Shown here: positions 1 to 64,000 of the stretch, piece after piece
Numbering within the stretch: the stretch's first letter is position 1
How the letters are laid out: every line of letters starts with the position of its first letter
Source of the DNA: Brucella pecoris
GTDB lineage: Bacteria; Pseudomonadota; Alphaproteobacteria; Rhizobiales; Rhizobiaceae
DNA: 64,000 nucleotides
NCBI RefSeq assembly: GCF_006376675.1
Contig: NZ_VEWK01000001.1
Location: 1 to 64,000 of the forward strand
Direction of reading: 5' to 3'
Made by a program: the position numbers and the translations under genes
Notes under the pieces: model-generated
The model's input: the letters and a program-made list of their open reading frames with translations, nothing else
Databases searched by the model: none
Told to the model about the DNA's origin: nothing

Positions 1-156
1 TGATAAAGCTATGATGAGCCGAAAATCCTCTCTTCTTAATTAAACCAGTTTTGTCTCAAAGGCCCTGATGTCGGACACCGTAATGAAGCCCCGCAGCGTT
101 TTCACGATGTTGCCAAGCAGGAATGGGGAAACACGCCTGAAAGCGTTCGGGCCGAA

Positions 157-891
157 GTGCATCGCAGCATTTCAGAGCTTGAGAACGGCCTGACCAAATA
201 CCGGCAGAGCCATGAGAAATATGAAGCCATTCGCGAATATGACGACATGGCTACGCAGTATGGCACAACGGTCAAGGATGCTCTGGCAAACTATACCGGT
301 ATCGAGCGCATGCTGCATCAGGACCCCTACGCGGCCCTTGAGCAGATCGTGGCGAATGTTGCAGCGCATAAGCGATGGACCAATCAGGACGGATCGCCGG
401 TCACGTTCCGCGATCTGGCTGCGCATTACGTCAATATGCCTGCTGATCGTGTTGCATCCCGTCAGGATAGCGTCATTCGCCAGATGAGCGAGCAGATTGC
501 GGCTTTGACCAACCGGTCAGCGGCTTTCGAGCAGTCGATGCAGGAAAACCGGCTGCGCGAAACACATGCGCTTATTCAGGAATTCGCCAAGGATCACCCC
601 CGAGTGGGCGAACTGGCCGACGATATTGCGCTTCTCCTTGAGAGCAAGCGCGTTGCGACCCTGCATGAAGCTTACGAGCTCGCAGACCGCATGAACCCTT
701 CTTCGACGCCTCTCACACAGGCAACGGAAACCCCAGCGGCTCAAACCCGCGCAGAACCAAGCCCAGCCAACCCGGCAGGGCAAAAATCCATATCAGGCGC
801 ACCAACGGCAGGCTCAGACCCTCGCACGGCAGGAAAGCCCTCAAACTCACCGCGTGAGGCGCTTCAAAAAGCGCTGCGCAAAGTCAAATAA
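157..891 (+). CDS. phage scaffolding-like protein, 5' end irregular
   Basis: Acidic, Gln/Glu/Ala-rich, probably helical protein of 244 residues with a Pro/Ala/Ser-rich linker and a basic tail ending in ALRKVK. It sits directly upstream of the major capsid gene, the usual place of a podovirus scaffold that assists capsid assembly. The first in-frame start is GTG at 157. The reading frame is open from 40 and the residues it would encode before the GTG (EAPQRFHDVAKQEW region) look like part of the same protein, but an in-frame TAA at 37-39 cuts it off. The gene therefore seems truncated or fused to foreign DNA at its 5' end. Function is inferred from position and composition. Confidence 0.6.
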   Translation: MHRSISELENGLTKYRQSHEKYEAIREYDDMATQYGTTVKDALANYTGIERMLHQDPYAALEQIVANVAAHKRWTNQDGSPVTFRDLAAHYVNMPADRVASRQDSVIRQMSEQIAALTNRSAAFEQSMQENRLRETHALIQEFAKDHPRVGELADDIALLLESKRVATLHEAYELADRMNPSSTPLTQATETPAAQTRAEPSPANPAGQKSISGAPTAGSDPRTAGKPSNSPREALQKALRKVK

Positions 892-905
892 AGGAAAAAC
901 CTACC

Positions 906-1928
906 ATGGCTCCGGTTACACAAATCGACCATTACCGTCAGGTTCTTTCGATGGCTCTTGAGGACCGCTCGCAGGGCTATCAGGACCTCGTTTCGAACAG
1001 CAACGCATTCTTTGCCGTGCTCAAGCGCAAAGGCCTCTGGAAGCCGTATTCCGGCCCGCGCATCCGCGAACGCCTTCAAATCGATAAGATGGATGGCCAG
1101 TGGTACAACGGCTTTGATATCTTGGCGAACAAGCCCATTGAACTTTTCAATGATGCTTACTTCACGCCGAAGATGGCTGCTGTGCCGATCACCCTTTCCA
1201 GTGAGGAAATCCTGAATAACGAGGGTGAAAACCAGCTTCTCGATACGATGGAAAGCTATCTGGAGGTGGCTGAAGGCTCCATGACCGACATGATGGACGC
1301 CGCGCTGCATGGCGACGGCTCCGCGAATGGCGGCAAGGCGGTTACTGGCCTGAATGCGGCTATTCCGATCCTGCCGGATCAGGGCACGTATGGCGGTATC
1401 AACCGTGCAGAGGTCGCCAAGTGGCGTACCAGTGCGTTCGATGCCCAGACGGCATTCACTGATATCGGTACGCAAGTGGACAAGGATACCATTCGTCCTT
1501 TCCTCAATCGCATCATGACGCAGCGCTCTCGCGGCAAGCGCCATGCTGATCTGCTCCTCATGTCACCAGAGCATTACGAGGCATACGACGCCGCAACCAC
1601 GGCTATCCAGCGTATTGCCAAGGAAGGCGGGCTTGCAAAGCTTGGCTTCTCGTCTCTGGAATATATCGGCGGCGGCAAGCGTGCTGAAATCGTCCTTGAT
1701 GGTGGTATCGGCTCCAACATGCCAGCCAATACCACCTATGGACTTGATACCGATAGCATGCGCTTCCGGTACAACCCGAACCGCAACTTCGACAAGCTGT
1801 TTCCAGGTGACGGCCTTATGCCGATCAATCAGGACGCAATTGCGCAGTTCATCGGCTTCATGGGCGAGCTCACGAACAACAATCCGTTGTTCTCGTGGCG
1901 TCTGTTCGACAGCAACCCGGCAAACTAA
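906..1928 (+). CDS. phage major capsid protein
   Basis: A 340-residue protein with the size and layout of a podovirus major capsid protein: N-terminal arm, a Gly/Asp-rich central part, and a C-terminal region with many Asn/Phe residues (NNNPLFSWRLFD). It follows the scaffold-like gene by 14 bases, has a good ribosome site (aaaggaaaaac before ATG), and is followed at once by a strong terminator, as expected for the most expressed structural gene. It would form the icosahedral shell. The assignment rests on overall resemblance and gene order; no catalytic motif is expected. Confidence 0.85.
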   Translation: MAPVTQIDHYRQVLSMALEDRSQGYQDLVSNSNAFFAVLKRKGLWKPYSGPRIRERLQIDKMDGQWYNGFDILANKPIELFNDAYFTPKMAAVPITLSSEEILNNEGENQLLDTMESYLEVAEGSMTDMMDAALHGDGSANGGKAVTGLNAAIPILPDQGTYGGINRAEVAKWRTSAFDAQTAFTDIGTQVDKDTIRPFLNRIMTQRSRGKRHADLLLMSPEHYEAYDAATTAIQRIAKEGGLAKLGFSSLEYIGGGKRAEIVLDGGIGSNMPANTTYGLDTDSMRFRYNPNRNFDKLFPGDGLMPINQDAIAQFIGFMGELTNNNPLFSWRLFDSNPAN

Positions 1929-1954
1929 GGGCGGTTCTCTCCGCCCTTTTTCTT
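1927..1954 (+). terminator. rho-independent terminator after capsid gene
   Basis: GGGCGG and CCGCCC arms around a short TTCTCT loop, followed by TTTTTCTTTT. It directly follows the capsid stop codon and probably sets capsid messenger level relative to downstream genes. Confidence 0.8.
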
Positions 1955-1973
1955 TTCGAGAAAGGTCAAGGCA

Positions 1974-2264
1974 ATGTCCTACCGGATTACTCCGACACTC
2001 GGCCCTGATGTCGAGCAGCATGCAACCAAATACTATTGGGATCTGAATTCGTCCGGAACGCCAAGCTATGCGCTTGGCACGAAGGTCGTGGGCTCCGATG
2101 GTCATGATTACATCCATGTAAAGGCGGGTGCTGACCTCGCTAAGGATGCCGAAGTGCAGATCAATGGAACAACCTTCGTCGCCACGGCTGGCGAGGGCGG
2201 TTTCACTGTTCCGGTCGCCGTCAAGAGCGGCGAAGCCTTCCACGCCAAGCGGTCGGCACTCTGA
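1974..2264 (+). CDS. small phage structural protein, possible head decoration
   Basis: A 96-residue, Gly/Val/Thr-rich protein with alternating hydrophobic residues that suggest a beta-rich fold, lying between two terminators straight after the capsid gene. In related podoviruses this place is taken by small head-associated proteins. Ribosome site GAAAGG lies about 9 bases before ATG. The role in decorating or stabilising the capsid is inferred from position; no named family is visible. Confidence 0.55.
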   Translation: MSYRITPTLGPDVEQHATKYYWDLNSSGTPSYALGTKVVGSDGHDYIHVKAGADLAKDAEVQINGTTFVATAGEGGFTVPVAVKSGEAFHAKRSAL

Positions 2265-2271
2265 TTACTGA

Positions 2272-2296
2272 GAGGGCGGGGAAACCCGCCCTTTTC
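2272..2296 (+). terminator. rho-independent terminator
   Basis: GGGCGGG-gaaa-CCCGCCC stem followed by TTTTC, eight bases after the stop of the small structural gene. Confidence 0.75.
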
Positions 2297-2327
2297 ATTT
2301 CCGATCTCTCAGACAGAAAGAACAGTC

Positions 2328-3071
2328 ATGTCACTGAAAGAAACACCAGTTTTCAAGAGCATCGCGCAGCTTGATCCGGCAGCTTCAAAAAAGGCGGGCC
2401 GACCGATCTACAGCGATATCGAAGTTTGCGAGCTCCATTTCCCGGGCGACAAGCAGCACAAGCCGGTTTTCCCCGCGCACTCGTTCGCTGGATGGGGTGA
2501 AGATGAGTACGGCAATCAGCAGAAGCTCACCTATGCGCTGAAATACAATGACCAGTATCTGCGCTTCAAGGAAGGTCGCGCTCAGGTCGCTGACGGCACG
2601 CCACTTTCCGAACTGCCGTTCCTGACCGAAGCAAAGCGTATGGAACTGAAGGCGCTCAAAATCTACACCGCTGAACAGCTGGCGGGCCTTGATGGTCAGA
2701 ACCTCAAGAACCTCGGCCACGGGGGCCGTGCTCTTAAGGATCAGGCTCAGGCGTTTATCGAAACAGCGACGAAAAGCGCCGGCTCGGTTGCTCTGGCTGA
2801 AGAAAACGCATTTCTCCGGCAGCAGATTGCCGAACTGAAGGCGGATCGCGCTGGAGTTGCAGCTGTAGAACCTGACGACACCACTGAACCCGAACAGGAA
2901 AAGCCAGCGCCCGACGACACAGAGGACGAAGAAGACATTTTCGACCTCATGCCGGATGAAGAACTGAAAGCCTACATTAAGGATAAGTCCGGCGAAGGTG
3001 TGCGCGGCACTCCGAAGCGCGAAACCCTGCTCGCCATGGCTCGCGAGCTCGATCTGGCCGACGAGGGTTAA
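2328..3071 (+). CDS. phage protein with acidic linker and HeH/SAP-like C-terminus
   Basis: A 247-residue protein: a folded N-terminal part, a helical stretch (LAEENAFLRQQIAELKADR) that looks like a short coiled coil, a very acidic linker around residues 180-205, and a C-terminal segment (residues ~208-245) with the look of a small helix-extended-loop-helix nucleic-acid binding unit (LKAYIKDKSGEGVRG). It lies in the head-gene block just before the connector-like gene. Exact function unknown; a DNA-contacting head protein is an inference. Confidence 0.5.
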   Translation: MSLKETPVFKSIAQLDPAASKKAGRPIYSDIEVCELHFPGDKQHKPVFPAHSFAGWGEDEYGNQQKLTYALKYNDQYLRFKEGRAQVADGTPLSELPFLTEAKRMELKALKIYTAEQLAGLDGQNLKNLGHGGRALKDQAQAFIETATKSAGSVALAEENAFLRQQIAELKADRAGVAAVEPDDTTEPEQEKPAPDDTEDEEDIFDLMPDEELKAYIKDKSGEGVRGTPKRETLLAMARELDLADEG

Positions 3072-3074
3072 TCA

Positions 3075-3770
3075 ATGACCGTCAAGGACGCGCTGACAAG
3101 CGCTGCATCCCGCATCATGGGTGTGCGCCCGACTGTCTTTTTTTCCTCAACCAAACCACTTGAGGGCGATCTGACAGAACTCGTTAATGCTGTGGCAAAG
3201 GATATTATTAAATCCCACGATTGGCGCGTCCTGACGAAACTATGCACGTTGACTGGTGACGGCACTAGTGAGGGCTATAGCCTTCCAACCGACTACGACA
3301 GAATGCAGAAAGGCTCTAGCCTGCGATCTGCAACCGCTCCCCTCTACGGTTATCAACCTTGTGTTGATCCCGATGAATGGCTGATGCTGCAAATGCCTTA
3401 TGGCGTCTGTTCTCTTGGGCGCTGGATCACGTTCGGCGGACAGATCCATATCATGCCAAAGCCTTCCCTCGGGCAAGAGATTAAGTTTTTCTACCAAGGA
3501 AATCAGTTTGCAACTGATGAGAACGGCGTTCCAAAGGGAAGCTTTGAAAAGGATAACGATAGCTTCCTGCTGGATGAGGAACTGCTTACGCTCGGACTTG
3601 TTTGGCGCTATCGCCAGCAAAAGCGCATCGACTATACCGACGATCAGGCTTTGTTTGAAAAGCGCTTCAATGAACTCGCAGGCGAAGACAAGGGGGCGCG
3701 GGTTTTCGTAGAGGGCGGTTCGCGCAGGCGCGGTAATGCGTCATTGCCATATTGGGGTGAGCTCGGATGA
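3075..3770 (+). CDS. phage head-tail adaptor / tubular-A-like protein
   Basis: A 231-residue protein with the pattern of podovirus adaptor proteins: N-terminal helix, an ESHDW-type helix (KDIIKSHDWRVL), a beta-rich centre (YSLPTDYDRM; GGQIHIMPKP), and a C-terminal helical part containing WRYRQQKRIDY. Such proteins form a ring between portal and tail nozzle. The stop overlaps the start of the next gene (ATGA), so the two are translationally coupled. The family call is by pattern and order. Confidence 0.65.
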   Translation: MTVKDALTSAASRIMGVRPTVFFSSTKPLEGDLTELVNAVAKDIIKSHDWRVLTKLCTLTGDGTSEGYSLPTDYDRMQKGSSLRSATAPLYGYQPCVDPDEWLMLQMPYGVCSLGRWITFGGQIHIMPKPSLGQEIKFFYQGNQFATDENGVPKGSFEKDNDSFLLDEELLTLGLVWRYRQQKRIDYTDDQALFEKRFNELAGEDKGARVFVEGGSRRRGNASLPYWGELG

Positions 3771-5449
3771 GGTGGCCTCGTTCTCCGCGCAAGCCGCGCA
3801 TGTCTCAGCCGAAGCGCTACACTTCCCCAATCGGCGGATGGGTGGCTAATAGAAACGTTGCCCAGGCTCAAGCACCGGGATTGCCGCAAGCTGCGGCTAT
3901 TCTCGACAATTTCTTTCCCTATGCCAGCACCGTCATCATGCGGCGTGGGAGTGAATTGCATGCCACTCTTGGAGATGGATCGCAGTCCGTCCGGTCTCTT
4001 TTCAAATACGTGAGTGGAGGAAATCAGCGCCTATTTGGTGCAACAGACACTCAGGTTTTCGATATCACGCTTGTGCAAAGCCCTTACAGTTGGCGTATCG
4101 GCACCAGCACCGATGACGATATCAAAACCGATCAAAACGACCTTTTGGGAGAGCTTTCGACTAAAGGTCTGGATGTTCTAAACAATCAGAAGAATGGTGA
4201 CTGGTCAGTCGTGCAGTTTGCTACCGCAGGCGGCGGCATATTCCTTCGCGGGGTAAATGGCGAAGATAAGCCATTCGTCTATGACGGGAATGCTTTTTCC
4301 TCCGATCCGGCGCTCACCATGCCAGCAACAGAAACCGTTGTGACACCTGAGGACATGTCTTTCGTCTGGGCTTACAAGAACCGCCTGTTCTTTGTTGAGG
4401 GCGATAGTCTGAATGCCTGGTATCTGCCGGTTGATCAAATCGGCGGTGAACTGAAGAAATTCCCGCTCGGTGGTATCTTCAACGAAGGCGGCTCGCTATT
4501 GTTTGGAGCCTTCTGGTCTCTTGACAGTGGCTCGTCTGGCGGACTTTCGGAACAATGCGTTTTTGTCAGCACAGAGGGCGAAGTTGCGGTCTTTCAAGGT
4601 GCTAACCCGAGCGATGCGAATGACTGGAGCAAGGTAGGCGTTTATCGGATCGGCAAGCCTCTGGGAAAGAATGCGTGTATCCGGGCGGGTGGTGACATCA
4701 TTATCGCTACGACAACCGGCTTTGTGCCTTTGTCACAGGCTATTCAGCGTGACGTTGCCGCATTATCCCCTGCAACGGTCTCCTATCCAATTGAAGACGC
4801 ATGGAATGAAGCATGTCTGCTTCGCGGTAATGCTGGATGGCATGCAATGCTCTGGGCTGAGCGCCAAATGGTAATTGTCACCCCGCCCCATTTGAACGGT
4901 TCATCCCCTGTCATGTTTGTTGCCAATGCATTGACGGGCAAGTGGTGCCGCTTCACCGGTTGGACTTCGAACTGCATGGAAGTGTTTCAAGGCCAGCTAT
5001 ATTTCGGCTCTTTGGAAGGTGAAGTCATCAAGGCGAATATTGGCGGGAGTGACAAGGGCAATACCTACACGGCGGCTTATCTGCCTCTTTTTGAGGACTA
5101 TGGACAGCCTGCACTCATGAAGCTTGCAAAGCTTGTCCGGTTTACAATCCGGGCCTCCGCTCAACTCAACATGGAGGTTAAGCTGCACGCTGAATACGAC
5201 AAGGAACTTCCACCTGCACCCAACTCTACTGCAGTCACATCTACTCAGGAATGGGGAACGGCCATCTGGGGTGCCAGCACATGGGGAGCGGCATCACAAG
5301 CCATCCTGAACAACGAATGGCAGGCGATAGGCGGCGGCGGATATGTCTTAGGACCATCTTGTCAGGTCACAAGCGGATATATCGTTCCGCTTGATGCTGA
5401 AATCATGAGCACCGATCTAACTTTCGAAATGACGGACGTGCCAGCATGA
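3767..5449 (+). CDS. phage tail nozzle / tubular-B-like protein
   Basis: A 560-residue, beta-rich protein beginning with a basic stretch and then a GGWVANRN-type motif common at the N-terminus of podovirus stabilisation or nozzle proteins (PIGGWVANRNVAQ). Repeated aromatic/glycine blades occur along its length (SYSWRIGT-like, MSFVWAYKNRLFFVEG, GKWCRFTGW), fitting a propeller-like tail tube component. It overlaps the preceding adaptor gene by four bases and the following GNAT-like gene by four bases, so the three probably form one translational unit. Confidence 0.6.
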   Translation: MRWPRSPRKPRMSQPKRYTSPIGGWVANRNVAQAQAPGLPQAAAILDNFFPYASTVIMRRGSELHATLGDGSQSVRSLFKYVSGGNQRLFGATDTQVFDITLVQSPYSWRIGTSTDDDIKTDQNDLLGELSTKGLDVLNNQKNGDWSVVQFATAGGGIFLRGVNGEDKPFVYDGNAFSSDPALTMPATETVVTPEDMSFVWAYKNRLFFVEGDSLNAWYLPVDQIGGELKKFPLGGIFNEGGSLLFGAFWSLDSGSSGGLSEQCVFVSTEGEVAVFQGANPSDANDWSKVGVYRIGKPLGKNACIRAGGDIIIATTTGFVPLSQAIQRDVAALSPATVSYPIEDAWNEACLLRGNAGWHAMLWAERQMVIVTPPHLNGSSPVMFVANALTGKWCRFTGWTSNCMEVFQGQLYFGSLEGEVIKANIGGSDKGNTYTAAYLPLFEDYGQPALMKLAKLVRFTIRASAQLNMEVKLHAEYDKELPPAPNSTAVTSTQEWGTAIWGASTWGAASQAILNNEWQAIGGGGYVLGPSCQVTSGYIVPLDAEIMSTDLTFEMTDVPA

Positions 5450-5910
5450 TTGAAACTGCGCTTTTTGGCTGGCAGCCGGTACGCGGTTCACATTCAATAA
5501 TTGGAGAATTTGTCTGCAAGATCGTTTTCGACGATCCCTATGCTCTCGATAAATACGCGGCCATGGGGTTCTTCGAAGACGGTGAGCTCATCGCGGGAGT
5601 TCTCTTTCACAACTGGCATCCGGAAAGCGGCGTCATGGAAATGACGGCGGGCTCAAGTTCGAAACGATGGCTTAACCGGCGCACACTTCAGCAGATCATG
5701 TCTCTCGTCTTTGACGGCTTTAAAAATCAGCTTGTCGTCATGCGGGTATCAGATCGCAATCAAAACATGATCCGTATCGCCAGAGCCTACGGATTTTCCG
5801 AGACCTTCATTCCCCGCCTTCGCGGTCGCGATGAGGGCGAGTTCATTTTCACTTTGACCGATGACGATTGGCGCAACGGTCGCTTTTTCAAAGCATCAAT
5901 CGACAGGTAG
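5446..5910 (+). CDS. GNAT-like acetyltransferase-fold protein in the tail operon
   Basis: A 154-residue protein with the order of a GNAT fold: a beta hairpin (ELIAGVLFHNW, MEMTAGS), a central helix, and VVMRVSDRNQNMIRIARAYGF, which corresponds to the core strand and helix before the acyl-CoA site, ending in FIPRLRGRDEGEFIFTLTDDDW. It overlaps the upstream tail gene (ATGA) and is six bases from the next, so it is a late gene. Similar genes sit in the tail modules of BPP-1-like and other podoviruses; whether it acetylates something or is only structural is unknown. Confidence 0.6.
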   Translation: MIETALFGWQPVRGSHSIIGEFVCKIVFDDPYALDKYAAMGFFEDGELIAGVLFHNWHPESGVMEMTAGSSSKRWLNRRTLQQIMSLVFDGFKNQLVVMRVSDRNQNMIRIARAYGFSETFIPRLRGRDEGEFIFTLTDDDWRNGRFFKASIDR

Positions 5911-5915
5911 ATAAA

Positions 5916-6899
5916 ATGGGCAAGAAACAGCCAGAGGCACCAGATCCGAAGGAAACAGCAAGCGCACAGGCAGCTGCCAACCGCTCGACTGCGATCACGC
6001 AGCAAGAGCTGAACATGGTGAACCAGAACAACCCATGGGGCAGCATCAGCTATGACCAGACCGGAACACGGAAGCATTTCGATGAAATGAGCGGCAAGTG
6101 GGTTGAAACTCCGACCTTTACCCAGACTACGACCCTCAGTCCTGAACAGCAGTCTATTTTCAATCAGACGCAGGCAGCGCAGGGAAATCTTGCTGGGATA
6201 GCCGTCGATCAGTCATCGAAAATCCGTGACCTGCTCAACAAGCCATTTGAGTTCAACAATCAGGATGCTGCCAATTGGGCCTATGACCTTGGGGCGCAGC
6301 GCCTTGATCCTCGTTTTGCACAGGACGAAGAAAAACTGCGCACTACGCTCAAAAACAAAGGCATTCAGGAAGGTTCTGACGCTTGGAACTCCGAAATGTC
6401 ACGCATGACGCAGTCTAAGAACGATGCATACAACCAGCTTATGTTGAACGGGCGTCAGTCGGCTTTCAGCGAAGCATTAGCGCAGCGAAACCAGCCTCTA
6501 AACGAAATCATTGGACTGATGAGCGGTTCGCAAATCCAGAACCCTGCACAAATGTCAGGCGCAACACCACAATCAAGCGTCGGCGGCGTCGATTACACGG
6601 GTCTGGTCAACCAGAAGTATCAGGCCGACATGGCGAACTATCAATCGAAGATGGGTGGTTTGTTCGGGCTGGGTTCAGCCGCAATGGGAATGTTCAGCTT
6701 CTCTGACAAGCGTCTGAAAACCGATATCGAGCGTGTGGGTAAAACGGACGAAGGCACGCCAATTTATACCTATCGGTATAAGGACGGCGGCCCTACTCAG
6801 ATGGGTGTCATGGCTCAGGACGTTGAGAAAAAGCAGCCAGAGGCGGTTGCTAAGCACCCGAGCGGCTTCCGCATGGTTGATTATGGAAAGGTGAGGTAA
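5916..6899 (+). CDS. phage virion protein with C-terminal S74-like chaperone segment
   Basis: A 327-residue protein. The ATG at 5916 is chosen because an earlier in-frame start lies inside the preceding gene. The N-terminal two thirds is Gln/Asn/Ala-rich and helical; a Gly/Met hydrophobic patch (GLFGLGSAAMGMF) precedes a C-terminal block SDKRLKTDIERVG...TYRYKDGG...MGVMAQDVE. That block matches the start of intramolecular chaperone (peptidase S74) domains, which trimerise fibres and cut themselves off. Here it is short and ends the protein. A role in the virion is inferred from place in the operon. Confidence 0.6.
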   Translation: MGKKQPEAPDPKETASAQAAANRSTAITQQELNMVNQNNPWGSISYDQTGTRKHFDEMSGKWVETPTFTQTTTLSPEQQSIFNQTQAAQGNLAGIAVDQSSKIRDLLNKPFEFNNQDAANWAYDLGAQRLDPRFAQDEEKLRTTLKNKGIQEGSDAWNSEMSRMTQSKNDAYNQLMLNGRQSAFSEALAQRNQPLNEIIGLMSGSQIQNPAQMSGATPQSSVGGVDYTGLVNQKYQADMANYQSKMGGLFGLGSAAMGMFSFSDKRLKTDIERVGKTDEGTPIYTYRYKDGGPTQMGVMAQDVEKKQPEAVAKHPSGFRMVDYGKVR

Positions 6900-7114
6900 T
6901 GATTTTTACCAATCCGCAGCCTTTCTCTCGACTGCGCGAGGCGCCACAGCCTCAACAGGTTATCGGCACCGTCGCCGCGCCAACTCAGCAGCCAATCCGT
7001 GACCCCATGCAAGGGTTTTCAATGATGGCAAACGAAGCAGTAAACAACACCACACAGGCCAGCAAGATCAAGCTCGCCAGCTTATTCGGTCTGGGTCCAA
7101 GGGGGCTATACTAA
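6899..7114 (+). CDS. small phage protein of unknown function
   Basis: A 71-residue protein with a Pro/Gln-rich first half and a helical second half. Its ATG overlaps the previous stop (TAATG) and its stop overlaps the next start, so it is translated within the tail and ejection-protein operon. No family recognised. Confidence 0.6.
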   Translation: MIFTNPQPFSRLREAPQPQQVIGTVAAPTQQPIRDPMQGFSMMANEAVNNTTQASKIKLASLFGLGPRGLY

Positions 7115-9672
7115 TGGCTTTGCAGGATTTCTTTGTCTGGGGCGATGGCGGAACCAAAAAGACGCCTGAGCAGTTGGAACGCGAACGCAAGCTTGCACAG
7201 GCAATGATTGCATCCGGTGTTGATACATCGCCGGTGGGTCATTGGACACAAGGCGCTGCCCGTATGGCTAATGCACTTGTTGGCAATATTCGTAAGGGTC
7301 GAGCTGACGCATCTGAGAAAGCAGGAATAGAGGGCGCGGCAAAGAAATTTGCTAATCTCGACCTAGCAAGCTTGATGGGCGGTGCTGCATATCCTTCGGC
7401 TGTAGCAGCTGGATCATCGCCAACGAGCAGCAGCGCTACAGGTACCGCAGCATATTCTCCTAGCAACAACTCATACTCGCCCAATGGGAACGCTTTGCGC
7501 GACGGGATTATTGAGACTGCGCATGCGATTGGTGCCGATCCGGTGGATCTTGCAACGGCTATTTCTTATGAAACCGGTGGCACGTTTGATCCCCTTAAGA
7601 AGGGTCCGACAACACAGCATGGTCAGCACCGTGGATTGATCCAGTTTGGCGAACCGCAGGCGCAGAAATTCGGCGTTGACTGGAATAATCCGCTTGCTTC
7701 CCAGCTTGGCGCGAATGGTGCTGTGGCAAACTATTTCCGTGCATCCGGCTATAAGCCAGGTATGAGCGGCCTTGACCTTTATTCGACCATCAATGCGGGT
7801 TCCCCGGGCCGGTATTCTGCATCTGACGCAAACAATGGCGGCGCTCCCGGTGATGTGCGGGACAAATGGGAAAACCAGATGGCCGGGCATCGTCAGAAGG
7901 CGCTTGCTTTGCTCGGTGGCGGCACTGAAGCCATTGACCCGACCACGACAGCTGCAACACGCCCAAACACGCCACAGCAGGCCATTCAAGCGGTTTCTCC
8001 TAGCGTCGATCCTGACGGCCTGTTTGCTCCCGGTGCAGACGTGTCGCCCGCTGACCTTGCATTCGCACGTCAGGCGACCGGCCCAGAGGTTACGCCGTCT
8101 GCTGGTGCAACATTTGGCGGACCTGAACTGACCTATGATGGCAAAGGTATGCGTTATGTTGACGAAGGTGCGCAACGAGCCGGTAATCCGCCAATGCCTT
8201 ACAATGGCGTAGGTGCGTCATTGAACAACACTTCGCCAGTGCAGAGTAACTTTAATGATCGGTGGAATGCGGGAGCGGTTGATCAGACGCCGACAGGAGC
8301 AATTGAAGCCATACAGGGCCAGCCGTCTGCGCAGCCATTGCAAAGCGGTCCGTCGCAAGAATTGCTGCGCCAGAATGATGCAATGTTCGGCGGTGCACTC
8401 GCACCAAATGGACAAGCCCCGCAACAGTCCGCGAATGTGTCGGGATACTTCCCTCCTGCGCCTCAGGCAAGCGTTCCCACGATGGGAAGTTTTGCTGCTA
8501 CAGGAAATCAGCCTCAGCGAAGCGCCAACATGCAGCAACTTCTAGAGGCGGCTTCTGATCCTTGGCTCAACGACACGCAGCGCAGTGTGATCGGTATGGC
8601 AATCCGAAACCAGATGGACCAGAGCAAGGAAGCCAGAACAACGCAGGCGGCTCGGGATAACTGGCTCTTTCAGCAGCAGTACGAGGAACAGGCGCAGGCA
8701 CGCGACCCGCTCCGACAAGCTCAAATTGCAAAGTTGAACCGTGAGACTGATAATCCTTCCGATAACTTCAAAGTCGTAGGCAACCAGCTTGTTCGGATCG
8801 GGAAGGACGGCGTTATCACTAATGCCACTCCTGCAGTAACCGCGACGGTTGGAAATGCGTCTGTAAATTTGGATAGCCTTCCACCAGTGTCGATGACTGA
8901 AACGGGTGTTCCCGATGCGAGCACCCAAGAAGCTTTCCTGAAACAGTTGCCATCGGCTCTTGCTGCTCAGGTGAAGGGTATTTCGGACGGGCGCATTGAT
9001 ATTGGTCGTGTCACATCACTGCGCGGTGGCGAACGTCAGGAGCTCGCTAAGCTTGTATCGCTCTATGATCCCACGTGGGACATGGCTCAGACTGGTGCGC
9101 GTGTTGCTACCAGAAAAGACTACGCCACCGGCGAGATGGCTAAAATGGCGTCTTCAACTAACCTCGCCATTCAACATATGGCGGGCATGGTTGAAGAACA
9201 CGGGAAATTAAGCAACAGCAATTATCCGCTCTGGAATACCGTCAAGAATGCGGCTTCTACTCAGACCGGCGATGCAGCACAGCGCAGCTTTGAAACCTAT
9301 CGTCTAGGCGTGGCTGACGAACTTGCAAAGGCTTTCAAAGGCGTTGGCGCCCTCAATCAGAAGGAAGTCGAAGAATGGCAGCATGCAATTAGCACATCCA
9401 GCTCGCCAGAACAGTTGAGAGGCGCGGTGGTTTCCGCCCTTCACATGCTAGCTGCACGTACAGATACTTACGATCAGCGGTATCGGAACGTGATGGGGCA
9501 GCAGGCTCCTATGTTCCTCACGCCAAGTTCTCTTTCTGCTCTGAAAAAGATGGGCATCGATCCTTCGGAGGTAGATCCTCGCTATAGTGCCGACACTTCC
9601 GATAAGGGAGCGACAAAGGGCTCCAACGGCGACGGTTCGATTGATGATTTGCTAAAAAAGTATGGTGGATGA
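7114..9672 (+). CDS. phage internal virion protein with lysozyme-like domain
   Basis: An 852-residue protein. Residues ~125-265 form a lysozyme or lytic-transglycosylase-like domain: ALRDGIIETAHAIGADPVDLATAISYETGG with E153 as the probable catalytic glutamate, followed by GLIQFG and a Trp/Asn-rich helix. The rest is Pro/Gln/Ala-rich linker (270-550) and a helical C-terminal half. Podovirus ejection proteins often carry such a domain to open peptidoglycan during DNA entry. Ala/Gln-rich low-complexity sequence fits proteins that leave the capsid through the tail. Activity is inferred from motif order. Confidence 0.7.
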   Translation: MALQDFFVWGDGGTKKTPEQLERERKLAQAMIASGVDTSPVGHWTQGAARMANALVGNIRKGRADASEKAGIEGAAKKFANLDLASLMGGAAYPSAVAAGSSPTSSSATGTAAYSPSNNSYSPNGNALRDGIIETAHAIGADPVDLATAISYETGGTFDPLKKGPTTQHGQHRGLIQFGEPQAQKFGVDWNNPLASQLGANGAVANYFRASGYKPGMSGLDLYSTINAGSPGRYSASDANNGGAPGDVRDKWENQMAGHRQKALALLGGGTEAIDPTTTAATRPNTPQQAIQAVSPSVDPDGLFAPGADVSPADLAFARQATGPEVTPSAGATFGGPELTYDGKGMRYVDEGAQRAGNPPMPYNGVGASLNNTSPVQSNFNDRWNAGAVDQTPTGAIEAIQGQPSAQPLQSGPSQELLRQNDAMFGGALAPNGQAPQQSANVSGYFPPAPQASVPTMGSFAATGNQPQRSANMQQLLEAASDPWLNDTQRSVIGMAIRNQMDQSKEARTTQAARDNWLFQQQYEEQAQARDPLRQAQIAKLNRETDNPSDNFKVVGNQLVRIGKDGVITNATPAVTATVGNASVNLDSLPPVSMTETGVPDASTQEAFLKQLPSALAAQVKGISDGRIDIGRVTSLRGGERQELAKLVSLYDPTWDMAQTGARVATRKDYATGEMAKMASSTNLAIQHMAGMVEEHGKLSNSNYPLWNTVKNAASTQTGDAAQRSFETYRLGVADELAKAFKGVGALNQKEVEEWQHAISTSSSPEQLRGAVVSALHMLAARTDTYDQRYRNVMGQQAPMFLTPSSLSALKKMGIDPSEVDPRYSADTSDKGATKGSNGDGSIDDLLKKYGG

Positions 9673-9673
9673 C

Positions 9674-11821
9674 ATGGCATCAATTGATCAACTTGAGCGG
9701 GCATTGAGGAATGCTGATGCTGCTGGCGACACCAATGCAGCAAAGGCATTTGCCAATGAAATCCGCCGCATCAGATCGGAGCAAGCACCCACGAATGACG
9801 GGACAGTTGGCCCGACTTTGGCACGCGGTGGAACAGCATTGCCGGACCCTCGTAACGACGATGGTACCTATGGCAAACCTCCTGAAGGTATGGTTTTCAA
9901 TCCAAAGACCGGCCAGATGGAAGACCTTGGCAGCCCCATCAATCTCAACATTCCCACCGGGCGCGCTGCTGCTATTGGTATAGGTGCTGGTCAAGGTGCT
10001 GGGTTCGGTTTGCTGGATGAGGCAACCGCAGCGCTGAGCGTGCCGTTTGGCGGTGATTACGACTATAATCTTGGCGTTATGCGAGAGGCTGAAAAGCGTG
10101 CGGCGTCTGATCATCCTGGCGCTTACTATAGTGGTATGATCGGCGGCGGCATTGGTACCGGTGTGGGGTTGGCTAAGGGCGGCGTATCTCTAACTGCCAA
10201 CGCAATGAATGCGGGCAAGGGCCTAAACCGGGTTGCTGGAGCGTCCGCACTTGAAGGCGCTCTGCTCGGCGCTGCTCAGGGTTTCGGCAACGGAGAAGGT
10301 AATTTTGATGATCGAGCAGTGAGTGCTTTAAAGTCAGGAGGGTTAGGGTTAGCTTTAGGCGGAGCCGCACCATATGCAATCGCCGGTGTATCGGCAGCTT
10401 CTAAGCCAATCGTTGCTCCCCTGATGGCGCGTCTACGCCCTCAGAAGTATGCGGATGCGGCCTTGAATACCGCCCTTTCCCGCTCTGGAACGTCATCTGA
10501 TCGGATTGCTAGGGCGTTGGATAGCGCTCGCGCTGACGGTCAGGACATGTTCAACGTGGCAGATGCCATGGGACATCAGGGGCGTAGAATGCTTTCGACC
10601 GTTGTGCGCACACCGAATGATGCGCGACAGGAAGTGTTCGAGCAGCTGGTTAGCCGCCAGACCGGTCAGGGTGACCGCTTGGTTAATGCGCTCTCGGAGG
10701 GCTTTGGAGCCGCAGACACGGCAGCTCAGCGCACAGCAGGCTTAACGGCGGCACGCGATACTCTTGCAGACGCTAATTATGCTGCTGCTCGGGCTAGCGC
10801 TGGTCCGGTAAATGTTTCGCCAGTTATCCAACATATTGATGACACCATTCGCCCGGGCGTTCAGCAGATTGTATCACCTGTTGATGATATCGCTGGCGAC
10901 AGTATTGAGCGGGCGCTGACTGGATACCGCGCTCGCATGACAGACGACACGTCAAATCTGACGGACTTCAATCGAGTTCTTACACTCAAGAAGGACGTTA
11001 GTGATGCTGTTAAGGTCGCTGAGCGTGCAGGACAGGGAAATCGGGCTCGGGCATTGGGTCAGTTGAATAATCAACTCGATAGGGCGCTTGAACAAGCTTC
11101 CCCGGGATATCGGGCCGCAAATGACACGTTTAAAAGCCAGAGCAAAATTATTGATGCTGTCGAAACAGGCCAGAACGCTGCATCAGCTCGCATGCGGGCA
11201 ATGGATAACATTGATACCTTTTCGGCAATGCATCCGGGAGAGCGTATAGCGTTCCGATCCGGTTATGCTGATCCTTGGATTGCACGTGTTGAAGCGGCTT
11301 CTTCATCCCCGACGACAAACAAAGCTCGAATGCTGATCACAGATAAAACGGCTAAGGAATTTCCAGCTTTCGCCGTTCCAAGTAAAGCCGATCAAATGGC
11401 TCGACGCATAGGCCGCGAACAAAAGATGTTTGCCACTGCAAACGAGGCTATGGGCGGATCGAAGACCGCTGACAATCTCGCTGATATGGCAGACATGGCG
11501 AATTTTGATCCGTCAATCTTTTCTGGCCTTATGCGTGGAAGCATTAAAGATACCGCTGTTGCGGCTTTCACGAAACTTCTCACAGAAGCCAAAGGAACTC
11601 CGAAGCCGGTAATTCAGAGATTGGCAAAAGTGCTTATGGAGACTGATCCCGTCGCTGCAAAAGCAGCTCTGGATGGTGCCGTAGCGCAAGGAAAAGCAAC
11701 ATCGGGACGCAGAGCCCTGATTAACGCCATTATCAACGCTGAAGGATCTATTGCTACACCGCGAGTGCTAGGACAGGAAAAGCGACCGCCGCTTGAACTG
11801 ACGGTGCGGCCAAGCCATTAA
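9674..11821 (+). CDS. phage internal virion (DNA ejection) protein
   Basis: About 715 residues, highly Ala/Gly-rich. ATG at 9674 is preferred over the in-frame ATG at 9662 because GGTGG precedes it, although the earlier start overlaps the upstream gene. A Gly-rich hydrophobic region at residues ~95-245 (AAIGIGAGQGAGFGLL, YYSGMIGGGIGTGVGLA) could insert into or cross a membrane; the remainder is long amphipathic helix. It follows the lysozyme-domain protein, the usual order of ejection proteins that form the trans-envelope channel. It ends head to head with a minus-strand gene. Confidence 0.6.
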   Translation: MASIDQLERALRNADAAGDTNAAKAFANEIRRIRSEQAPTNDGTVGPTLARGGTALPDPRNDDGTYGKPPEGMVFNPKTGQMEDLGSPINLNIPTGRAAAIGIGAGQGAGFGLLDEATAALSVPFGGDYDYNLGVMREAEKRAASDHPGAYYSGMIGGGIGTGVGLAKGGVSLTANAMNAGKGLNRVAGASALEGALLGAAQGFGNGEGNFDDRAVSALKSGGLGLALGGAAPYAIAGVSAASKPIVAPLMARLRPQKYADAALNTALSRSGTSSDRIARALDSARADGQDMFNVADAMGHQGRRMLSTVVRTPNDARQEVFEQLVSRQTGQGDRLVNALSEGFGAADTAAQRTAGLTAARDTLADANYAAARASAGPVNVSPVIQHIDDTIRPGVQQIVSPVDDIAGDSIERALTGYRARMTDDTSNLTDFNRVLTLKKDVSDAVKVAERAGQGNRARALGQLNNQLDRALEQASPGYRAANDTFKSQSKIIDAVETGQNAASARMRAMDNIDTFSAMHPGERIAFRSGYADPWIARVEAASSSPTTNKARMLITDKTAKEFPAFAVPSKADQMARRIGREQKMFATANEAMGGSKTADNLADMADMANFDPSIFSGLMRGSIKDTAVAAFTKLLTEAKGTPKPVIQRLAKVLMETDPVAAKAALDGAVAQGKATSGRRALINAIINAEGSIATPRVLGQEKRPPLELTVRPSH

Positions 11822-12045
11822 CGCTTGCCGCGCCAACTCTCCGGAATGCGGTTGCCGGTTTTATCAATGGCCCAGCCTGCTAACAGCGTACCGGTTCCGA
11901 GGCCCAGTGCTGCTGAATACCACTCGATCAGACCGTAATGCCAAAATCCGAACCAACCGACACAAACGACGATCCAGGCCAGCCACCAAGGAAAGCTGTC
12001 ACGGTCTATCTTCGGTTCGTTCGGATCGTGGTCGATTTCGTGCAT
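11818..12045 (-). CDS. small membrane protein inside prophage late region
   Basis: A 75-residue protein with an acidic N-terminus, one or two membrane segments (WWLAWIVVCVGWFGFWHYG; AALGLGTGTLLAGWA) and a basic C-terminal tail. It is transcribed against the late genes and overlaps the end of the ejection-protein gene by four bases. Together with the next two minus-strand genes it looks like an inserted lysogeny-expressed (moron-type) block. Function unknown. Confidence 0.55.
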   Translation of the reverse strand: MHEIDHDPNEPKIDRDSFPWWLAWIVVCVGWFGFWHYGLIEWYSAALGLGTGTLLAGWAIDKTGNRIPESWRGKR

Positions 12046-12077
12046 TTATGGACCGCAGGTTAAACTCAGGGTGACCG

Positions 12078-12536
12078 TTAGATTTTAGTGCAATACCCGC
12101 CAGTCATTGAAGGAGTATTACCGCCTGCATCTTCTCCGTCAACAAATCCGAAGGAATATGCAGCAAGAAATCGATTGTCTTTAACATTAAAGACGTAGTC
12201 CGTGAGCATAGAATTGCATCGTATCATTCCTCGCGGCCAAAGTTGCATTTCGTAATTACCATCTTGCACACAGGGGGCACCGTTCGAGCTTCCTGATGGC
12301 GTTACTGAAACCGATATCAGTTTATGGCCGTCCGCTTGAACGGCAGAGCGATCCGTCACCTTAAGTAAGAATTTGTCCCTTGGTACGAATTCAGTTGATC
12401 CCCATCGCTTCGCAGCTTCATCGAACCGTAAGCCGCCAGCAAACTCGGCGGCGCAGTAATAGCTCACAGACGTTGGCTCATCCGCCAAAGCCAAAGAAGC
12501 TAAAAAACAAAGAGATATTGTCGACAAAACACGCAT
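12078..12536 (-). CDS. exported hypothetical protein in prophage
   Basis: About 152 residues when started at the ATG at 12536, which gives a classical signal peptide (MRVLSTISLCFLASLALA, then DEPTS). The mature part has four cysteines (YYCAAEF, APCVQD, IRCNS, GYCTK) that could form two disulphides in the periplasm. It is in the minus-strand block that interrupts the late operon. Such exported proteins in prophages sometimes change host surface properties, but nothing here shows that directly. Confidence 0.6.
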   Translation of the reverse strand: MRVLSTISLCFLASLALADEPTSVSYYCAAEFAGGLRFDEAAKRWGSTEFVPRDKFLLKVTDRSAVQADGHKLISVSVTPSGSSNGAPCVQDGNYEMQLWPRGMIRCNSMLTDYVFNVKDNRFLAAYSFGFVDGEDAGGNTPSMTGGYCTKI

Positions 12537-12622
12537 GAAATCCCCCATTAGACAGGCTCAAACATGCCTCAACATTTCAGAAAAGGGAAGTCAGATGGAT
12601 GCTTTGCACACTGATGATCGCT

Positions 12623-12970
12623 TCAATGCAGGTCGCGCATTCCGTAATGGAGCTCAGCATATATATCCGGGTTCTCACGAACTTCGATTAGAGGCGCTAA
12701 TTCCGATGGAACGAAACCTTGCTCCAGAAGACTTTCTGGCACTTGCATCGTTTGAAAAAACTGGAGAACTGACGGCCCCGGTATCGGCTCGAACCCCGGC
12801 GCAAACCGAGGAGCTATTATGCGAAGTGGTCTTTGCGATTTGCCGTCAGATGCAACAATCCAGAGATCTGCTATCCATGCTCGGCCATCATATTCCAGCC
12901 AATCTACGAGCCGAAGCCCTTTGTCTGTTAGTACAGGGACATTCCCTTCAATCGTGATCAGCGTTGGCAT
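12623..12970 (-). CDS. hypothetical protein, first gene of minus-strand block
   Basis: A 115-residue protein starting at ATG 12970 with a very strong ribosome site (GGGAGGGATAA before ATG). It has an N-terminal beta region (LITIEGNVPVLTDKGLRLVDWL) and a Pro-rich centre (PRFAPGFEPIPGPS). The opposite strand also has an open frame here, but this strand has the better start signal and more protein-like sequence. It lies upstream of the two other minus-strand genes. Function unknown. Confidence 0.6.
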   Translation of the reverse strand: MPTLITIEGNVPVLTDKGLRLVDWLEYDGRAWIADLWIVASDGKSQRPLRIIAPRFAPGFEPIPGPSVLQFFQTMQVPESLLEQGFVPSELAPLIEVRENPDIYAELHYGMRDLH

Positions 12971-13033
12971 TTATCCCTCCCTTTATCCCGAGGCCATCTG
13001 ATCCGAGTCGCAATTTAAAGTCGAGATGCGCAA

Positions 13034-13058
13034 GCCGTCCAATTTGGGCGGCTTTTTT
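13034..13058 (+). terminator. rho-independent terminator upstream of tail-fibre genes
   Basis: GCCGTCC-aattt-GGGCGGC stem with TTTTTT, pointing rightward and lying 14 bases before the tail-collar gene start. It would stop rightward transcripts before the fibre genes unless antiterminated. Confidence 0.75.
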
Positions 13059-13071
13059 ATTGGAGAAACGC

Positions 13072-13890
13072 ATGCCATTCGATAGCAACGGCAAATACAG
13101 CCTGCCGCCGATTTACCAGGCGACTACAGGCGAAAAGGTGCTGGCCGAACAGCACAACATACCCTTCGAAGACGTTGCGCAGGCGCTTTCTCAGTGCTTG
13201 AAGCGTGATGGCTCGACACCTGCCATTCGTAACCTTTCAATGAGCGGCTTTCTCGTCACTGATCTGGGCGATGCGAAGAACCCCGGCGACGCTGTGAGCA
13301 AAAAGCTGCTCGATGCAGCCGTACCGATTGGTGAAGTGAAAACCTTCGCAGGCGATGCGCCACCACAAGGTTGGCTGCTCTGCTTCGGGCAATCAGTTTC
13401 ACGAACCACCTATGCTGCACTGTTTGCAGCGATTGGCGTCAAATATGGTGCGGGCGATGGAGGTTCGACCTTTAGCCTACCAGATTTGCGCGGTCGTGTT
13501 CCGGTTGGTCGTGACGATATGGGCGGTCCAGCTGCGAACCGTATTACGCCCAGTGGTTCTGGGATTAACGGAAATGTTCTCGGATCAGCAGGGGGCGCAC
13601 AAGGAATTGTGCTAACCGAGGCGCAAATTCCTGCGCATAGGCACGATGGCTCTGCCTTGGCGGCTGGACGCCACAAACACTCCCGGTTTTTTACAAAAGT
13701 TGGTGGCTCGAGCCTTGGCTTCGGTGTCGCCCATACCGGCAACAACGTGGATGGATATGTTGAGGGTGAAACGGGTGAAGCTCCTGACCATACGCACCCG
13801 ATTCTCACCAACTACACAGGCGGTAGCGGAGCTCACCTGAATGTGCAGCCATCCATAATCATGAACTTTATCATCAGGACGGGCGTGTAA
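13072..13890 (+). CDS. phage tail fibre protein with tail-collar domain
   Basis: A 272-residue protein from the ATG at 13072 (preceded by ttGGAGaaacgc). Residues ~90-150 form a tail-collar (microcystin-dependent) domain: PIGEVKTFAGDAPPQGWLLC, then AIGVKYGAGDGGSTFSLPDLRGRVPVG. The C-terminal part is His/Gly-rich (AHRHDG, GRHKHS, DHTHP) and ends in NVQPSIIMNFIIRTGV, the usual end of collar-type fibres. The histidines may bind metal along the fibre axis. It overlaps the next fibre gene by one base. Confidence 0.8.
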   Translation: MPFDSNGKYSLPPIYQATTGEKVLAEQHNIPFEDVAQALSQCLKRDGSTPAIRNLSMSGFLVTDLGDAKNPGDAVSKKLLDAAVPIGEVKTFAGDAPPQGWLLCFGQSVSRTTYAALFAAIGVKYGAGDGGSTFSLPDLRGRVPVGRDDMGGPAANRITPSGSGINGNVLGSAGGAQGIVLTEAQIPAHRHDGSALAAGRHKHSRFFTKVGGSSLGFGVAHTGNNVDGYVEGETGEAPDHTHPILTNYTGGSGAHLNVQPSIIMNFIIRTGV

Positions 13891-15428
13891 TGGCTGATCT
13901 TCGTCTCAGAATTAATGAACTGCCGGAAGAACTCACCCCGGCTCCTATTGACAATATCGCAATTGATGGCCCATCGACGCGGCGCACATCTTTGCAAAAT
14001 GCTGCAAACGCGGTACGCCCTTATTCGACTGAGGCACAGGCCCGCGAGGGCCTGAATAATGCATCTGCAATGACGCCTTTGAGCACTTCACAGGCCATCG
14101 AGACGCTTGGCGGGCAGCGCTTTGCAACCACTCAGCAGGGAAACAAGGCCGATACGGCAGTGCAGCCAACACGAGCAATTTCAGCCGGTGACGGTCTTAC
14201 AGGCGGAGGCACGCTCGCGAACAATGTCACACTGGCTCTGAGTTCTACTTCGCTTGCTTCATTGGGACTGGCGAACACTGCAGTTCAACCCGCTAGGCAG
14301 ATTATCGCCGGAACAGGGATCACGGGCGGAGGCACGCTCGCCGCTGATCGCACGCTTTCCCTTGATGCAATGACATTGGCAAGCCTAGGCAAAGCCGACA
14401 GTGCGGTACAGCCAGCACGTACAGTGTCAGCAGGTACGGGCTTATCGGGTGGTGGTGATTTATCCGCGAACCGATCTTTTGCGTTGAATGCTGCTTCAAT
14501 TGCTTCTCTCGCGAAAGCTGACAGCGCCGTACAACCGACGCGCTCTGTCAACGCTGGCACTGGTCTTTCAGGCGGTGGCGATCTGTCGGCAAATCGCACG
14601 GTCTCTCTTTCAACTGCAACTCAAGCCTCATTGAGCAAAGCGGACACCGCAATTCAGGCACCGGGTGGATCATCCGGTCAGGTTCTTACAAAGAACAGCG
14701 CAACGGACGGTGATGTCGCTTGGCAAACGGTGGCAGGAGCGACAGCGGTATCATACGGGCCACAGTCCCTTACTGGTCCCCAGCAGGCTCAGGCCCGATC
14801 AAACATAAGCGCGTTTGGTATGGACGGCGGTACGCTTAACGGCGACGTTATTATTCGTAAGGATTTACCCGGAATACAGCTGTCGTCACCTTCTTACGCA
14901 AACGTCTATCGGCTATTCGCAAATGTATCTGACACGGTTGACGGCGGCGTACTTTTGAGACGCGTAGCTGGAAACGCGCCTATTGTTGACTTGGGATTGG
15001 GAGGCTTTGCCCTTGATGGTTACGGGCATATCCGTGCACGTGCAGGTTCCGTTGTCTACAGTGGCGCGGCTTTTCTCTCCAACGATGGCAACATAAACGG
15101 TAGCGTCTGGTCGCCTTGGGGGTCTTCGACTGCCTTTCAAGCTATATCTTTACGCATCGAAAGCAGAGCGCAAGCTTGGGCCATTCAAGAAGGAATAGCT
15201 CAAACTCAGACTTATCTCATGGGAACGACCTACCCTATTGGAACATATCTTTTCGGCATAAAATCAACAGCTGGAACAGTAAGCACATACGGTACGGTTG
15301 CAGGAACAGACGTTGATTTTTCAAACGCGGCTAGTGCCAAAGCTGGCGGTATCGGTGTTGGAACATGGATGGTTGTGGGGGCGGCAATGAGCGGCACTGT
15401 GGCCTCTTTGCTTAAAAGGGTTGGATAA
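13890..15428 (+). CDS. phage tail fibre with tandem 40-residue repeats
   Basis: A 512-residue receptor-binding fibre candidate. Residues ~84-258 hold four repeats of 40-41 residues built on the units AGTGLSGGGDLSANRT and SLAKADSAVQPTR, typical of a trimeric beta-helical shaft. The C-terminal 200 residues (from ~300) are Gly/Ser/Thr-rich and likely form the tip that touches the host; the protein ends in VASLLKRVG. It is translationally coupled to the collar gene before it and to the small protein after it. Confidence 0.7.
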   Translation: MADLRLRINELPEELTPAPIDNIAIDGPSTRRTSLQNAANAVRPYSTEAQAREGLNNASAMTPLSTSQAIETLGGQRFATTQQGNKADTAVQPTRAISAGDGLTGGGTLANNVTLALSSTSLASLGLANTAVQPARQIIAGTGITGGGTLAADRTLSLDAMTLASLGKADSAVQPARTVSAGTGLSGGGDLSANRSFALNAASIASLAKADSAVQPTRSVNAGTGLSGGGDLSANRTVSLSTATQASLSKADTAIQAPGGSSGQVLTKNSATDGDVAWQTVAGATAVSYGPQSLTGPQQAQARSNISAFGMDGGTLNGDVIIRKDLPGIQLSSPSYANVYRLFANVSDTVDGGVLLRRVAGNAPIVDLGLGGFALDGYGHIRARAGSVVYSGAAFLSNDGNINGSVWSPWGSSTAFQAISLRIESRAQAWAIQEGIAQTQTYLMGTTYPIGTYLFGIKSTAGTVSTYGTVAGTDVDFSNAASAKAGGIGVGTWMVVGAAMSGTVASLLKRVG

Positions 15429-15856
15429 TGAAACTTCTTGATATTCAGAACGTGTCATGGGCTGATCGTGACAAGAAATTACTGCATGGCTCGGCAATCA
15501 TAGAAGATATGTCGGAGACATGGCCTTTTGCTGTTTCAGACGGATACGATACGCCTTTAGGCCAAGAAATTTGGGACCGCGTTAATTCTGGCGAGTTTGG
15601 CCCAATTGGTGAGTTCATTGAACCTGTACGGGAACCCATGGTGACTGTTCTTCCCGCAGTAACCCTTTGGGAACGAATGACGGAAGCGGAAGCCGATCAG
15701 GTGGCAGAAGCAATGACTACGCAACCTTTTCGCACGCGAAAGATATTTGAAACGGCTGCAACATTTCGTTCAGATCACGAGCTTTGGCCGCTCCTGGAAG
15801 GCATGGCGAAGCAGCTATTCGGTGAAGCGAGAGCCGCCGAGCTTTTGGCTCCGTAA
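15428..15856 (+). CDS. tail fibre assembly-like protein
   Basis: A 142-residue acidic protein directly downstream of the fibre gene, overlapping its stop (TAATG). N-terminal part MKLLDIQNVSWADRDKKLL, central PIGEFIEP, helical C-terminus with ATFRSDHELWPLLEGMAKQL. Position and size fit a fibre chaperone or assembly protein; sequence motifs alone do not prove it. Confidence 0.5.
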   Translation: MKLLDIQNVSWADRDKKLLHGSAIIEDMSETWPFAVSDGYDTPLGQEIWDRVNSGEFGPIGEFIEPVREPMVTVLPAVTLWERMTEAEADQVAEAMTTQPFRTRKIFETAATFRSDHELWPLLEGMAKQLFGEARAAELLAP

Positions 15857-15882
15857 GCGAACACACCAACCTGACCAACAGC

Positions 15883-15907
15883 ACCGCCCTTGAGGCGGTT
15901 TTTTTGT
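15883..15907 (+). terminator. rho-independent terminator after fibre genes
   Basis: ACCGCC-cttga-GGCGGT stem followed by seven T residues, between the fibre operon and the lysis genes. Confidence 0.8.
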
Positions 15908-15923
15908 GTCCAGAGGAAGCACA

Positions 15924-16709
15924 ATGAAAGCCAATTTCGCAAACTGTCTCGCCTTTACCCTCAAGTATGAGGGCGGATATTCCAGCAATCGAAAAGACCC
16001 GGGAAACTGGACTGGCGGCAAAGTCGGTGTAGGTACGCTAAAAGGTACGAAATACGGCATTGCAGCGCATTCGTATCCCAATCTTGATATCAAGAACCTT
16101 ACGCTTGATGATGTGAAGCCGATCTACGAGAAAAACTACTGGCGACCGATCCAAGGCGACAGTTTGCCTCTCGGCGTCGATCTTGCCACGTTCGATAGCG
16201 GCGTCATGTCGGGGCCGGCGCGTGGCGCGAAATGGCTTCAGGCTGCACTCGGCGTCAAACAGGATGGTGTAGTCGGTGCGAACACCCTGGCGAAAGCTCG
16301 TGTGTCGGATGCCAGAGACATTGTGAAGAAGATTTGCGCCAAGCGCACCGGTTTTGTGCAGTCTCTCAAGACGTTCGTCACCTTCGGCAAAGGCTGGACA
16401 TCGCGCATTGCGGCCTGTGAGGCTCAAGCGCTCAAAATGGTTGTTGCTACGGCATCAACAGCGGCAGCAGCGTCAACCGTCCTTAAATCCGAAGCAAAGG
16501 CAGCAGCAACCAAGGCAAAACAGCAGGCGACTGGCGCAGCAGCAACCGGCGCAAGCGGTACTGGCTCATATGCAGTTTCTGATCAGCTGGCACATTGGAT
16601 CACAGCTGGCGTCGTTCTCGGTGCTGTTGCTCTGGTCGTTTATCTTGTCTGGCGCTCGCATGTGAACAAAACACGCGCTGACGCTTTCACCGCAGAGGCA
16701 GCAGCATGA
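15924..16709 (+). CDS. phage endolysin, GH108-type, with C-terminal membrane segment
   Basis: 261 residues from ATG 15924 (ribosome site GAGGAAG). The N-terminus LAFTLKYEGGYSSNRKDPGNWTGG is the signature of GH108/ZliS muramidases, with E16 the likely catalytic acid, followed by TKYGIA and a peptidoglycan-binding-like helix region (ALGVKQDGVVGANTL). It cuts peptidoglycan at lysis. Unusually, an Ala/Lys-rich linker (~175-210) leads to a membrane segment (WITAGVVLGAVALVVYLVW), so the enzyme may be held in the inner membrane until the holin acts. Overlaps the next gene by four bases. Confidence 0.85.
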   Translation: MKANFANCLAFTLKYEGGYSSNRKDPGNWTGGKVGVGTLKGTKYGIAAHSYPNLDIKNLTLDDVKPIYEKNYWRPIQGDSLPLGVDLATFDSGVMSGPARGAKWLQAALGVKQDGVVGANTLAKARVSDARDIVKKICAKRTGFVQSLKTFVTFGKGWTSRIAACEAQALKMVVATASTAAAASTVLKSEAKAAATKAKQQATGAAATGASGTGSYAVSDQLAHWITAGVVLGAVALVVYLVWRSHVNKTRADAFTAEAAA

Positions 16710-17212
16710 GTAACGCAATCCTTGATACAATCCTATCCTCTGCCGTCCGTACTGGATCGGGCATTGTGAAAGATATCGTATCGGCTCAGCTCGGGCCGAC
16801 GATTGGCGGCCTCGCTGGTACAGTCGTGGACACCATAGCTGAAAGCCTTGGCGTTGATCCTGTCGTCATTCCGACACTGCCAGCTGATCGGATCGACGCG
16901 GCTGTGATGGCCGCAGAAGATAATCCAGAAATTCTTCGTCTTTATGTCGAGCAGCAGCGCCTAACCAACGAGCTTTTCAAAGCTGAGATGGACAAGTCAG
17001 AAGCTCTTTGGACATGGGCATGGCGCCCGGCATGGATGTGGTTTCTCATGCTGGCTTGGTTTTATGCCTTGCTGGCTGCTCCCATCGTCAGCGGAATGAC
17101 CGGCGTTGCCTTCTCGATCCCTGATCTTAGCGTGCTTGTCAGCCTAACGATCACATTTCTAGCGCTCTACATGGGCGGTCATACAGTGAAAGACATCTGG
17201 GGGAAGAAGTGA
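16706..17212 (+). CDS. holin-like membrane protein
   Basis: A 168-residue protein with a soluble N-terminal half (GGLAGTVVDTIAESLGVDP) and two or three membrane segments in the C-terminal half (WMWFLMLAWFYALLAAPIV; LSVLVSLTITFLALYMGG), ending in a basic tail. The layout resembles the 3TM holins of gene transfer agents and Rhizobiales phages. It would release or activate the endolysin encoded just upstream; both genes overlap (ATGA). Confidence 0.7.
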   Translation: MSNAILDTILSSAVRTGSGIVKDIVSAQLGPTIGGLAGTVVDTIAESLGVDPVVIPTLPADRIDAAVMAAEDNPEILRLYVEQQRLTNELFKAEMDKSEALWTWAWRPAWMWFLMLAWFYALLAAPIVSGMTGVAFSIPDLSVLVSLTITFLALYMGGHTVKDIWGKK

Positions 17213-17694
17213 CCGAACTTAAACAGGTTAACGGGGTGCGCCAGGTAGCAGGCGTTTGGCGGGAGTTCGGCTCTCTCATAAACACAACGCTCATCATTTT
17301 CGGCGCTCTAGCGATGATATGGAAAGGCGGTGGATATGCGGAAAAAATACAGACCGATATTCGCGCAAATGCTGCCGAAATAAGCCGCGTCGAGCGCGAT
17401 CAGACAGCAAGATGGACTTCGCACGACGAGCTGCACAAAAACCGTCTTGCCGATGTGAAAGCGAATGACGCCAGATATGACGAACGCCTTAAAAGCGTAG
17501 AAAGCGATGTCCGCAAGTTGGCAGCGTCTAACGACAATCTGTCATATCGGATCGCCACAAACGAACAAGCGACACTCAACGCCAGTCAAGCGATCAAAGA
17601 ATTTCAAGGAACTCTCGTTCAACTCGGCGGTGACATGCGTGTCGTGAAAGAGATTTTGCAGCGCATCGAAGCGGGGCAGAAGCGGGTTCCATAA
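17209..17694 (+). CDS. coiled-coil membrane protein, possible spanin-like
   Basis: A 161-residue protein starting with GTG at 17209, overlapping the holin stop. One N-terminal membrane segment (LINTTLIIFGALAMIWKGGG) is followed by a long charged coiled coil (residues ~50-155). As the last gene of the lysis cluster it could be an inner-membrane spanin partner, but no outer-membrane lipoprotein gene was found beside it, so this is a guess. Confidence 0.55.
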   Translation: MTELKQVNGVRQVAGVWREFGSLINTTLIIFGALAMIWKGGGYAEKIQTDIRANAAEISRVERDQTARWTSHDELHKNRLADVKANDARYDERLKSVESDVRKLAASNDNLSYRIATNEQATLNASQAIKEFQGTLVQLGGDMRVVKEILQRIEAGQKRVP

Positions 17695-17747
17695 TTATTT
17701 CTCATTGCTCGTACTGAAGACAAATCAGAAAAATCAATGGAGGACAA

Positions 17748-17798
17748 ATGACTGTGGAGATGTCAGCATCAATCTGGCATCTCCATTGCACACTCTGA
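17748..17798 (+). other. possible 16-codon ORF overlapping a hairpin
   Basis: ATG at 17748 is preceded by ATGGAGGAC, a strong ribosome site, and opens 16 codons ending in TGA. The same bases hold an 8-bp inverted repeat, TGGAGATG (17755-17762) and CATCTCCA (17778-17785). It could be the tail of the late transcript, a weak terminator without a T tract, or a tiny leader peptide. Confidence 0.2.
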
Positions 17799-17804
17799 GT
17801 GAGT

Positions 17805-18122
17805 TCAGTTTGGCTTGATAGCGTACATAAGCTCATTGTGAATGGAGATGATTTCTTTGGCTACATCATACATTTCTTCATCGCTCATGGTATTAAGTGT
17901 CGCTTGAAGTGTGCCTTGCCCTTCAAATTCTTCGGGCGCTGAGTTAACGCGAGTAAGCAGTTCCCTGTATCGCCTTCCTAATTCAGGATCTGTGAATTGC
18001 TCGGGGTCAACTGTAATCATGGACAAAAACGCTGTGAAAAGCCTTCTGTTCAGGCTTTCAGGCGATGCCAAGCAGTAGATCGCACTATTGAATTTTTCAC
18101 GGTGATAGCTGTCAATCGACAT
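17805..18122 (-). CDS. hypothetical protein at prophage right end
   Basis: A 105-residue helical protein (REKFNSAIYCLASPESLNRR; MSDEEMYDVAKEIISIHNEL) transcribed toward the lysis genes. With the next gene it forms a small leftward pair between the lysis cluster and the tRNA. No family recognised; such genes at phage ends are often expressed in the lysogen. Confidence 0.5.
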   Translation of the reverse strand: MSIDSYHREKFNSAIYCLASPESLNRRLFTAFLSMITVDPEQFTDPELGRRYRELLTRVNSAPEEFEGQGTLQATLNTMSDEEMYDVAKEIISIHNELMYAIKPN

Positions 18123-18145
18123 TTTTGATGACCTACATGTTTAAA

Positions 18146-18385
18146 CTATCTTTGCTTCCGCCACTCTGAGAAAGAAAATTGTGCAGCCTCTCCCGGTGTT
18201 GCGCTCTCGATGATTATCGAACGGACCTCCGCGCCAAGTCGAAGCCCGACATTGTTGGAGCTGAAGGCATCCATTAACACTTCGGGCTCCATCCAAAGTT
18301 GTCCACGACCAGTGTCGTTGTATTTATATTCGGCCTGACCCGCTTCTGAGCCGTCGATAATAATAACACATGTACCGCTTTTCAT
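18146..18385 (-). CDS. hypothetical protein at prophage right end
   Basis: About 79 residues from ATG 18385, preceded by GGGAGTGCGG. It has a beta-rich N-terminus (KSGTCVIIIDGSEAG) and ends in FSEWRKQR. It lies 23 bases upstream of the gene at 17805-18122, probably in one transcript. Function unknown. Confidence 0.5.
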   Translation of the reverse strand: MKSGTCVIIIDGSEAGQAEYKYNDTGRGQLWMEPEVLMDAFSSNNVGLRLGAEVRSIIIESATPGEAAQFSFSEWRKQR

Positions 18386-18464
18386 CCCGCACTCCCCATG
18401 TTGCACCAATGCTGGCAGGACACGACCGAGTCGTCAACCAGCCGCTATTCTTCACAAAGAAACA

Positions 18465-18508
18465 GGTGTCACGACCGGCTCAAACTATAGTGACACTATG
18501 GTGACACC
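18465..18508. repeat. inverted and direct GTGACAC repeats beside attachment site
   Basis: GGTGTCAC at 18465-18472 is inverted against GTGACACC at 18501-18508, with a further GTGACAC at 18490-18496. The three copies lie between the last prophage gene and the tRNA, where integrase arm-type or regulator sites are expected. Function is not shown. Confidence 0.4.
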
Positions 18509-18552
18509 GATAAGCCTGATTGATGATTGATGGCGCTAAGTGCTTGATTTTA

Positions 18553-18628
18553 TGGTGCCGCTTAGCAGACTCGAACTGCTGACCCCATCATTACGAATGA
18601 TGTGCTCTACCAACTGAGCTAAAGCGGC
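18553..18628 (-). tRNA. tRNA-Thr (anticodon CGT)
   Basis: On the minus strand the sequence folds into a full cloverleaf. The 7-bp acceptor stem is GCCGCTT/AAGCGGC, the D arm contains AGCTCAGTTGGTAGAGC, and the anticodon stem is CATCA/TGATG with loop TTCGTAA, giving anticodon CGT. The T arm carries the TTCGA core. CCA is encoded (18553-18555). The 3' end faces the prophage, which fits tRNA 3'-end integration by a tyrosine recombinase. Confidence 0.95.
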
Positions 18629-18849
18629 CCGGAACATTGCGTTCCAATTTCCCGAAGGAAGCCAACCATTTCCGGCTGGACGGTGCGCTGATAACCAAAA
18701 GCATGGAGGAAAGCAAGGCCCAAATCAAACAATATGTATGTTTGTTCAAAAGGTTTCACGCCAAGCTTGTCGCGAGAGCCTGACAGTGCGGAAGTGAGTC
18801 GGTTTTACGAGATGGAAGTTATGGTAATCTCGTTGGGCATATGAGCGCC

Positions 18850-18884
18850 GACACCGCGCCAGCCGTCGAAGCCGGCGCGGTGTC
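18850..18884 (-). terminator. GC-rich hairpin after nitronate monooxygenase gene
   Basis: Perfect 11-bp arms GACACCGCGCC and GGCGCGGTGTC around a 13-base loop, 16 bases past the stop codon of the leftward gene. No clear T tract follows, so termination efficiency is uncertain. Confidence 0.55.
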
Positions 18885-18899
18885 GTGGAAATCAGAGAA

Positions 18900-19868
18900 T
18901 CAGGCGCCCGCGCAAAGGTGCTGGCGAGCCTCCTTGTATTCACGCTCGAGTCGGTCGATCAGTTGTCCGGCAGGAGCCACCTCGCGGATAGCGCCGATGC
19001 CCTGACCGCAGCCCCATATATCCTTCCAGGCCTTGGCGCCGTCCTGCTGCGCCTTGTCGAAGTCCATCTTGGAAGGATCAGCCTCCGGCAGGTTGTCCGG
19101 GTCGAGGCCCGAATTAGCGATGGACGGCTTCAGGTAGTTGCCTCCAATGCCCGTGAAATAGTTGGAGTAGACGATGTCGGATGAATTCGAGTCGACGATC
19201 ATCTGTTTATAGGCATCTGTCGCACGTGCTTCTGTCGTGGCGATGAAGGGCGAGCCGATATAGGCAAGATCGGCGCCCATGGCCTGCGCCGCAAGGATGG
19301 AGCCACCGTTGGCGATGGCGCCGGAAAGCAGCAGGGGACCATCGAACCAGGAGCGGATTTCTTGTACGAGCGCGAAAGGCGATAGCGCGCCCGCATGGCC
19401 GCCCGCACCGGCAGCAACTGCGATGAGGCCGTCCGCACCCTTGCGGATTGCTGAATTGGCGTGGCGGTTGTTGATGACGTCGTGAAGGACGATGCCGCCA
19501 TAGGAATGGATCGCGGCATTCACCTCCGGCACGGCGCCGAGCGAGGAGATGACGATCGGCACCTTGTACTTCACACAAAGGCCGAGATCGTGCTCAAGCC
19601 GCTTGTTGGAACGGTGCACGATCTGGTTGACCGCGAATGGCGCGGATGGCCGATCGGGATTGGCCTTGTCGTAAGCGGAAAGGCCTTCCGTAATCTCTGC
19701 CAGCCATTCATCAAGCTGCGCTTCGGGGCGGGCATTGAGTGCAGGAAAAGAACCGACGACACCTGCCTTGCACTGCGCCATCACCAGAGCCGGATGGGAA
19801 ATGATGAATAGGGGAGCACCAACCACCGGGATGCGCAGTCTGCTTTTCAGAATATCCGGCAAGGCCAT
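18900..19868 (-). CDS. nitronate monooxygenase
   Basis: About 322 residues forming an FMN-dependent TIM barrel of the NMO (2-nitropropane dioxygenase) family, which oxidises alkyl nitronates such as propionate-3-nitronate. Visible landmarks: RIPVVGAPLFIISHPALVMA at the N-terminus, GIVLHDVINNRHANSA, the flavin-phosphate loop region AVAAGAGGHAGALSPF with the conserved catalytic-type histidine, and GAIANGGSILAAQAMGADLAYIGS. The ATG at 19868 is chosen over an upstream TTG because GGAGG lies at the proper distance. A palindrome upstream may be an operator. It is the first chromosomal gene after the prophage. Confidence 0.9.
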   Translation of the reverse strand: MALPDILKSRLRIPVVGAPLFIISHPALVMAQCKAGVVGSFPALNARPEAQLDEWLAEITEGLSAYDKANPDRPSAPFAVNQIVHRSNKRLEHDLGLCVKYKVPIVISSLGAVPEVNAAIHSYGGIVLHDVINNRHANSAIRKGADGLIAVAAGAGGHAGALSPFALVQEIRSWFDGPLLLSGAIANGGSILAAQAMGADLAYIGSPFIATTEARATDAYKQMIVDSNSSDIVYSNYFTGIGGNYLKPSIANSGLDPDNLPEADPSKMDFDKAQQDGAKAWKDIWGCGQGIGAIREVAPAGQLIDRLEREYKEARQHLCAGA

Positions 19869-19890
19869 CTTCAACCGTCCTCCTTGATTG

Positions 19891-19906
19891 ACGTTTGCGT
19901 AAACGT
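19891..19906. promoter_or_regulatory. candidate operator upstream of nitronate monooxygenase
   Basis: ACGTTT-gcgt-AAACGT, an inverted repeat with six-base arms, 23 bases upstream of the gene start and preceded by TTG. Sites of this look are used by LiuR-type MerR regulators of acyl-CoA and branched-chain catabolism in alphaproteobacteria; that link is an inference. Confidence 0.35.
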
Positions 19907-20314
19907 AATATTTCTAGCAGCTCTTTGTCCAACGGCAATATCAAAAGCGCGCGAGCCAGCCTGTCGATAGGGTCTGCCCCGCTGTCGTTGAAAACCTTGA
20001 CACGGCGTCTCGAAAGCCAGCTGATTTGCATGTTTTGGAAGCATAGGCGCGCTGCTTCTGCCGAAAATGCCCATTGGGAGGGAATCGCCAGCACACTTCA
20101 GGATGTCTTGCTCACCCGCAATGGGTGCAGTTTGACCCTGTAAGGCTATACGGATGGGGGAAAACCGCATTCAGAGTTAATATTAGGTGTCTCCGACATG
20201 CTTATCAGCTAGTCAAAGCGGGTGATGAACAGGTAAATGCCTTGATTCAGACGTTAATTTCGCTGAGGCTTATGAAATCGTCTGTATCGGGGACCGCTTG
20301 CTCCTGTTGGGGGC

Positions 20315-21382
20315 ATGACGAAATGGCGGGAAGAACGAACAAGGGAAGAGCAGCCTTTGGAAAGTATTGAGCGCGCGATCAGGAATGCATTTGCCAAGGC
20401 GGATGCGCATAATCCGGCGACCCGCCAGCGAATTTATGAATCTGCCTGGGGTGCGCATGAGCGCGCTCTTGCGACGAACACCGCGCTCAGCGATGCGCAA
20501 AAGGAAGAGCGTCGTCAGAAACTGAAGGATGCAATCTCTCGTATTGAACAGGAATTCAAGACAGGCAGCAGCACGGAAGATCGTCGCGAGCCGTCGCTCG
20601 GCGCTTCGTTCAGAGAAGACCCGGTTCTTGGCGGCAGGGCGGAAGAAGTATCGCCCGCACTCGATACCGGCGATGTCCGTTCTACCTCGCGGCAGAAGAA
20701 GCGCAGCAATGCCGATCTCGGCTACGAGGGCGGCGTCTCGCGCAAGGACCGCAGACAAAAGAAACGCCATTCGCCTTTCTACAGTTATGGCATTCCGGCG
20801 CTTGTGCTCGCGGTTGCCGTTTTCATCGGCTATTCGCTCTATAACAGCTTTATTGATCTGAGCCGTGGACCGGCGAACAACCCACTGCATAGCGATGGCA
20901 GTCTTGCGCCTTTGAAAGAAGGTGAGGAGCCTGGCGGGCTCAAATGGATCACGATCTTCCAGCCGTCCGAGGCAACGCGCATGTCTGTGAAAGGACGTGC
21001 GACAGTCGATATCAGGCAGGAAGGCACGCGCAGTTTCGCGCGCATTCAGTCTTCAGGGGCTGAGGATACGGTTACATTCGATGTCGGTGAAGGCATATTG
21101 AATCAGTTGGAAGGCAAGAAGGCGACCTTCGACATCGTGGCACGCGCCGACGATGGCAAGACGACCCAGATGTCAGTCAATTGTGATTTCGGCAGTCTTG
21201 GCGACTGCGGACGCAGGCGCTATGACGTGCGCGATTCCATTAGCGACTTCCTTTTTGACATGACTGTTCCGTCCGGTCAGAAGGCGGGTCGCGCGGGCAC
21301 AATCACCGTCAACTCTGATCTCAGCGGTTCCGGCAAGCCGGTCAACATCTATGAGATCCGCGTTTCGACGGCGGCTGATTAA
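20315..21382 (+). CDS. single-pass membrane protein, conserved hypothetical
   Basis: A 355-residue protein with a charged, helical cytoplasmic part (residues 1-150; rich in Arg/Lys/Glu, including RRQKLKDAISRIEQEFK), one membrane segment (YGIPALVLAVAVFIGYSLY) and a periplasmic domain of ~180 residues with a beta-sandwich look (MSVKGRATVDIRQEG; FDIVARADDGKTTQMSVNC; GSGKPVNIYEIRVSTAAD). The periplasmic part has two cysteines. Type II topology is likely. The 440 bases upstream hold no gene. Function unknown. Confidence 0.75.
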   Translation: MTKWREERTREEQPLESIERAIRNAFAKADAHNPATRQRIYESAWGAHERALATNTALSDAQKEERRQKLKDAISRIEQEFKTGSSTEDRREPSLGASFREDPVLGGRAEEVSPALDTGDVRSTSRQKKRSNADLGYEGGVSRKDRRQKKRHSPFYSYGIPALVLAVAVFIGYSLYNSFIDLSRGPANNPLHSDGSLAPLKEGEEPGGLKWITIFQPSEATRMSVKGRATVDIRQEGTRSFARIQSSGAEDTVTFDVGEGILNQLEGKKATFDIVARADDGKTTQMSVNCDFGSLGDCGRRRYDVRDSISDFLFDMTVPSGQKAGRAGTITVNSDLSGSGKPVNIYEIRVSTAAD

Positions 21383-21383
21383 A

Positions 21384-21528
21384 GCGCATCCCGAAAAGTG
21401 TGAAACGCCTACGCAGGGAAATCAGTTCACTGGACTGATTTCTGATCCTGCTTCGATCAGATAAGATGCGCGTAAAAACAAAAGCTTAGAGCGCCTTTCG
21501 ATCTGCTTCAATCAGATCGGCGCTCTCG
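21384..21528. repeat. intergenic palindromic mosaic repeat
   Basis: Starts with gcgcatcccgaaaagtgtga, then an inverted pair GAAATCAGT...ACTGATTTC, and ends in a hairpin whose arms carry GAGCGCC and GGCGCTC around gatctgcttcaatcagatc. The same units recur at 27551-27658 and 38272-38481. It resembles the RIME-type mosaic elements of Rhizobiales and fills the space between two convergent genes. Confidence 0.7.
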
Positions 21529-23151
21529 TCAGGTCAGCAGCTTTTCCAACGTTTCAAGCCGATCCGCTTCGCGGGGCGGTTTGTCCCACCGAAGCCGCGA
21601 GAAACGCGGAAAGCGCATGGCGACACCTGATTTGTGGCGCGTGGACCGGTTGAGGCCTTCGAAAGCGACTTCTACCACAAGCCCATGATCGGGTTCGGCG
21701 CGGACAGACCGGACCGGCCCGAAGCGCTCGGTGGTATTTTCGCGCACAAACTTGTCCAGCAATTTCAGTTCTTCGTCCGTAAAGCCGAAATAGGCTTTGC
21801 CAACCGGAACGAGCACCGGCTCATCCTCCGGTCCCGTCCAGACGGCAAAGGTGAAGTCGGAATAATAGCTGGAGCGCTTGCCGTGCCCGCGCTGGGCATA
21901 GACGATCACAGCATCGACGGTGAAGGGATCGCGCTTCCACTTGAACCATGGCCCCTTGGGGCGGCCGGGCAGGTAGGCGCTGTCGTGGCGTTTCAGCATC
22001 ACGCCTTCGATGACGGGATGGGGTGGATTGGAGCGAAACTCCGCCAGTTCCTGAAAGTCGCCAAAGGGCAGGACGGGTGAGAGATCAAAGCGGCGCGGAT
22101 CGAGCCTACCGACGAAATCTTGCAGACGGGCGCGGCGTTCGGAAAAAGGCCGGGCGCGCAAATCGGCGCCGGTCTGCTGGTTCCCTTCCTGCAACAGATC
22201 ATAGGCCCGCACGAAAGCCGGATAGTCGCGCAACTGCTTTACGCTGACGGTCTTGCGGTTCAGCCTTTGCTGGAGATCGGAAAAAGTGGCTGTTTCTATG
22301 CCAGTTTCGCCGTGATGACCGACGAGCAGTTCGCCGTCGATTGCGCCTTCGAAATCCATAGCTTCCAGAATATCCGGAAATGCACCGGAAATATCGTCAC
22401 CGGTGCGTGAATAGAGGCGGCGCACGCCACCTTCCGAAACCGCCTGCACGCGAATGCCGTCCCATTTCCACTCTGCACTGTAGGCAGACGCATCGAGCGA
22501 GGAGAGGTCAGCTTCATCGAGGGCTGTTGCCAGCATGACCGGGCGGAAGGGTGCGGCTGCGGTGGCGGCAGGCTTTTCACCACGGCCTTCCAGCCAGGCG
22601 AAAAGCGCCTCATAGGGGGATAACTGGCCGTGCCAGAGTTCCTCGATTTCTATGATGTCGACGCCACCAAAATCAGCAAGTGCCTGTTTGGCCAGACGGG
22701 CTGAGACGCCTACGCGTAAACCACCGGTGACGAGCTTCAACAGTGCATAACGTTCAGAAATACCGAGCAGATCGAGCCATCCTGCCACGAGCATGGGGCC
22801 TTCGCGGCGTGAAGCATTTTGCAATTCGTGCACGACGATACCAAGCGGCAGATTTGCCCCCGGGGCGGTTTCGCTCGGGCCGGGCCAGATGAGCGAAATC
22901 GTTTCGGCAAGATCACCGACATAGTCGTAGGAATAGGCAAAGAGTGTCGGATCGGTCCGCTCGGCAATGAGCGCCCGCAGCATGGCCGGTTTCACACTTT
23001 GCAGTTCCAGATCGCGTGTGATTGCCGCGAGTGCCAGCCCACGGTCGGGATCTGGCGTGGTGCGGAAATAGTCGACAAGCAGCCGAAGCTTGCCGTTGCG
23101 CTGCGGTGTCAGAACCAGCCGGTCAAGAAGTTCGGCGAAAGCACGCATCAA
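21529..23151 (-). CDS. ATP-dependent DNA ligase (ligase-associated repair set)
   Basis: 540 residues. The N-terminal ~200 residues are the helical DNA-binding domain. The nucleotidyltransferase domain starts near 205 with motif I EWKWDGIRVQ, K229 being the AMP-accepting lysine, then RTGDDISGAFPDI, AIDGELLVG (motif III-IV), EGVMLKRHDSAY (motif IV) and GPWFKWKRD (motif V). A C-terminal OB fold follows. This is the ligase of the bacterial four-gene ligase/exonuclease/helicase/PdeM DNA damage set. Start is one of two adjacent ATGs overlapping the exonuclease stop, so the two are coupled. Confidence 0.9.
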   Translation of the reverse strand: MMRAFAELLDRLVLTPQRNGKLRLLVDYFRTTPDPDRGLALAAITRDLELQSVKPAMLRALIAERTDPTLFAYSYDYVGDLAETISLIWPGPSETAPGANLPLGIVVHELQNASRREGPMLVAGWLDLLGISERYALLKLVTGGLRVGVSARLAKQALADFGGVDIIEIEELWHGQLSPYEALFAWLEGRGEKPAATAAAPFRPVMLATALDEADLSSLDASAYSAEWKWDGIRVQAVSEGGVRRLYSRTGDDISGAFPDILEAMDFEGAIDGELLVGHHGETGIETATFSDLQQRLNRKTVSVKQLRDYPAFVRAYDLLQEGNQQTGADLRARPFSERRARLQDFVGRLDPRRFDLSPVLPFGDFQELAEFRSNPPHPVIEGVMLKRHDSAYLPGRPKGPWFKWKRDPFTVDAVIVYAQRGHGKRSSYYSDFTFAVWTGPEDEPVLVPVGKAYFGFTDEELKLLDKFVRENTTERFGPVRSVRAEPDHGLVVEVAFEGLNRSTRHKSGVAMRFPRFSRLRWDKPPREADRLETLEKLLT

Positions 23152-24179
23152 TCACCCTCATCTTCGTAGCCGACGAGATGGAGCGGCTTTGCCGATATGT
23201 TCTGCAGCTCGCACCAGCGAACGAGCGCTTCTTCGCGCCCATGGGTGACCCACACTTCGGCGGGTGCGATTTCCGTTATTGTCGCCGTCAGTTCATCCCA
23301 ATCGCAATGGTCGGAAATAATGAGCGGCAGCTCCACGCCCTGTTGTTTGGCGCGCTGGCGGATGCGCATCCAGCCGGAGGCGAAAGCCGAAATGGGGTCG
23401 GGGAAACGCCGTGCCCAACGGTCGGAAAAAGCCGATGGCGGGCCGACGATGATCTTGCCTGCAAAATCTGGCTGTGCTTCGTCACGTTCCAGAGTGGCTG
23501 GTTCAAGGGGGCCGAGATCGATCCCTTGCGACTGGTAATAACCGCAGATCTTTTCCAGCGCACCATGAATGTAGATCGGTTCTGAATAGCCTGCATTGCG
23601 TATGAGTTTGATGACCCGCTGTGCCTTGCCCAGTGAATAGGCACCGACAAGGTGCGCGCGTTCAGGAAATTGCCGGATTGATTTGAGAAGCGTCGCGATC
23701 TCGTGTGACGCATCCGGGTGACGAAATACCGGCAGTGCAAAAGTTGCTTCGGTGATGAAGACATCACAGGCGACAGGTTCAAAAGGCGCGCAGGTCGGAT
23801 CGGTCATGCGCTTGTAATCACCGGAAGCGACAATGCGGGTTCCGTCCTTCTCCACTGCGATCTGGGCAGAGCCGAGCACGTGGCCTGCGCCATGAAAACT
23901 CACCCGGACACCGTTGATCGTAAGGGTTTCACCGAGACTTATCGGTTGGGTCGTTTCCGCGAAATTTACACCGTAGCGCAACGCCATGATGTCGAGCGTT
24001 TCGGGCGTTGCCAGTACATGGGTGTGGCCCGAGCGGGCATGATCGGAGTGTCCATGGGTGATGAGCGCGCGTTCCACCGGGCGCACGGGGTCGATGTAGA
24101 AATCGCCGGGTGGGCAATAAAGACCTTTGGGAGAGGAACAGAGAAGCTGGTTGAAACGCATGGTTTCAAGATAGGTCAT
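23148..24179 (-). CDS. ligase-associated DNA exonuclease (metallo-beta-lactamase fold)
   Basis: 343 residues of the MBL/beta-CASP type related to SNM1/Pso2. The metal-binding motif THGHSDHAR lies near residue 41, preceded by GLYCPPGDFYIDPVRPVERAL typical of this subfamily, followed by GAGHVLGSAQ and SGDYKR. Late motifs include SDHCDWDEL and VWVTHGRE. It should trim damaged DNA ends. Its stop overlaps the ligase start. The helicase gene starts 104 bases away on the other strand, so the four-gene repair set is split into two divergent pairs. Confidence 0.9.
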   Translation of the reverse strand: MTYLETMRFNQLLCSSPKGLYCPPGDFYIDPVRPVERALITHGHSDHARSGHTHVLATPETLDIMALRYGVNFAETTQPISLGETLTINGVRVSFHGAGHVLGSAQIAVEKDGTRIVASGDYKRMTDPTCAPFEPVACDVFITEATFALPVFRHPDASHEIATLLKSIRQFPERAHLVGAYSLGKAQRVIKLIRNAGYSEPIYIHGALEKICGYYQSQGIDLGPLEPATLERDEAQPDFAGKIIVGPPSAFSDRWARRFPDPISAFASGWMRIRQRAKQQGVELPLIISDHCDWDELTATITEIAPAEVWVTHGREEALVRWCELQNISAKPLHLVGYEDEGD

Positions 24180-24283
24180 GAAGTTTGCGCCGAAAAGGGA
24201 GGGAGCCCCTTGCTACTGACAAAATGAGAACAAAAGTGAACAAATGCCTTGGCGACCCGCTTTGCTGCGATTAGATTGACGGC

Positions 24284-26839
24284 GTGACACTGAACCTGAA
24301 GCCCGCCGCCGCATCTGCCGCTTTCCCCTTGCCGGACCGTTTTCTCGAATGGTTTGCGGCCAAGGGCTGGTCGCCTCGCGCGCATCAGCTTGAGCTTCTG
24401 GCGCGTGCCGAACAAGGGCAATCCACGCTTCTGATTGCGCCGACCGGGGCTGGCAAGACGCTGGCCGGGTTTTTGCCAGCGCTGGTCGATCTGGAAAAGC
24501 GGCAAAGCAAAGCAATTCCAGGAAAAGTGGGAACCGATTTTCCGTCCGGAATTGCGTCAAAATCCAAAAGAGGTGTTCACACGCTTTATATCTCGCCGTT
24601 GAAGGCTCTGGCCGTCGATATTCATCGCAATCTGACGGTGCCGGTCGAGGAAATGGGTCTCGTCATCTCAATCGAGACCCGGACCGGCGATACGCCTGCG
24701 CACAAACGCCAGCGGCAGAAGCTGGCGCCGCCGGATATTCTGCTGACCACGCCAGAGCAGCTTGCGCTGTTGATCGCTTCCAAAGGCGCGGAACAGTTCT
24801 TCAAGGGTTTGCGCTACGTGGTGCTGGACGAATTGCACTCGCTGGTGATTTCCAAGCGCGGGCACCTCCTCGCGCTGGGGCTGGCGCGGCTGCGCCGCCT
24901 GCAACCGCAATTACAGACCATCGGCCTTTCCGCCACGGTGGCGGAGCCCGATGAACTGCGCCGCTGGTTGGTGGAACAGGACGGCACCGGGCCCATGGCC
25001 GGCCTTGTGACGGTCGATGGCGGTGCCAAGCCGGAAATCACCATTCTCGATTCCGATGAGCGGGTGCCATGGTCTGGCCATTCCTCGCGCTATGCGATTC
25101 CCGATATCTATGAGGCGATCCGCCAGCACCGCACGACGCTTCTGTTCGTCAATACGCGCAGTCAGGCGGAAATGCTGTTTCAGGAGCTCTGGCGGGTCAA
25201 TGAAGACACGCTGCCGATTGCTCTGCATCATGGTTCGCTCGACGCAAGCCAGCGTCGCAAGGTAGAGCAAGCCATGGCTGCCAACACTTTACGGGCTGTG
25301 GTCGCGACCTCGACACTCGATCTCGGGATCGACTGGGGCGATGTCGATCTGGTCATTCACGTCGGCGCACCGAAGGGGGCGAGCCGCCTTGCGCAGCGCA
25401 TCGGCCGCGCCAATCACCGCATGGACGAGCCAAGCCGGGCCATTCTCGTGCCCGCCAATCGCTTCGAGGTGATGGAGTGCCGTGCCGCACTCGACGCCAA
25501 TTATCTGGGCGCGCAGGATACGCCACCCCTGATCGACGGGGCGCTGGATGTGCTGGCGCAACACGTGCTTGGCATGGCCTGTGCCGAGCCTTTCAACGCC
25601 GATCAGCTTTATCATGAGGTGCAGAGTGCTGCACCTTATTCGAACCTTCCGCGAGATACATTCGACCGCATTCTGGATTTCGTGGCGACCGGTGGCTACG
25701 CGCTCAAGACCTATGAGCGGTTTGCGAAAATTCGCAAGACCGTAGACGGCACGTGGCGGGTGTCCAATCCACGCATCGCGCAGCAATATCGGCTCAACAT
25801 CGGCACGATTGTCGAGGCACCGGAATTAAACGTCCGGCTGACACGCGGCGGTAAGAAGGCCAGCGCTTATGGCGGACGTGTTCTTGGTCGCATCGAGGAA
25901 TATTTCCTTGAGACGCTAACGGCTGGCGACACGTTCCTGTTTGCCGGAAAGGTACTGCGGTTCGAAGGCATTCGTGAGAACGAATGCATTGCCTCCAACG
26001 CCGCCGGGCAGGATGCCAAGATTCCTGTCTATGCAGGCGGCAAGTTTCCACTTTCCACCTATCTCGCCGCGCAGGTGCGGGCCATGCTCGCTGACCGCAC
26101 ACGCTGGCAGTTTTTGCCTGAACAGGTGCGGGAATGGCTGGAAGTGCAGCAGTGGAAATCCGTGCTGCCTGCAACGGACGAGCTGTTGATCGAAACCTTC
26201 CCGCGCGGCAATCGCTTCTACATGGTCGCCTATCCGTTTGAAGGCAGGCTGGCGCACCAGACGCTCGGCATGTTGCTGACACGTCGGCTGGAACGCATGG
26301 GCGCGCATCCGCTTGGCTTTGTCGCTACCGATTATTCGCTGGGTCTCTGGGGTCTCAAAGATATGGGCGCGCTGATCGGCACCGGAAAGCTCAGCCTCAC
26401 ACGGCTGTTCGACGAGGATATGCTGGGGGACGATCTCGAAGCCTGGCTTGATGAAAGCTACCTTTTGAAACGCACTTTCCGCAATTGCGCCGTGATTTCA
26501 GGGCTTATCGAGCGCCGTCATCCGGGACAGGAGAAAACAGGCCGTCAGGTTACGGTTTCCACCGATCTGATCTATGACGTGCTGCGGACCCACGAGCCGG
26601 ACCACATATTGCTGCAGGCGACGCGCGCGGATGCCGCGACCGGGCTTCTGGACATCAAGCGCCTTGGCGACATGCTGGCGCGCGTGAAAGGTCATCTGCT
26701 GCACAAGCCCCTGGACAGAATTTCGCCGCTGGCGCTGCCTGTGATGCTCGAAATCGGACGTGAGCGTGTGGCAGGTGAGGGCGATGAAATGCTGCTTGAA
26801 GAGGCCGCAGACGACCTGATCAGAGAGGCGATGCAATGA
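24284..26839 (+). CDS. ligase-associated DEXH-box helicase, Lhr type
   Basis: 851 residues starting at GTG 24284. Superfamily 2 helicase with Q-like AHQLELL, Walker A APTGAGKT (52-59), TPEQLA, DEXH box DELHS, SAT motif GLSATV, then motif IV-VI VNTRSQAE, STLDLGIDWGDVD and QRIGRANHR. The C-terminal half carries the winged-helix and Lhr-core regions. Lhr-type enzymes unwind RNA:DNA hybrids and DNA during repair. The downstream pdeM start overlaps its stop (ATGA). Confidence 0.9.
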   Translation: MTLNLKPAAASAAFPLPDRFLEWFAAKGWSPRAHQLELLARAEQGQSTLLIAPTGAGKTLAGFLPALVDLEKRQSKAIPGKVGTDFPSGIASKSKRGVHTLYISPLKALAVDIHRNLTVPVEEMGLVISIETRTGDTPAHKRQRQKLAPPDILLTTPEQLALLIASKGAEQFFKGLRYVVLDELHSLVISKRGHLLALGLARLRRLQPQLQTIGLSATVAEPDELRRWLVEQDGTGPMAGLVTVDGGAKPEITILDSDERVPWSGHSSRYAIPDIYEAIRQHRTTLLFVNTRSQAEMLFQELWRVNEDTLPIALHHGSLDASQRRKVEQAMAANTLRAVVATSTLDLGIDWGDVDLVIHVGAPKGASRLAQRIGRANHRMDEPSRAILVPANRFEVMECRAALDANYLGAQDTPPLIDGALDVLAQHVLGMACAEPFNADQLYHEVQSAAPYSNLPRDTFDRILDFVATGGYALKTYERFAKIRKTVDGTWRVSNPRIAQQYRLNIGTIVEAPELNVRLTRGGKKASAYGGRVLGRIEEYFLETLTAGDTFLFAGKVLRFEGIRENECIASNAAGQDAKIPVYAGGKFPLSTYLAAQVRAMLADRTRWQFLPEQVREWLEVQQWKSVLPATDELLIETFPRGNRFYMVAYPFEGRLAHQTLGMLLTRRLERMGAHPLGFVATDYSLGLWGLKDMGALIGTGKLSLTRLFDEDMLGDDLEAWLDESYLLKRTFRNCAVISGLIERRHPGQEKTGRQVTVSTDLIYDVLRTHEPDHILLQATRADAATGLLDIKRLGDMLARVKGHLLHKPLDRISPLALPVMLEIGRERVAGEGDEMLLEEAADDLIREAMQ

Positions 26840-27552
26840 AGACTGCAGTGTGGGGAAATGGAGAGGCTTACAGTCTGGCCCATGCACAAGTGCGTGGTGT
26901 CGCGGCTGTGTGCGATCCATCCGGCGCGCTGTTCCTGCCCGACCTGCATATGCTTATCGTTTCCGACCTGCATCTGGAAAAAGGCTCATCCTTTGCCCGA
27001 CGTGGCCAGCTCATCCCGCCCTATGACACCGCAGCGACGCTCGACATGCTGGCGCTGGCAATCGCGCGCTATCAGCCGCGAACGGTCATCAGCCTCGGTG
27101 ACAGTTTTCACGATGCGACGGCTAGCGAGCGCCTGCCGTCGCTTTATGCCATCCGTCTGAAATCGCTGATGGAGCATCGCGACTGGTTCTGGATCACCGG
27201 CAATCATGATCCGAATCGCCCGGCCGATCTGCCGGGCGATTGCGTGGAGGAACTGGCGGTCGGGCCGCTTGTTTTCAGGCATGAACCATCGCGCAAGGCC
27301 GGGCAGGGCGAGATTGCAGGCCACCTTCACCCGGCGGCCCGCATCGTGCGGCGTGGACGGTCGGTGCGTCGCCCTTGTTTTGTAAGCGACGGGGAAAGGC
27401 TCATCATGCCGGCTTTTGGAGCCTATACGGGTGCGCTGAATATTCTGGATCGCGCTTTTCGGGGCCTGTTCGCCGACGAGACCCTGCGCGCCTATATGCT
27501 CGGTCAGGGCAAGGTTTACCCGATTGCGCGCGGTGCACTTTATGGGGGTTAG
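26836..27552 (+). CDS. pdeM: ligase-associated endonuclease/phosphoesterase PdeM
   Basis: 238 residues of the calcineurin-like phosphoesterase fold with all metal-binding motifs: IVSDLHLEKG, SLGDSFHD, ITGNHD, EIAGHLHP. It belongs to the PdeM family that accompanies the ligase, exonuclease and Lhr helicase in many bacteria; a nuclease or nucleotide phosphodiesterase role is inferred from the family. Translationally coupled to the helicase. Confidence 0.9.
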   Translation: MKTAVWGNGEAYSLAHAQVRGVAAVCDPSGALFLPDLHMLIVSDLHLEKGSSFARRGQLIPPYDTAATLDMLALAIARYQPRTVISLGDSFHDATASERLPSLYAIRLKSLMEHRDWFWITGNHDPNRPADLPGDCVEELAVGPLVFRHEPSRKAGQGEIAGHLHPAARIVRRGRSVRRPCFVSDGERLIMPAFGAYTGALNILDRAFRGLFADETLRAYMLGQGKVYPIARGALYGG

Positions 27553-27658
27553 AGCGGTTCCGGTTAAACGGAATCAGTAGAACCGGAACCGCTCTAACTG
27601 TCTGTTTTGGCGCGCATCTTATCCGAAAACCGTTTTACACTTTTCGGGATGCGCTCTA
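27551..27658. repeat. intergenic palindromic repeat
   Basis: Contains the inverted pair AGAGCGGTTCCGGTT...AACCGGAACCGCTCT followed by ttttacacttttcgggatgc, the reverse of the unit seen at 21384 and 38277. It sits between convergent genes and overlaps both stop regions, so it may also serve as their shared terminator. Confidence 0.7.
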
Positions 27659-28480
27659 ATCCCTCCGGAACAGAATGCGCCCGAACCAGCCGGTGAAAAC
27701 GGCAAGGAAAACGGCAAACAGGCCATAAAGGAAGCTGTTCTGATGGGCGGCGTTGTAGATGCTCTGTTCAAAACCTGCCTTGACGATTTCCAGACTGGCA
27801 TTGGCTTCACGCAGAAAAACACCGTTGCGAAACAGAAGCGCCCTGGCCTTGTGGCGTCCGACCGGAACATTGGCGGGCAGGTTCAATGTGGCGCGAAACA
27901 GGGTGCGGGAAATGAACTCCACGCCACCGATGCGCTGTGTATAGAGGCCCTGCCGGATTTTCATCTCGCGCAGTTCGTTGCCGAATGTCGGGATATTGCC
28001 TGACAGGCTGCCCGCATCTTCCGGGACGAGATAGAAGTTGCGCACGCCAACCGAAAGCTGCCGATAGATTTTCTCTTCGGTAATGTCCTGCAGATTGCGG
28101 GTGGAGGCCAGCGAATAGGAGAGTGGCACGCCAATAAAGGTTTGCGAATCCGCATTGACCCAGACACCGAGATAACGGTCCTTCTTGCGCACCACGAGGT
28201 CGCGCGAAGGGCCTTGCAGCACGACGATGATGTCGTAACGGCCCTGCCGCTGGATCATCGGGTCAGCATTGTCGAGCGCGCCAAATATGGTGAGATCGGT
28301 GCCGCCAAAATTCGATGTGATGGCGATGGTTTCGGTTGAGAGCCCGATTTCGATGGTTTCATCGGCGGGGTTCTGCAATTGCGGAACCGTGTTGCCGTTA
28401 CCGCTGGAATCGACCTGCGCCGTGGCAGTTCCCGCCAACAGGAGCATGAACAATGCGGAGAACAGCGTAAGGCTCCGCAT
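27656..28480 (-). CDS. TIGR02186-type membrane-anchored periplasmic protein
   Basis: 274 residues from ATG 28480. Signal peptide MRSLTLFSALFMLLLAGTATA, then a periplasmic beta-rich domain (ETIEIGLSTETIAITSNFGG; FGALDNAD; RYLGVWVNADSQTF) and one C-terminal membrane segment (FLYGLFAVFLAVFTGWFGRIL). This alphaproteobacterial family is regularly found beside TSUP permeases, as here: the permease stop is one base before this start. A supporting role in sulfur-compound or anion export is inferred from that pairing only. Confidence 0.8.
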   Translation of the reverse strand: MRSLTLFSALFMLLLAGTATAQVDSSGNGNTVPQLQNPADETIEIGLSTETIAITSNFGGTDLTIFGALDNADPMIQRQGRYDIIVVLQGPSRDLVVRKKDRYLGVWVNADSQTFIGVPLSYSLASTRNLQDITEEKIYRQLSVGVRNFYLVPEDAGSLSGNIPTFGNELREMKIRQGLYTQRIGGVEFISRTLFRATLNLPANVPVGRHKARALLFRNGVFLREANASLEIVKAGFEQSIYNAAHQNSFLYGLFAVFLAVFTGWFGRILFRRD

Positions 28481-28481
28481 G

Positions 28482-29402
28482 TCAGATATCCGCAATCGAG
28501 ATGGAAAACAGATTGTCGGGTCGTACAAACAGGCCAAAGGCGAGGCGCAGGCCAACGGCAAGCACCAGAAGCGCCAGCAGAAGGCGCAATTGTTCGCCGC
28601 GCAGCTTTTGTCCTGCGCGTGCGCCATATTGTGCGCCGATAACGCCGCCAACCATCAGTAGGAAAGCAAGCACGATGTCGATGGACTGGTTGGTCGTTGC
28701 CTGCAGGACGGTTGTGAATGCAGTGACAAAGGTGATCTGAAACAACGAGGTTCCCACGACCACATTGGTTGGAACATGAAGCAGATAGATGAGGGCCGGC
28801 ACCATGATGAAGCCGCCGCCGACACCCATCACGGAGGAGAGAAGGCCGATGAAGAAGCCGATGCCGAGAACCGGAATGATGCTGACATAGATGGTGGATG
28901 CCCGGAACCGCATCTTGAATGGCAGACGATGTATCCACGTATGCTGGCCGGAGCGCCGCACGGCACCAGCCTGTCCCTTTTTTACGCGGCGCAATGCACG
29001 CACGCTTTCCACCAGCATCAATCCGCCGACAGTGCCGAGAAAAAAGACGTAGAGGATGGAAACGATCAGGTCCAACTGGCCGAGATCGCGCAGCCACGAG
29101 AATACGAAGATACCGACGAGGGAGCCCAATATGCCGCCCGCCACGAGAAACAGGCCCAGCTTGATATCGAGTGTTCGACGTTTGAAATGCGCCAGCGCCC
29201 CCGAAACCGACGAAGCGATAACCTGATTGGCGCCAGTGGCGACCGCGATTGCAGGTGGAATGTTATAAAAGATCAGAAGCGGCGTGATGAGAAAACCACC
29301 GCCAACGCCGAACAATCCGGACAGAAAACCCACGGCAGCGCCCATGCCGAGGAGAACCAGCATGTTCACCGATAATTCCGCAATGGGAAGGTAAATACCC
29401 AA
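28482..29402 (-). CDS. TauE/SafE (TSUP) family permease
   Basis: 306 residues with about eight membrane segments and the two family repeats: GFLSGLFGVGGGFLITPLLI near residue 24 and SSVMGVGGGFIMVPALIYLL in the second half. TSUP proteins move sulfite, organosulfonates or related anions across the inner membrane. A loop between the halves is basic. It is the first gene of a two-gene operon with the periplasmic partner downstream. Confidence 0.9.
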   Translation of the reverse strand: MGIYLPIAELSVNMLVLLGMGAAVGFLSGLFGVGGGFLITPLLIFYNIPPAIAVATGANQVIASSVSGALAHFKRRTLDIKLGLFLVAGGILGSLVGIFVFSWLRDLGQLDLIVSILYVFFLGTVGGLMLVESVRALRRVKKGQAGAVRRSGQHTWIHRLPFKMRFRASTIYVSIIPVLGIGFFIGLLSSVMGVGGGFIMVPALIYLLHVPTNVVVGTSLFQITFVTAFTTVLQATTNQSIDIVLAFLLMVGGVIGAQYGARAGQKLRGEQLRLLLALLVLAVGLRLAFGLFVRPDNLFSISIADI

Positions 29403-29792
29403 TTCCGAACCCGGCTTTCACGAACGCATGACATACACTTGCTTGCGGTTGCGCTTCTCCGCAAGATGTCTCACCCTACAAAAACATCTCCGGCAAAATT
29501 ATGAAACGGTTCTGAGCGCGGAAATGCATGAAAACAAGTAGTTAGGCTTAACTCGAACTTTGAGTTTCAACCGGACCACTTCTCACAATGTCTTGCTCTG
29601 TCGCCGTCGCGGAGTCAAACGCCGATTGCCGATAAAGTCATATCGCGGAACTCTATTTGAGGAAAAATGCAGGGTGTTGTTTAAGAACAACAAAAAGAGC
29701 CGTGAAGAGTGTTGAAAGCAGTCGCTGCCTGTATAATCCTACAGAATATATAGGAAATACATGAGCGCAACTTGGCTGCGATGCACTGTTAA
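29403..29792. other. 390-base intergenic region
   Basis: Separates the TSUP operon start from the end of the orphan gene at 29793. It must hold the promoter for the TSUP operon. I see no convincing gene, RNA or repeat; the sequence is less GC-rich than its flanks. Confidence 0.5.
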
Positions 29793-30347
29793 TCAATCGG
29801 TCGCGTTTTGGCGGTTGCTGATGACGATATTGATATCTTCTTTCGGCGTAATGACGGAATGTCCCGACGATGGGTAGAACTGCGCACGAATTGAGATGTT
29901 GTCGGACATTTTACTGTCGGTCAGGCTGCCGTTTTTGATGACATAAAAATAGGGATTGGTCAGGTTCACACTGAAGTTTCCGGCAAAGCGGCTGCTGGAT
30001 TTGAAGCCGAAGCAGTTCATGCTTTCGGCATAGTAATTGCCATTCATCACATTCCATTCCTCCATGGGGCTGGAACGCATCAAGCAGGTCTTCTTGCCAT
30101 CGGGGGTGGTGAAGTTCGCGTTGAACGACACAGCAATGAATATATTCTTCAGCTCGAAACTGCCGGATAGAACCTTGAAAATGGATTTGTAGGGATGAAT
30201 ATCCTCCGCGGGGACAAGCTGCTTGTCGCCGGAGGAAATCTCAAAATCGATAGCATCCCCCTGGAAACCCTTGATATCCTTATCCAGCGCGAGGGGAATT
30301 TTCGCGATGATACCGTTTTCCATGTCGTTGTTTACGTGCAAGAGCAT
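29793..30347 (-). CDS. hypothetical beta-rich protein
   Basis: 184 residues, no signal peptide or membrane segment, with many aromatic and Asn/Ser residues in alternating patterns (FELKNIFIAVSFNANFTTP; RFAGNFSVNLTNPYFYVIKNG) that suggest a beta-sandwich. Base composition is lower in GC than the surrounding core genes. It is monocistronic between the TSUP operon and the PodJ-like gene. No family recognised; an insertion by transfer is possible. Confidence 0.55.
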   Translation of the reverse strand: MLLHVNNDMENGIIAKIPLALDKDIKGFQGDAIDFEISSGDKQLVPAEDIHPYKSIFKVLSGSFELKNIFIAVSFNANFTTPDGKKTCLMRSSPMEEWNVMNGNYYAESMNCFGFKSSSRFAGNFSVNLTNPYFYVIKNGSLTDSKMSDNISIRAQFYPSSGHSVITPKEDINIVISNRQNATD

Positions 30348-30438
30348 CGTTCATCCCCTCGTTGATAGGGCATAGATAATAAGGCTCAACGAGTCGATTC
30401 AACCTGTTACTTCTTTCAGACCTTTATGTTCGAAAAGC

Positions 30439-30466
30439 AAAAAGGGTGGCGTAGGCCACCCTTTTG
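30439..30466 (-). terminator. terminator of the PodJ-like gene
   Basis: GGGTGGC-gtag-GCCACCC stem flanked by AAAA/TTTT, giving a T tract when read leftward, 23 bases past the stop codon. Confidence 0.85.
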
Positions 30467-30488
30467 GAAGTCTTTTAGTTTCAGTATT

Positions 30489-33400
30489 TTACTTGTTCTT
30501 CTCAAGCAGAAGCTGAACCAGTTTCTGGTCAACCTCGCCGGTAGGCGTCTGGCCATTTGCCTTCTGGAATGCAGCAATTGCGGTGCGGGTCTTGCCGCCC
30601 ATCAGACCATCGGCTGAGCCAACGTCATAGCCGTTTTTCTGAAGAATGAGCTGGATGTTGCGAACCGCCTTCTTCATATCCACCGAGCCGGTGGTAAGCG
30701 GTTTGCTCTCGGCCCATGCATCCGGGACGTCAATGGAATTGGTCGCCTGATCGAGCGGTTTGGCCTTCCAGAGCTTGACCGTGTCCTGGGCGTGTTCGAG
30801 CTGTTCCGGCTTCAGGGCCTTGGCAATCTGGTCACGCTTGTCGGCGGCATCCTTGTCGCCAGCATTGGCGGCGAGCGAGAACCACTTGTAGCTCTCTTCC
30901 AGATTGGCTGGCATTCCCAGTCCCTTGGCAGCAAGGATGCCGAGGTTGAACTGGCTGTCCTTCACACCGAGTTCTGCAGCGTCGGTGAACCAGCGCACTG
31001 CGGAAGTATTGTCTGGGTTGCCATTGGCACCGGTTGCGAAAAGGACGGCAAGATTATGCATCGCGCTTGCGTTGCCCTGCTGCGCCGAGAGCTGATACCA
31101 GGTCTTGGCCTTGTCGAGGTCGCGGGGCATGCCAAGGCCCTTCTCATTGAAGTTGCCGAGGCGATATTGCGCCGGTGCGAAGCCCTGACTTGCGGAAATC
31201 TCGTACCATTTTGCCGCCTTGGCAAAGTCGGCGGCAACGCCGCGGCCTTCCATGTAGCGGTTACCGACTTCGAAGAGCGCCCGAGCGTCACCCTTGGCCG
31301 CAGCTTCGCGAAGTGCTGCCGGTCCAGCTTCTTCCGGTACAGGCGGAATAGCCGCCTGAGGCCGTGCAGCAGGTTCAGTCGATGCCGCCGTTTCAACGGA
31401 TTTCACCGGACTGGCGACTGTTGCGGCAGGCTGTTCAACCTGTGTCGGGACTTCCACCGCTGCCTGTTGCTCATCTGCTGGTGCCGGGGTTTCTTCCTGC
31501 GCAACTTTCTCTGAGTGCGGCTCCGTAACCGGAGGCACTGTTGCGGGGGCGGATTGCTCGAGCGCAGGTGTCGTGTCTGATGCGATCTTCGCGGCGATTT
31601 CGTCGGCTGGTGTAGCCGGGTTATCGGTGACGGTTGTGTCGATTTGTGGTGGGACTGTATCGACTGCCGTGTCCACCGGTTCGTCGCGGTTGAGGAAGGC
31701 AGAGCCGATCTGCAGACCGGCCATAGCGATCATCACGGCGCCGATTGCCATCAGAATGGGTTTGCGCTGGCGCTGGATCATGTCGCCGACCGACGACTTC
31801 TTCTTGCCGGAGCGCTTGGTTGCGCCCTTCTGAAGCTGTTCGGCTTCGGCGGCGGCAAGCTGGGCGGCCCGCCGTGCCGCCGTTATGAAGTCCACCTTGC
31901 CGTTGGCGGCAAGTGCCGCATCGGCAGCATCTTCGCGCTGGCGGCGTTCTTCGCGCACCCGCTTCATGATCGAATTAAGATCTGGCATGCCTTCGCCTTT
32001 AGGGCGAGGAGATGGAGTTCTTTCAAGCTCAGGTTCTTCGCGCGTGATCGGCTCGATGGCAGCAAGATCGTTTTCGAAGGCTGGCGCGTCGAGTGTCGCA
32101 TCAAATACGCTTGCTTCGAGCGTTTCGTCGTTCTTTCCAGCGGACGTATCGGCCCGACGACCGCGTATTGCCTTGGCAAAACCACCGAAAATCGATGACT
32201 TTCCAGCCATGTCGCCCGCCTGCATATTGACAGGACCGGCTTCGCTCTGAACGGTCGCGAATGCCGCTTCCGCAGCCGCCGCAGCCGGTGAACGCGGTGC
32301 CGATGGGCGCGGTGATCCAGCGTTGGGGCTGGTGAAGACCGGATTTTCGGTTTCCGGTGTGTCTGATTTACCCGCCACGTCCTGCTCAAGCCTGGCCAGA
32401 CGGTCGACGATCTTGACGAGTGTGTCATGCACGGTCTCGAATGTCTTGCCGTTGCGCTCGTCGGAATTACGCGCAAGGGCTTCGAGCGATTTCATGTCGT
32501 CGGCGAGTTGCCGGGCGATCACGCTGTCACCATGCGAACCGTGCTGCAGAACCCGCGCGACCGCACTTTCGGCGGCTTCACGCGCAGCATCCAGCACAGT
32601 TTCGCGATTGGAGGCGATGGAACGTTCGATGGAATCGAGACGCGGCTTCAGCTCTGCGATTTCGGCGACGGGCTGCGCCAGATGATGCGCGATATTTGCA
32701 ATCTGATCTTCAAGGCTGCGGATAGCCTTCATGTCCAGTCCCGGACCTTCATAGGTCGGCGCCTGAAGGAGACCCAGTGAAATCTGCTGTGAAAGATCGT
32801 CGAGGCGGCCTTCCAGCGTGTGGATCGCGCTGTTGTCGACATGCTGCGTGGCATATTGCGTGTCGAGACGCTCAGTCAGTTCCGCGAAGCGGCGGTCGAT
32901 CTTGTCCAGAACGGCAGGATGCGGCTCTTCGGCTCTGCGCTCGGCGGCTTCGAGTTTTTCGCCGATGGCTTCAAGGCGTGCCTCAACAGCCTGATAGTCG
33001 GACTGGCTGAGATTCTCCATGACCTTGCCAACCTGATTGGCAAGCAGGTTGATCTGGTGTGCGAGCTGGTCGATGACGCCATCCGGTAGTGCCGAGCCGG
33101 TTGAAAGTCCGTCGATACGCGAGGAAAGTTCACCGAGCTTGCGATAGAGCGTGTCGGAATTCTGCTGTGTCGCCGAAGCGGCAAGCTGTTCTGCAAGTTC
33201 CGCCAGCCGGTTTTCAATGCGCTCGAGACGGCGCACGCCATCCTGATCCGGGCGCTGGGCGCGGCTTGTGGCGATGATGGCTCGACTGATTTCGTCCAGC
33301 CGTTCGTCTATTTGTTGCAGGCGGCTCTGTTCCAGCGACGATGCATGTTGCGGGCTGAGCGATTCCTCGATGGAGTTTGCAAGCTGGCCGATGCGGTCTT

Positions 33401-34079
33401 CGATCGCACTCAAGCGGTTCGACTGCGGCAAGGTGCCGATAGCGTCACGCACCTGCTCAAGCCGCGAGCCGATTGCATTCAATGCCGGATCGACGGTGTT
33501 GTGGCGCTGCTCGAACGCCTCGAAACGGGCGTCGAATCGGTCCCAGCGATTATTGAGGCGATGCAGCGTTTCTTCGCGGGCAAGGCTCTGGACCGTACGG
33601 TTGAGCTCTTCGAGCTGGCGGCGGAGGGCTTGAGCATTGGCCTCGCTGCTGCGGTCTGCGAGAAGGCGAACACTGTCGCTGATGCGTTCGAAGTCATCGC
33701 TCATCCGCTGCGAAAAGCCTTCTTCGCTCGCTGCGCGCTGAAGGCGGGTCATCTCGCGGCTGGCATGGCTGACCTCGGCGCTGGATGCATAATGTTGCTG
33801 CGGTTCTTCGTGGCTCGCGCGCATCCGACGCAGATTTTCGGCAATTTCGGCAAGGCCAGTCACAGTCTCGTCCGGATGGCGAACTGGCTGACGTTCCGAG
33901 CGCAGAATGTTGCGTACGTCTGGGGTGTCATCCTGTTCCAGATCCATCAGGCGCTTTTCGAGGCTTGCCAAAATCCGATTAAGTTCTTCCATGGCGGGCG
34001 AAGGCGCTCGGCGCTCGCGACGGGCATTCAATTCGTCAATAATGGATCGTGAACCTGACGCCAGATCTGGGTTTGCCAT
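30489..34079 (-). CDS. PodJ-like polar protein with Sel1 repeats and PG-binding domain
   Basis: About 1196 residues from ATG 34079. Order: long coiled-coil cytoplasmic region (~1-600, heptad-rich with many Leu/Glu/Arg), acidic and Pro-rich stretch, one membrane segment (KPILMAIGAVMIAMAGLQIG), Pro/Thr/Ala-rich periplasmic linker, four Sel1-type TPR repeats (ALFEVGNRYMEGRGVAADF; AQYRLGNFNEKGLGMPRD; AMHNLAVLFATGANGNPDN; SQFNLGILAAKGLGMPAN), and a C-terminal peptidoglycan-binding domain (IQLILQKNGYDVGSADG). This is the layout of PodJ, which marks a cell pole and recruits polar factors in Caulobacter, Agrobacterium and Brucella relatives. 323 bases upstream are without a gene and must hold its promoter. 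Confidence 0.85.
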   Translation of the reverse strand: MANPDLASGSRSIIDELNARRERRAPSPAMEELNRILASLEKRLMDLEQDDTPDVRNILRSERQPVRHPDETVTGLAEIAENLRRMRASHEEPQQHYASSAEVSHASREMTRLQRAASEEGFSQRMSDDFERISDSVRLLADRSSEANAQALRRQLEELNRTVQSLAREETLHRLNNRWDRFDARFEAFEQRHNTVDPALNAIGSRLEQVRDAIGTLPQSNRLSAIEDRIGQLANSIEESLSPQHASSLEQSRLQQIDERLDEISRAIIATSRAQRPDQDGVRRLERIENRLAELAEQLAASATQQNSDTLYRKLGELSSRIDGLSTGSALPDGVIDQLAHQINLLANQVGKVMENLSQSDYQAVEARLEAIGEKLEAAERRAEEPHPAVLDKIDRRFAELTERLDTQYATQHVDNSAIHTLEGRLDDLSQQISLGLLQAPTYEGPGLDMKAIRSLEDQIANIAHHLAQPVAEIAELKPRLDSIERSIASNRETVLDAAREAAESAVARVLQHGSHGDSVIARQLADDMKSLEALARNSDERNGKTFETVHDTLVKIVDRLARLEQDVAGKSDTPETENPVFTSPNAGSPRPSAPRSPAAAAAEAAFATVQSEAGPVNMQAGDMAGKSSIFGGFAKAIRGRRADTSAGKNDETLEASVFDATLDAPAFENDLAAIEPITREEPELERTPSPRPKGEGMPDLNSIMKRVREERRQREDAADAALAANGKVDFITAARRAAQLAAAEAEQLQKGATKRSGKKKSSVGDMIQRQRKPILMAIGAVMIAMAGLQIGSAFLNRDEPVDTAVDTVPPQIDTTVTDNPATPADEIAAKIASDTTPALEQSAPATVPPVTEPHSEKVAQEETPAPADEQQAAVEVPTQVEQPAATVASPVKSVETAASTEPAARPQAAIPPVPEEAGPAALREAAAKGDARALFEVGNRYMEGRGVAADFAKAAKWYEISASQGFAPAQYRLGNFNEKGLGMPRDLDKAKTWYQLSAQQGNASAMHNLAVLFATGANGNPDNTSAVRWFTDAAELGVKDSQFNLGILAAKGLGMPANLEESYKWFSLAANAGDKDAADKRDQIAKALKPEQLEHAQDTVKLWKAKPLDQATNSIDVPDAWAESKPLTTGSVDMKKAVRNIQLILQKNGYDVGSADGLMGGKTRTAIAAFQKANGQTPTGEVDQKLVQLLLEKNK

Positions 34080-34444
34080 GAGAAATTCACTTTTTCCAAT
34101 GATAGAGACCGCCGAGAGCAAATTTCACCAGCGCAACAAGCGAGAATTTGCTCTGCTTACATTTGTACAAACGTGGTAAATAACTCGTTAATTTATGTGA
34201 CTAAGTGAGTGCTTTAGTGGGCGCGGAAAGCATCCCACGGTTGAACGGGCTGAATTCGGCGTATCAAAGCAGCCCGACATGGAAAGCGGATCTATCGAGC
34301 ATGGAAGACGAGTGAATTGCGGCGGCGAGTGTAAATCGAAGCTGCGGCACTGACAGCAATGTCAATGTGAGCTGTCATCAACAGTGGTTCCATCGCGCAA
34401 TCGTGCGGTGACCGGGCGTTTCCGGGGGCGGAAACAGGTAGAAC

Positions 34445-34912
34445 ATGAGTAAACAGACAAAGGCGCACAAGCTGGCTGCAGATGTAGCGGTTGCGGATCT
34501 GCTAACCGGCGCAAGCGGGCATGTGCAAAAGGAAAATCCGTCAGGTGGTCAACTATACCGGATTGGTGATTTGGCCGAGGAATTCGACCTGACGTTGCGG
34601 GCCTTGCGTTTCTACGAAGGCAAGGGATTGCTTAATCCGCGCCGTGCAGGCGTGACGCGGCTTTACGATTACAACGACCACACACGATTGCGTCTCATCC
34701 TGTTTGGACGTCGCATTGGCTTCACGCTGAGCGAGATGGGGCAGCTTATCAGCGTGTGGGAAAACGGTGCGGGCGACTCCGCCGAGATTGGGAAGCTGCG
34801 CAAGCGCTTCAAGGAAAAACTGGTCGAGCTTGAGAAGAAAAAGGACGAGGTTGACCGGTCCGTCGACGAGCTTCGGGCCATTCTGGCGCGGATGGGAAAA
34901 GCGCCACGCTGA
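34445..34912 (+). CDS. MerR-family transcriptional regulator
   Basis: 155 residues. After a 35-residue unstructured start comes the MerR winged helix: YRIGDLAEEFDLTLRALRFYEGKGLLNPRRAG, then RLYDYNDHTRLRLILFGRRIGFTLSEM, and a C-terminal coiled coil (KRFKEKLVELEKKKDEVDRS) for dimerisation. No cysteine-rich metal-binding tail is present, so it is not a classical metal sensor. The upstream 323 bases hold an inverted TGACAGC/GCTGTCA pair that might be an operator. Target genes unknown. Confidence 0.85.
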   Translation: MSKQTKAHKLAADVAVADLLTGASGHVQKENPSGGQLYRIGDLAEEFDLTLRALRFYEGKGLLNPRRAGVTRLYDYNDHTRLRLILFGRRIGFTLSEMGQLISVWENGAGDSAEIGKLRKRFKEKLVELEKKKDEVDRSVDELRAILARMGKAPR

Positions 34913-34940
34913 TTGCGGGCAATATGGCACAATTAAATGT

Positions 34941-34980
34941 GGCTGCCTTTGTCTGGATGATGGGACAGACAAGGGCAGCC
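34941..34980 (+). terminator. terminator after MerR gene
   Basis: Long stem GGCTGCCTTTGTCTG paired with CAGACAAGGGCAGCC around a ten-base loop, followed by TATTTATT. Lies 28 bases after the stop codon. Confidence 0.75.
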
Positions 34981-34989
34981 TATTTATTC

Positions 34990-35676
34990 GTAATAAAAAA
35001 TATAGTTAAAAATCAACGCATTCTAGAATGCAATCCAGACCTTGACGCCATACGGGGGAATGACGGAATGGCCTACCCTGTATCGGTATTATACAAGCCG
35101 TTTTTGCATTCTTCGTTTTACTCTGCAGGCTGTGCTTTGGTCTAATTCCCCAACACAGATATTGCTTGCAGAGCGAGAACGGGTTGCGCCTGGCAATATG
35201 AAAAAGTGTTAAAACCTTCTGTTCATTGAAAACAAGGTCATCTTACCTAAACTTAGATCGATCTTAAAATAGCAACTTGCTGGGTAAAATTCGTCAATCG
35301 TTATCGACTAATTTAGCTGTTTCTGAAAATTGAAATGTAATTTCCTGATAACTGATTTATCCGAAAGGCAATCTCCCGAAGTCCTGGTCCTAGGAGTTCT
35401 GAAAAATATGTATTAACTCGTGCCTCGCTGATTGCACTCCGGGGTGTCCTGGAACGATCCAGTTACTGTTCACAATTATTGCCGCCATCTTTTTAATTTG
35501 GGTATATTTGGGCATCTCCGAATGCGTGACCTCGGTCAATACAGGTCAAAGCAAGCTCTGTCTGCAAGGGGCGGAATGTTTCAGCCTGTCGCACGAAGTG
35601 TGCTGTCTGGCGGGAACTTCGACGCGGTAGTCAGGTTATCCCAGCCTTGCGACTTAACGCGAAAGTGAGGCTGAAA
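34990..35676. other. 687-base AT-rich intergenic region with palindrome
   Basis: No credible coding frame. It holds a perfect 14-bp palindrome GCATTCTAGAATGC at 35018-35031 near the left end, and several A/T-rich stretches that could be promoters for the DUF1236 gene. A small RNA is possible but no clear terminator hairpin was seen to support one. Confidence 0.4.
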
Positions 35677-36189
35677 ATGAAAAAAGCTCTTGTTCTGACC
35701 GCAGCGGCGTTTCTCGCCAGCTCCGGTTTTGCGCTCGCGCAGGATCGAGTGCTTATCGAAGTGCCTCAGGCAGCGCGCGACTATGTCATAGCAAATCCAT
35801 CGGATCCTGTCGTTGTTGAGGGGGAAATCAGTGACGGTTACGTCCTTCCCGATGCGGTGGCGGTTCATCCGATCCCGGAAAATCCGGATTTCGGTTATAT
35901 CTATGTCAATGGCGAGCCGGTGATTGTTTCCATGCAGAACCGTCAGGTCGTCTATTACGTCGATGAGCCGAATGCCGGCCCGCTCGTGCCGAGGGAAATC
36001 GTGACCTATATCGAAACCAACCCGGTTGACCCGGTCATGATTGAAGGAGATCTGGCGGAAGGTTCGGTCATCCCGGAAGATGTGCCGCTTGTGGCCGTTC
36101 CCGACCAGCCAACTTACTCCTACGTCTATGTGGAAGATCGCCCGGCTTTGATCGATACGCAGACCCGCCGTGTCGTTTGGGTCAAGTAA
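35677..36189 (+). CDS. exported DUF1236-type protein with two repeats
   Basis: 170 residues from ATG 35677. Signal peptide MKKALVLTAAAFLASSGFALAQ, then two copies of a ~70-residue unit: YVIANPSDPVVVEGEISDGY...YIYVNGEPVIV and YIETNPVDPVMIEGDLAEGS...YVYVEDRPALID. This is the DUF1236 repeat of Rhizobiales periplasmic proteins. Function is unknown; the repeats suggest a small beta domain used as a binding or scaffold unit. Convergent with the next gene, sharing a terminator. Confidence 0.8.
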   Translation: MKKALVLTAAAFLASSGFALAQDRVLIEVPQAARDYVIANPSDPVVVEGEISDGYVLPDAVAVHPIPENPDFGYIYVNGEPVIVSMQNRQVVYYVDEPNAGPLVPREIVTYIETNPVDPVMIEGDLAEGSVIPEDVPLVAVPDQPTYSYVYVEDRPALIDTQTRRVVWVK

Positions 36190-36216
36190 GCACGATAGAG
36201 GGGATCAAATAGGGCA

Positions 36217-36246
36217 GAGAAAGGCGGCAGAGTTGCCGCCTTTCTC
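36217..36246. terminator. bidirectional terminator
   Basis: GAGAAAGGCGGCA and TGCCGCCTTTCTC arms around GAGT. It lies between the convergent DUF1236 and DUF1344 genes and has A/T tracts on both sides. Confidence 0.8.
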
Positions 36247-36251
36247 ACGTG

Positions 36252-36524
36252 TTACATGTGGTGCATCTGGGATGCCGGGCCGACATAGTCGGCATGGTCG
36301 TCACCGTTCAGATTACTTTGCCAATCGACGATAACCTTTTCGCCGGGCCGTACATTTGGATGATAGGGCGGATAGAGTTCGAAGCTCTGACCGTCGGCCA
36401 GGGTAATTACGTGGCTCGCCTGATCGTAAGACTTCAGTGTACCCATGGTGAAATCTTCCGCATGGGCGGCAAACGAAAACAGCGAAACACCTGCCGCAAT
36501 GGCAGCCATAAGGTGGTACCGCAT
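36252..36524 (-). CDS. exported DUF1344-type protein
   Basis: About 90 residues from ATG 36524. Signal peptide MRYHLMAAIAAGVSLFSFAAHA, then a small beta domain with the family pattern GTLKSYDQASHVITLADGQSFEL and a His/Met-containing end (SQMHHM). DUF1344 proteins are small periplasmic proteins of alphaproteobacteria without known function. Confidence 0.8.
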   Translation of the reverse strand: MRYHLMAAIAAGVSLFSFAAHAEDFTMGTLKSYDQASHVITLADGQSFELYPPYHPNVRPGEKVIVDWQSNLNGDDHADYVGPASQMHHM

Positions 36525-36593
36525 TTCAATCTTCTCCCGAATGGCGCAAACTGGATTGCGCTCCTCCGAAGGATCGTCAACTCGCATATTCAT

Positions 36594-37038
36594 TCAACTA
36601 TGCCGGGCCGATCCCATCTATTGAAGTAGCAATTAATTTGTCGGGTTCCATGGCAAAGCCGATCAACAGAATTCACGCCCGATCACAGCTCTGCGACTGG
36701 GATTCAAGGGCGAAAATCTCCATCTCTTCGTTACAGTAAAGCTGGAATTGAGGGCTCATGCTGACGAAATTGCCCAATAATTTTCGGTAAGCTTTGCTTT
36801 TATGCACCGTTGTTTCAACCATTCAAAAAGTTCTATGGTGAAATCGAATTGACGCTGAAAAATAAAATTGGTCTGCTACCCTTGTAGGCAGTGACATAAG
36901 GGTATATCTATTACAAATCGATTTTGTCATCGAACGACAAGGCGCGTATTGCGTCCTGACTTTTCTTTCAATTTCGTAAAATACGCAGCGAAATTTATTT
37001 CGTTATTCTTCAACCATGCGAATTGAAAGGAATTCTCT
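36594..37038. promoter_or_regulatory. cspA promoter and long leader region
   Basis: 445 bases without a gene before cspA. TTGACG at 36849-36854 is a possible -35 element, which would leave a leader of about 160 bases, as is common for cold-shock genes whose leader RNA changes fold with temperature. AAAGGAATT just before the ATG is the ribosome site. Confidence 0.45.
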
Positions 37039-37248
37039 ATGGCAAACGGAACAGTAAAATTCTTTAACGGCGGCAAAGGCTTCGGATTTATTCAGCCTGA
37101 TGATGGTTCGCCAGATGTGTTTGTTCACATCTCTGCTGTTGAGCGTGCAGGTATGCATACGCTCAATGAAGGTCAGAAGGTGAGCTTCGAGCTGGTGGCT
37201 GATCGCCGTTCCGGCAAGAAGGCCGCTGATAATCTTCAGGCGCTGTAA
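37039..37248 (+). CDS. cspA: cold-shock protein
   Basis: 69 residues with both nucleic-acid binding motifs: RNP1 KGFGFIQPD and RNP2 VFVHISAVE. It starts [17 protein letters not shown] as usual for alphaproteobacterial CspA. It binds single-stranded RNA/DNA and acts as an RNA chaperone. Monocistronic, with its own terminator downstream. Confidence 0.95.
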
Positions 37249-37316
37249 CTCGGCGTAAAGACATTGTCTCCGATCTTTGACCACGGATGTACTGGCATTG
37301 ATTGTTGAGGCGATTG

Positions 37317-37349
37317 AAAGGTCGGGTTTCTCCCGGCCTTTTTTATTTT
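37317..37349 (+). terminator. cspA terminator
   Basis: AGGTCGGG-tttct-CCCGGCCT hairpin followed by TTTTTTATTTTG, about 70 bases after the stop. A short copy of the 'gcatcctgaaaggtgtgaaac' repeat follows at 37353. Confidence 0.8.
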
Positions 37350-37399
37350 GGAGTGCATCCTGAAAGGTGTGAAACGGCTTTTCACCGGGAGTAGGTAGA

Positions 37400-37591
37400 A
37401 TGCTCGAAGAAAAATCGGCGGGACTGACCAAGGATACGCTCTTCAAGAAACCGCTTTCGCGCATGGAGGCAAAGAGCGCCGTAACCGACCAGACGGCTAG
37501 AGCCATCCTTCAGCACGAAAAAGCTGTGGTGGATGCCAAGACCGAACGGTTGAAAGCTGCGCGCCTTGAGCGCGACAGGCGTGATCCGTAG
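37400..37591 (+). CDS. small conserved hypothetical protein
   Basis: 63 residues, hydrophilic and helical (SRMEAKSAVTDQTARAILQHEKAVVDAKTERLKAARLERDR). It lies between cspA and rpsU. No membrane segment or known motif; small charged proteins of this type are common in Rhizobiales. Confidence 0.6.
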   Translation: MLEEKSAGLTKDTLFKKPLSRMEAKSAVTDQTARAILQHEKAVVDAKTERLKAARLERDRRDP

Positions 37592-37729
37592 CATACTCGG
37601 GCGCGACAGGCGCGATCCATAGAATGATCGTGCGTTCGTGCAAAATGAATGAATGGAGACCGGTCGCAGCGGCGCGATGAAACGATGGCGTTTTGTCGGT
37701 TAGTTCGCTGGACCATGAAAGGAGTTAAT

Positions 37730-38014
37730 TTGCAAGTCGTTGTACGAGATAATAACGTCGATCAGGCGCTGCGTGTGCTCAAGAAGAAGATGCAGCGCGA
37801 GGGAATTCTGCGTGAATTGAAAGAACGCCGGGCTTATGAAAAGCCTTCGGAAAAGCGTGCGCGGGAGAAGGGCGAAGCCATTCGCCGTGCGCGCAAGGAT
37901 GCGAAAAAGAGGGCTCAGCGCGAAGGCCTTCTGCCAAAGCCGAAGAAGAAGGTTGCTCCCACACGGTCGAGAACCCCGGTCGCTCCTGCAGCGACGACCT
38001 CTTCTGCTGCCTAG
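37730..38014 (+). CDS. rpsU: 30S ribosomal protein bS21 with basic extension
   Basis: 94 residues from TTG 37730. This start is chosen because AAAGGAG (37718-37724) lies at ribosome-site distance and the protein then begins [20 protein letters not shown], the normal bS21 N-terminus; the ATG at 37715 would overlap the ribosome site. [20 protein letters not shown] is the family's basic helix. The tail after residue ~72 (PKPKKKV...SSAA) is longer than standard bS21. It sits on the 30S platform near the anti-Shine-Dalgarno end. Last core gene before the accessory region. Confidence 0.9.
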
Positions 38015-38091
38015 TGGATTGAATTTGACGTTTGATACCCGTCTGACATAGATCTCGTTTCAAACGTCAAGTTCGAAAAATCTACTAGAAA
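38011..38091. repeat. palindromic repeat A after rpsU
   Basis: Outer arms CTAGTGGATT... and ...AATCTACTAG with inner arms TTTGACGTTTGA and TCAAACGTCAAG. It overlaps the rpsU stop codon region and could fold into a long hairpin in the mRNA 3' end. Confidence 0.65.
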
Positions 38092-38099
38092 TATAAATT

Positions 38100-38178
38100 T
38101 GCTAGTGGTCTTTTCGATTCCGACATTGGCGCGGCATCCATATCCGATGGATGCAAATGTCGGAATCGGGCCACTAGC
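38100..38178. repeat. palindromic repeat B
   Basis: Arms GCTAGTGGTC...GATTCCGACATT and AATGTCGGAATCGGGCCACTAG around a GGATGC/GCATCC-type core. It is a second, different palindromic element directly next to repeat A. Confidence 0.65.
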
Positions 38179-38217
38179 CGGTTTTCCGAAAACTTCTAAT
38201 CTGACACTTCAAGACAG

Positions 38218-38252
38218 GCCGCCGGAACGAAAGCGTTCCGGCGGTTTTTTGC
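38218..38252 (+). terminator. strong rho-independent terminator
   Basis: CCGCCGGAACG-aaag-CGTTCCGGCGG followed by TTTTTT. Probably ends rightward transcripts of rpsU. Confidence 0.85.
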
Positions 38253-38271
38253 TGGCACGGGCAGTCGTGAC

Positions 38272-38481
38272 TAGCGCGCATCCCGAAAAGTGTGAAACAG
38301 TTTTCGGATCAGATGCGCGTCAAAACAAACAGTTGAGACGCGCCGATCTGATTCAATCTGATCGAGACACGCTCTAAAGCGCGTCGCGCTTTATCATATT
38401 CAAACGACACGCTTTAAGCTTTTGTTTTTACGTATGTCTTTATCCCAAAACCGGTTCCCACTTTGGGGAGGCATGCTTTAG
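38272..38481. repeat. composite mosaic repeat at island edge
   Basis: Begins gcgcatcccgaaaagtgtga, runs through gatctgattcaatctgatcg and an AGCGCGTCGCGCT palindrome, and ends cccaaaaccggttcccactt plus gcatgcttta. It is the longest copy of the element also seen at 21384 and 27551. Everything to its right up to the window end looks accessory. Confidence 0.7.
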
Positions 38482-38670
38482 CCGCGTCATACTCTGGGTC
38501 TGTTTCGCGCATGTTTCCTTATGCTCCAGATCTGGTCGATTGATGTAATTGCTGCCTTGGTTTGTCTTTTTTCAGCTTCTATCCATTGTTTTTATTATGT
38601 TTTTTCAATCACCTTCGGAAAGGTAAGGCCATTTCGCTTTGTTTGATTTGTCTCTTTTAAAGGGAAGATA
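38482..38670. other. candidate zone for one end of the Tn7-like element
   Basis: AT-rich 189-base stretch between the last core-type repeat and the tniQ terminator. It has loosely repeated GTTTGTCTTTT / GATTTGTCTCTTTT motifs at ~38560 and ~38644 that might be TnsB-type sites. No certain terminal repeat or target duplication was found. Confidence 0.25.
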
Positions 38671-38671
38671 C

Positions 38672-38697
38672 AAAAAAAAGCCCGCTAAGCGGGCTTC
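38672..38697 (-). terminator. terminator of the tns/tni operon
   Basis: AAGCCCGC-taa-GCGGGCTT hairpin with eight T residues when read leftward, 22 bases past the tniQ stop. Confidence 0.9.
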
Positions 38698-38719
38698 GTA
38701 AGTTTCGGAATTGATTTTC

Positions 38720-40552
38720 TCACCGTCCCAAAGCGAAGGCTCCTCGCTTTTCAAGATCGGACAAATTGTAATAACTAGCCACGAATTTATTATCGTCGAA
38801 AAGTGGCGAGATGCCGATATCTGCCAATCGCTTCTTCATCCCAACTCGGTTCACACCGACCTTCTGACAGAAATCTACAAGAGAAATGAACTTGGATTTG
38901 AATTCTTGAAGCGAGTCTTCGTTAATCAATCGAGCCATTTTTGATGACCGCTTGTAATCCTTCTCCTTGATATAACCTCGCCTGAGAAGCTGCGATAGCG
39001 TGACATCCGATGTACCGAGTAAGTCGAGAGCCTGCTCGAAAGTTACGAAATTTTCTTGCATGTCAGACAGGCTCTGGAGTCGAACACGTTGAACTTCGAG
39101 CTTACTCACCCGTAGCCTTGTAAGCAGGCCGCCTTGGCCAGTAACGACACGAGCGTCTACAGAACCCTCGATAATCAGTTGGAGAATGTTTTCAAAAGCC
39201 ATCGTAAAAGCGTGGGCGAGTTCCATTAGCGAACCCCACTCGTCTTCGTCATGTTCGACCGATTCCGCGTTTGCGAGCAACGCGGATTGAAAGCTGTCCA
39301 ATTCCGCTTGAGGAATACGCAAATATCCCCTTTCGTTCTCTCGTTCTTCAACCTGGCCTACAAACCCGACTTTCACCAGCGTCCGGAACTGTTCTTCATC
39401 CACGCCGAGAATTTCTGCGGCAGCCGTAGATGTAAGGGTTTCGCGAGCGGCTTCTAAAATTGGACGGGCCCTCTCAGCATCAAAATAGATAGCCGAGTCA
39501 TGCTGGTTGATGCGGTCGGTTAGTCCATGCGAGACAAGCAGGGTCTTAATGCGCTTTTTATGAATACCGAAGTCTGTGTGAGCAGAGTTCACGCAATAGA
39601 CATAGCGGTGATCGACGGGATTGATAAAGGTCATGCCTGGACCAAATGGCATGTTCTTTTCGGCAATGTCTTGGAACAACGACACGAGAGGCGTGTATGC
39701 TGGCTTCAGCTTGTTGCGGCGAAGCCAATCGACAAGCTGACCGAAGAACTGCTCGACGAAACGAACCATCGGCCTTTTCTGCTCGATGGTTTCAATAATA
39801 ATGCGCTCCAGTTCAGCCTGCCCTTCGCAGATAAGCCTAAATCCCCATTCACGCTGGTCCGTCGCCTCGTCCTGAAAGTGGGTGAGCTTATGAATCGCAA
39901 TGAACTTTCCCATATAACCAGAAAGCTCAGCAACGATATGTGCGTCCAATGTGTCGACCAAATCGTCGGCTTCGGCGCGTTTGAAAATGCGGTCACGCAG
40001 AAACCTGTCCAGCATTGGAGCCGAGCTCCGCACATCATCGTGCGCCTGATCGCGGATTGTCTGGACATTTTGCTCGACGAACGTAGCAAAGTCGTCGCGC
40101 TGGTCAAAAGAGGTTACAAAGTGCTCGACCAACTTACGCCCATGCTTTGGACATCCTTCGATACCCCGACAGCTCCACCACGAGCGTGCATAAGGTCGCG
40201 AGATTGCCCGACCGATGCCTGTTTCCATGTCATTGAGAACGCAATGCGGACAGTAGCGAAGCATCTTTCCCGGACGCATTTCTTTATTGAAAATAGCGTG
40301 GCCAAGCTTCCAGTTGGAACCCGGATGTTGATGGACGATGCTTGCATTCGCTAAGCGTTCAATGGAAATCCCTGAAAGCTCCGAGATTTCCGCAAGCGCG
40401 TCATGATCTCCACGAACAATAGCTTCTCGGCTCGTGTGTGTGAAACCGAGCAATGATTGCAAGGAATCATAGCTATTCGCGCGCGCCAGGCGCGACACGA
40501 GGCTGATCGGACTTTCGTCTTCATGGAAGGGCAGGGTAACCGGCAATGTCAT
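38720..40552 (-). CDS. tniQ: TniQ/TnsD-family target-selection protein
   Basis: 610 residues. The N-terminal TniQ domain begins LPFHEDESPISLVSRLARAN and holds zinc ligands CPHC (101-104) and CRGIEGCPKH (128-137). The C-terminal ~350 residues contain several helix-turn-helix-like segments (TSTAAAEILGVDEEQFRTL; FVTFEQALDLLGTSDVTLSQLL; LVDFCQKVGVNRVGMKKRL), as in TnsD proteins that read a specific attachment site. The length points to sequence-specific targeting, not CRISPR guidance. It overlaps tnsC by four bases and is the last gene of the operon. Confidence 0.85.
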   Translation of the reverse strand: MTLPVTLPFHEDESPISLVSRLARANSYDSLQSLLGFTHTSREAIVRGDHDALAEISELSGISIERLANASIVHQHPGSNWKLGHAIFNKEMRPGKMLRYCPHCVLNDMETGIGRAISRPYARSWWSCRGIEGCPKHGRKLVEHFVTSFDQRDDFATFVEQNVQTIRDQAHDDVRSSAPMLDRFLRDRIFKRAEADDLVDTLDAHIVAELSGYMGKFIAIHKLTHFQDEATDQREWGFRLICEGQAELERIIIETIEQKRPMVRFVEQFFGQLVDWLRRNKLKPAYTPLVSLFQDIAEKNMPFGPGMTFINPVDHRYVYCVNSAHTDFGIHKKRIKTLLVSHGLTDRINQHDSAIYFDAERARPILEAARETLTSTAAAEILGVDEEQFRTLVKVGFVGQVEERENERGYLRIPQAELDSFQSALLANAESVEHDEDEWGSLMELAHAFTMAFENILQLIIEGSVDARVVTGQGGLLTRLRVSKLEVQRVRLQSLSDMQENFVTFEQALDLLGTSDVTLSQLLRRGYIKEKDYKRSSKMARLINEDSLQEFKSKFISLVDFCQKVGVNRVGMKKRLADIGISPLFDDNKFVASYYNLSDLEKRGAFALGR

Positions 40553-41538
40553 TTCTTGGTCCTTCCTTTTTTCTTGGGCTCGTTAGACGCAGACAGATCG
40601 GCGAGCACATGTTCAGGCGAGATTTCTGACCAACGTGCGGCTGAGAAGATATTGTGTTCGGGTAGGCAACCGCTCGATTCTTGATAGACGAATGCGAATG
40701 CACGATTTTCGAGCACCGTCCTGTCGTTTTTAACGGTCAGGATGCAAGCGGCACGGATAGTTTCAACAATCTTGCCTAGCCCGCCTTGAGCCGAGTGACA
40801 CAGTCGTCCCACAAAGTCTGCTTCTCGCAGTTCATCCGCGATCTTCAGGCCACACATCTGTTCGGCAATTTTTGTCATGGCATCGTTGATGAATTGCTGA
40901 TCATCAGTAGGGCTCTGCTCAACATAGCGGATGACCTTGCTACGGTTCGCGAGCTGGAGATCATTTGTCAGCAATTTGGCAAGATCCGGCACACCCGAAA
41001 AGATCGTATGCAAAGGCCAGTCAGGAATCTGCATAAGGCTCTTCAGCCCGTCCTGGACTTCGGTAATCACCTTCTGACTATCGTGACGAATGAGGTGTTG
41101 AGCCTCATCGACGTGCAGATAGAGAATACCTCTCGCTTTCAACTGAGTTTTCACAGCCGAAAACAGCTGGGTCTCAGTCTGCTTGGAGTTTGCTGGAAGC
41201 CCCATCGCAGACAACAGCGTGATCGCAAACCCCTTCATGGTTGATGAGCTTGATGCCTCGATACTGAGAAAAGGCGTGATGGTTTCGCCAAACTCATTTT
41301 CTCGCGGCTGAAACTCTGCGATGCGACCACAGTGGTGTTTCAATGAATGGGATTTGCCGCTCCCGGATTCACCAATTACAAATAATGCAGTCTGCCGAGA
41401 ACCGCCGCCACCGTTCAGGTGATCATCAACGTTATCAACCATTCCTTGCAGCATATTGTGCAATTTTCTGTCGCGCGGACTTTCGAGATATGTGCTGTAG
41501 ATATGTCTTTTGAGTTCTTTCAATTCGTCAGTGTTCAT
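40549..41538 (-). CDS. tnsC: TnsC/TniB-type AAA+ transposition regulator
   Basis: 329 residues. Walker A GESGSGKS (56-63), Walker B LYLHVDEAQHL (139-149), sensor-type helix later (LPNS/HTIFSGVPDLAKLL). TnsC forms ATP-dependent rings on target DNA, bridges TniQ to the transposase and gives target immunity. The C-terminus is basic (NEPKKKGRTKK), which may contact DNA. It starts 14 bases after tnsB and overlaps tniQ. Confidence 0.9.
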   Translation of the reverse strand: MNTDELKELKRHIYSTYLESPRDRKLHNMLQGMVDNVDDHLNGGGGSRQTALFVIGESGSGKSHSLKHHCGRIAEFQPRENEFGETITPFLSIEASSSSTMKGFAITLLSAMGLPANSKQTETQLFSAVKTQLKARGILYLHVDEAQHLIRHDSQKVITEVQDGLKSLMQIPDWPLHTIFSGVPDLAKLLTNDLQLANRSKVIRYVEQSPTDDQQFINDAMTKIAEQMCGLKIADELREADFVGRLCHSAQGGLGKIVETIRAACILTVKNDRTVLENRAFAFVYQESSGCLPEHNIFSAARWSEISPEHVLADLSASNEPKKKGRTKK

Positions 41539-41552
41539 TGGTCCCGCCCTTC

Positions 41553-43769
41553 TTAAAATTCGTCGTAATAGCCGCTCCTTGAAACAGGAGGTTCTGTTTG
41601 AAGGTCGGTATCTGTATTGTTCGCCCTGGTTTCCAGCCGCTCGCTTTTCGCAGCCCGTTTTGCAGCTGCGATCTCCTTCTTCTGGACCGTTTGGTACTCG
41701 ACAAAGGCCGATTCATCGGAGAGCTTCAGATCCCCTGGAAGAGAAGCGAGCGCTTCTAGTCCCTGCATCTGGTCATCCGGCTTTGCGATCCAACTGCCAC
41801 ACAATTCGGCTTCGAGCCTTGCCAGTGCATTGCTATCTAATGACCGCGCACCCAGCTTTGCCCTGATCATCGCGGCGTCACCGGAGGTCCGCAATTTATT
41901 GATCGCCCGGTACATAGCGGCGAGACCAGACTCGCTTTCCTTGGCATTAGCCAGACGAAGCTGCTGCCGTGCTACGATCCATTCCTCAAGCGAAACGTTA
42001 TCGTCCAGTCCGATTTGGTTTTCGACTGAGAACCAGCCCTTATCCTTGCCTGCATAGACGGCAATGGAACGCAGATTCGCTGGATCGCACTTGATCTCAA
42101 AATCCGTCTGACCATGTTTCAGGCGAAGGCGCGTTAGCTCATCGTTCGAATAAGGAATGCCCATGAAAGACACGCCATAGGACGAAATCCGTCGCGAAAC
42201 CTTCTCCCCAAAGATGTGAAGCATTTCTTCTTCGTCAGGCGCGACGTCGATTGGATATCGGGATGTCGCCTTCACCCAAGCATTGTGTGGTGTACCATCC
42301 GCGAGCCCTGCATGCTTCTTGTTGTGATAGATATCGCAGATCGCGTAGAGGAAGAACTTGATCAGCTCATCACTCTGCAGGCTTAGGCGTTCCTCCGGAT
42401 TGTAGTCTCCTTTCTCGTGAATAGAACCGAAGGTTCGGCCATCAAAATGGTGGGCCACCATCGGACCAATGGTCTTGAAAAGCCGTTCGATAAATGGTCT
42501 GGCTTGTGGTTCACCCGCTGGTGGTCGGGTAAACGCAATGCGCGCATTCCTCAAAACTTCCTGCGTCCGCTGGCTGACGAACTCCTTGCCGTTATCGCAA
42601 TAGATCTGGCGAGGACGAAGGCGTCCAATCCAGGGCGTTTCGCAACCCAACGCAGTGGAAATATGCGTTTTGTCGGACATGATCATTCTGATTGCTTCGA
42701 CGGCATTGGCCGCATTCGGATTGGTGCTCGCCTTAAAAGCCAACACATAGCGAGTGGACACGTCGATGGCGGCAACGAACCAAATGCGAGTGCTTCCGAT
42801 CTGATTACGATAGCTTTCTGGTAACAGGGACCACATCCCCGTTTCTACGAACAAGGACATCAATTCCACATTCCAGAAATCCATCTCGATCCGGTCACCC
42901 GGCACCTCGAAGTGGAAGCTCCGCTTTACGGAAGAAAGTCGTCTCTTGGCGTACGCCTCCCCATGTCGTCCAGCGACCTTCGCGTACTCATCAAAACCAT
43001 CAATGATGCTCTCGAATTTTGTGCGCGAAACTTTTTTGATCTGAGAATCCGGTGATGAGTTCATCTCAAAAAGCTTGGCCAGATAATCCTGATAAACCTG
43101 TGCCTTCGATTTCTTCCTGTTATCCATGTACCGAAGAGCTTCGCTATGAGCGAATGCAATCGATTCCGGATCAGCGGAACGATAATAGATTCCAGGACCA
43201 TGGTGACGTTGAACTAATCCGAGGACGTCGCCTCCGCATCCGTGGTACTTGGTGTAATCTCTCCAGAAAGTCTTGACCGATGGGGCGCGATAGAACGTGA
43301 GTTCCATCGGCCTGTCTGCGCGACTGGCGCTTGGGAGAAGGTTTGACTGGATCTCGGCGTGCCAAGTATTCAGAAGACGCTGGAGCTTCTCATTATTCCA
43401 ACGTTTCCGCCCATATTCCGGGAATTCCGCGTCATAACGGTTGATCAGCTTTTCACGAACGAGAGCCAGCTTCTGAACCTTCTCAGGGAAATCAGAGAAC
43501 TTTTTATCGCCGAAGATAATGCGTAGCTTCTGTTGCTCTGGTTCCTGATATCCATACCGAACCGAGGCGCGACCAGCAGAAATTTCATTATAGAGCTCCT
43601 GATGGCCGACAACGACTTCGTGGCTGTCGTCTTCCCTCTTGATGTGCCATCCCTCGTCGCCTCTGCAGACTGGAATCCAATGGGCGTTCTTATAGCTAAG
43701 CCTGTCGACCTTGCGCATGTTCACCAAAGAGCGCTGAAATGTGGCTGGCTGTGCAAAATAGCTGTTCAT
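41553..43769 (-). CDS. tnsB: TnsB/TniA-type DDE transposase
   Basis: 738 residues with a perfect ribosome site (AAAGGAGG, five bases before ATG). N-terminal DNA-binding helices (~1-280), then an RNase H-like integrase core: D297 in RIEMDFWNVELM, D392 in YCDNGKEFVSQ, E428 in ARPFIERLFKTIG. A beta-barrel domain follows (VSFMGIPYSNDEL, FEIKCDPANLRSIAVYAG) and a C-terminal helical tail that in Tn7 binds TnsC. It cuts and joins the 3' ends of the element. All three catalytic residues are present. Confidence 0.95.
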   Translation of the reverse strand: MNSYFAQPATFQRSLVNMRKVDRLSYKNAHWIPVCRGDEGWHIKREDDSHEVVVGHQELYNEISAGRASVRYGYQEPEQQKLRIIFGDKKFSDFPEKVQKLALVREKLINRYDAEFPEYGRKRWNNEKLQRLLNTWHAEIQSNLLPSASRADRPMELTFYRAPSVKTFWRDYTKYHGCGGDVLGLVQRHHGPGIYYRSADPESIAFAHSEALRYMDNRKKSKAQVYQDYLAKLFEMNSSPDSQIKKVSRTKFESIIDGFDEYAKVAGRHGEAYAKRRLSSVKRSFHFEVPGDRIEMDFWNVELMSLFVETGMWSLLPESYRNQIGSTRIWFVAAIDVSTRYVLAFKASTNPNAANAVEAIRMIMSDKTHISTALGCETPWIGRLRPRQIYCDNGKEFVSQRTQEVLRNARIAFTRPPAGEPQARPFIERLFKTIGPMVAHHFDGRTFGSIHEKGDYNPEERLSLQSDELIKFFLYAICDIYHNKKHAGLADGTPHNAWVKATSRYPIDVAPDEEEMLHIFGEKVSRRISSYGVSFMGIPYSNDELTRLRLKHGQTDFEIKCDPANLRSIAVYAGKDKGWFSVENQIGLDDNVSLEEWIVARQQLRLANAKESESGLAAMYRAINKLRTSGDAAMIRAKLGARSLDSNALARLEAELCGSWIAKPDDQMQGLEALASLPGDLKLSDESAFVEYQTVQKKEIAAAKRAAKSERLETRANNTDTDLQTEPPVSRSGYYDEF

Positions 43770-43808
43770 GTTAACCTCCTTTTTGAACGTAGCTGTATTG
43801 GTCGTCGT

Positions 43809-44667
43809 CTAGCGAACCACAGTCATCCAACTGAGTTCGTTGATCTGTCCCGGATTCACGGGCCTGATAATTTCGTGGTCGATAAGCGACCAAGCCGCAG
43901 TCCAGCGGCTTGAACGGCTCGTGCAGTTCTTGAACAATTGCCCAAACCGGAAGTGGCCCGGCCAATCCTTGATCGCTTTGACCAGCGCCAGATACTCGCT
44001 CTCATTGTAATGAGAACGGGCGCGTAGGATGTTCATGGCGTTCAAAAATGCATCGATGTTAGCCTCGACTTCGGTGAGAAGGCTTAGCTTGATGTCGGGG
44101 TGTAGAGCTTCAATCTCACCCAGTGTCCCGACGCATTCCATGCCTGCCTGTTGAATGCGGTCCAGCACATCTTGCATGGCCGCCTTTTTCTTGAACGGCT
44201 TAACTGCAATGGCCAGTTGCACTCCGCTTTTCAGCACCACGTAATAGTCAAAGATATGCTTTCGTCGGACGCCAAAAGCGTCGACGTAGCCCATTACCGG
44301 GTACTGTGAATGAAGTTCCTGAACGTCTCGTCGCGCCTGAATTAATGTCGAAACCCGGTGCTCAAGTTCACTTTCATGGAAGACAACTGTAACTTCATGA
44401 ACGGTGGAACCACGAGCGGTTTTGGCATTCTTCTGCTGAGGTTCACGTGTTGCAAATCCAGGGCAGGGTTCTTTCCAAAACTTGATGGAAGAGCCGCCAC
44501 TTTCGGATGAGGTTGCCTTATATTTCCAAGCCCCCGACCTTGGTCAGGCCGTGACAATCTTGGTCAATGAGCTGCTGCAGATCACGTGAAGCATCAGCTT
44601 CGGCGATGAAACCGAGACCAGCACGTTGAAGACTGACATTTCGAGATACTTGACGAGAAAAATTCAT
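43809..44667 (-). pseudogene. tnsA: TnsA-type endonuclease with a one-base frameshift
   Basis: An ATG at 44667 with ribosome site AGGGGACAG starts a frame that stops at 44518. The rest of the protein continues in the next frame to 43809 and has no usable start before 44294. Removing one base in the C5 run at 44531-44535 joins them into a 285-residue protein, close to the 273 residues of Tn7 TnsA. It then carries FHESELEHRVSTLIQARRDV with the catalytic glutamate, HIFDYYVVL (D140) and LAIAVKPFKKK (K156), the restriction-enzyme-like core that cuts the 5' ends. As written it is broken, unless ribosomes slip at the G5 run. Alone, the downstream frame would lack the glutamate. Confidence 0.85.
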
Positions 44668-45026
44668 AGCTGTCCCCTGAAAGCTTCTGGTGGCCAGGAT
44701 GGCCGAAAGTCTGTCAAATGGGGAACACAAGGATAAGCCGATGCAATTGCGCAACGGGTATTAAACCGACGCCAATACTAGGCCTTGCTTGTGCTCCACT
44801 GGGTAGTCGGTTTGCGTATCATGGTGATATTATCCTTTTGCTTGAGCGTTTAAGCTCAGGGCGCTGCATATGGCAGCATTTCAATTTGATTGCAATATCT
44901 AAATTTGAGTTAACCATATAATAATTTTATCGGCTCTATTGGGATGAGTATCAGACTTTTCGTTGTGAGGTGCACCTTAACGGTTCGGTATCAGCGATGG
45001 GAAACAACTTTTCCAATGGAGGTTAT
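44668..45026. other. 359-base divergent region between tnsA and next gene
   Basis: Holds the promoter of the tns operon and, rightward, that of the gene at 45027. It has an inverted pair AAACCGAC (44763-44770) / GTCGGTTT (44816-44823). In Tn7 the element end lies here, but I cannot point to terminal repeats. Confidence 0.4.
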
Positions 45027-45890
45027 ATGGCTGGTCGGATCATGGAAGCGGATGTATTCGGTACGCTGGTGCACGCTACCGCATACAACGGAGGACCTGC
45101 TCATTGTCCGTATTGCGGCATTCGCCTTGTTCATATGCCCCCTTATCAAAGGCACAATGCTGCGGTTGGCGCTTTCTACCGGCGTCGGGCGGGAGTTTCG
45201 CATGGCGTTTGCAAATACAATGAGAGCCAGCGAGTTAACCGCATCGTTCGATTTTCCACTGAATTCTCCAACCAGCAACCTATCGCGTTGGGTAATGACG
45301 GAAAGGCTAAATTTCTTCTGCAGGTAATCGGAGGAATCCTGCGATTAGAGAAATCTGGCTTACTCCCAGAAGCTGTACGTGACGCTGAAGGAAACGTAGT
45401 GATCAGTCCACAGAGAGTGAGATCGCAGTCGTTACGCACAGCGAAAGCCATTCTGGGGCTAGTTAGCAGAATTGAGAATACTGCGGAGCTTAGCGAATTG
45501 ATCAATTTGGACCATAAAGGAAGGACAATTCCGTGGCGAGATTTCTATTTTCCATCTGACAGAAATCTGCGGCTTTATCGTCAGGCAAATAGAGGAATTG
45601 AATTTCCAATTGCGATGGAGATAACCGTCAAAAAAGTTTTTCCAAAGGAAAAAAAAGCGAACTATCTTATTAATTGTCATGGAGAACATATCGACGAAAA
45701 TGGAAGTATGGTCTATTTCGCCCCCACGATCTGGGTAAGCGATCCGGTCCTAGCGGCGCTATTCGTAGAAAGCGGAACATACCTAATTTTTGCAGCGGTA
45801 AACAATATTTCGTCAAATGGGGCTTTCAGAAATTTAAATATAACAGTTAATTCTAGGCATCAAGTATGTCGCGTTCGAACAGAACACTGA
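45027..45890 (+). CDS. unknown protein with N-terminal zinc-ribbon-like motif
   Basis: 287 residues from ATG 45027, which has GGAGG six bases upstream; an in-frame ATG at 44970 has none. N-terminal AHCPYCGIRLVHMP and a later HGVCKYN could bind zinc. The centre is helical (FLLQVIGGILRLEKSGLL; SLRTAKAILGLVSRIEN); the C-terminal half is beta-rich (IAMEITVKKVFPKEKKANYLI; TIWVSDPVLAALFVESGTYL). Its 3' end overlaps the opposing gene by 38 bases. No family recognised; cargo of the mobile region. Confidence 0.6.
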   Translation: MAGRIMEADVFGTLVHATAYNGGPAHCPYCGIRLVHMPPYQRHNAAVGAFYRRRAGVSHGVCKYNESQRVNRIVRFSTEFSNQQPIALGNDGKAKFLLQVIGGILRLEKSGLLPEAVRDAEGNVVISPQRVRSQSLRTAKAILGLVSRIENTAELSELINLDHKGRTIPWRDFYFPSDRNLRLYRQANRGIEFPIAMEITVKKVFPKEKKANYLINCHGEHIDENGSMVYFAPTIWVSDPVLAALFVESGTYLIFAAVNNISSNGAFRNLNITVNSRHQVCRVRTEH

Positions 45891-46209
45891 CCGGTGTAAC
45901 TATCGGTTTAGAAATCATCGTGAACGATAAATTATTATCTATTAGTGACTCTAAGCCGCCGGGAAGATTAACGCCATAGTCAATATCTCCGTTATCAAAA
46001 ACTCTTATTATATGAACATTCCTGTGATCTACATTTAAAATTTCGCCATCGGTAAGTTCAACTACTGCTCTATCGCAGTAGGTGCTTAATAGATTAACTT
46101 TTTCGGCGATCTGGGCAGCAAGATGTGCGTCCCTATAGGGACCAATATCGAAATAACACTCGAATTGTCCTTTTTTCCAACGTGTATCTATGCTATATGC
46201 TAAAAACAT
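45853..46209 (-). CDS. hypothetical protein overlapping opposing gene
   Basis: About 118 residues from ATG 46209 (an upstream GTG/ATG at 46221 is possible). Beta-rich and acidic (AVVELTDGEILNVDHRNVHIIRVFDNGDIDYG). AT-rich codons set it apart from the core genes. No family recognised. Confidence 0.5.
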   Translation of the reverse strand: MFLAYSIDTRWKKGQFECYFDIGPYRDAHLAAQIAEKVNLLSTYCDRAVVELTDGEILNVDHRNVHIIRVFDNGDIDYGVNLPGGLESLIDNNLSFTMISKPIVTPVSVLFERDILDA

Positions 46210-46221
46210 TACCAAAACCAA

Positions 46222-46560
46222 TTTTTCTAATAGTAAATATTAATAAATGAAATTCCCATCGGCGGAAATGTGAAATTCATTTATTTATTGAATAATTAGA
46301 TGTCAGAAGTTTAGTGATCCGATTTATTGCAGGATTGTAAAATCTATCTTTCAGGAAGTTTGTCATGGTTTTTGCATTTTACACTGACGTCGTCTCGACA
46401 AACCCCATGTAAATAAGAAGTGATATAACGTCGTAATTACTGAAGTCTGTCAATTGATCGTATTTCCTGGAATTTGACGCCATTCTCGTACAGATATGCA
46501 GCAAATACTTGGGCTGTATCGTGATTCAATTAGCAGGTTATTCTGCGGTTCAATAGATAC
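46222..46560. other. 339-base AT-rich intergenic region
   Basis: Lies between the end of the FtsH-like gene and the start of the gene at 46209. No coding frame. TGTCA/TGACG-like words occur several times (46364, 46386, 46449, 46475), which could be protein-binding sites or chance in AT-rich DNA. Confidence 0.35.
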
Positions 46561-48423
46561 CTATTCGCGCAGGAATATCCTTTTCAGTTGCCTTTCGTTG
46601 AGTGCCGAATAACGTTCAAGCTTCGCGGCAATTGCGGAAACGGCTTTTGCTTTTTTCTCGATGATGTCGACCGCTCTGTCAAACTGAGTTTGAAGGATTT
46701 CATTCACACGCTGTTCGAGGTGGGAATTTTGACGTAACAGGTTGTCGTCGCACAAATTCATTGTAGCTAATAAAGCTAGACCTTTGCCAAAGCCGAACGA
46801 GGCTTCCATTCGAATTGCAATTCGGGTCGCTTCTGCTAGATCAGAATGAGATCCGCCGCCGCTGCCATCACTGATCTCCCCAAACACAACCTTCTCGGCG
46901 GCTAACCCACCCAAAAGTGTGCAAATCTGAGCATCGTACGCGGTTCTGGTTGTGAGAATTCTATCTGCACGAATTTGCATCAATGTGCCACCAAGGTTGC
47001 GATCACTGTCTCGGAAGGTTCGCCTCAGATGAACCGAAACTGGTTTGATGCCTGTCACATCAAACAATTCATCTGCAACGACAGCGTGCCCGGCTTCGTG
47101 AATGGCTGTTCGACGGATGTCTTGAATACATACCGGGCGCGGAGAAGGAATATTGATGGCAAGGTCTGACGCACTTAGAGGGGCTTTCCTCGCTCGTGCA
47201 CGGCTCCGTGCTTCTCGCACCAGTCGGGCAATGTCTGCACCAGACGCACCTTCAAGCCTAACCGCGATTTCAGAAATGTCTTCCCCTGGCAATGCGTCTC
47301 GCAAATGGTATTTGAGGATTTGCTCCCTTCCGACTGCATCGGGGAGGGGGATGTGGACATGCCGTTCAATTCTTCCAGAACGAATGATCGCCGGGTCAAT
47401 TGCATTAATATCGTTGGTCGCTGCAACTACGACGACACCTTCTCTACCATCCAGCCCATCCAGGCACTGCAAAAATCCATTGATAACCTGCCGCGCGTAA
47501 TTGGAGTTTCTTCCAGAAAGCTGGGATCGTGTTCCGAAACTGTCAACTTCGTCGACAAACAAGATGCATGGCGCTTGCCGTTTCGCCTGCTCAAATGCAC
47601 GAAGCATCGCTTTGAGGAGGTCGTCTAAGCTACCTTTGGCCTGCCATTGGGCTAGAGAGTGCGCAAACAAGGGGACTCGGCACGTTCCAGCTAATGCGCG
47701 AGCAAAAAGCGTTTTGCCTACACCTGGAGGGCCACAGAGTAACACGCCGCGATCAATATCCTCCCAGTCCAATTCTCGCTTGGCGAAAAGAGCAAGATCT
47801 TCTGCGAGCATTTTTCCCCAAGACGCTGCTTCCCCATAGCCTGCGATATTGTCGAGGTTGATCTCGCTTTTTGTGCAGATCGCTTTTGATCCTCTGGTCA
47901 CGCGATCAAGCTTGCGTTGAACGTCCTGATCGCTCCATGATTGACAGATCATCGAAGCCAGGATGCGTAACGAGAATGGGGCAGGGACAGGCAGATCGGA
48001 AAATCGAGGCGGAGTTCGAAGACTTTCTTTCGCAATCGATTCACACAGGGAGCCATCGAGTTTCATTTCGATGATATCGTCAGCGGAGTCCAATACTTGT
48101 TGTGGTAAGGAAGTTACGTGCGGTGCGAAATAGACCGTCTGCTTGTATGTGACATGGTCATCACCGAAATCAAAATGATCTCGCTTTTGGGCGGTTAACT
48201 GGATGACGCTTCGCTGTGATGGCCGTTTCGAATTGTAATAGTCCAACCGACCAAGGGCCTTCTCAAAGAGCTCCAAGTCATCTGGATGTTCACATGTGAT
48301 AACTAGGTCGAACACTCGGCCCGCGAGCAAATCATGAAGACCGCGCCTTCGGATTTGCCGAGTAATGTGCGCCACCGCAAGGCGCAAAGCCAGGCCTTCT
48401 GGCGTCTGTTGAAAATTCTGCAT
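46561..48423 (-). CDS. soluble FtsH-like AAA+ zinc metalloprotease
   Basis: 620 residues. N-terminal ~190 residues are of unknown fold and have no membrane segments, unlike FtsH. AAA module: Walker A GPPGVGKT (231-238), Walker B ILFVDEVDS, a pore-like stretch, sensor TND (337-339), arginine fingers in RSGRIERHV. Protease module: HEAGH (442-446) and third ligand D528 in GGGSHSDLAEAT, with LLGGLAAEKVVFGE as in FtsH. All catalytic residues are intact, so it should unfold and degrade proteins in the cytoplasm. It is the last gene of a leftward three-gene set with the genes at 48519 and 48900. Substrate unknown. Confidence 0.85.
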   Translation of the reverse strand: MQNFQQTPEGLALRLAVAHITRQIRRRGLHDLLAGRVFDLVITCEHPDDLELFEKALGRLDYYNSKRPSQRSVIQLTAQKRDHFDFGDDHVTYKQTVYFAPHVTSLPQQVLDSADDIIEMKLDGSLCESIAKESLRTPPRFSDLPVPAPFSLRILASMICQSWSDQDVQRKLDRVTRGSKAICTKSEINLDNIAGYGEAASWGKMLAEDLALFAKRELDWEDIDRGVLLCGPPGVGKTLFARALAGTCRVPLFAHSLAQWQAKGSLDDLLKAMLRAFEQAKRQAPCILFVDEVDSFGTRSQLSGRNSNYARQVINGFLQCLDGLDGREGVVVVAATNDINAIDPAIIRSGRIERHVHIPLPDAVGREQILKYHLRDALPGEDISEIAVRLEGASGADIARLVREARSRARARKAPLSASDLAINIPSPRPVCIQDIRRTAIHEAGHAVVADELFDVTGIKPVSVHLRRTFRDSDRNLGGTLMQIRADRILTTRTAYDAQICTLLGGLAAEKVVFGEISDGSGGGSHSDLAEATRIAIRMEASFGFGKGLALLATMNLCDDNLLRQNSHLEQRVNEILQTQFDRAVDIIEKKAKAVSAIAAKLERYSALNERQLKRIFLRE

Positions 48424-48518
48424 TCTGTTTTCTCACAAGGTTTCACAGTATTGAAAGATGGAGATCGGCAGTTGCAGTGCGATATTCGAAACATTGTCAT
48501 GGGCGTTGCCTCTAAAAA

Positions 48519-48833
48519 TTATCGCAGGCCTCTGACTTTGGCGGGCTTACCAAGTCGATAAAATCGCGAATACGTACGCGCAAAGTGCAGTTGCGGATCG
48601 ACATAAAACAGTTCGCTGGTCGTAATCAGCCTGCGGCTACCCAGTTTCGGATGCTCTAGAACCATTCCCTCCAGGCAAGGCAAGGCGCGGGTCGTTCGAA
48701 CCCAATCGTTAAGAAGCGGGCTGTTATCCAGAAGATTAAGGTCAGGTTGTTTCCCCTCACGTAAAAGCTTGAGATCGTTGACCAATTTGTCGAGCGTACT
48801 GATCGTTTCAGTTAAATAATTCAGATTGTTCAT
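48519..48833 (-). CDS. small hypothetical protein upstream of FtsH-like protease
   Basis: 104 residues, starting with a helical segment (LTETISTLDKLVNDLKLLREG) and then TRALPCLEGMVLEHPKLGSRRLITTSELFYVDP and a basic C-terminus. GAGG lies before the ATG. Placed 95 bases upstream of the protease gene, same strand. It could be an adaptor or substrate, but this is only from position. Confidence 0.55.
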   Translation of the reverse strand: MNNLNYLTETISTLDKLVNDLKLLREGKQPDLNLLDNSPLLNDWVRTTRALPCLEGMVLEHPKLGSRRLITTSELFYVDPQLHFARTYSRFYRLGKPAKVRGLR

Positions 48834-48899
48834 AGGTAAGATTCCTCATTATCGGGCGCGAAAACGCCGATTTGCATCATTCAGGTTCGTGCAGGTGAA

Positions 48900-49496
48900 T
48901 TAGGCTCGGGAAACTCGGGTTTCTGGGCTTATTCTCTCAGTGAGATCGAAGCTGATCTCGCCGGAAAAATACAGGGTCGCAATGGTCGACATCGGATCGG
49001 CGGTTCCGCGTACCAATTGGATACAATATTTGAGCGGAAGTGAGCCGTCCTCATCGAGGGCAGTCAGTAAGCGTAGGCGATCAGCAAGTGAAACCGTCGA
49101 TCTGAGCGCATAGGGCAACAGATCGACCGCATTCGCAATGACTTCAGCTTTATCGTCGTGCTTGTAACTGACGCAGTCGTAGTGCCAGCCATCAGTCTCG
49201 GCGGCTTTGATTACCCAATCTGGCAGTGATGTCGCGTCCACGAGATAATCACCGTCATTTCGTTGAATTGCGAAATCAGGAACATGATAACCGTCGCCAA
49301 ATCGCAGCAATACAGGCAAACAGGCCCAGGCATGCACATTGGGATCTAGGTCAAATAGGCATGCCAGATTGCGTGCTTGTTGCGAACGGAAAAGGGGTTC
49401 GCCATGGCACTTCAGAACCTGCGACGGTGGGAATTTATAAGCAGACGCGTTTAGTCGGACGTCTGCGAGAATACGGTCGGTAATGGATTGGAACAT
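48900..49496 (-). CDS. unknown protein with restriction-enzyme-like core pattern
   Basis: 198 residues. The stretch GDGYHVPDFAIQRNDGDYLVDATSLPDW recalls the PD-(D/E)XK fold pattern of TnsA-like and other nucleases (PDF strand, then a strand ending in an acidic residue), but the usual lysine is not evident, so activity is doubtful. First gene of the set with 48519 and the FtsH-like protease. Ribosome site GAGGAAC precedes the ATG. Function unknown. Confidence 0.55.
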   Translation of the reverse strand: MFQSITDRILADVRLNASAYKFPPSQVLKCHGEPLFRSQQARNLACLFDLDPNVHAWACLPVLLRFGDGYHVPDFAIQRNDGDYLVDATSLPDWVIKAAETDGWHYDCVSYKHDDKAEVIANAVDLLPYALRSTVSLADRLRLLTALDEDGSLPLKYCIQLVRGTADPMSTIATLYFSGEISFDLTERISPETRVSRA

Positions 49497-49587
49497 TGAA
49501 AAGAGTTCCTCTGATCGCGACGGCTAAATGTCAGCCGTCAATGAACAACTGGTTCGGCAATCAGATGAAACGTATTCGAAGCACGCA

Positions 49588-49621
49588 GCTAACATCGCGC
49601 TCTGCAGAGCGCGATGTTAGC
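49588..49621. repeat. perfect 34-bp palindrome
   Basis: Arms GCTAACATCGCGCTC and GAGCGCGATGTTAGC around TGCA. It lies between the PIN-domain gene and the three-gene protease set. Without a T tract it is not a classic terminator; it may act as one or bind a dimeric protein. Confidence 0.6.
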
Positions 49622-49682
49622 TTCGGGGAGGGGTTGAGCGCGTGTTTCATACGAAGAACATAACAGGAACAAACTGCGAGAG

Positions 49683-50198
49683 TCAAGCCTTCACGTTTGG
49701 ATTAAAATGGCCCACATGCCACGTATCCGTTATCGGATTGCATAAGCCAGGAAGTTTGAACCATTCGTGGATTTGCAAGAAATCGCTAACATTCGCCGTC
49801 GCGATGGGAATTCCATACCGTATGGAAGCTGCTGCGATCTGAAGGTCTTGTCCCAGCTTGGGTTTCTTTGAGTTGGGGTCAGGGATCCACAGCGATTTCA
49901 AGGCAGGGACAGAAAGCATTCGACCAATTATCCGGGCAGTCTTAGCATCGTGATCCAAACACATAAGGTCACTAGCGAGCAGTTGCTCAAGCCATTCCTC
50001 AAGTGCATTTGCGCGAGAGGAGCCGCAAGACCGCAGATTTTCAATGCCTTTCTGGATTTCGATGACCGTTGAAATCGAAATGGCGAAATAAATATCCGGA
50101 AATGTCTTTACCCATGTGATAAGTTCGGTTGGCGGATTCTTGTAAGCAAATTGACTTAGGATACATGTATCTAGAAGCAGTCGCTCATGCGTGTTCAT
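49683..50198 (-). CDS. PIN-domain (VapC-type) ribonuclease toxin
   Basis: About 171 residues from ATG 50198. Four acidic residues of the PIN active site are visible: D in LLLDTCILS, E in STVIEIQKGI, D in LGQDLQIAAASI, D in IATANVSDFLQI. This FitB/VapC subtype cuts RNA, often tRNA, when not held by its antitoxin. No antitoxin gene lies just upstream on the same strand; the small gene on the other strand at 50329 is the nearest candidate. Confidence 0.8.
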   Translation of the reverse strand: MNTHERLLLDTCILSQFAYKNPPTELITWVKTFPDIYFAISISTVIEIQKGIENLRSCGSSRANALEEWLEQLLASDLMCLDHDAKTARIIGRMLSVPALKSLWIPDPNSKKPKLGQDLQIAAASIRYGIPIATANVSDFLQIHEWFKLPGLCNPITDTWHVGHFNPNVKA

Positions 50199-50328
50199 AC
50201 TGCACTCGCAAGCTTGATTAGCTGGATATTTTCGTCGAAGCAATTGACAAGAATTTGGTAAAATAAGGATTAGTAAACCGAACGGTGGCTCGTACAGCTG
50301 CCGTTATCAAACATTGGATAGCGTCTAG

Positions 50329-50535
50329 ATGAAGACTGGAAAGATTTGGACGATTGATGAGTTTATTTCAGATACGAGCAATGTTTTGTCTTCTGCGGCT
50401 GTAAATGGGCCGCAGTTTTTAGTGGCGAATGGTAAAACTTATAGAATAGAAGCCGTCGAAGACGCTGAAGCTGATAAGGTCAGAGATATACTGAGCGACG
50501 GTGGTCCTTTGGAGGACGGCGACAGACTGGATTGA
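50329..50535 (+). CDS. small Phd-like protein, possible antitoxin
   Basis: 68 residues, acidic. The layout TIDEFISDTSNVLSSAAVNGPQFLVANGKTYRI recalls Phd/YefM antitoxins (helix, then a hairpin with GP.....NG). It is divergent from the PIN gene with 130 bases between the starts. The acidic C-terminus (DGGPLEDGDRLD) could mask a toxin. The pairing is unproven. Confidence 0.4.
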   Translation: MKTGKIWTIDEFISDTSNVLSSAAVNGPQFLVANGKTYRIEAVEDAEADKVRDILSDGGPLEDGDRLD

Positions 50536-50656
50536 GCGGGTTTTCGATTGCCTTGGCTCTCCGTGTTTTTACGTTGCCCGAAGATGGGGCTTGAGTTCTT
50601 AACTTTGCTCTGACAAGAGGCTGTTAAATGGATCAAATTTCTATTTGACGGTCTCA

Positions 50657-51373
50657 TCAAGCGGGTGATTTTTTTCTTGCACTAACCATCAGAGTCCATC
50701 CGCAGTCATTTTTCTCAAGATAATCGCGCAGGGAATGTCCTACCAAAGGCCGAATTGCTGCGTTTAGTTTTTTGGACGTTAGTACACGGCGGAAACCTTT
50801 ATGTGCAATCGGCGTAACGGATCGCAGCTCGCAAATTGAATACCGCGCTTCGACGAGTTTGGTAAGTTCTTGGCGGTCGACCCATCGTCTGATCTGTCCC
50901 TCTCCCGGTGGTGGGAGGCTGCAATATTCTTCCAATACCAGACGGTTTTGAGTTGCCAGGAACAATGAGCCATCTGTTTTTAAAAGCTCCGATATTCTGC
51001 TCAGGAATAATTGTTGATCTGCGACGTGGGAGAGGACCTCCAAGGTTACGATGACGTCAAAGGAATTCATTTCAAAGGGGAGTTCGAAAAAATCTCCCGC
51101 CGTAAATTTCACATGTGGCCATTTTTGTTGTGATCTCTGAAGAACGGTTTCGGCAAGATCCGTCCCATGAACATTTCCAAATTGCGAAAGTTCGTTGCAG
51201 AGCCAACCTGTACCGCACCCGACCTCCAATATATTCAGGTCCTTGCGGTTGAGCGATTTAAGCCAACTCAACACAACTTCGGCTTGGCGATTTGAAATTT
51301 CCGTGAGCTCGTGTTCGCGAGTACGCGCGTTCCAGTCATCCCAAAATCGTTGCTGTCTTGCTATGCTTGTCAT
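50657..51373 (-). CDS. SAM-dependent methyltransferase
   Basis: 238 residues of class I fold: motif I ILEVGCGTGWLCNELS, motif II GTDLAE, then TAGDFFELPFEMNSFDVIVTLEVLSHV. Resembles UbiE/ubiquinone-type small-molecule methyltransferases; substrate unknown. It lies 69 bases downstream of chrA on the same strand and may be in that operon. Confidence 0.85.
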   Translation of the reverse strand: MTSIARQQRFWDDWNARTREHELTEISNRQAEVVLSWLKSLNRKDLNILEVGCGTGWLCNELSQFGNVHGTDLAETVLQRSQQKWPHVKFTAGDFFELPFEMNSFDVIVTLEVLSHVADQQLFLSRISELLKTDGSLFLATQNRLVLEEYCSLPPPGEGQIRRWVDRQELTKLVEARYSICELRSVTPIAHKGFRRVLTSKKLNAAIRPLVGHSLRDYLEKNDCGWTLMVSARKKSPA

Positions 51374-51442
51374 GCTGTCAGTTTGAGGTGTGATCTGTAA
51401 AAGGAACAGTGCTCAGAAGCGTTAGGTTCTTACTGCTTTCGA

Positions 51443-52843
51443 CTATGTAAATAGATACCAACACATTCCAGCGAACGAACTGAGCAACAGCAAAGGGATC
51501 ATTTTCATCCGGAATACGAATGCTGATATGAGACTTGCAACGGTCAGCAGGAGGGCTGGTACATTTAGCGTCTGCCAAACCGGAACCCATGCACCGATCC
51601 AACCGTAATGGTGTTCCACGACCTCCTGAAACAGCACATGGATGGCGAACCAGATAGCAAGGTTCATTATTACGCCGACGACGGATGCGGTTATGGCTGT
51701 GAGCGCCGCCGAAATTGCCTTGTTCCCGCGTAATGTTTCGATGAATGGTGCACCGAGGAATATCCAGAGAAAGCAGGGCAGAAACGTCACCCATGTGGTC
51801 AGAACAGCCGCCAATGTTGCCGCCATGTATGGATTCAGGTCGCCTGGAGAACGATAAGCGCCGAGAAATCCGACGAACTGAACGACCTGGATCAACGGTC
51901 CAGGCGTCGTTTCCGCCATGCCGAGACCATCGAGCATCTGGCCTGCTGTGACCCAGCCAAAACGTTGGACGGCTTCCTGAGCAACGTAAGAGAGAACAGC
52001 ATAGGCTCCTCCGAACGTGACCATCGCCATTTTGCTGAAGAAAATTGCGATCTGGGAAAAGACGTTTTGCGGGCCCAGACCGATGTATAAGGCGAGCACC
52101 GGGCCGACCCACAAAGACAAAAACACCAGAGAAATGCTGATCGACCATCGCAAATTGGGTGCCGCGTGGTCCGGAGTGTTTTCTCCAATGACCGAATCCT
52201 TGTCTGCAAGCGCGTTGACCGCACGCTTATGACCACCGCCCGTTTGAAAGCTCCTCGATCCAAAATGTGCCGCGATCAAGCCGATTGTTCCCGCCATAGC
52301 TACGATCAACGGGAAAGGAAAACTGAACAGAAATATCGCCAGAAACGCAGAGACCGCGATGGCAATCAGCGCATTATTTCTGAGGGCTCTTTGACCTATA
52401 CGCAGGACAGCCTGGATCACGACTGTCAGCACGGCTGCTTTCAATCCAAAAAGGAAACCTGCAATCGCTGTGATATGGCCGAACGCCACATAGGTCAGGC
52501 TCAAAATCAGGATGGACAGGAATCCTGGCAGGACAAAGAGAATTCCAGCGACCAGACCACCTCTGGTTTTATGAAGAAGCCAGCCAATATAGATGGCAAG
52601 CTGATGCGCTTCGGGCCCAGGTAAAAGCATGCAGTAATTGAGCGCGTGCAGAAATCGGTCTTCGCCGATCCACCGCTTTTCCTCGACGATAACCCGATGC
52701 ATTACGGCAATTTGGCCTGCAGGTCCGCCGAAGCTCAGTGCCGCTACTCGCGCCCATACACCCAATGCCTCGCCGAACGGAATTCCATGGTCAGGAGTAG
52801 ATGGTGGCGTTTGGATACGGGATTGGTTCACAGACACGTTCAT
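51443..52843 (-). CDS. chrA: chromate efflux transporter
   Basis: 466 residues from ATG 52843, overlapping the chrB stop (TAATG). Two homologous six-segment halves of the CHR family: ALSFGGPAGQIAVMHRVIVE and KMAMVTFGGAYAVLSYVAQE are the matched family motifs, with PGPEAHQLAIYIGWLLH and TTPGPLIQVVQFVGFLGAYR in the equivalent later positions. ChrA expels chromate from the cytoplasm using the proton gradient. Confidence 0.95.
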   Translation of the reverse strand: MNVSVNQSRIQTPPSTPDHGIPFGEALGVWARVAALSFGGPAGQIAVMHRVIVEEKRWIGEDRFLHALNYCMLLPGPEAHQLAIYIGWLLHKTRGGLVAGILFVLPGFLSILILSLTYVAFGHITAIAGFLFGLKAAVLTVVIQAVLRIGQRALRNNALIAIAVSAFLAIFLFSFPFPLIVAMAGTIGLIAAHFGSRSFQTGGGHKRAVNALADKDSVIGENTPDHAAPNLRWSISISLVFLSLWVGPVLALYIGLGPQNVFSQIAIFFSKMAMVTFGGAYAVLSYVAQEAVQRFGWVTAGQMLDGLGMAETTPGPLIQVVQFVGFLGAYRSPGDLNPYMAATLAAVLTTWVTFLPCFLWIFLGAPFIETLRGNKAISAALTAITASVVGVIMNLAIWFAIHVLFQEVVEHHYGWIGAWVPVWQTLNVPALLLTVASLISAFVFRMKMIPLLLLSSFAGMCWYLFT

Positions 52844-53664
52844 TATTGACCTCCCGGCTTGCCAGAGGGCCAATTATGGGTTTCGTCAACAGCATCACGC
52901 GCCCATCGATAAAATGCGTCATAGAGCAACAATCCTGCGTTCAATTGCTCCAGATCATCCTTGAACATGCGAGACAGACCAAGAGAGGCCGCAAGAAGAC
53001 CTGAACACTGGGGGGCCAGATCAAGCCGCGCTGTGTCTGCACCTCGTACAATTGTCGCCAGTCTGTCCAATGAAGGTGTTTTCAGCCCGAATTCTTCGAT
53101 CATAACGTCGAAAGTGCACAAATCCCCGCGATGGCTCCAGAAAACCCCTTCGATATCAAAAGGGGTCGCGTCAAACTTGTCTGCTACCTCAAGGACTTCC
53201 TGCGCACCAACAAACAGGAATACCGCGTCGGGATCGATGAAGCGCTTTATCAGCCATGGACAGGCAATACGGTCAATCTTTGGGCGTGCGCGTGTTACCC
53301 ATACGGTTCTGTTCTGATGATCGCGGTTTGGCAACCGTTCAAGGTTGACCACAAAAGCATTTGACGCGATCCAGGCCTCATAGCCGCCTTCGAGCGTCTC
53401 TGCTTCGATTGCTTTGTGCCTGAGCCAGGAAGCAGCTCCCTGACAGAGCTTTTGGCCTTTCTGACAATATATGATGACCTGTTTGTCCTGAAACTCATCA
53501 GCCCAGTTTTCGACCGCAAGAGCGTCTCGATTGACTGCGCCTGGAATGACACGTGGGTCTCGCCTCAGATCGTCGTCGTTGCGAACGTCGACTATCCTCG
53601 GTGCGTCAGGCATCCCGATCAGACGGATTAATTGCGATGTGGTAATTTCTGTATTTGACGGCAT
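52843..53664 (-). CDS. chrB: ChrB-family chromate resistance protein with rhodanese domain
   Basis: 273 residues from ATG 53664. N-terminal rhodanese-like domain (residues ~10-105: APRIVDVRNDDDLRRDPRVI, then VIIYCQKGQKLCQGAASWL with the active-type cysteine C). C-terminal ChrB domain: VTRARPKIDRIACPWLIKRF, FWSHRGDLCTFDVMI, DLAPQCSGLLAASLGLS. ChrB proteins sense or handle chromate and control the chr operon. Fusion with a rhodanese domain occurs in other alphaproteobacteria. Coupled to chrA. Confidence 0.85.
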   Translation of the reverse strand: MPSNTEITTSQLIRLIGMPDAPRIVDVRNDDDLRRDPRVIPGAVNRDALAVENWADEFQDKQVIIYCQKGQKLCQGAASWLRHKAIEAETLEGGYEAWIASNAFVVNLERLPNRDHQNRTVWVTRARPKIDRIACPWLIKRFIDPDAVFLFVGAQEVLEVADKFDATPFDIEGVFWSHRGDLCTFDVMIEEFGLKTPSLDRLATIVRGADTARLDLAPQCSGLLAASLGLSRMFKDDLEQLNAGLLLYDAFYRWARDAVDETHNWPSGKPGGQ

Positions 53665-53830
53665 AAACGTCCACTCCCTCAAAAGGGTCAGAGGACGCGA
53701 TATTTGGGCTGCCGCCTCACGGGGTAACCGCGATCAACCCCTTGGATGAAATTTTAGCACCATTGCGGATCCACTGGCAATAGTACTGCAGCGGCAAATG
53801 ATTCATCAGATCAACGAGAGAATTTGCTAA

Positions 53831-53892
53831 ATTTACCCGCCCGGATGTGTGTCGCTGGATGATGGTCCGTGCATAATGCCGAGCGGGTAAAT
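53831..53892. repeat. spaced inverted repeat ATTTACCCGC
   Basis: ATTTACCCGC at 53831-53840 and its exact complement at 53883-53892, 42 bases apart. It lies between the chrB promoter and the end of the glycosyltransferase gene and may mark a joint between accessory segments. Confidence 0.4.
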
Positions 53893-53896
53893 AAGA

Positions 53897-54625
53897 TCAC
53901 CACGTTTTTGAAGAGTAATGGCTTACTTGCGCCCGATAAATCGGTCGAAGTAGCTCATGCATTATTTTCTGGGGTATCGTCTTCTTACGCTGAATCGTTG
54001 ATCCGCCAAGTTCCTTGGAACGCTCAATTATGCCAGCCGGAACGACAGAAAGGATATCAATATGAGTAATCCATCGCATTTGTAGAAACGTATCGACGGG
54101 ACGATCAAAGCGTTCTGTGGCGGCGAGAAGCTTGACCGCTGCTTTATTACTAATTAGCTGCGCCATCATTCGAAGCCCAACTACACGTGGTCGAATTAGC
54201 TTCACGTCATCGTCGTGAAACAGGACGTCGCCGTGTTCTCGATCTGCGCGTACAGGAAAGCGGATCATCGTTCCTGGTCGACAGTGAGTGATTGCTACTT
54301 TCAAAGCGTGGTTGAACTGGTCTGTGACACCAATATCGTCTTCAAATATAAGAGCAGCGTCCAGCCCACGATCAACGATAGCTTGCCAAGCCTTTCGATG
54401 TGAAAGAAAGCAAGCAATTTCGTTGTTGTTTAACTTGAACGGATAATGAGGTTTGTGAAGTCTCTCGCTATACGAATGGCGAAGCGTGGACGAACCGATC
54501 TCTCGTCCATCACATGCCGGAATTATCTCTGTTTTGAAAGAAAGCGCATCTATCAGCGCTTCGACCTGAGATTTTCGTTCGATTGCTCTCGATAAATGAA
54601 TAATAAAGGCTTCAATGTTCTTCAT
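53897..54625 (-). CDS. glycosyltransferase family 25
   Basis: 242 residues. Typical GT25 motifs: MKNIEAFIIHLSRAIERKSQ, IIPACDGREIG, IACFLSHRKAWQAI, and the acidic metal motif LIFEDDIG. GT25 enzymes add galactose or related sugars to lipooligosaccharide. Its place between chromate and nickel genes has no obvious metabolic link. Same direction as its neighbours, 148 bases from the preceding gene's end. Confidence 0.85.
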   Translation of the reverse strand: MKNIEAFIIHLSRAIERKSQVEALIDALSFKTEIIPACDGREIGSSTLRHSYSERLHKPHYPFKLNNNEIACFLSHRKAWQAIVDRGLDAALIFEDDIGVTDQFNHALKVAITHCRPGTMIRFPVRADREHGDVLFHDDDVKLIRPRVVGLRMMAQLISNKAAVKLLAATERFDRPVDTFLQMRWITHIDILSVVPAGIIERSKELGGSTIQRKKTIPQKIMHELLRPIYRAQVSHYSSKTW

Positions 54626-54773
54626 GGGGGAAATCTTTATCTACGAATTCTCGCCCAGAATGAGATGTCATCTGGATGTACATCAGCGAGAAATTCAGTC
54701 AGCTTTGCCTCGTAATTCGTTTCCCATGGAAAGACTGGCGTCTTGGAAACGGAACTACGTGATTAAAAATTGC

Positions 54774-55106
54774 TCAAGGCAGGACGCTGGGGGGTCTGTC
54801 GATGTCAGCCAGGAGTTCAAACTCCGAAAAATCAACGTACTGTCCAGGAAAATGGCAAGAGCGGCCTATGGAGTATTCGCCCAGCGGGTATCGTTGCTGT
54901 TCGTGATCGCCATCATGATGGTGCACTTTAACAGTAGGTGCCGGGTTGAGGGTTCTTTCTGAAATTAACTGCTCGACGCTATAGATTTCGGTCGCGGCGC
55001 GGTGTTCGATATCCATACTATGGTTTTGTGCAATGACCTGTGGCGCATGAAAAAAGATTGAGAGCAGTGTCGCCCATAGAAACAGGTAGTGTGAGAACCG
55101 GGCCAT
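54774..55106 (-). CDS. exported small protein with histidine cluster
   Basis: 110 residues with a signal peptide (FLWATLLSIFFHAPQVIA) and a short mature part holding VKVHHHDGDHEQQ, a likely metal-binding stretch. Last gene of the nickel/cobalt operon, two bases after the NicO-type gene. A periplasmic metal-binding role is inferred. Confidence 0.65.
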   Translation of the reverse strand: MARFSHYLFLWATLLSIFFHAPQVIAQNHSMDIEHRAATEIYSVEQLISERTLNPAPTVKVHHHDGDHEQQRYPLGEYSIGRSCHFPGQYVDFSEFELLADIDRPPSVLP

Positions 55107-55108
55107 TT

Positions 55109-55834
55109 TTAGCTCGCGATCTCACGAACTGCGACGAGAACAAGTATTAAGCCGACCAGAATCTCAATGGCGCGCGATAATCTTTCCAGTAGATGGGATT
55201 TGTTCTCCACGAGATGGGCGACGCCGTGCCTGAATAGCACCGTTATCAAGGCGAGCAGTGATAGTACGATGCAAATTCCGATCATCATCGCGAAAGCAAA
55301 GGCTATTCCCGCCTCGGGGACGCCACGCGTGATCGAATAGGTCATTATGAAAAGCGTCAGGGGACAGGGGATCAGGCCTGCGAAAAACCCAAATGCCAAT
55401 CCTTCACCCTGATCGTGCTTATGGGGGCGTCCTCTCAACGCGCGGAATATCATCCACGCGCCAATAAGACCCATCAGGCTTCGGCTTACTCCTTCCAGAA
55501 GTGGTGCGCGTCCTACGCTCCCCAGCGTGACCGAAATGAGCGGCAATGACAAAAGCGCAATTACGACGGAAAGTCCCACATGCGTAACCGACAATGCGGC
55601 AGAAACTGCCAGCGCCCTCAAGGCACTCAACGGAGACGCGGTCAGATAAGTGGCCAGAAGAGTTTTGCTGTGACCAGGCGTCAGCGCATGGGCCGCGCCA
55701 AACAAGATGCCCATGGGCAGATAAACTATGAACGATGCCCAGTCGCGCGCATCGGCAAACGTCTGGATGTGTCTGGCGAACGCGAAATAAATCTCGCGCT
55801 GAAAACTGACCAGATCCTGGAACAGGCCCATCAT
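55109..55834 (-). CDS. NicO/RcnA-family nickel/cobalt transporter
   Basis: 241 residues with about six membrane segments. GAAHALTPGHSKTLLATYL is the HX4-type family signature in the first helix region, and FGFFAGLIPCPLTLFIMTY the second conserved element. No long His-rich loop, unlike the RcnA-like protein at 57624. It overlaps the YqaA-like gene by four bases. Confidence 0.85.
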   Translation of the reverse strand: MMGLFQDLVSFQREIYFAFARHIQTFADARDWASFIVYLPMGILFGAAHALTPGHSKTLLATYLTASPLSALRALAVSAALSVTHVGLSVVIALLSLPLISVTLGSVGRAPLLEGVSRSLMGLIGAWMIFRALRGRPHKHDQGEGLAFGFFAGLIPCPLTLFIMTYSITRGVPEAGIAFAFAMMIGICIVLSLLALITVLFRHGVAHLVENKSHLLERLSRAIEILVGLILVLVAVREIAS

Positions 55835-56268
55835 ATCAGCTTCAAGGTCGCCACGCTCAGAGCGACATAACGACCAACCTTTCCTATAGCCACAAGAATA
55901 ATGAAAGAAGGCAACGGTTCACGCATTACGCCTGCAACTACAGTCAGAGGATCGCCAACAACCGGGAGCCAACTGAAGAGCAATGACCATTTCCCGTATC
56001 GACCGTACCAGCCTTGTGCCCGAGCCAGCGAGTTCTCACTCGCTGGAAACCAGGAACGATCCTTGTAATGCTCAATACCTCGACCAAGCATCCAGTTAAT
56101 CAGTGCGCCAAGTATATTTCCAAGGCTCGCGACCGCCACCAACAGAATCGGCGAAAGCTTTTCGCTGGCAAGCAAGCCCACCAGAACTGCTTCAGACTGC
56201 ATCGGCAGAATAGTTGCGGCAACAAGCGCACTGAAGAACAGCCCGGCATAGGATAGCAGCTCTGTCAT
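55831..56268 (-). CDS. YqaA/DedA-like membrane protein
   Basis: 145 residues, three to four membrane segments. AAAT.LPMQSEAVLVGLL, LGNILGALINWMLGRG and GRYGKWSLLFSWLPVVGDPLT are the landmarks of the YqaA branch of SNARE-associated proteins. Several such proteins sit beside metal exporters; a supporting or lipid-related role is unknown. Overlaps both neighbours by four bases. Confidence 0.8.
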   Translation of the reverse strand: MTELLSYAGLFFSALVAATILPMQSEAVLVGLLASEKLSPILLVAVASLGNILGALINWMLGRGIEHYKDRSWFPASENSLARAQGWYGRYGKWSLLFSWLPVVGDPLTVVAGVMREPLPSFIILVAIGKVGRYVALSVATLKLI

Positions 56269-57608
56269 CCGACTGCGTCATCTCTCATTGGGGAGCTTGG
56301 CCACTGAGGATGATGGCTGTCAATCACATAAGTATGTGAGTGCTTGTGACCCTGACCCACTGGTGTTGCATCGGTGAGATGAGGATGATCATCATCAAGC
56401 CCGGTGTGGGTGTGCTCGACCTCGTCAGGATCGGAGGCTGGCCAGACAATGGTCGCGATTGCCAGCGCGACAGCGGCGACGCTTGCAAGGATGGCAAATG
56501 TAACTGGCATACCAGCTTTCGCACCAAACCAACCGGCAACAGGATAGGTGATAAGCCAGCAAGCATGTGAAAGAGCAAACTGCGCTGCAAATATGGCTGG
56601 ACGATCCTCAGGGTGGGCAGATCGGCGCAACAATCGCCCGGATGGCGTCTGGGTCAGGGAATAGCCTAGCCCAAGGATAAACCAGAGTGGTAACAGGTAC
56701 CAATAATTGGAAACGAAGGTTCCAACGAACAGTCCTGCTATGAGAATTGTTGCCCCTGCAAACATAGCACGACGATCAGCAACATCTTCGAGCAGTCGAG
56801 GAAGAACGAGCGCCGCGATCATCGAACCGCCTCCGAAGGCGGCGAGTGCAACTGCCATGGATCTTTGATCGAGACCAAAGATGCCCTGGACAAGAACAAC
56901 TGTATTGACGATCACCATAGCACTCGCTGCGGCAACCGCCAGATTAAGCGCGAGAAGACCTCTCAGGCGTGGAGTGGCGAGATAAATTCGCATCCCCCGC
57001 GTGGTGCGGTCATAGATACCGCGTTTTTCTGTTGGTTTGGGACTTGGAAGAACAACGGAAACAACCAGGGCGGCTGACGCCAGAAATCCGACGACAGTCC
57101 CTGCAAACAGGCTGTGAAAGCTAATGACTGTCAATAGAGCGGCGGCCAGCATTGGGCTGGCGACACTTTCCATATCATAGGCCAGTCGCGACAATGACAA
57201 GGCCCGTGTGTATTCCTTTTCGTCAGGCAAAACGTCAGGAATGGTCGCCTGAAAGGTTGGTGTAAAGCCTGCTGATGCCGATTGAAGCACGAAAATCAGG
57301 ACGTAGACCTGCCAGATTTCAGTGACGAACGGTAATAATAACGCAACGGCCGCGCGAACCAGATCGAGACAAACGAGCATTGTCCTTCGTGGCAAGCGGT
57401 CGGCAAAAGCAGCCGCGATTGGTGCGACACCGACATAGGCAACCATTTTGATAGCCAATGCAGTACCCAGCACCGCACCTGCTTCGTTGCCAGCCAGATC
57501 AAATGCGAGAAGGCCCAAGGCAACAGTTGCAAGCCCGGTGCCAATCAGGGCTATGACCTGGGCGAGAAACAAGTGTCGATAGGTGCGATTTCCCAGAATT
57601 CTAAGCAT
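56265..57608 (-). CDS. MFS nickel exporter, NrsD/NreB-like, with His-rich tail
   Basis: 447 residues, 12 membrane segments (LFLAQVIALIGTGLATVALG is segment 1; ADRLPRRTML the family loop 2-3). The cytoplasmic tail after ~395 contains VEHTHTGLDDDHPHLT and GQGHKHSHTYVIDSHHP, as in NrsD and NreB nickel exporters, where the histidines bind Ni(II). It starts 15 bases after the RcnA-like gene. Confidence 0.85.
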   Translation of the reverse strand: MLRILGNRTYRHLFLAQVIALIGTGLATVALGLLAFDLAGNEAGAVLGTALAIKMVAYVGVAPIAAAFADRLPRRTMLVCLDLVRAAVALLLPFVTEIWQVYVLIFVLQSASAGFTPTFQATIPDVLPDEKEYTRALSLSRLAYDMESVASPMLAAALLTVISFHSLFAGTVVGFLASAALVVSVVLPSPKPTEKRGIYDRTTRGMRIYLATPRLRGLLALNLAVAAASAMVIVNTVVLVQGIFGLDQRSMAVALAAFGGGSMIAALVLPRLLEDVADRRAMFAGATILIAGLFVGTFVSNYWYLLPLWFILGLGYSLTQTPSGRLLRRSAHPEDRPAIFAAQFALSHACWLITYPVAGWFGAKAGMPVTFAILASVAAVALAIATIVWPASDPDEVEHTHTGLDDDHPHLTDATPVGQGHKHSHTYVIDSHHPQWPSSPMRDDAVG

Positions 57609-57623
57609 GATGTGTTCCGAGAC

Positions 57624-58790
57624 CTAGACGGGCGGTGTGATTGCTGATTGTTGAGCCAATCCAACCCAACCGTGATAACCGACGTACAAACCGACAGCGA
57701 TGATCAGCAGGCTTGAGAAGTAAGGAGCTTTCCGCGCAACCGTCGAGAACCAGCTCCAGCGCTTGGTAGCGTGGCGGACACTGAGTGCGGCAACGGCACC
57801 CACTGTTACAAGTGTGATTGCTAGCCCGATGGAGAAGCAGAGTACGAGCGTGAATCCGAGGGTGAATTCCTTGAGCTGAAGGCAAAGCAACAGGATCGTG
57901 ATTGCGGCTGGGCAGGGAATGAGGCCACCTGTCAGGCCGAACAGGACAATCTGCCACGTTGTCACGTTCCGGTCTGCGAATTTTCGCCTGATATCGTTCG
58001 CATGGTCCAATTCGTGGGCGTCCTGATATTCACCCGTGGTAACTTCGAGACCGCGCAATTCTTCATGCATATGGTCATGGTCATGATCATGATCATGATC
58101 TTCGAAAAATGACAGATCGTACGCGTGCGTATGCTGATCATGCGTCAGTTCCAGCCGGACCATGAACTCGTGCGGTTCAGGAATCTCGTCCGAAGATTCG
58201 ATGTAATCGCCCTTGTCGAGGAAATAGAATGTCTGACGGGTGCCGTCTGGACGTTCTGTTTCCAGCGTAACTTCATCTGATGCCCATTGATGGCCGTGCA
58301 TCGATTGCAAGCGCCAACGAGGAGGCACACCGACTTCAAATATTTCTACGATAATGCGCCCATGCCCCGTGTCGATTTCTCGCTTTTCGGCATGGCTATG
58401 ATCATGATGACCGTGATCATGGCCCGAAGCGAGTTTCGCTCTCTTTTGATCAATCCAGGTTCGCCAGAACATCCAGAGCGCGATAAAAATGATGATCGCC
58501 GCCGAGGCGAGCTGGAAATAGGGTTCGAACGTTTCTGCATCGACACCTTGCCAGAGATACATTCCACCAAGCGCGATACCCCACACGACTGCCGTATGCG
58601 AAGCAGTCGCAGCCAGCCCCAGAAGAATTGCCTGTGTTACGGTGCCGCGTACTGCAACGATGAAGGCGGCCATCATCGTCTTGGAATGGCCAGGCTCAAG
58701 ACCGTGCAATGCGCCCAGGAGGATTGCGCTGGGAATGAAGAGCCATGCATGGCCGGAGCCTTGCTGTAAAAGTTCTGCAAACGAGGGCAT
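57624..58790 (-). CDS. rcnA: RcnA-like nickel/cobalt efflux protein
   Basis: 388 residues. GALHGLEPGHSKTMMAAFIV is the NicO-family signature; six to seven membrane segments. Two His-rich cytoplasmic or periplasmic loops: GHDHGHHDHSHAEK after segment 3 and a DHDHDHDHDHMH run (DNA repeat of catgat at ~58073-58100). Between them is a soluble insert of ~80 residues. It pumps Ni(II) and Co(II) out. Starts nine bases after the regulator gene. Confidence 0.9.
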   Translation of the reverse strand: MPSFAELLQQGSGHAWLFIPSAILLGALHGLEPGHSKTMMAAFIVAVRGTVTQAILLGLAATASHTAVVWGIALGGMYLWQGVDAETFEPYFQLASAAIIIFIALWMFWRTWIDQKRAKLASGHDHGHHDHSHAEKREIDTGHGRIIVEIFEVGVPPRWRLQSMHGHQWASDEVTLETERPDGTRQTFYFLDKGDYIESSDEIPEPHEFMVRLELTHDQHTHAYDLSFFEDHDHDHDHDHMHEELRGLEVTTGEYQDAHELDHANDIRRKFADRNVTTWQIVLFGLTGGLIPCPAAITILLLCLQLKEFTLGFTLVLCFSIGLAITLVTVGAVAALSVRHATKRWSWFSTVARKAPYFSSLLIIAVGLYVGYHGWVGLAQQSAITPPV

Positions 58791-58799
58791 TGGATTGGC

Positions 58800-59081
58800 T
58801 CACAAGTAGCGTGTGATTTCTTTGAAATCGTCGATGGATTTTCGTTGGTCTTTTTCGAGCGGCCCGACGACGTCTTCCAGACAATGGTCCAAATGATCCT
58901 GAATGAGTGTTCGCTTGGCCTGACTGATCGCTTTCTCGACAGCGTGCAATTGCTGAGCGAGATCGAGACAGGGACGTCCTGCTTCAATCATCTCGATAAC
59001 GCTTTTCAGATGACCGCTGGCGCGTTTCAGTCGCTTTACGATCTCAGGATGGGTTTCGTGACTGTGTAAATGTTCGCTCAT
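58800..59081 (-). CDS. CsoR/RcnR-family metal-sensing repressor, InrS-like ligands
   Basis: 93 residues, all-helical. Aligned by eye with RcnR, the ligand positions are H6, C38 (GRPCLD), H63 and C67 (QDHLDHC). RcnR has His at the last position; InrS, the nickel sensor of Synechocystis, has His-Cys-His-Cys as here. Extra N-terminal histidines (EHLHSHETH) may help metal binding. It should repress the exporter operon and let go when nickel or cobalt binds. First gene of the leftward operon. Confidence 0.85.
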   Translation of the reverse strand: MSEHLHSHETHPEIVKRLKRASGHLKSVIEMIEAGRPCLDLAQQLHAVEKAISQAKRTLIQDHLDHCLEDVVGPLEKDQRKSIDDFKEITRYL

Positions 59082-59091
59082 GCCTTTATCC

Positions 59092-59110
59092 TATCCCCCT
59101 GGAGGGGATA
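59092..59110. promoter_or_regulatory. candidate operator for the metal repressor
   Basis: Inverted repeat TATCCCC-ctgga-GGGGATA lying 11 bases upstream of the repressor start and 69 bases upstream of the divergent His-rich gene. C/G tracts flanked by A/T are the hallmark of RcnR and InrS operators. Confidence 0.65.
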
Positions 59111-59178
59111 TATCAAGAAACTAAATTCGCTATCAGGACAATTGAATAATGGACCGTTAACGAATTGGTGACTATGAA

Positions 59179-59568
59179 ATGGGCATGTTAACCGGATTAA
59201 CGAGAAACCTTTGCTGCCTTATAGCTGCTTTTGCAGTTGCGATAGCGCTTGTCTTCTCGACGGTGAGCATGGGTTCATCTGTAGATTCGACACCTATCGT
59301 TGACTTGTCAGCACAAGCCCATCACCATTTAGACATGCGTTCAGACGTTTCCTCGTCCGAGCACTCGCATGAGGACGCTTCTTCATCCGAGGGCTTCGTC
59401 GGTCACAGTCACGGACATAGTCCGGATCACTCTCATGAAGTGCCTGCATTTCTTGAGCGGCCCATGATTGGCTTTATAGATGGCGGCCAGCGATGGATGG
59501 TCTCATTGACTGATCGCGGCGTCATAGACAATCGCCCAATTTTGGAACGTCCGCCCAGATCCATTTAA
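59179..59568 (+). CDS. exported His-rich protein
   Basis: 129 residues: N-terminal membrane segment or signal (NLCCLIAAFAVAIALVFSTV), then AHHHLDM, SEHSHEDA and FVGHSHGHSPDHSHEV, about a dozen histidines. Probably binds Ni/Co in the periplasm. Divergent from the repressor gene across the candidate operator; first gene of the rightward arm. Confidence 0.65.
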   Translation: MGMLTGLTRNLCCLIAAFAVAIALVFSTVSMGSSVDSTPIVDLSAQAHHHLDMRSDVSSSEHSHEDASSSEGFVGHSHGHSPDHSHEVPAFLERPMIGFIDGGQRWMVSLTDRGVIDNRPILERPPRSI

Positions 59569-59626
59569 ATCGCTCGAAGGACCGCGAAGGCGGCATTTTC
59601 ACGATAATTGGACTCTGGAGTTCACA

Positions 59627-60361
59627 ATGTACCATTCGGAAATCCGAAATGGACCCTTTGCCATGCTGTGGCAAAGACCATGGCTTTTGCCATTTTTAAC
59701 AACACTGTTGCTTTGCGCAGGCGTAGGCAGTTCTTTCGCACACGCTGTCGCGGAAGGCGATAAGGGCTATATTCAGGAAATAAGCGGCGTCAACATCCTG
59801 CCGTTTATCTATCTCGGTGCAAAACACATGGTAACGGGATACGATCATATCCTGTTTCTGTTTGGCGTTATTTTCTTTCTGTACCGTCTAAAGCATATCG
59901 GTATTTACGTAAGCCTTTTTGCGATTGGTCACTCGACGACCATGTTGCTCGGTGTGTACTTCAATATCGGGATTAACAGTTACATTATCGACGCCATCAT
60001 CGGCCTATCCGTGGTGTATAAGGCGCTCGATAATATGGGCGCATTTCAGCGTTGGCTCGGCTTTCAGCCGAATACCAAGGTTGCAACACTGATCTTCGGC
60101 TTCTTCCACGGCTTCGGTCTCTCAACCAAGATTATCGAGTACAATATCTCTCCTGATGGCCTCGTTCCGAATTTGCTCGCCTTCAATGTCGGGGTGGAAA
60201 TCGGACAATTGCTGGCTCTCAGCATGATCCTCATCGTGATGGGATATTGGCGCGGGACGCGCAGCTTCTGGAAATACGCCTATACCGCAAATGTAATGAT
60301 GATGTGCGCCGGGTTTGTGCTGATCGGATATCAGCTGACCGGACTATTCGTAGCTGCCTGA
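59627..60361 (+). CDS. HupE/UreJ-type permease
   Basis: 244 residues with a signal-like N-terminus (LLPFLTTLLLCAGVGSSFAHA) and six membrane segments. YLGAKHMVTGYDHILFLFGV, IGHSTTMLLGVYF and FGFFHGFGLSTKI are the conserved HupE/UreJ_2 motifs with membrane histidines thought to carry Ni(II). Whether it brings metal in or moves it between compartments is unclear. GGAG lies before the ATG. Confidence 0.85.
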   Translation: MYHSEIRNGPFAMLWQRPWLLPFLTTLLLCAGVGSSFAHAVAEGDKGYIQEISGVNILPFIYLGAKHMVTGYDHILFLFGVIFFLYRLKHIGIYVSLFAIGHSTTMLLGVYFNIGINSYIIDAIIGLSVVYKALDNMGAFQRWLGFQPNTKVATLIFGFFHGFGLSTKIIEYNISPDGLVPNLLAFNVGVEIGQLLALSMILIVMGYWRGTRSFWKYAYTANVMMMCAGFVLIGYQLTGLFVAA

Positions 60362-60371
60362 GGAGTTTTCA

Positions 60372-61151
60372 ATGTATAATACTGATCTTCCAAACAGGGT
60401 TGATCTGCCAACCTCGGCCCAATTGAAGCGCTCCACATTCCTGGCGGGACTGAGCGCAATTGCTATTCTTGTTACAGTCGTTCTGCCTTCCGAATATGCC
60501 ATTGATCCACTCGGAGTCGGTCGGGTACTCGGTCTGACGGAAATGGGTGAAATCAAGACCCAGCTGGCAAAGGAAGCTGCAGACGACGCAGCTGCACAGT
60601 CTGGTGTGAAAGGCCAAGCGTCGGCGAATGGTGAAATGAAAGCCATATCCCAGCGTCTGGATCGTATCGAAATGATGATCGTTTCGATGGGAGGAACACC
60701 CGCCGCAGAAGCCCCCAATGATCCCGTCCAGTTGGAACCGGCACCGCAAACAACTGCTGATCCGGCACCGTCTGTCGAGAGGTTCGGCAATGTTGACACA
60801 ACCGAGACCACGGCGGCAGTAACTGCCGCACCTTCTGGCCGAACCGATGAAGTGTCATTCACACTCTCGCCTGGAAAAGGGATTGAAGTCAAACTGGTCA
60901 TGAAGGAGGGAGCAAAAGTAGATTTCGCCTGGACGGCGAATGGCGCTGTTGTAAATTTCGATGCTCACGGGGATGGCAGTGGAAACAAGATTTCCTACGA
61001 GAAAGGAAGAGGCGTCGGCGACGACTCGGGCGTTCTCGAAGCAGCATTCACAGGCAATCACGGCTGGTTCTGGCGCAACCGAACCGACAACGATGTGACC
61101 ATTACGTTGAGAACCAGTGGCCAGTATTCAGACATCAAGCAAGTAATGTAA
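60372..61151 (+). CDS. membrane-anchored periplasmic protein, HupE partner
   Basis: 259 residues: one membrane segment (STFLAGLSAIAILVTVVLPS), a helical and Ala/Pro/Thr-rich linker, and a C-terminal beta-sandwich domain (TLSPGKGIEVKLVMKEGAKVDF; NFDAHGDGSGN; HGWFWRNRTDNDVTITLRTSG) that looks like a GOLD-type lectin-like fold. It starts ten bases after the HupE-type gene; the two often travel together in metal-related loci. Function unknown. Confidence 0.7.
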   Translation: MYNTDLPNRVDLPTSAQLKRSTFLAGLSAIAILVTVVLPSEYAIDPLGVGRVLGLTEMGEIKTQLAKEAADDAAAQSGVKGQASANGEMKAISQRLDRIEMMIVSMGGTPAAEAPNDPVQLEPAPQTTADPAPSVERFGNVDTTETTAAVTAAPSGRTDEVSFTLSPGKGIEVKLVMKEGAKVDFAWTANGAVVNFDAHGDGSGNKISYEKGRGVGDDSGVLEAAFTGNHGWFWRNRTDNDVTITLRTSGQYSDIKQVM

Positions 61152-61157
61152 GGTACT

Positions 61158-61190
61158 TAATCAGACGCCGTAGCCTACGGCGTCTGATTA
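61158..61190. terminator. bidirectional terminator between convergent operons
   Basis: Perfect 15-bp arms TAATCAGACGCCGTA and TACGGCGTCTGATTA with a three-base loop. Ends the HupE arm from the left and the PBP operon from the right. Confidence 0.8.
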
Positions 61191-61201
61191 CATTTTAAAC
61201 C

Positions 61202-62935
61202 TCAGTTGGCATAGCCAGATGTCAAAACTTCGGTCTGTGGAGCGAAACGTTCGGATCCCCACGCTCCCTGCGCCAGGATGCGCGGAAAGGGGGTGTCTGG
61301 AGGAACGAAGGACGGACTTACGTTCAGCATTGATAACGTACGCCTGAAGATATCGCCTGTGACCGGCACGGCATTCCAGCCAGATGTTCGAAAGCCAAAT
61401 GTTTCTGGCAACGGTTTAGGTTCGTCCAGTATCGTCAGGAACAGATATCTTGGCTTCGTCATTGGAACGACACCCATAAATGCCGTTAATACGCGGTCAC
61501 TCGAATATCGACCTTCAACAACCTTTTCAGAAGTCCCGGTTTTACCGCCAATATAGTAACCTTCAACGTCCGCTTTTTTGGCAGATCCAATTTCTGCATT
61601 CAGTCGTAACAGGAATCTTATAGCTTCTCCCGTTTCATCAGAAACAACATTCTGTTGAATTACACGATCATCGACAGTCGCCCCTTTCAAAAAAGTCGGT
61701 TTGATCAGACTTCCACCATTTATTAATGATGCTATCCCCATGCTGGCTTGCAGAGGCGTCACCGCGATGCCATGCCCGAAAGACGCGGTAGCTGTAGTTA
61801 ATTCTGCCCACCTTGCAGGCAGGATTGGTCTGGCACTTTCCGGAAGTTCGGTCGTCAGCCTGTCGAATTGCCCCAGTTTACGCAAAAACTGTTGGTGTCG
61901 ATCAGGTCCGATTGTCATCGCCATTCTGCCCATAGCGATATTTGACGAGTGGATGAAGGCTTCCGGAATATTCAGCGGCCTGTTTTGGCCCCTGTAATCC
62001 CTGATGGACATTCTTCCAAAACGCAGGGGTTGGCTGGCATCAAGTACAGAATTAATATTAAACATACCACTATCCAAGGCCATCGCGGTCGTCATCGCTT
62101 TGAACGTCGACCCCATTTCGTAAGTGCCAACGTTAATTCTGTTGATGCGATCCGGTTTTAAAGCATCAGCTGGCGAATTCGGATCGAAATCAGGAAGCGA
62201 CGTTAATGCCAATATTTCGCCATTTGTCACATCAAGAACCAATCCAGCAGCGGCCATAGCTTGAAACTTGGTCATTGCGGTGTTTAGTTCCAGCGTTAAT
62301 GCGTGTTGAATCCGGATGTCCAAAGACAGACGAATAGGTGAAAGCGCTGCATTGCTGGGGGCTATTCCAGCTGCTCTCAGATCACCCAATCCCTGGTTAT
62401 CGATCCACCTCTCGATGCCCGCGATCCCGACATTGTCGATGTTCACCGCACCCAACACGTGTGCCGCCAGAAGACCATTCGGGTATAGGCGCTTTGTTTC
62501 ATCCCTGTATCCGATTGCAGGAATACCTTGAGCCCACAGGCGTTCTTTTTCTGCTACTGTGGCTGTTCTCTTAATCCATGCAAAACCACTGTCGGAACTT
62601 AAACGTCTGTGCAGATCCTCACTGTCCAATTCCGGGAAGACCGCTGTTAGCTTTTCGACAGCTTCGTCAACATCAACGATGCGTCGAGGTTCTGCGAAGA
62701 TTGATACGCTAGGAATATCCATCGCGAGTATTTGCCCATTTCGATCCACAATATTTGGACGTGCGACAGAAGGAGGAACCTGGGCATAGGTTACAATTGG
62801 CAGTTCTAGTGTGCCGTAATAAAAAAGACGAGCGCCGATCACTCCGTAAATTGCTACAAATATAGCAATGATCACGAGCATTCTCGACTTGTGAGAAAAC
62901 GATCTTCCTCGGGTTACAATTCGAAGGGCCGTCAT
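61202..62935 (-). CDS. class B penicillin-binding protein, FtsI-like
   Basis: 577 residues. N-terminal membrane anchor (MLVIIAIFVAIYGVIGARLFY), dimerisation domain with RPNIVDRNGQILAMDIPSVS, then the transpeptidase domain: SXXK motif STFK (S276), SSN (330-332) and KTGT (465-468), all intact. It cross-links peptidoglycan and should bind beta-lactams. It is an extra copy outside the division cluster, coupled (ATGA overlap) to the transglutaminase-like gene upstream. The normal N-terminal cytoplasmic tail is short. Confidence 0.9.
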   Translation of the reverse strand: MTALRIVTRGRSFSHKSRMLVIIAIFVAIYGVIGARLFYYGTLELPIVTYAQVPPSVARPNIVDRNGQILAMDIPSVSIFAEPRRIVDVDEAVEKLTAVFPELDSEDLHRRLSSDSGFAWIKRTATVAEKERLWAQGIPAIGYRDETKRLYPNGLLAAHVLGAVNIDNVGIAGIERWIDNQGLGDLRAAGIAPSNAALSPIRLSLDIRIQHALTLELNTAMTKFQAMAAAGLVLDVTNGEILALTSLPDFDPNSPADALKPDRINRINVGTYEMGSTFKAMTTAMALDSGMFNINSVLDASQPLRFGRMSIRDYRGQNRPLNIPEAFIHSSNIAMGRMAMTIGPDRHQQFLRKLGQFDRLTTELPESARPILPARWAELTTATASFGHGIAVTPLQASMGIASLINGGSLIKPTFLKGATVDDRVIQQNVVSDETGEAIRFLLRLNAEIGSAKKADVEGYYIGGKTGTSEKVVEGRYSSDRVLTAFMGVVPMTKPRYLFLTILDEPKPLPETFGFRTSGWNAVPVTGDIFRRTLSMLNVSPSFVPPDTPFPRILAQGAWGSERFAPQTEVLTSGYAN

Positions 62936-63678
62936 GGTCGACGTCCCTCAGTGGATGCATTGCTTCTGACGTCGTCACTCCAGCGATTGAACAGACGATT
63001 GAATGCGAGAATTTCACTGCGCTTTGGCCAGTTGATTTTAAACCGCGAATATGGGTTTTCGCCCGCCTTCAAATCTCCGGAGCGGATGATCGTCGTTGCT
63101 TTTGGCGTAATTGGCAATGTTTCGGAAAGACCGTTCCATGCGGGGTTGACGGGAAATCCCACAGCTCCAAGTGCAGGGTCCCATGTGGCATCAACCAAGG
63201 TCCATTTCCCGTTGATTTTGACGTCGACGCTGTCATGAATTCCTCGTGTCTCGCTTAGCGGCTGTAATACTGTTTCAGGGATTGGAAGATCGGCCCAATC
63301 GAACGGCACCTGAACTGGTCTCGCCTCCAACTTCCAGGCTCGCAATAGTCTGATGAGGGCTTTCGACTTATGCCGACAATCACCACGTCCAAGGTCAAAA
63401 AGCGCATCAGGATTGCCATTCCACGCAGTTAACTTGTACGGAACGTTGCGGACCAGTTCAAAAGCAACGATCCTTTTGTGGGTTTCGCTCAGATCTGAGC
63501 CCGCGATTTGCGCAATCCAGTCAATTGTTACGGTTCTTCCATTTTCACGCCGAATTTGAATCTCAGCAGAGAGTTCTGATACTCTTTGTGAAAGTGTAGC
63601 CGCTGCTGACGTCGATGTTCCCGCTGACCCGTAATAAAAAAGGGTTCCAAACCCGACAAGAAAGGTACGTCGTTTCAT
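62932..63678 (-). CDS. exported transglutaminase-like protein
   Basis: 248 residues with a twin-arginine-like or Sec signal (MKRRTFLVGFGTLFYYGSAG). Catalytic triad visible: C101 in GRGDCRHKSKALIRLL, H148 in RGIHDSVDV, D163 in WTLVDATWD. Bacterial members are usually peptidases or amidases acting on cell-wall or surface substrates. Between the lytic transglycosylase and PBP genes, it likely works on peptidoglycan. One base separates its start from the preceding stop. Confidence 0.8.
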   Translation of the reverse strand: MKRRTFLVGFGTLFYYGSAGTSTSAAATLSQRVSELSAEIQIRRENGRTVTIDWIAQIAGSDLSETHKRIVAFELVRNVPYKLTAWNGNPDALFDLGRGDCRHKSKALIRLLRAWKLEARPVQVPFDWADLPIPETVLQPLSETRGIHDSVDVKINGKWTLVDATWDPALGAVGFPVNPAWNGLSETLPITPKATTIIRSGDLKAGENPYSRFKINWPKRSEILAFNRLFNRWSDDVRSNASTEGRRP

Positions 63679-63679
63679 C

Positions 63680-64000
63680 CTAATTGCCTCCTGTGGTTGG
63701 AAGGCTTCGTTGTCTTACTTGCTCCAGTACTTCTCTGCCGGGAAAAGCATCTGGGATCAGGCCGTTTCTTTTCTGGAACTGCAGGACTGAAATACGGGTT
63801 AGAGGCCCAACCCGGCCATCTTGATCGCCAACGCGATATCCCAGGCGGCCGAGTCTGGTTTGAAGCTCTCTTGTTTCACTTCTTGAAATTGGGATGGCAT
63901 CCACTGGCCAGGTTCGGCGAAGTTCGGCAGACCCTCGTATTCGATCACCCAGATACGCTACTGCCAGTGCGTAACTATCCGAGTTGTTATAACGCTTGAT
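63680..64000 (-). CDS. lytic murein transglycosylase (MltB type), C-terminal part
   Basis: Frame open through the window end; only ~106 C-terminal residues are seen. IKRYNNSDSYALAVAYLGDRI is the end of the MltB-type catalytic domain, followed by RTWPVDAIPISRSETRELQT and a peptidoglycan-binding domain (RLGYRVGDQDGRVGPLTRIS). It cleaves glycan strands with formation of anhydro-muramic acid. It heads the leftward PG cassette. Confidence 0.8.
   Translation of the reverse strand: MKRYNNSDSYALAVAYLGDRIRGSAELRRTWPVDAIPISRSETRELQTRLGRLGYRVGDQDGRVGPLTRISVLQFQKRNGLIPDAFPGREVLEQVRQRSLPTTGGN

What the first reader, a model, noticed from the sequence alone, without database searches (positions are those of the whole stretch)
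46561..49496. Soluble FtsH-like protease cassette as transposon cargo
An intact AAA metalloprotease lacks FtsH's membrane segments and has instead a ~190-residue unknown N-terminal domain, so it probably chooses different substrates. Two small unknown genes precede it on the same strand, one with a nuclease-fold-like pattern. Carried by mobile DNA next to a PIN-type toxin, this could be an anti-phage or element-maintenance system that degrades a sensor or toxin.
Basis: partly seen in the sequence, partly recalled or inferred. Interest (0 to 1): 0.75.

Follow-up and report, generated by a model that had tools for sequence, protein, structure and literature searches.

The report
Transposon-borne protease with dead TnsA
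A large Tn7-like jumping element carries a membrane-free relative of the FtsH protease beside a transposase-subunit lookalike that lacks key active-site residues; the protease is likely a tool by which the element takes apart or limits its own (or rival) jumping machinery, although an anti-virus role is not ruled out.

Summary
In detail: 46561-48423 (-) encodes an AAA+/M41 protease with its catalytic motifs, no membrane helix and a ~180-residue variable N-domain, preceded by a DUF6634 gene, a 198-residue gene and a PIN gene. The genome's housekeeping FtsH lies elsewhere. The "nuclease-fold" gene is a TnsA relative (hhalign E 2.9e-12; best Foldseek hit a TnsABCD transpososome) without the catalytic Glu and Lys in 17/17 sequences; the element also has a separate tnsA. 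The cassette lies inside a 42.3-kb Tn7-like element (C1:38544-80863; 19/22 inverted ends, 5-bp duplication ATTGA). A 94%-identical protease/DUF6634 pair sits in a second Tn7-like element of the same genome with different ends and TnsB (27% identical). Across Hyphomicrobiales, 23/68 soluble-protease loci lie within 10 kb of tns genes, 18 of them just upstream of tnsA/tnsB on the same strand; 0/12 housekeeping ftsH controls do. But 45/68 have no tns genes that near, the protease does not follow TnsB, and it also occurs, beside a phosphoesterase, on plasmids and virus-classed contigs. I favour a ClpX-like transpososome remodelling or degradation role (0.4) over anti-MGE defence (0.35).

The parts
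46561..48423 (-). Soluble AAA+ / M41 zinc-metalloprotease, 620 aa: variable N-domain (~1-180), AAA (190-425), M41 (430-605)
   Evidence: Pfam; conservation; AlphaFold pLDDT 85.0; hydropathy and domain identities
48519..48833 (-). DUF6634 protein, 104 aa; a DUF6634 gene lies within 3 kb of the protease in 24 of 68 loci
   Evidence: Pfam PF20339
48900..49496 (-). TnsA-like protein, 198 aa, catalytic Glu and Lys positions lost; predicted winged-helix C-terminal domain
   Evidence: NCBIfam NF033179 below cut-off; alignment; hhalign; Foldseek; VIA-align
49683..50243 (-). PIN-domain protein (VapC-like), loosely linked partner
   Evidence: Pfam/NCBIfam (below cut-offs); synteny
49584..49625 (.). 42-bp near-perfect palindrome between the PIN and TnsA-like genes (operator or terminator candidate)
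   Evidence: (I2)
43812..44471 (-). Element's own TnsA (frame open 43812-44543; no ATG/GTG/TTG start upstream of 44294)
   Evidence: alignment
41553..43769 (-). TnsB transposase (D297, D392, E428 invariant in 14 aligned TnsB)
40549..41538 (-). TnsC (TniB-type AAA)
38720..40552 (-). TniQ
38544..38566 (+). TniQ-side end of the Tn7-like element, flanked by ATTGA (38539-38543); the other end is at C1:80863, outside the window

Best explanation
The cassette is an accessory module of Tn7-like transposons in which a soluble AAA+/M41 protease would likely unfold or degrade transposition complexes, with the degenerate TnsA-like protein predicted to act as the adaptor or decoy that binds them. Shown: conserved protease motifs, no membrane anchor, TnsA similarity without two catalytic residues, location inside two Tn7-like elements of different lineage, and repeated placement just upstream of tnsA in others. 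Inferred: that the protease works as a cytosolic ring, that the TnsA-like protein touches TnsB, TnsC or transposon ends, and that the outcome is ClpX-like removal of the post-transposition complex or throttling of the element's own and competing elements. DUF6634 would be a second specificity or regulatory subunit. The role of PIN is left open.
Confidence: 0.4

Rival explanations
1. An anti-phage or anti-plasmid defence module: the TnsA-like protein, DUF6634 or the phosphoesterase would sense foreign DNA or complexes and the soluble protease would act as effector or switch.
For: Protease relatives on plasmids and virus-classed contigs; beside CBASS, among methylase, nuclease and protease genes and near TIR and SIR2 genes; N-domain much more variable than the catalytic part (23% against 58% and 40% mean identity); module found in elements of unrelated TnsB.
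Against: PADLOC matches the protease only over its AAA domain (IetA) and the partners not at all beyond a weak 0.041 Cyclase hit for the TnsA-like protein; two paper searches (listings) and passages of two papers showed no M41 defence protease; does not explain the tnsA-proximal same-strand position in 18 of 23 tns-linked loci.
Confidence: 0.35
2. Toxin-antitoxin or element-maintenance system: PIN is the toxin and the protease removes its antitoxin or the toxin itself.
For: Order PIN - TnsA-like - DUF6634 - protease is kept in L031, L034, L035 and L038 (L034 and L035 are nearly the same locus in two genomes); PIN ribonucleases are common Tn7 cargo (PMC8649781 passages).
Against: PIN within 3 kb in only 4 of 68 loci; other genes separate it from the cassette in L032, and it lies 4.6 kb away in L036; its divergence is independent of the other three genes.
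Confidence: 0.08
3. Ordinary protein-quality-control cargo: an extra AAA+ protease giving stress tolerance, like the mobile FtsH xenologue of PACGI-1/TLPQC-1.
For: Mobile ftsH xenologues are known (PMC6629908 passages); the element also carries chromate and nickel transport genes.
Against: No membrane anchor; recurring partners are TnsA-like, DUF6634 and phosphoesterase genes.
Confidence: 0.12

Closest known systems
FtsH / i-AAA / m-AAA proteases (M41)
   Same: AAA plus M41 architecture, HEAGH, 36% identity to the genome's own FtsH, FtsH structures are the best VIA-align matches
   Different: No membrane helices; ~180-residue variable N-domain; the stretch where FtsH has its pore loop (place recalled) reads W-Q-x-x-G; far below the NCBIfam FtsH cut-off (237 against 600 bits); on a mobile element
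TnsA of Tn7-like transposons
   Same: Predicted two-domain fold and profile similarity
   Different: Catalytic Glu and Lys positions lost; encoded in addition to a separate tnsA
ClpX acting on MuA / CAST transpososomes
   Same: AAA+ unfoldase linked to DDE transposition (PMC12326709 passages; the Mu case is recalled)
   Different: Host-encoded, different AAA clade, separate peptidase (recalled); here element-encoded with fused peptidase. Functional parallel only
PACGI-1/TLPQC-1 FtsH2
   Same: Horizontally acquired M41 protease (PMC6629908 passages)
   Different: Has transmembrane helices and can hetero-oligomerise with core FtsH
IetAS defence system
   Same: Related AAA domain (PADLOC IetA E 1.4e-24); ietA is said to have an FtsH-like extracellular domain (PMC10924106 passage)
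   Different: The match stops at the AAA domain (residues 225-410); the partner is recalled to be an S8 protease, not seen beside this cassette

Membership tests
Housekeeping FtsH | AAA + M41 catalytic core | tested here: met
Housekeeping FtsH | N-terminal transmembrane helices | tested here: not met
   1.08 against 2.33-2.73 in 5 controls
Housekeeping FtsH | Full-length equivalog score (NCBIfam TIGR01241, cut-off 600 bits) | tested here: not met
   237 bits
TnsA endonuclease | Catalytic Glu, Asp, Lys (residues recalled from Tn7 TnsA) | tested here: not met
   Asp kept, Glu and Lys positions lost in 17 of 17
TnsA endonuclease | Nuclease-like N domain plus winged helix | tested here: met
Tn7-like transposon (the carrier) | tnsA, tnsB, tnsC, tniQ in order, TnsB DDE | tested here: met
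Tn7-like transposon (the carrier) | Inverted ends and 5-bp target duplication | tested here: met
   ATTGA (window element), CGTTT (C58), ATAAC (G006)
ClpX-like transpososome remodeller | Disassembly or degradation of the transposase complex | not testable with these tools
   no interaction or activity assay
Known anti-phage defence system | Match to a described system over its components | tested here: inconclusive
   AAA domain only; absence from a 2023 library is not exclusion
VapBC-type toxin-antitoxin | PIN toxin with adjacent antitoxin | tested here: inconclusive
   PIN below cut-offs; small + strand ORF 50329-50535 next to it not examined

The most novel reading that the evidence does not exclude
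A family of transposons encodes its own dedicated cytosolic AAA+ protease, aimed at transposition complexes by a pensioned-off TnsA paralogue; the module is traded between unrelated Tn7-like elements and plugged in next to tnsA, so one element's protease can dismantle, license or censor another's jump.
Probability: 0.3. Interest if true: 0.85.

Novelty: new variant of a known kind. Interest (0 to 1): 0.6.

Why it matters
Tn7-like transposons are used as programmable DNA-insertion tools, and the need for ClpX, hypothesised to clear the product complex, is a known limit of one of them (PMC12326709, passages). An element-encoded unfoldase/protease with its own TnsA-derived adaptor would be a natural answer to that step, or a case of transposons policing each other by proteolysis. 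If it is defence instead, M41 proteases would be an effector class I did not find described there. The two readings predict different, simple assays.

Tried and rejected
Housekeeping FtsH copy: rejected, the genome's FtsH is at C2:53776-55056, 36% identical. 198-aa gene as the element's TnsA: rejected, a separate tnsA precedes tnsB. Cassette outside the element with the protease 3' end as attachment site (my note): rejected once element ends were found. A first guess of an L end at 21.4 kb: rejected, wrong orientation. Strict co-evolution of protease and TnsB: not supported. A possible transposase-core remnant between protease and tnsA in 4 loci: hhalign probability only 3.7%, kept as a lead. 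N-domain as degenerate AAA: a few p97, Cdc48, Rix7 and NVL rows span model residues 12-426, not tested alone. The far end of the G003 element was not found in the stretch searched. A search of the TnsA-like profile against PDB sequences gave nothing significant (best E 0.31).

TnsB-led count: 42 TnsB places in 337 genomes; 13 are sequences used to build the profile, all picked because they lie near the protease; of the other 29, 8 have a soluble protease within 10 kb by the coordinates, and the rest were not looked at around. Searches scored at most 8, 9, 3 and 3 candidates per genome, so their counts are lower bounds. Of the 137 rows I judged 69 soluble by score band and N-terminal coverage; 1 of them (G294:C121) was not fetched and is not counted; 5 of the 68 (G187:C7, G187:C13, G379, G292, G384:C7) match only from profile position 126 or later. 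Of 20 controls planned, 6 more were obtained, giving 12.

Full report
What is there. The ORFs are as described. The 620-aa protein has AAA and Peptidase_M41 domains; key Walker A and B residues, two downstream arginines, H-E-x-G-H and D528 are invariant in 79 aligned sequences. It has no membrane helix and models at pLDDT 85.0; FtsH chains are its best structural matches, over residues ~180-620. Mean identity of relatives to it is 23% in the N-domain, 58% in AAA and 40% in M41, so the N-domain is the variable part. The genome's FtsH lies elsewhere. Its closest full-length relatives that bear a name carry Brucella/Ochrobactrum names, which places the host.

The carrier. TnsB, TnsC and TniQ lie downstream, preceded by a separate tnsA. 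Comparison with G003 gave the TniQ-side end at 38544; the partner end is at C1:80863 with 19 of 22 bases inverted and ATTGA on both sides. Among 300 other TGT starts the best partner with an exact duplication reached 15 of 22. The second copy, on C58, lies in a 27.06-kb element with ends of another sequence, 19 of 22 inverted and CGTTT duplicated. A related element in G006 (420178-458798) has ATAAC on both sides and holds a copy of the cassette that is frame-broken in that assembly. The window element also carries chromate (ChrA, ChrB) and nickel (NicO) transport genes.

Co-conservation. PIN, TnsA-like, DUF6634 and protease keep order and strand in several related genomes, with very different divergence: window against C58 is 94% for protease and for DUF6634, 62% for the TnsA-like protein, 75% for PIN. 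Protease and DUF6634 are both near-identical to the window's in two cassettes (94/94, 92/93%) and both diverged in the other five (40-71% and 58-61%), while the TnsA-like gene is 62% in the first two and 62-77% or more in the rest; so protease and DUF6634 look like a unit that was exchanged separately from the TnsA-like gene. On plasmids, a TnsA-like gene lies directly before the protease in 13 of 16 records (2 lack it, 1 not determined).

Wider survey. Among 397 Hyphomicrobiales genomes the TnsA-like profile matched in 14 and DUF6634 in 38; the protease profile gave 137 rows at E <= 1e-85, of which I judged 69 soluble. Of the 68 examined, 23 have tns genes within 10 kb, and in 18 of these the protease lies on the same strand 0.5-3.2 kb upstream of tnsA or tnsB; DUF6634 lies within 3 kb in 24, a TnsA-like gene in 13, a phosphoesterase in 8, PIN in 4; none of these genes was found near 12 housekeeping ftsH controls. 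A more sensitive look at the ORF just upstream found a TnsA-like protein in 13 of 21 loci that I chose, most of them tns-linked and some represented in the profile. Since cargo of the window and C58 elements lies on the tnsA side anyway, 'upstream' alone is expected; adjacency and shared strand are the signal.

Against a simple story. 45 of the 68 have no tns gene within 10 kb. TnsB and protease distances are nearly uncorrelated over 22 elements, so the module moves between elements. Of 69 virus-classed loci with a relative (the weaker ones share the AAA domain only) I scanned 20: none has a tns or TnsA-like gene in the fetched flanks, 12 have a phosphoesterase within 1 kb of the protease and 1 a DUF6634 gene; integrase-like genes nearby are weak matches below cut-off. 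On several Rhizobium plasmids the protease is followed by a phosphoesterase and lies among defence-type genes.

Mechanism. I commit to transposition control: a cytosolic unfoldase/protease acting on Tn7-type complexes through a TnsA-derived adaptor. The basis is the TnsA relative plus the slot beside tnsA, where regulators and target selectors of Tn7-like elements often sit (recalled). ClpX provides the functional precedent (PMC12326709, passages; PMC12150760, passage). Confidence is 0.4, with defence at 0.35.

Literature. In the listings of searches no title or abstract start describes a soluble M41 protease of Tn7-like elements. Passages seen of the Tn7 cargo survey (PMC8649781; its word count for 'protease' is 0), the Tn7 target-selector survey (PMC10293859), a CRISPR-clustering paper (PMC10910872), DefensePredictor (PMC13092281), the defensome paper (PMC10924106) and a ShCAST structure paper (PMC9371665) did not mention one. 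Supplements could not be read, and most subscription papers are not held.

Noticed in passing
window 43812-44754 (-): The element's tnsA frame has no ATG/GTG/TTG before 44294 although homology reaches 44471; an upstream ORF (44518-44754) overlaps it by 26 bases, and G003 (L134) appears to have the same layout. Possible programmed frameshift or unusual start.
   Followed up: partly
L130, L133 (G000 C13, C8) and L088, L093, L095, L104, L106: A DUF6634 gene also pairs with a metallophosphoesterase gene with no protease in the fetched stretch, twice in this genome.
   Followed up: no
L147, L148, L080, L159: A protein of about 145 residues (141-167 in three of the loci) between protease and tnsA with a D-N-S motif resembling part of a transposase core; hhalign probability only 3.7%.
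   Followed up: partly
L082 about 3055-6802: Next to the C58 element a relic with the same kind of ends holds a fragment of a TnsA-like gene and genes that look like an arsenic cluster (recalled, no family search).
   Followed up: partly
C1:80864 onward; G006:C2:458799 onward: Both flanks on the far side read GAACATTTCC within a few bases of the junction, suggesting a shared specific target site.
   Followed up: no
window 44970-45890 (+) and 45853-46221 (-): Two unknown genes between the protease and tnsA, no Pfam match.
   Followed up: no
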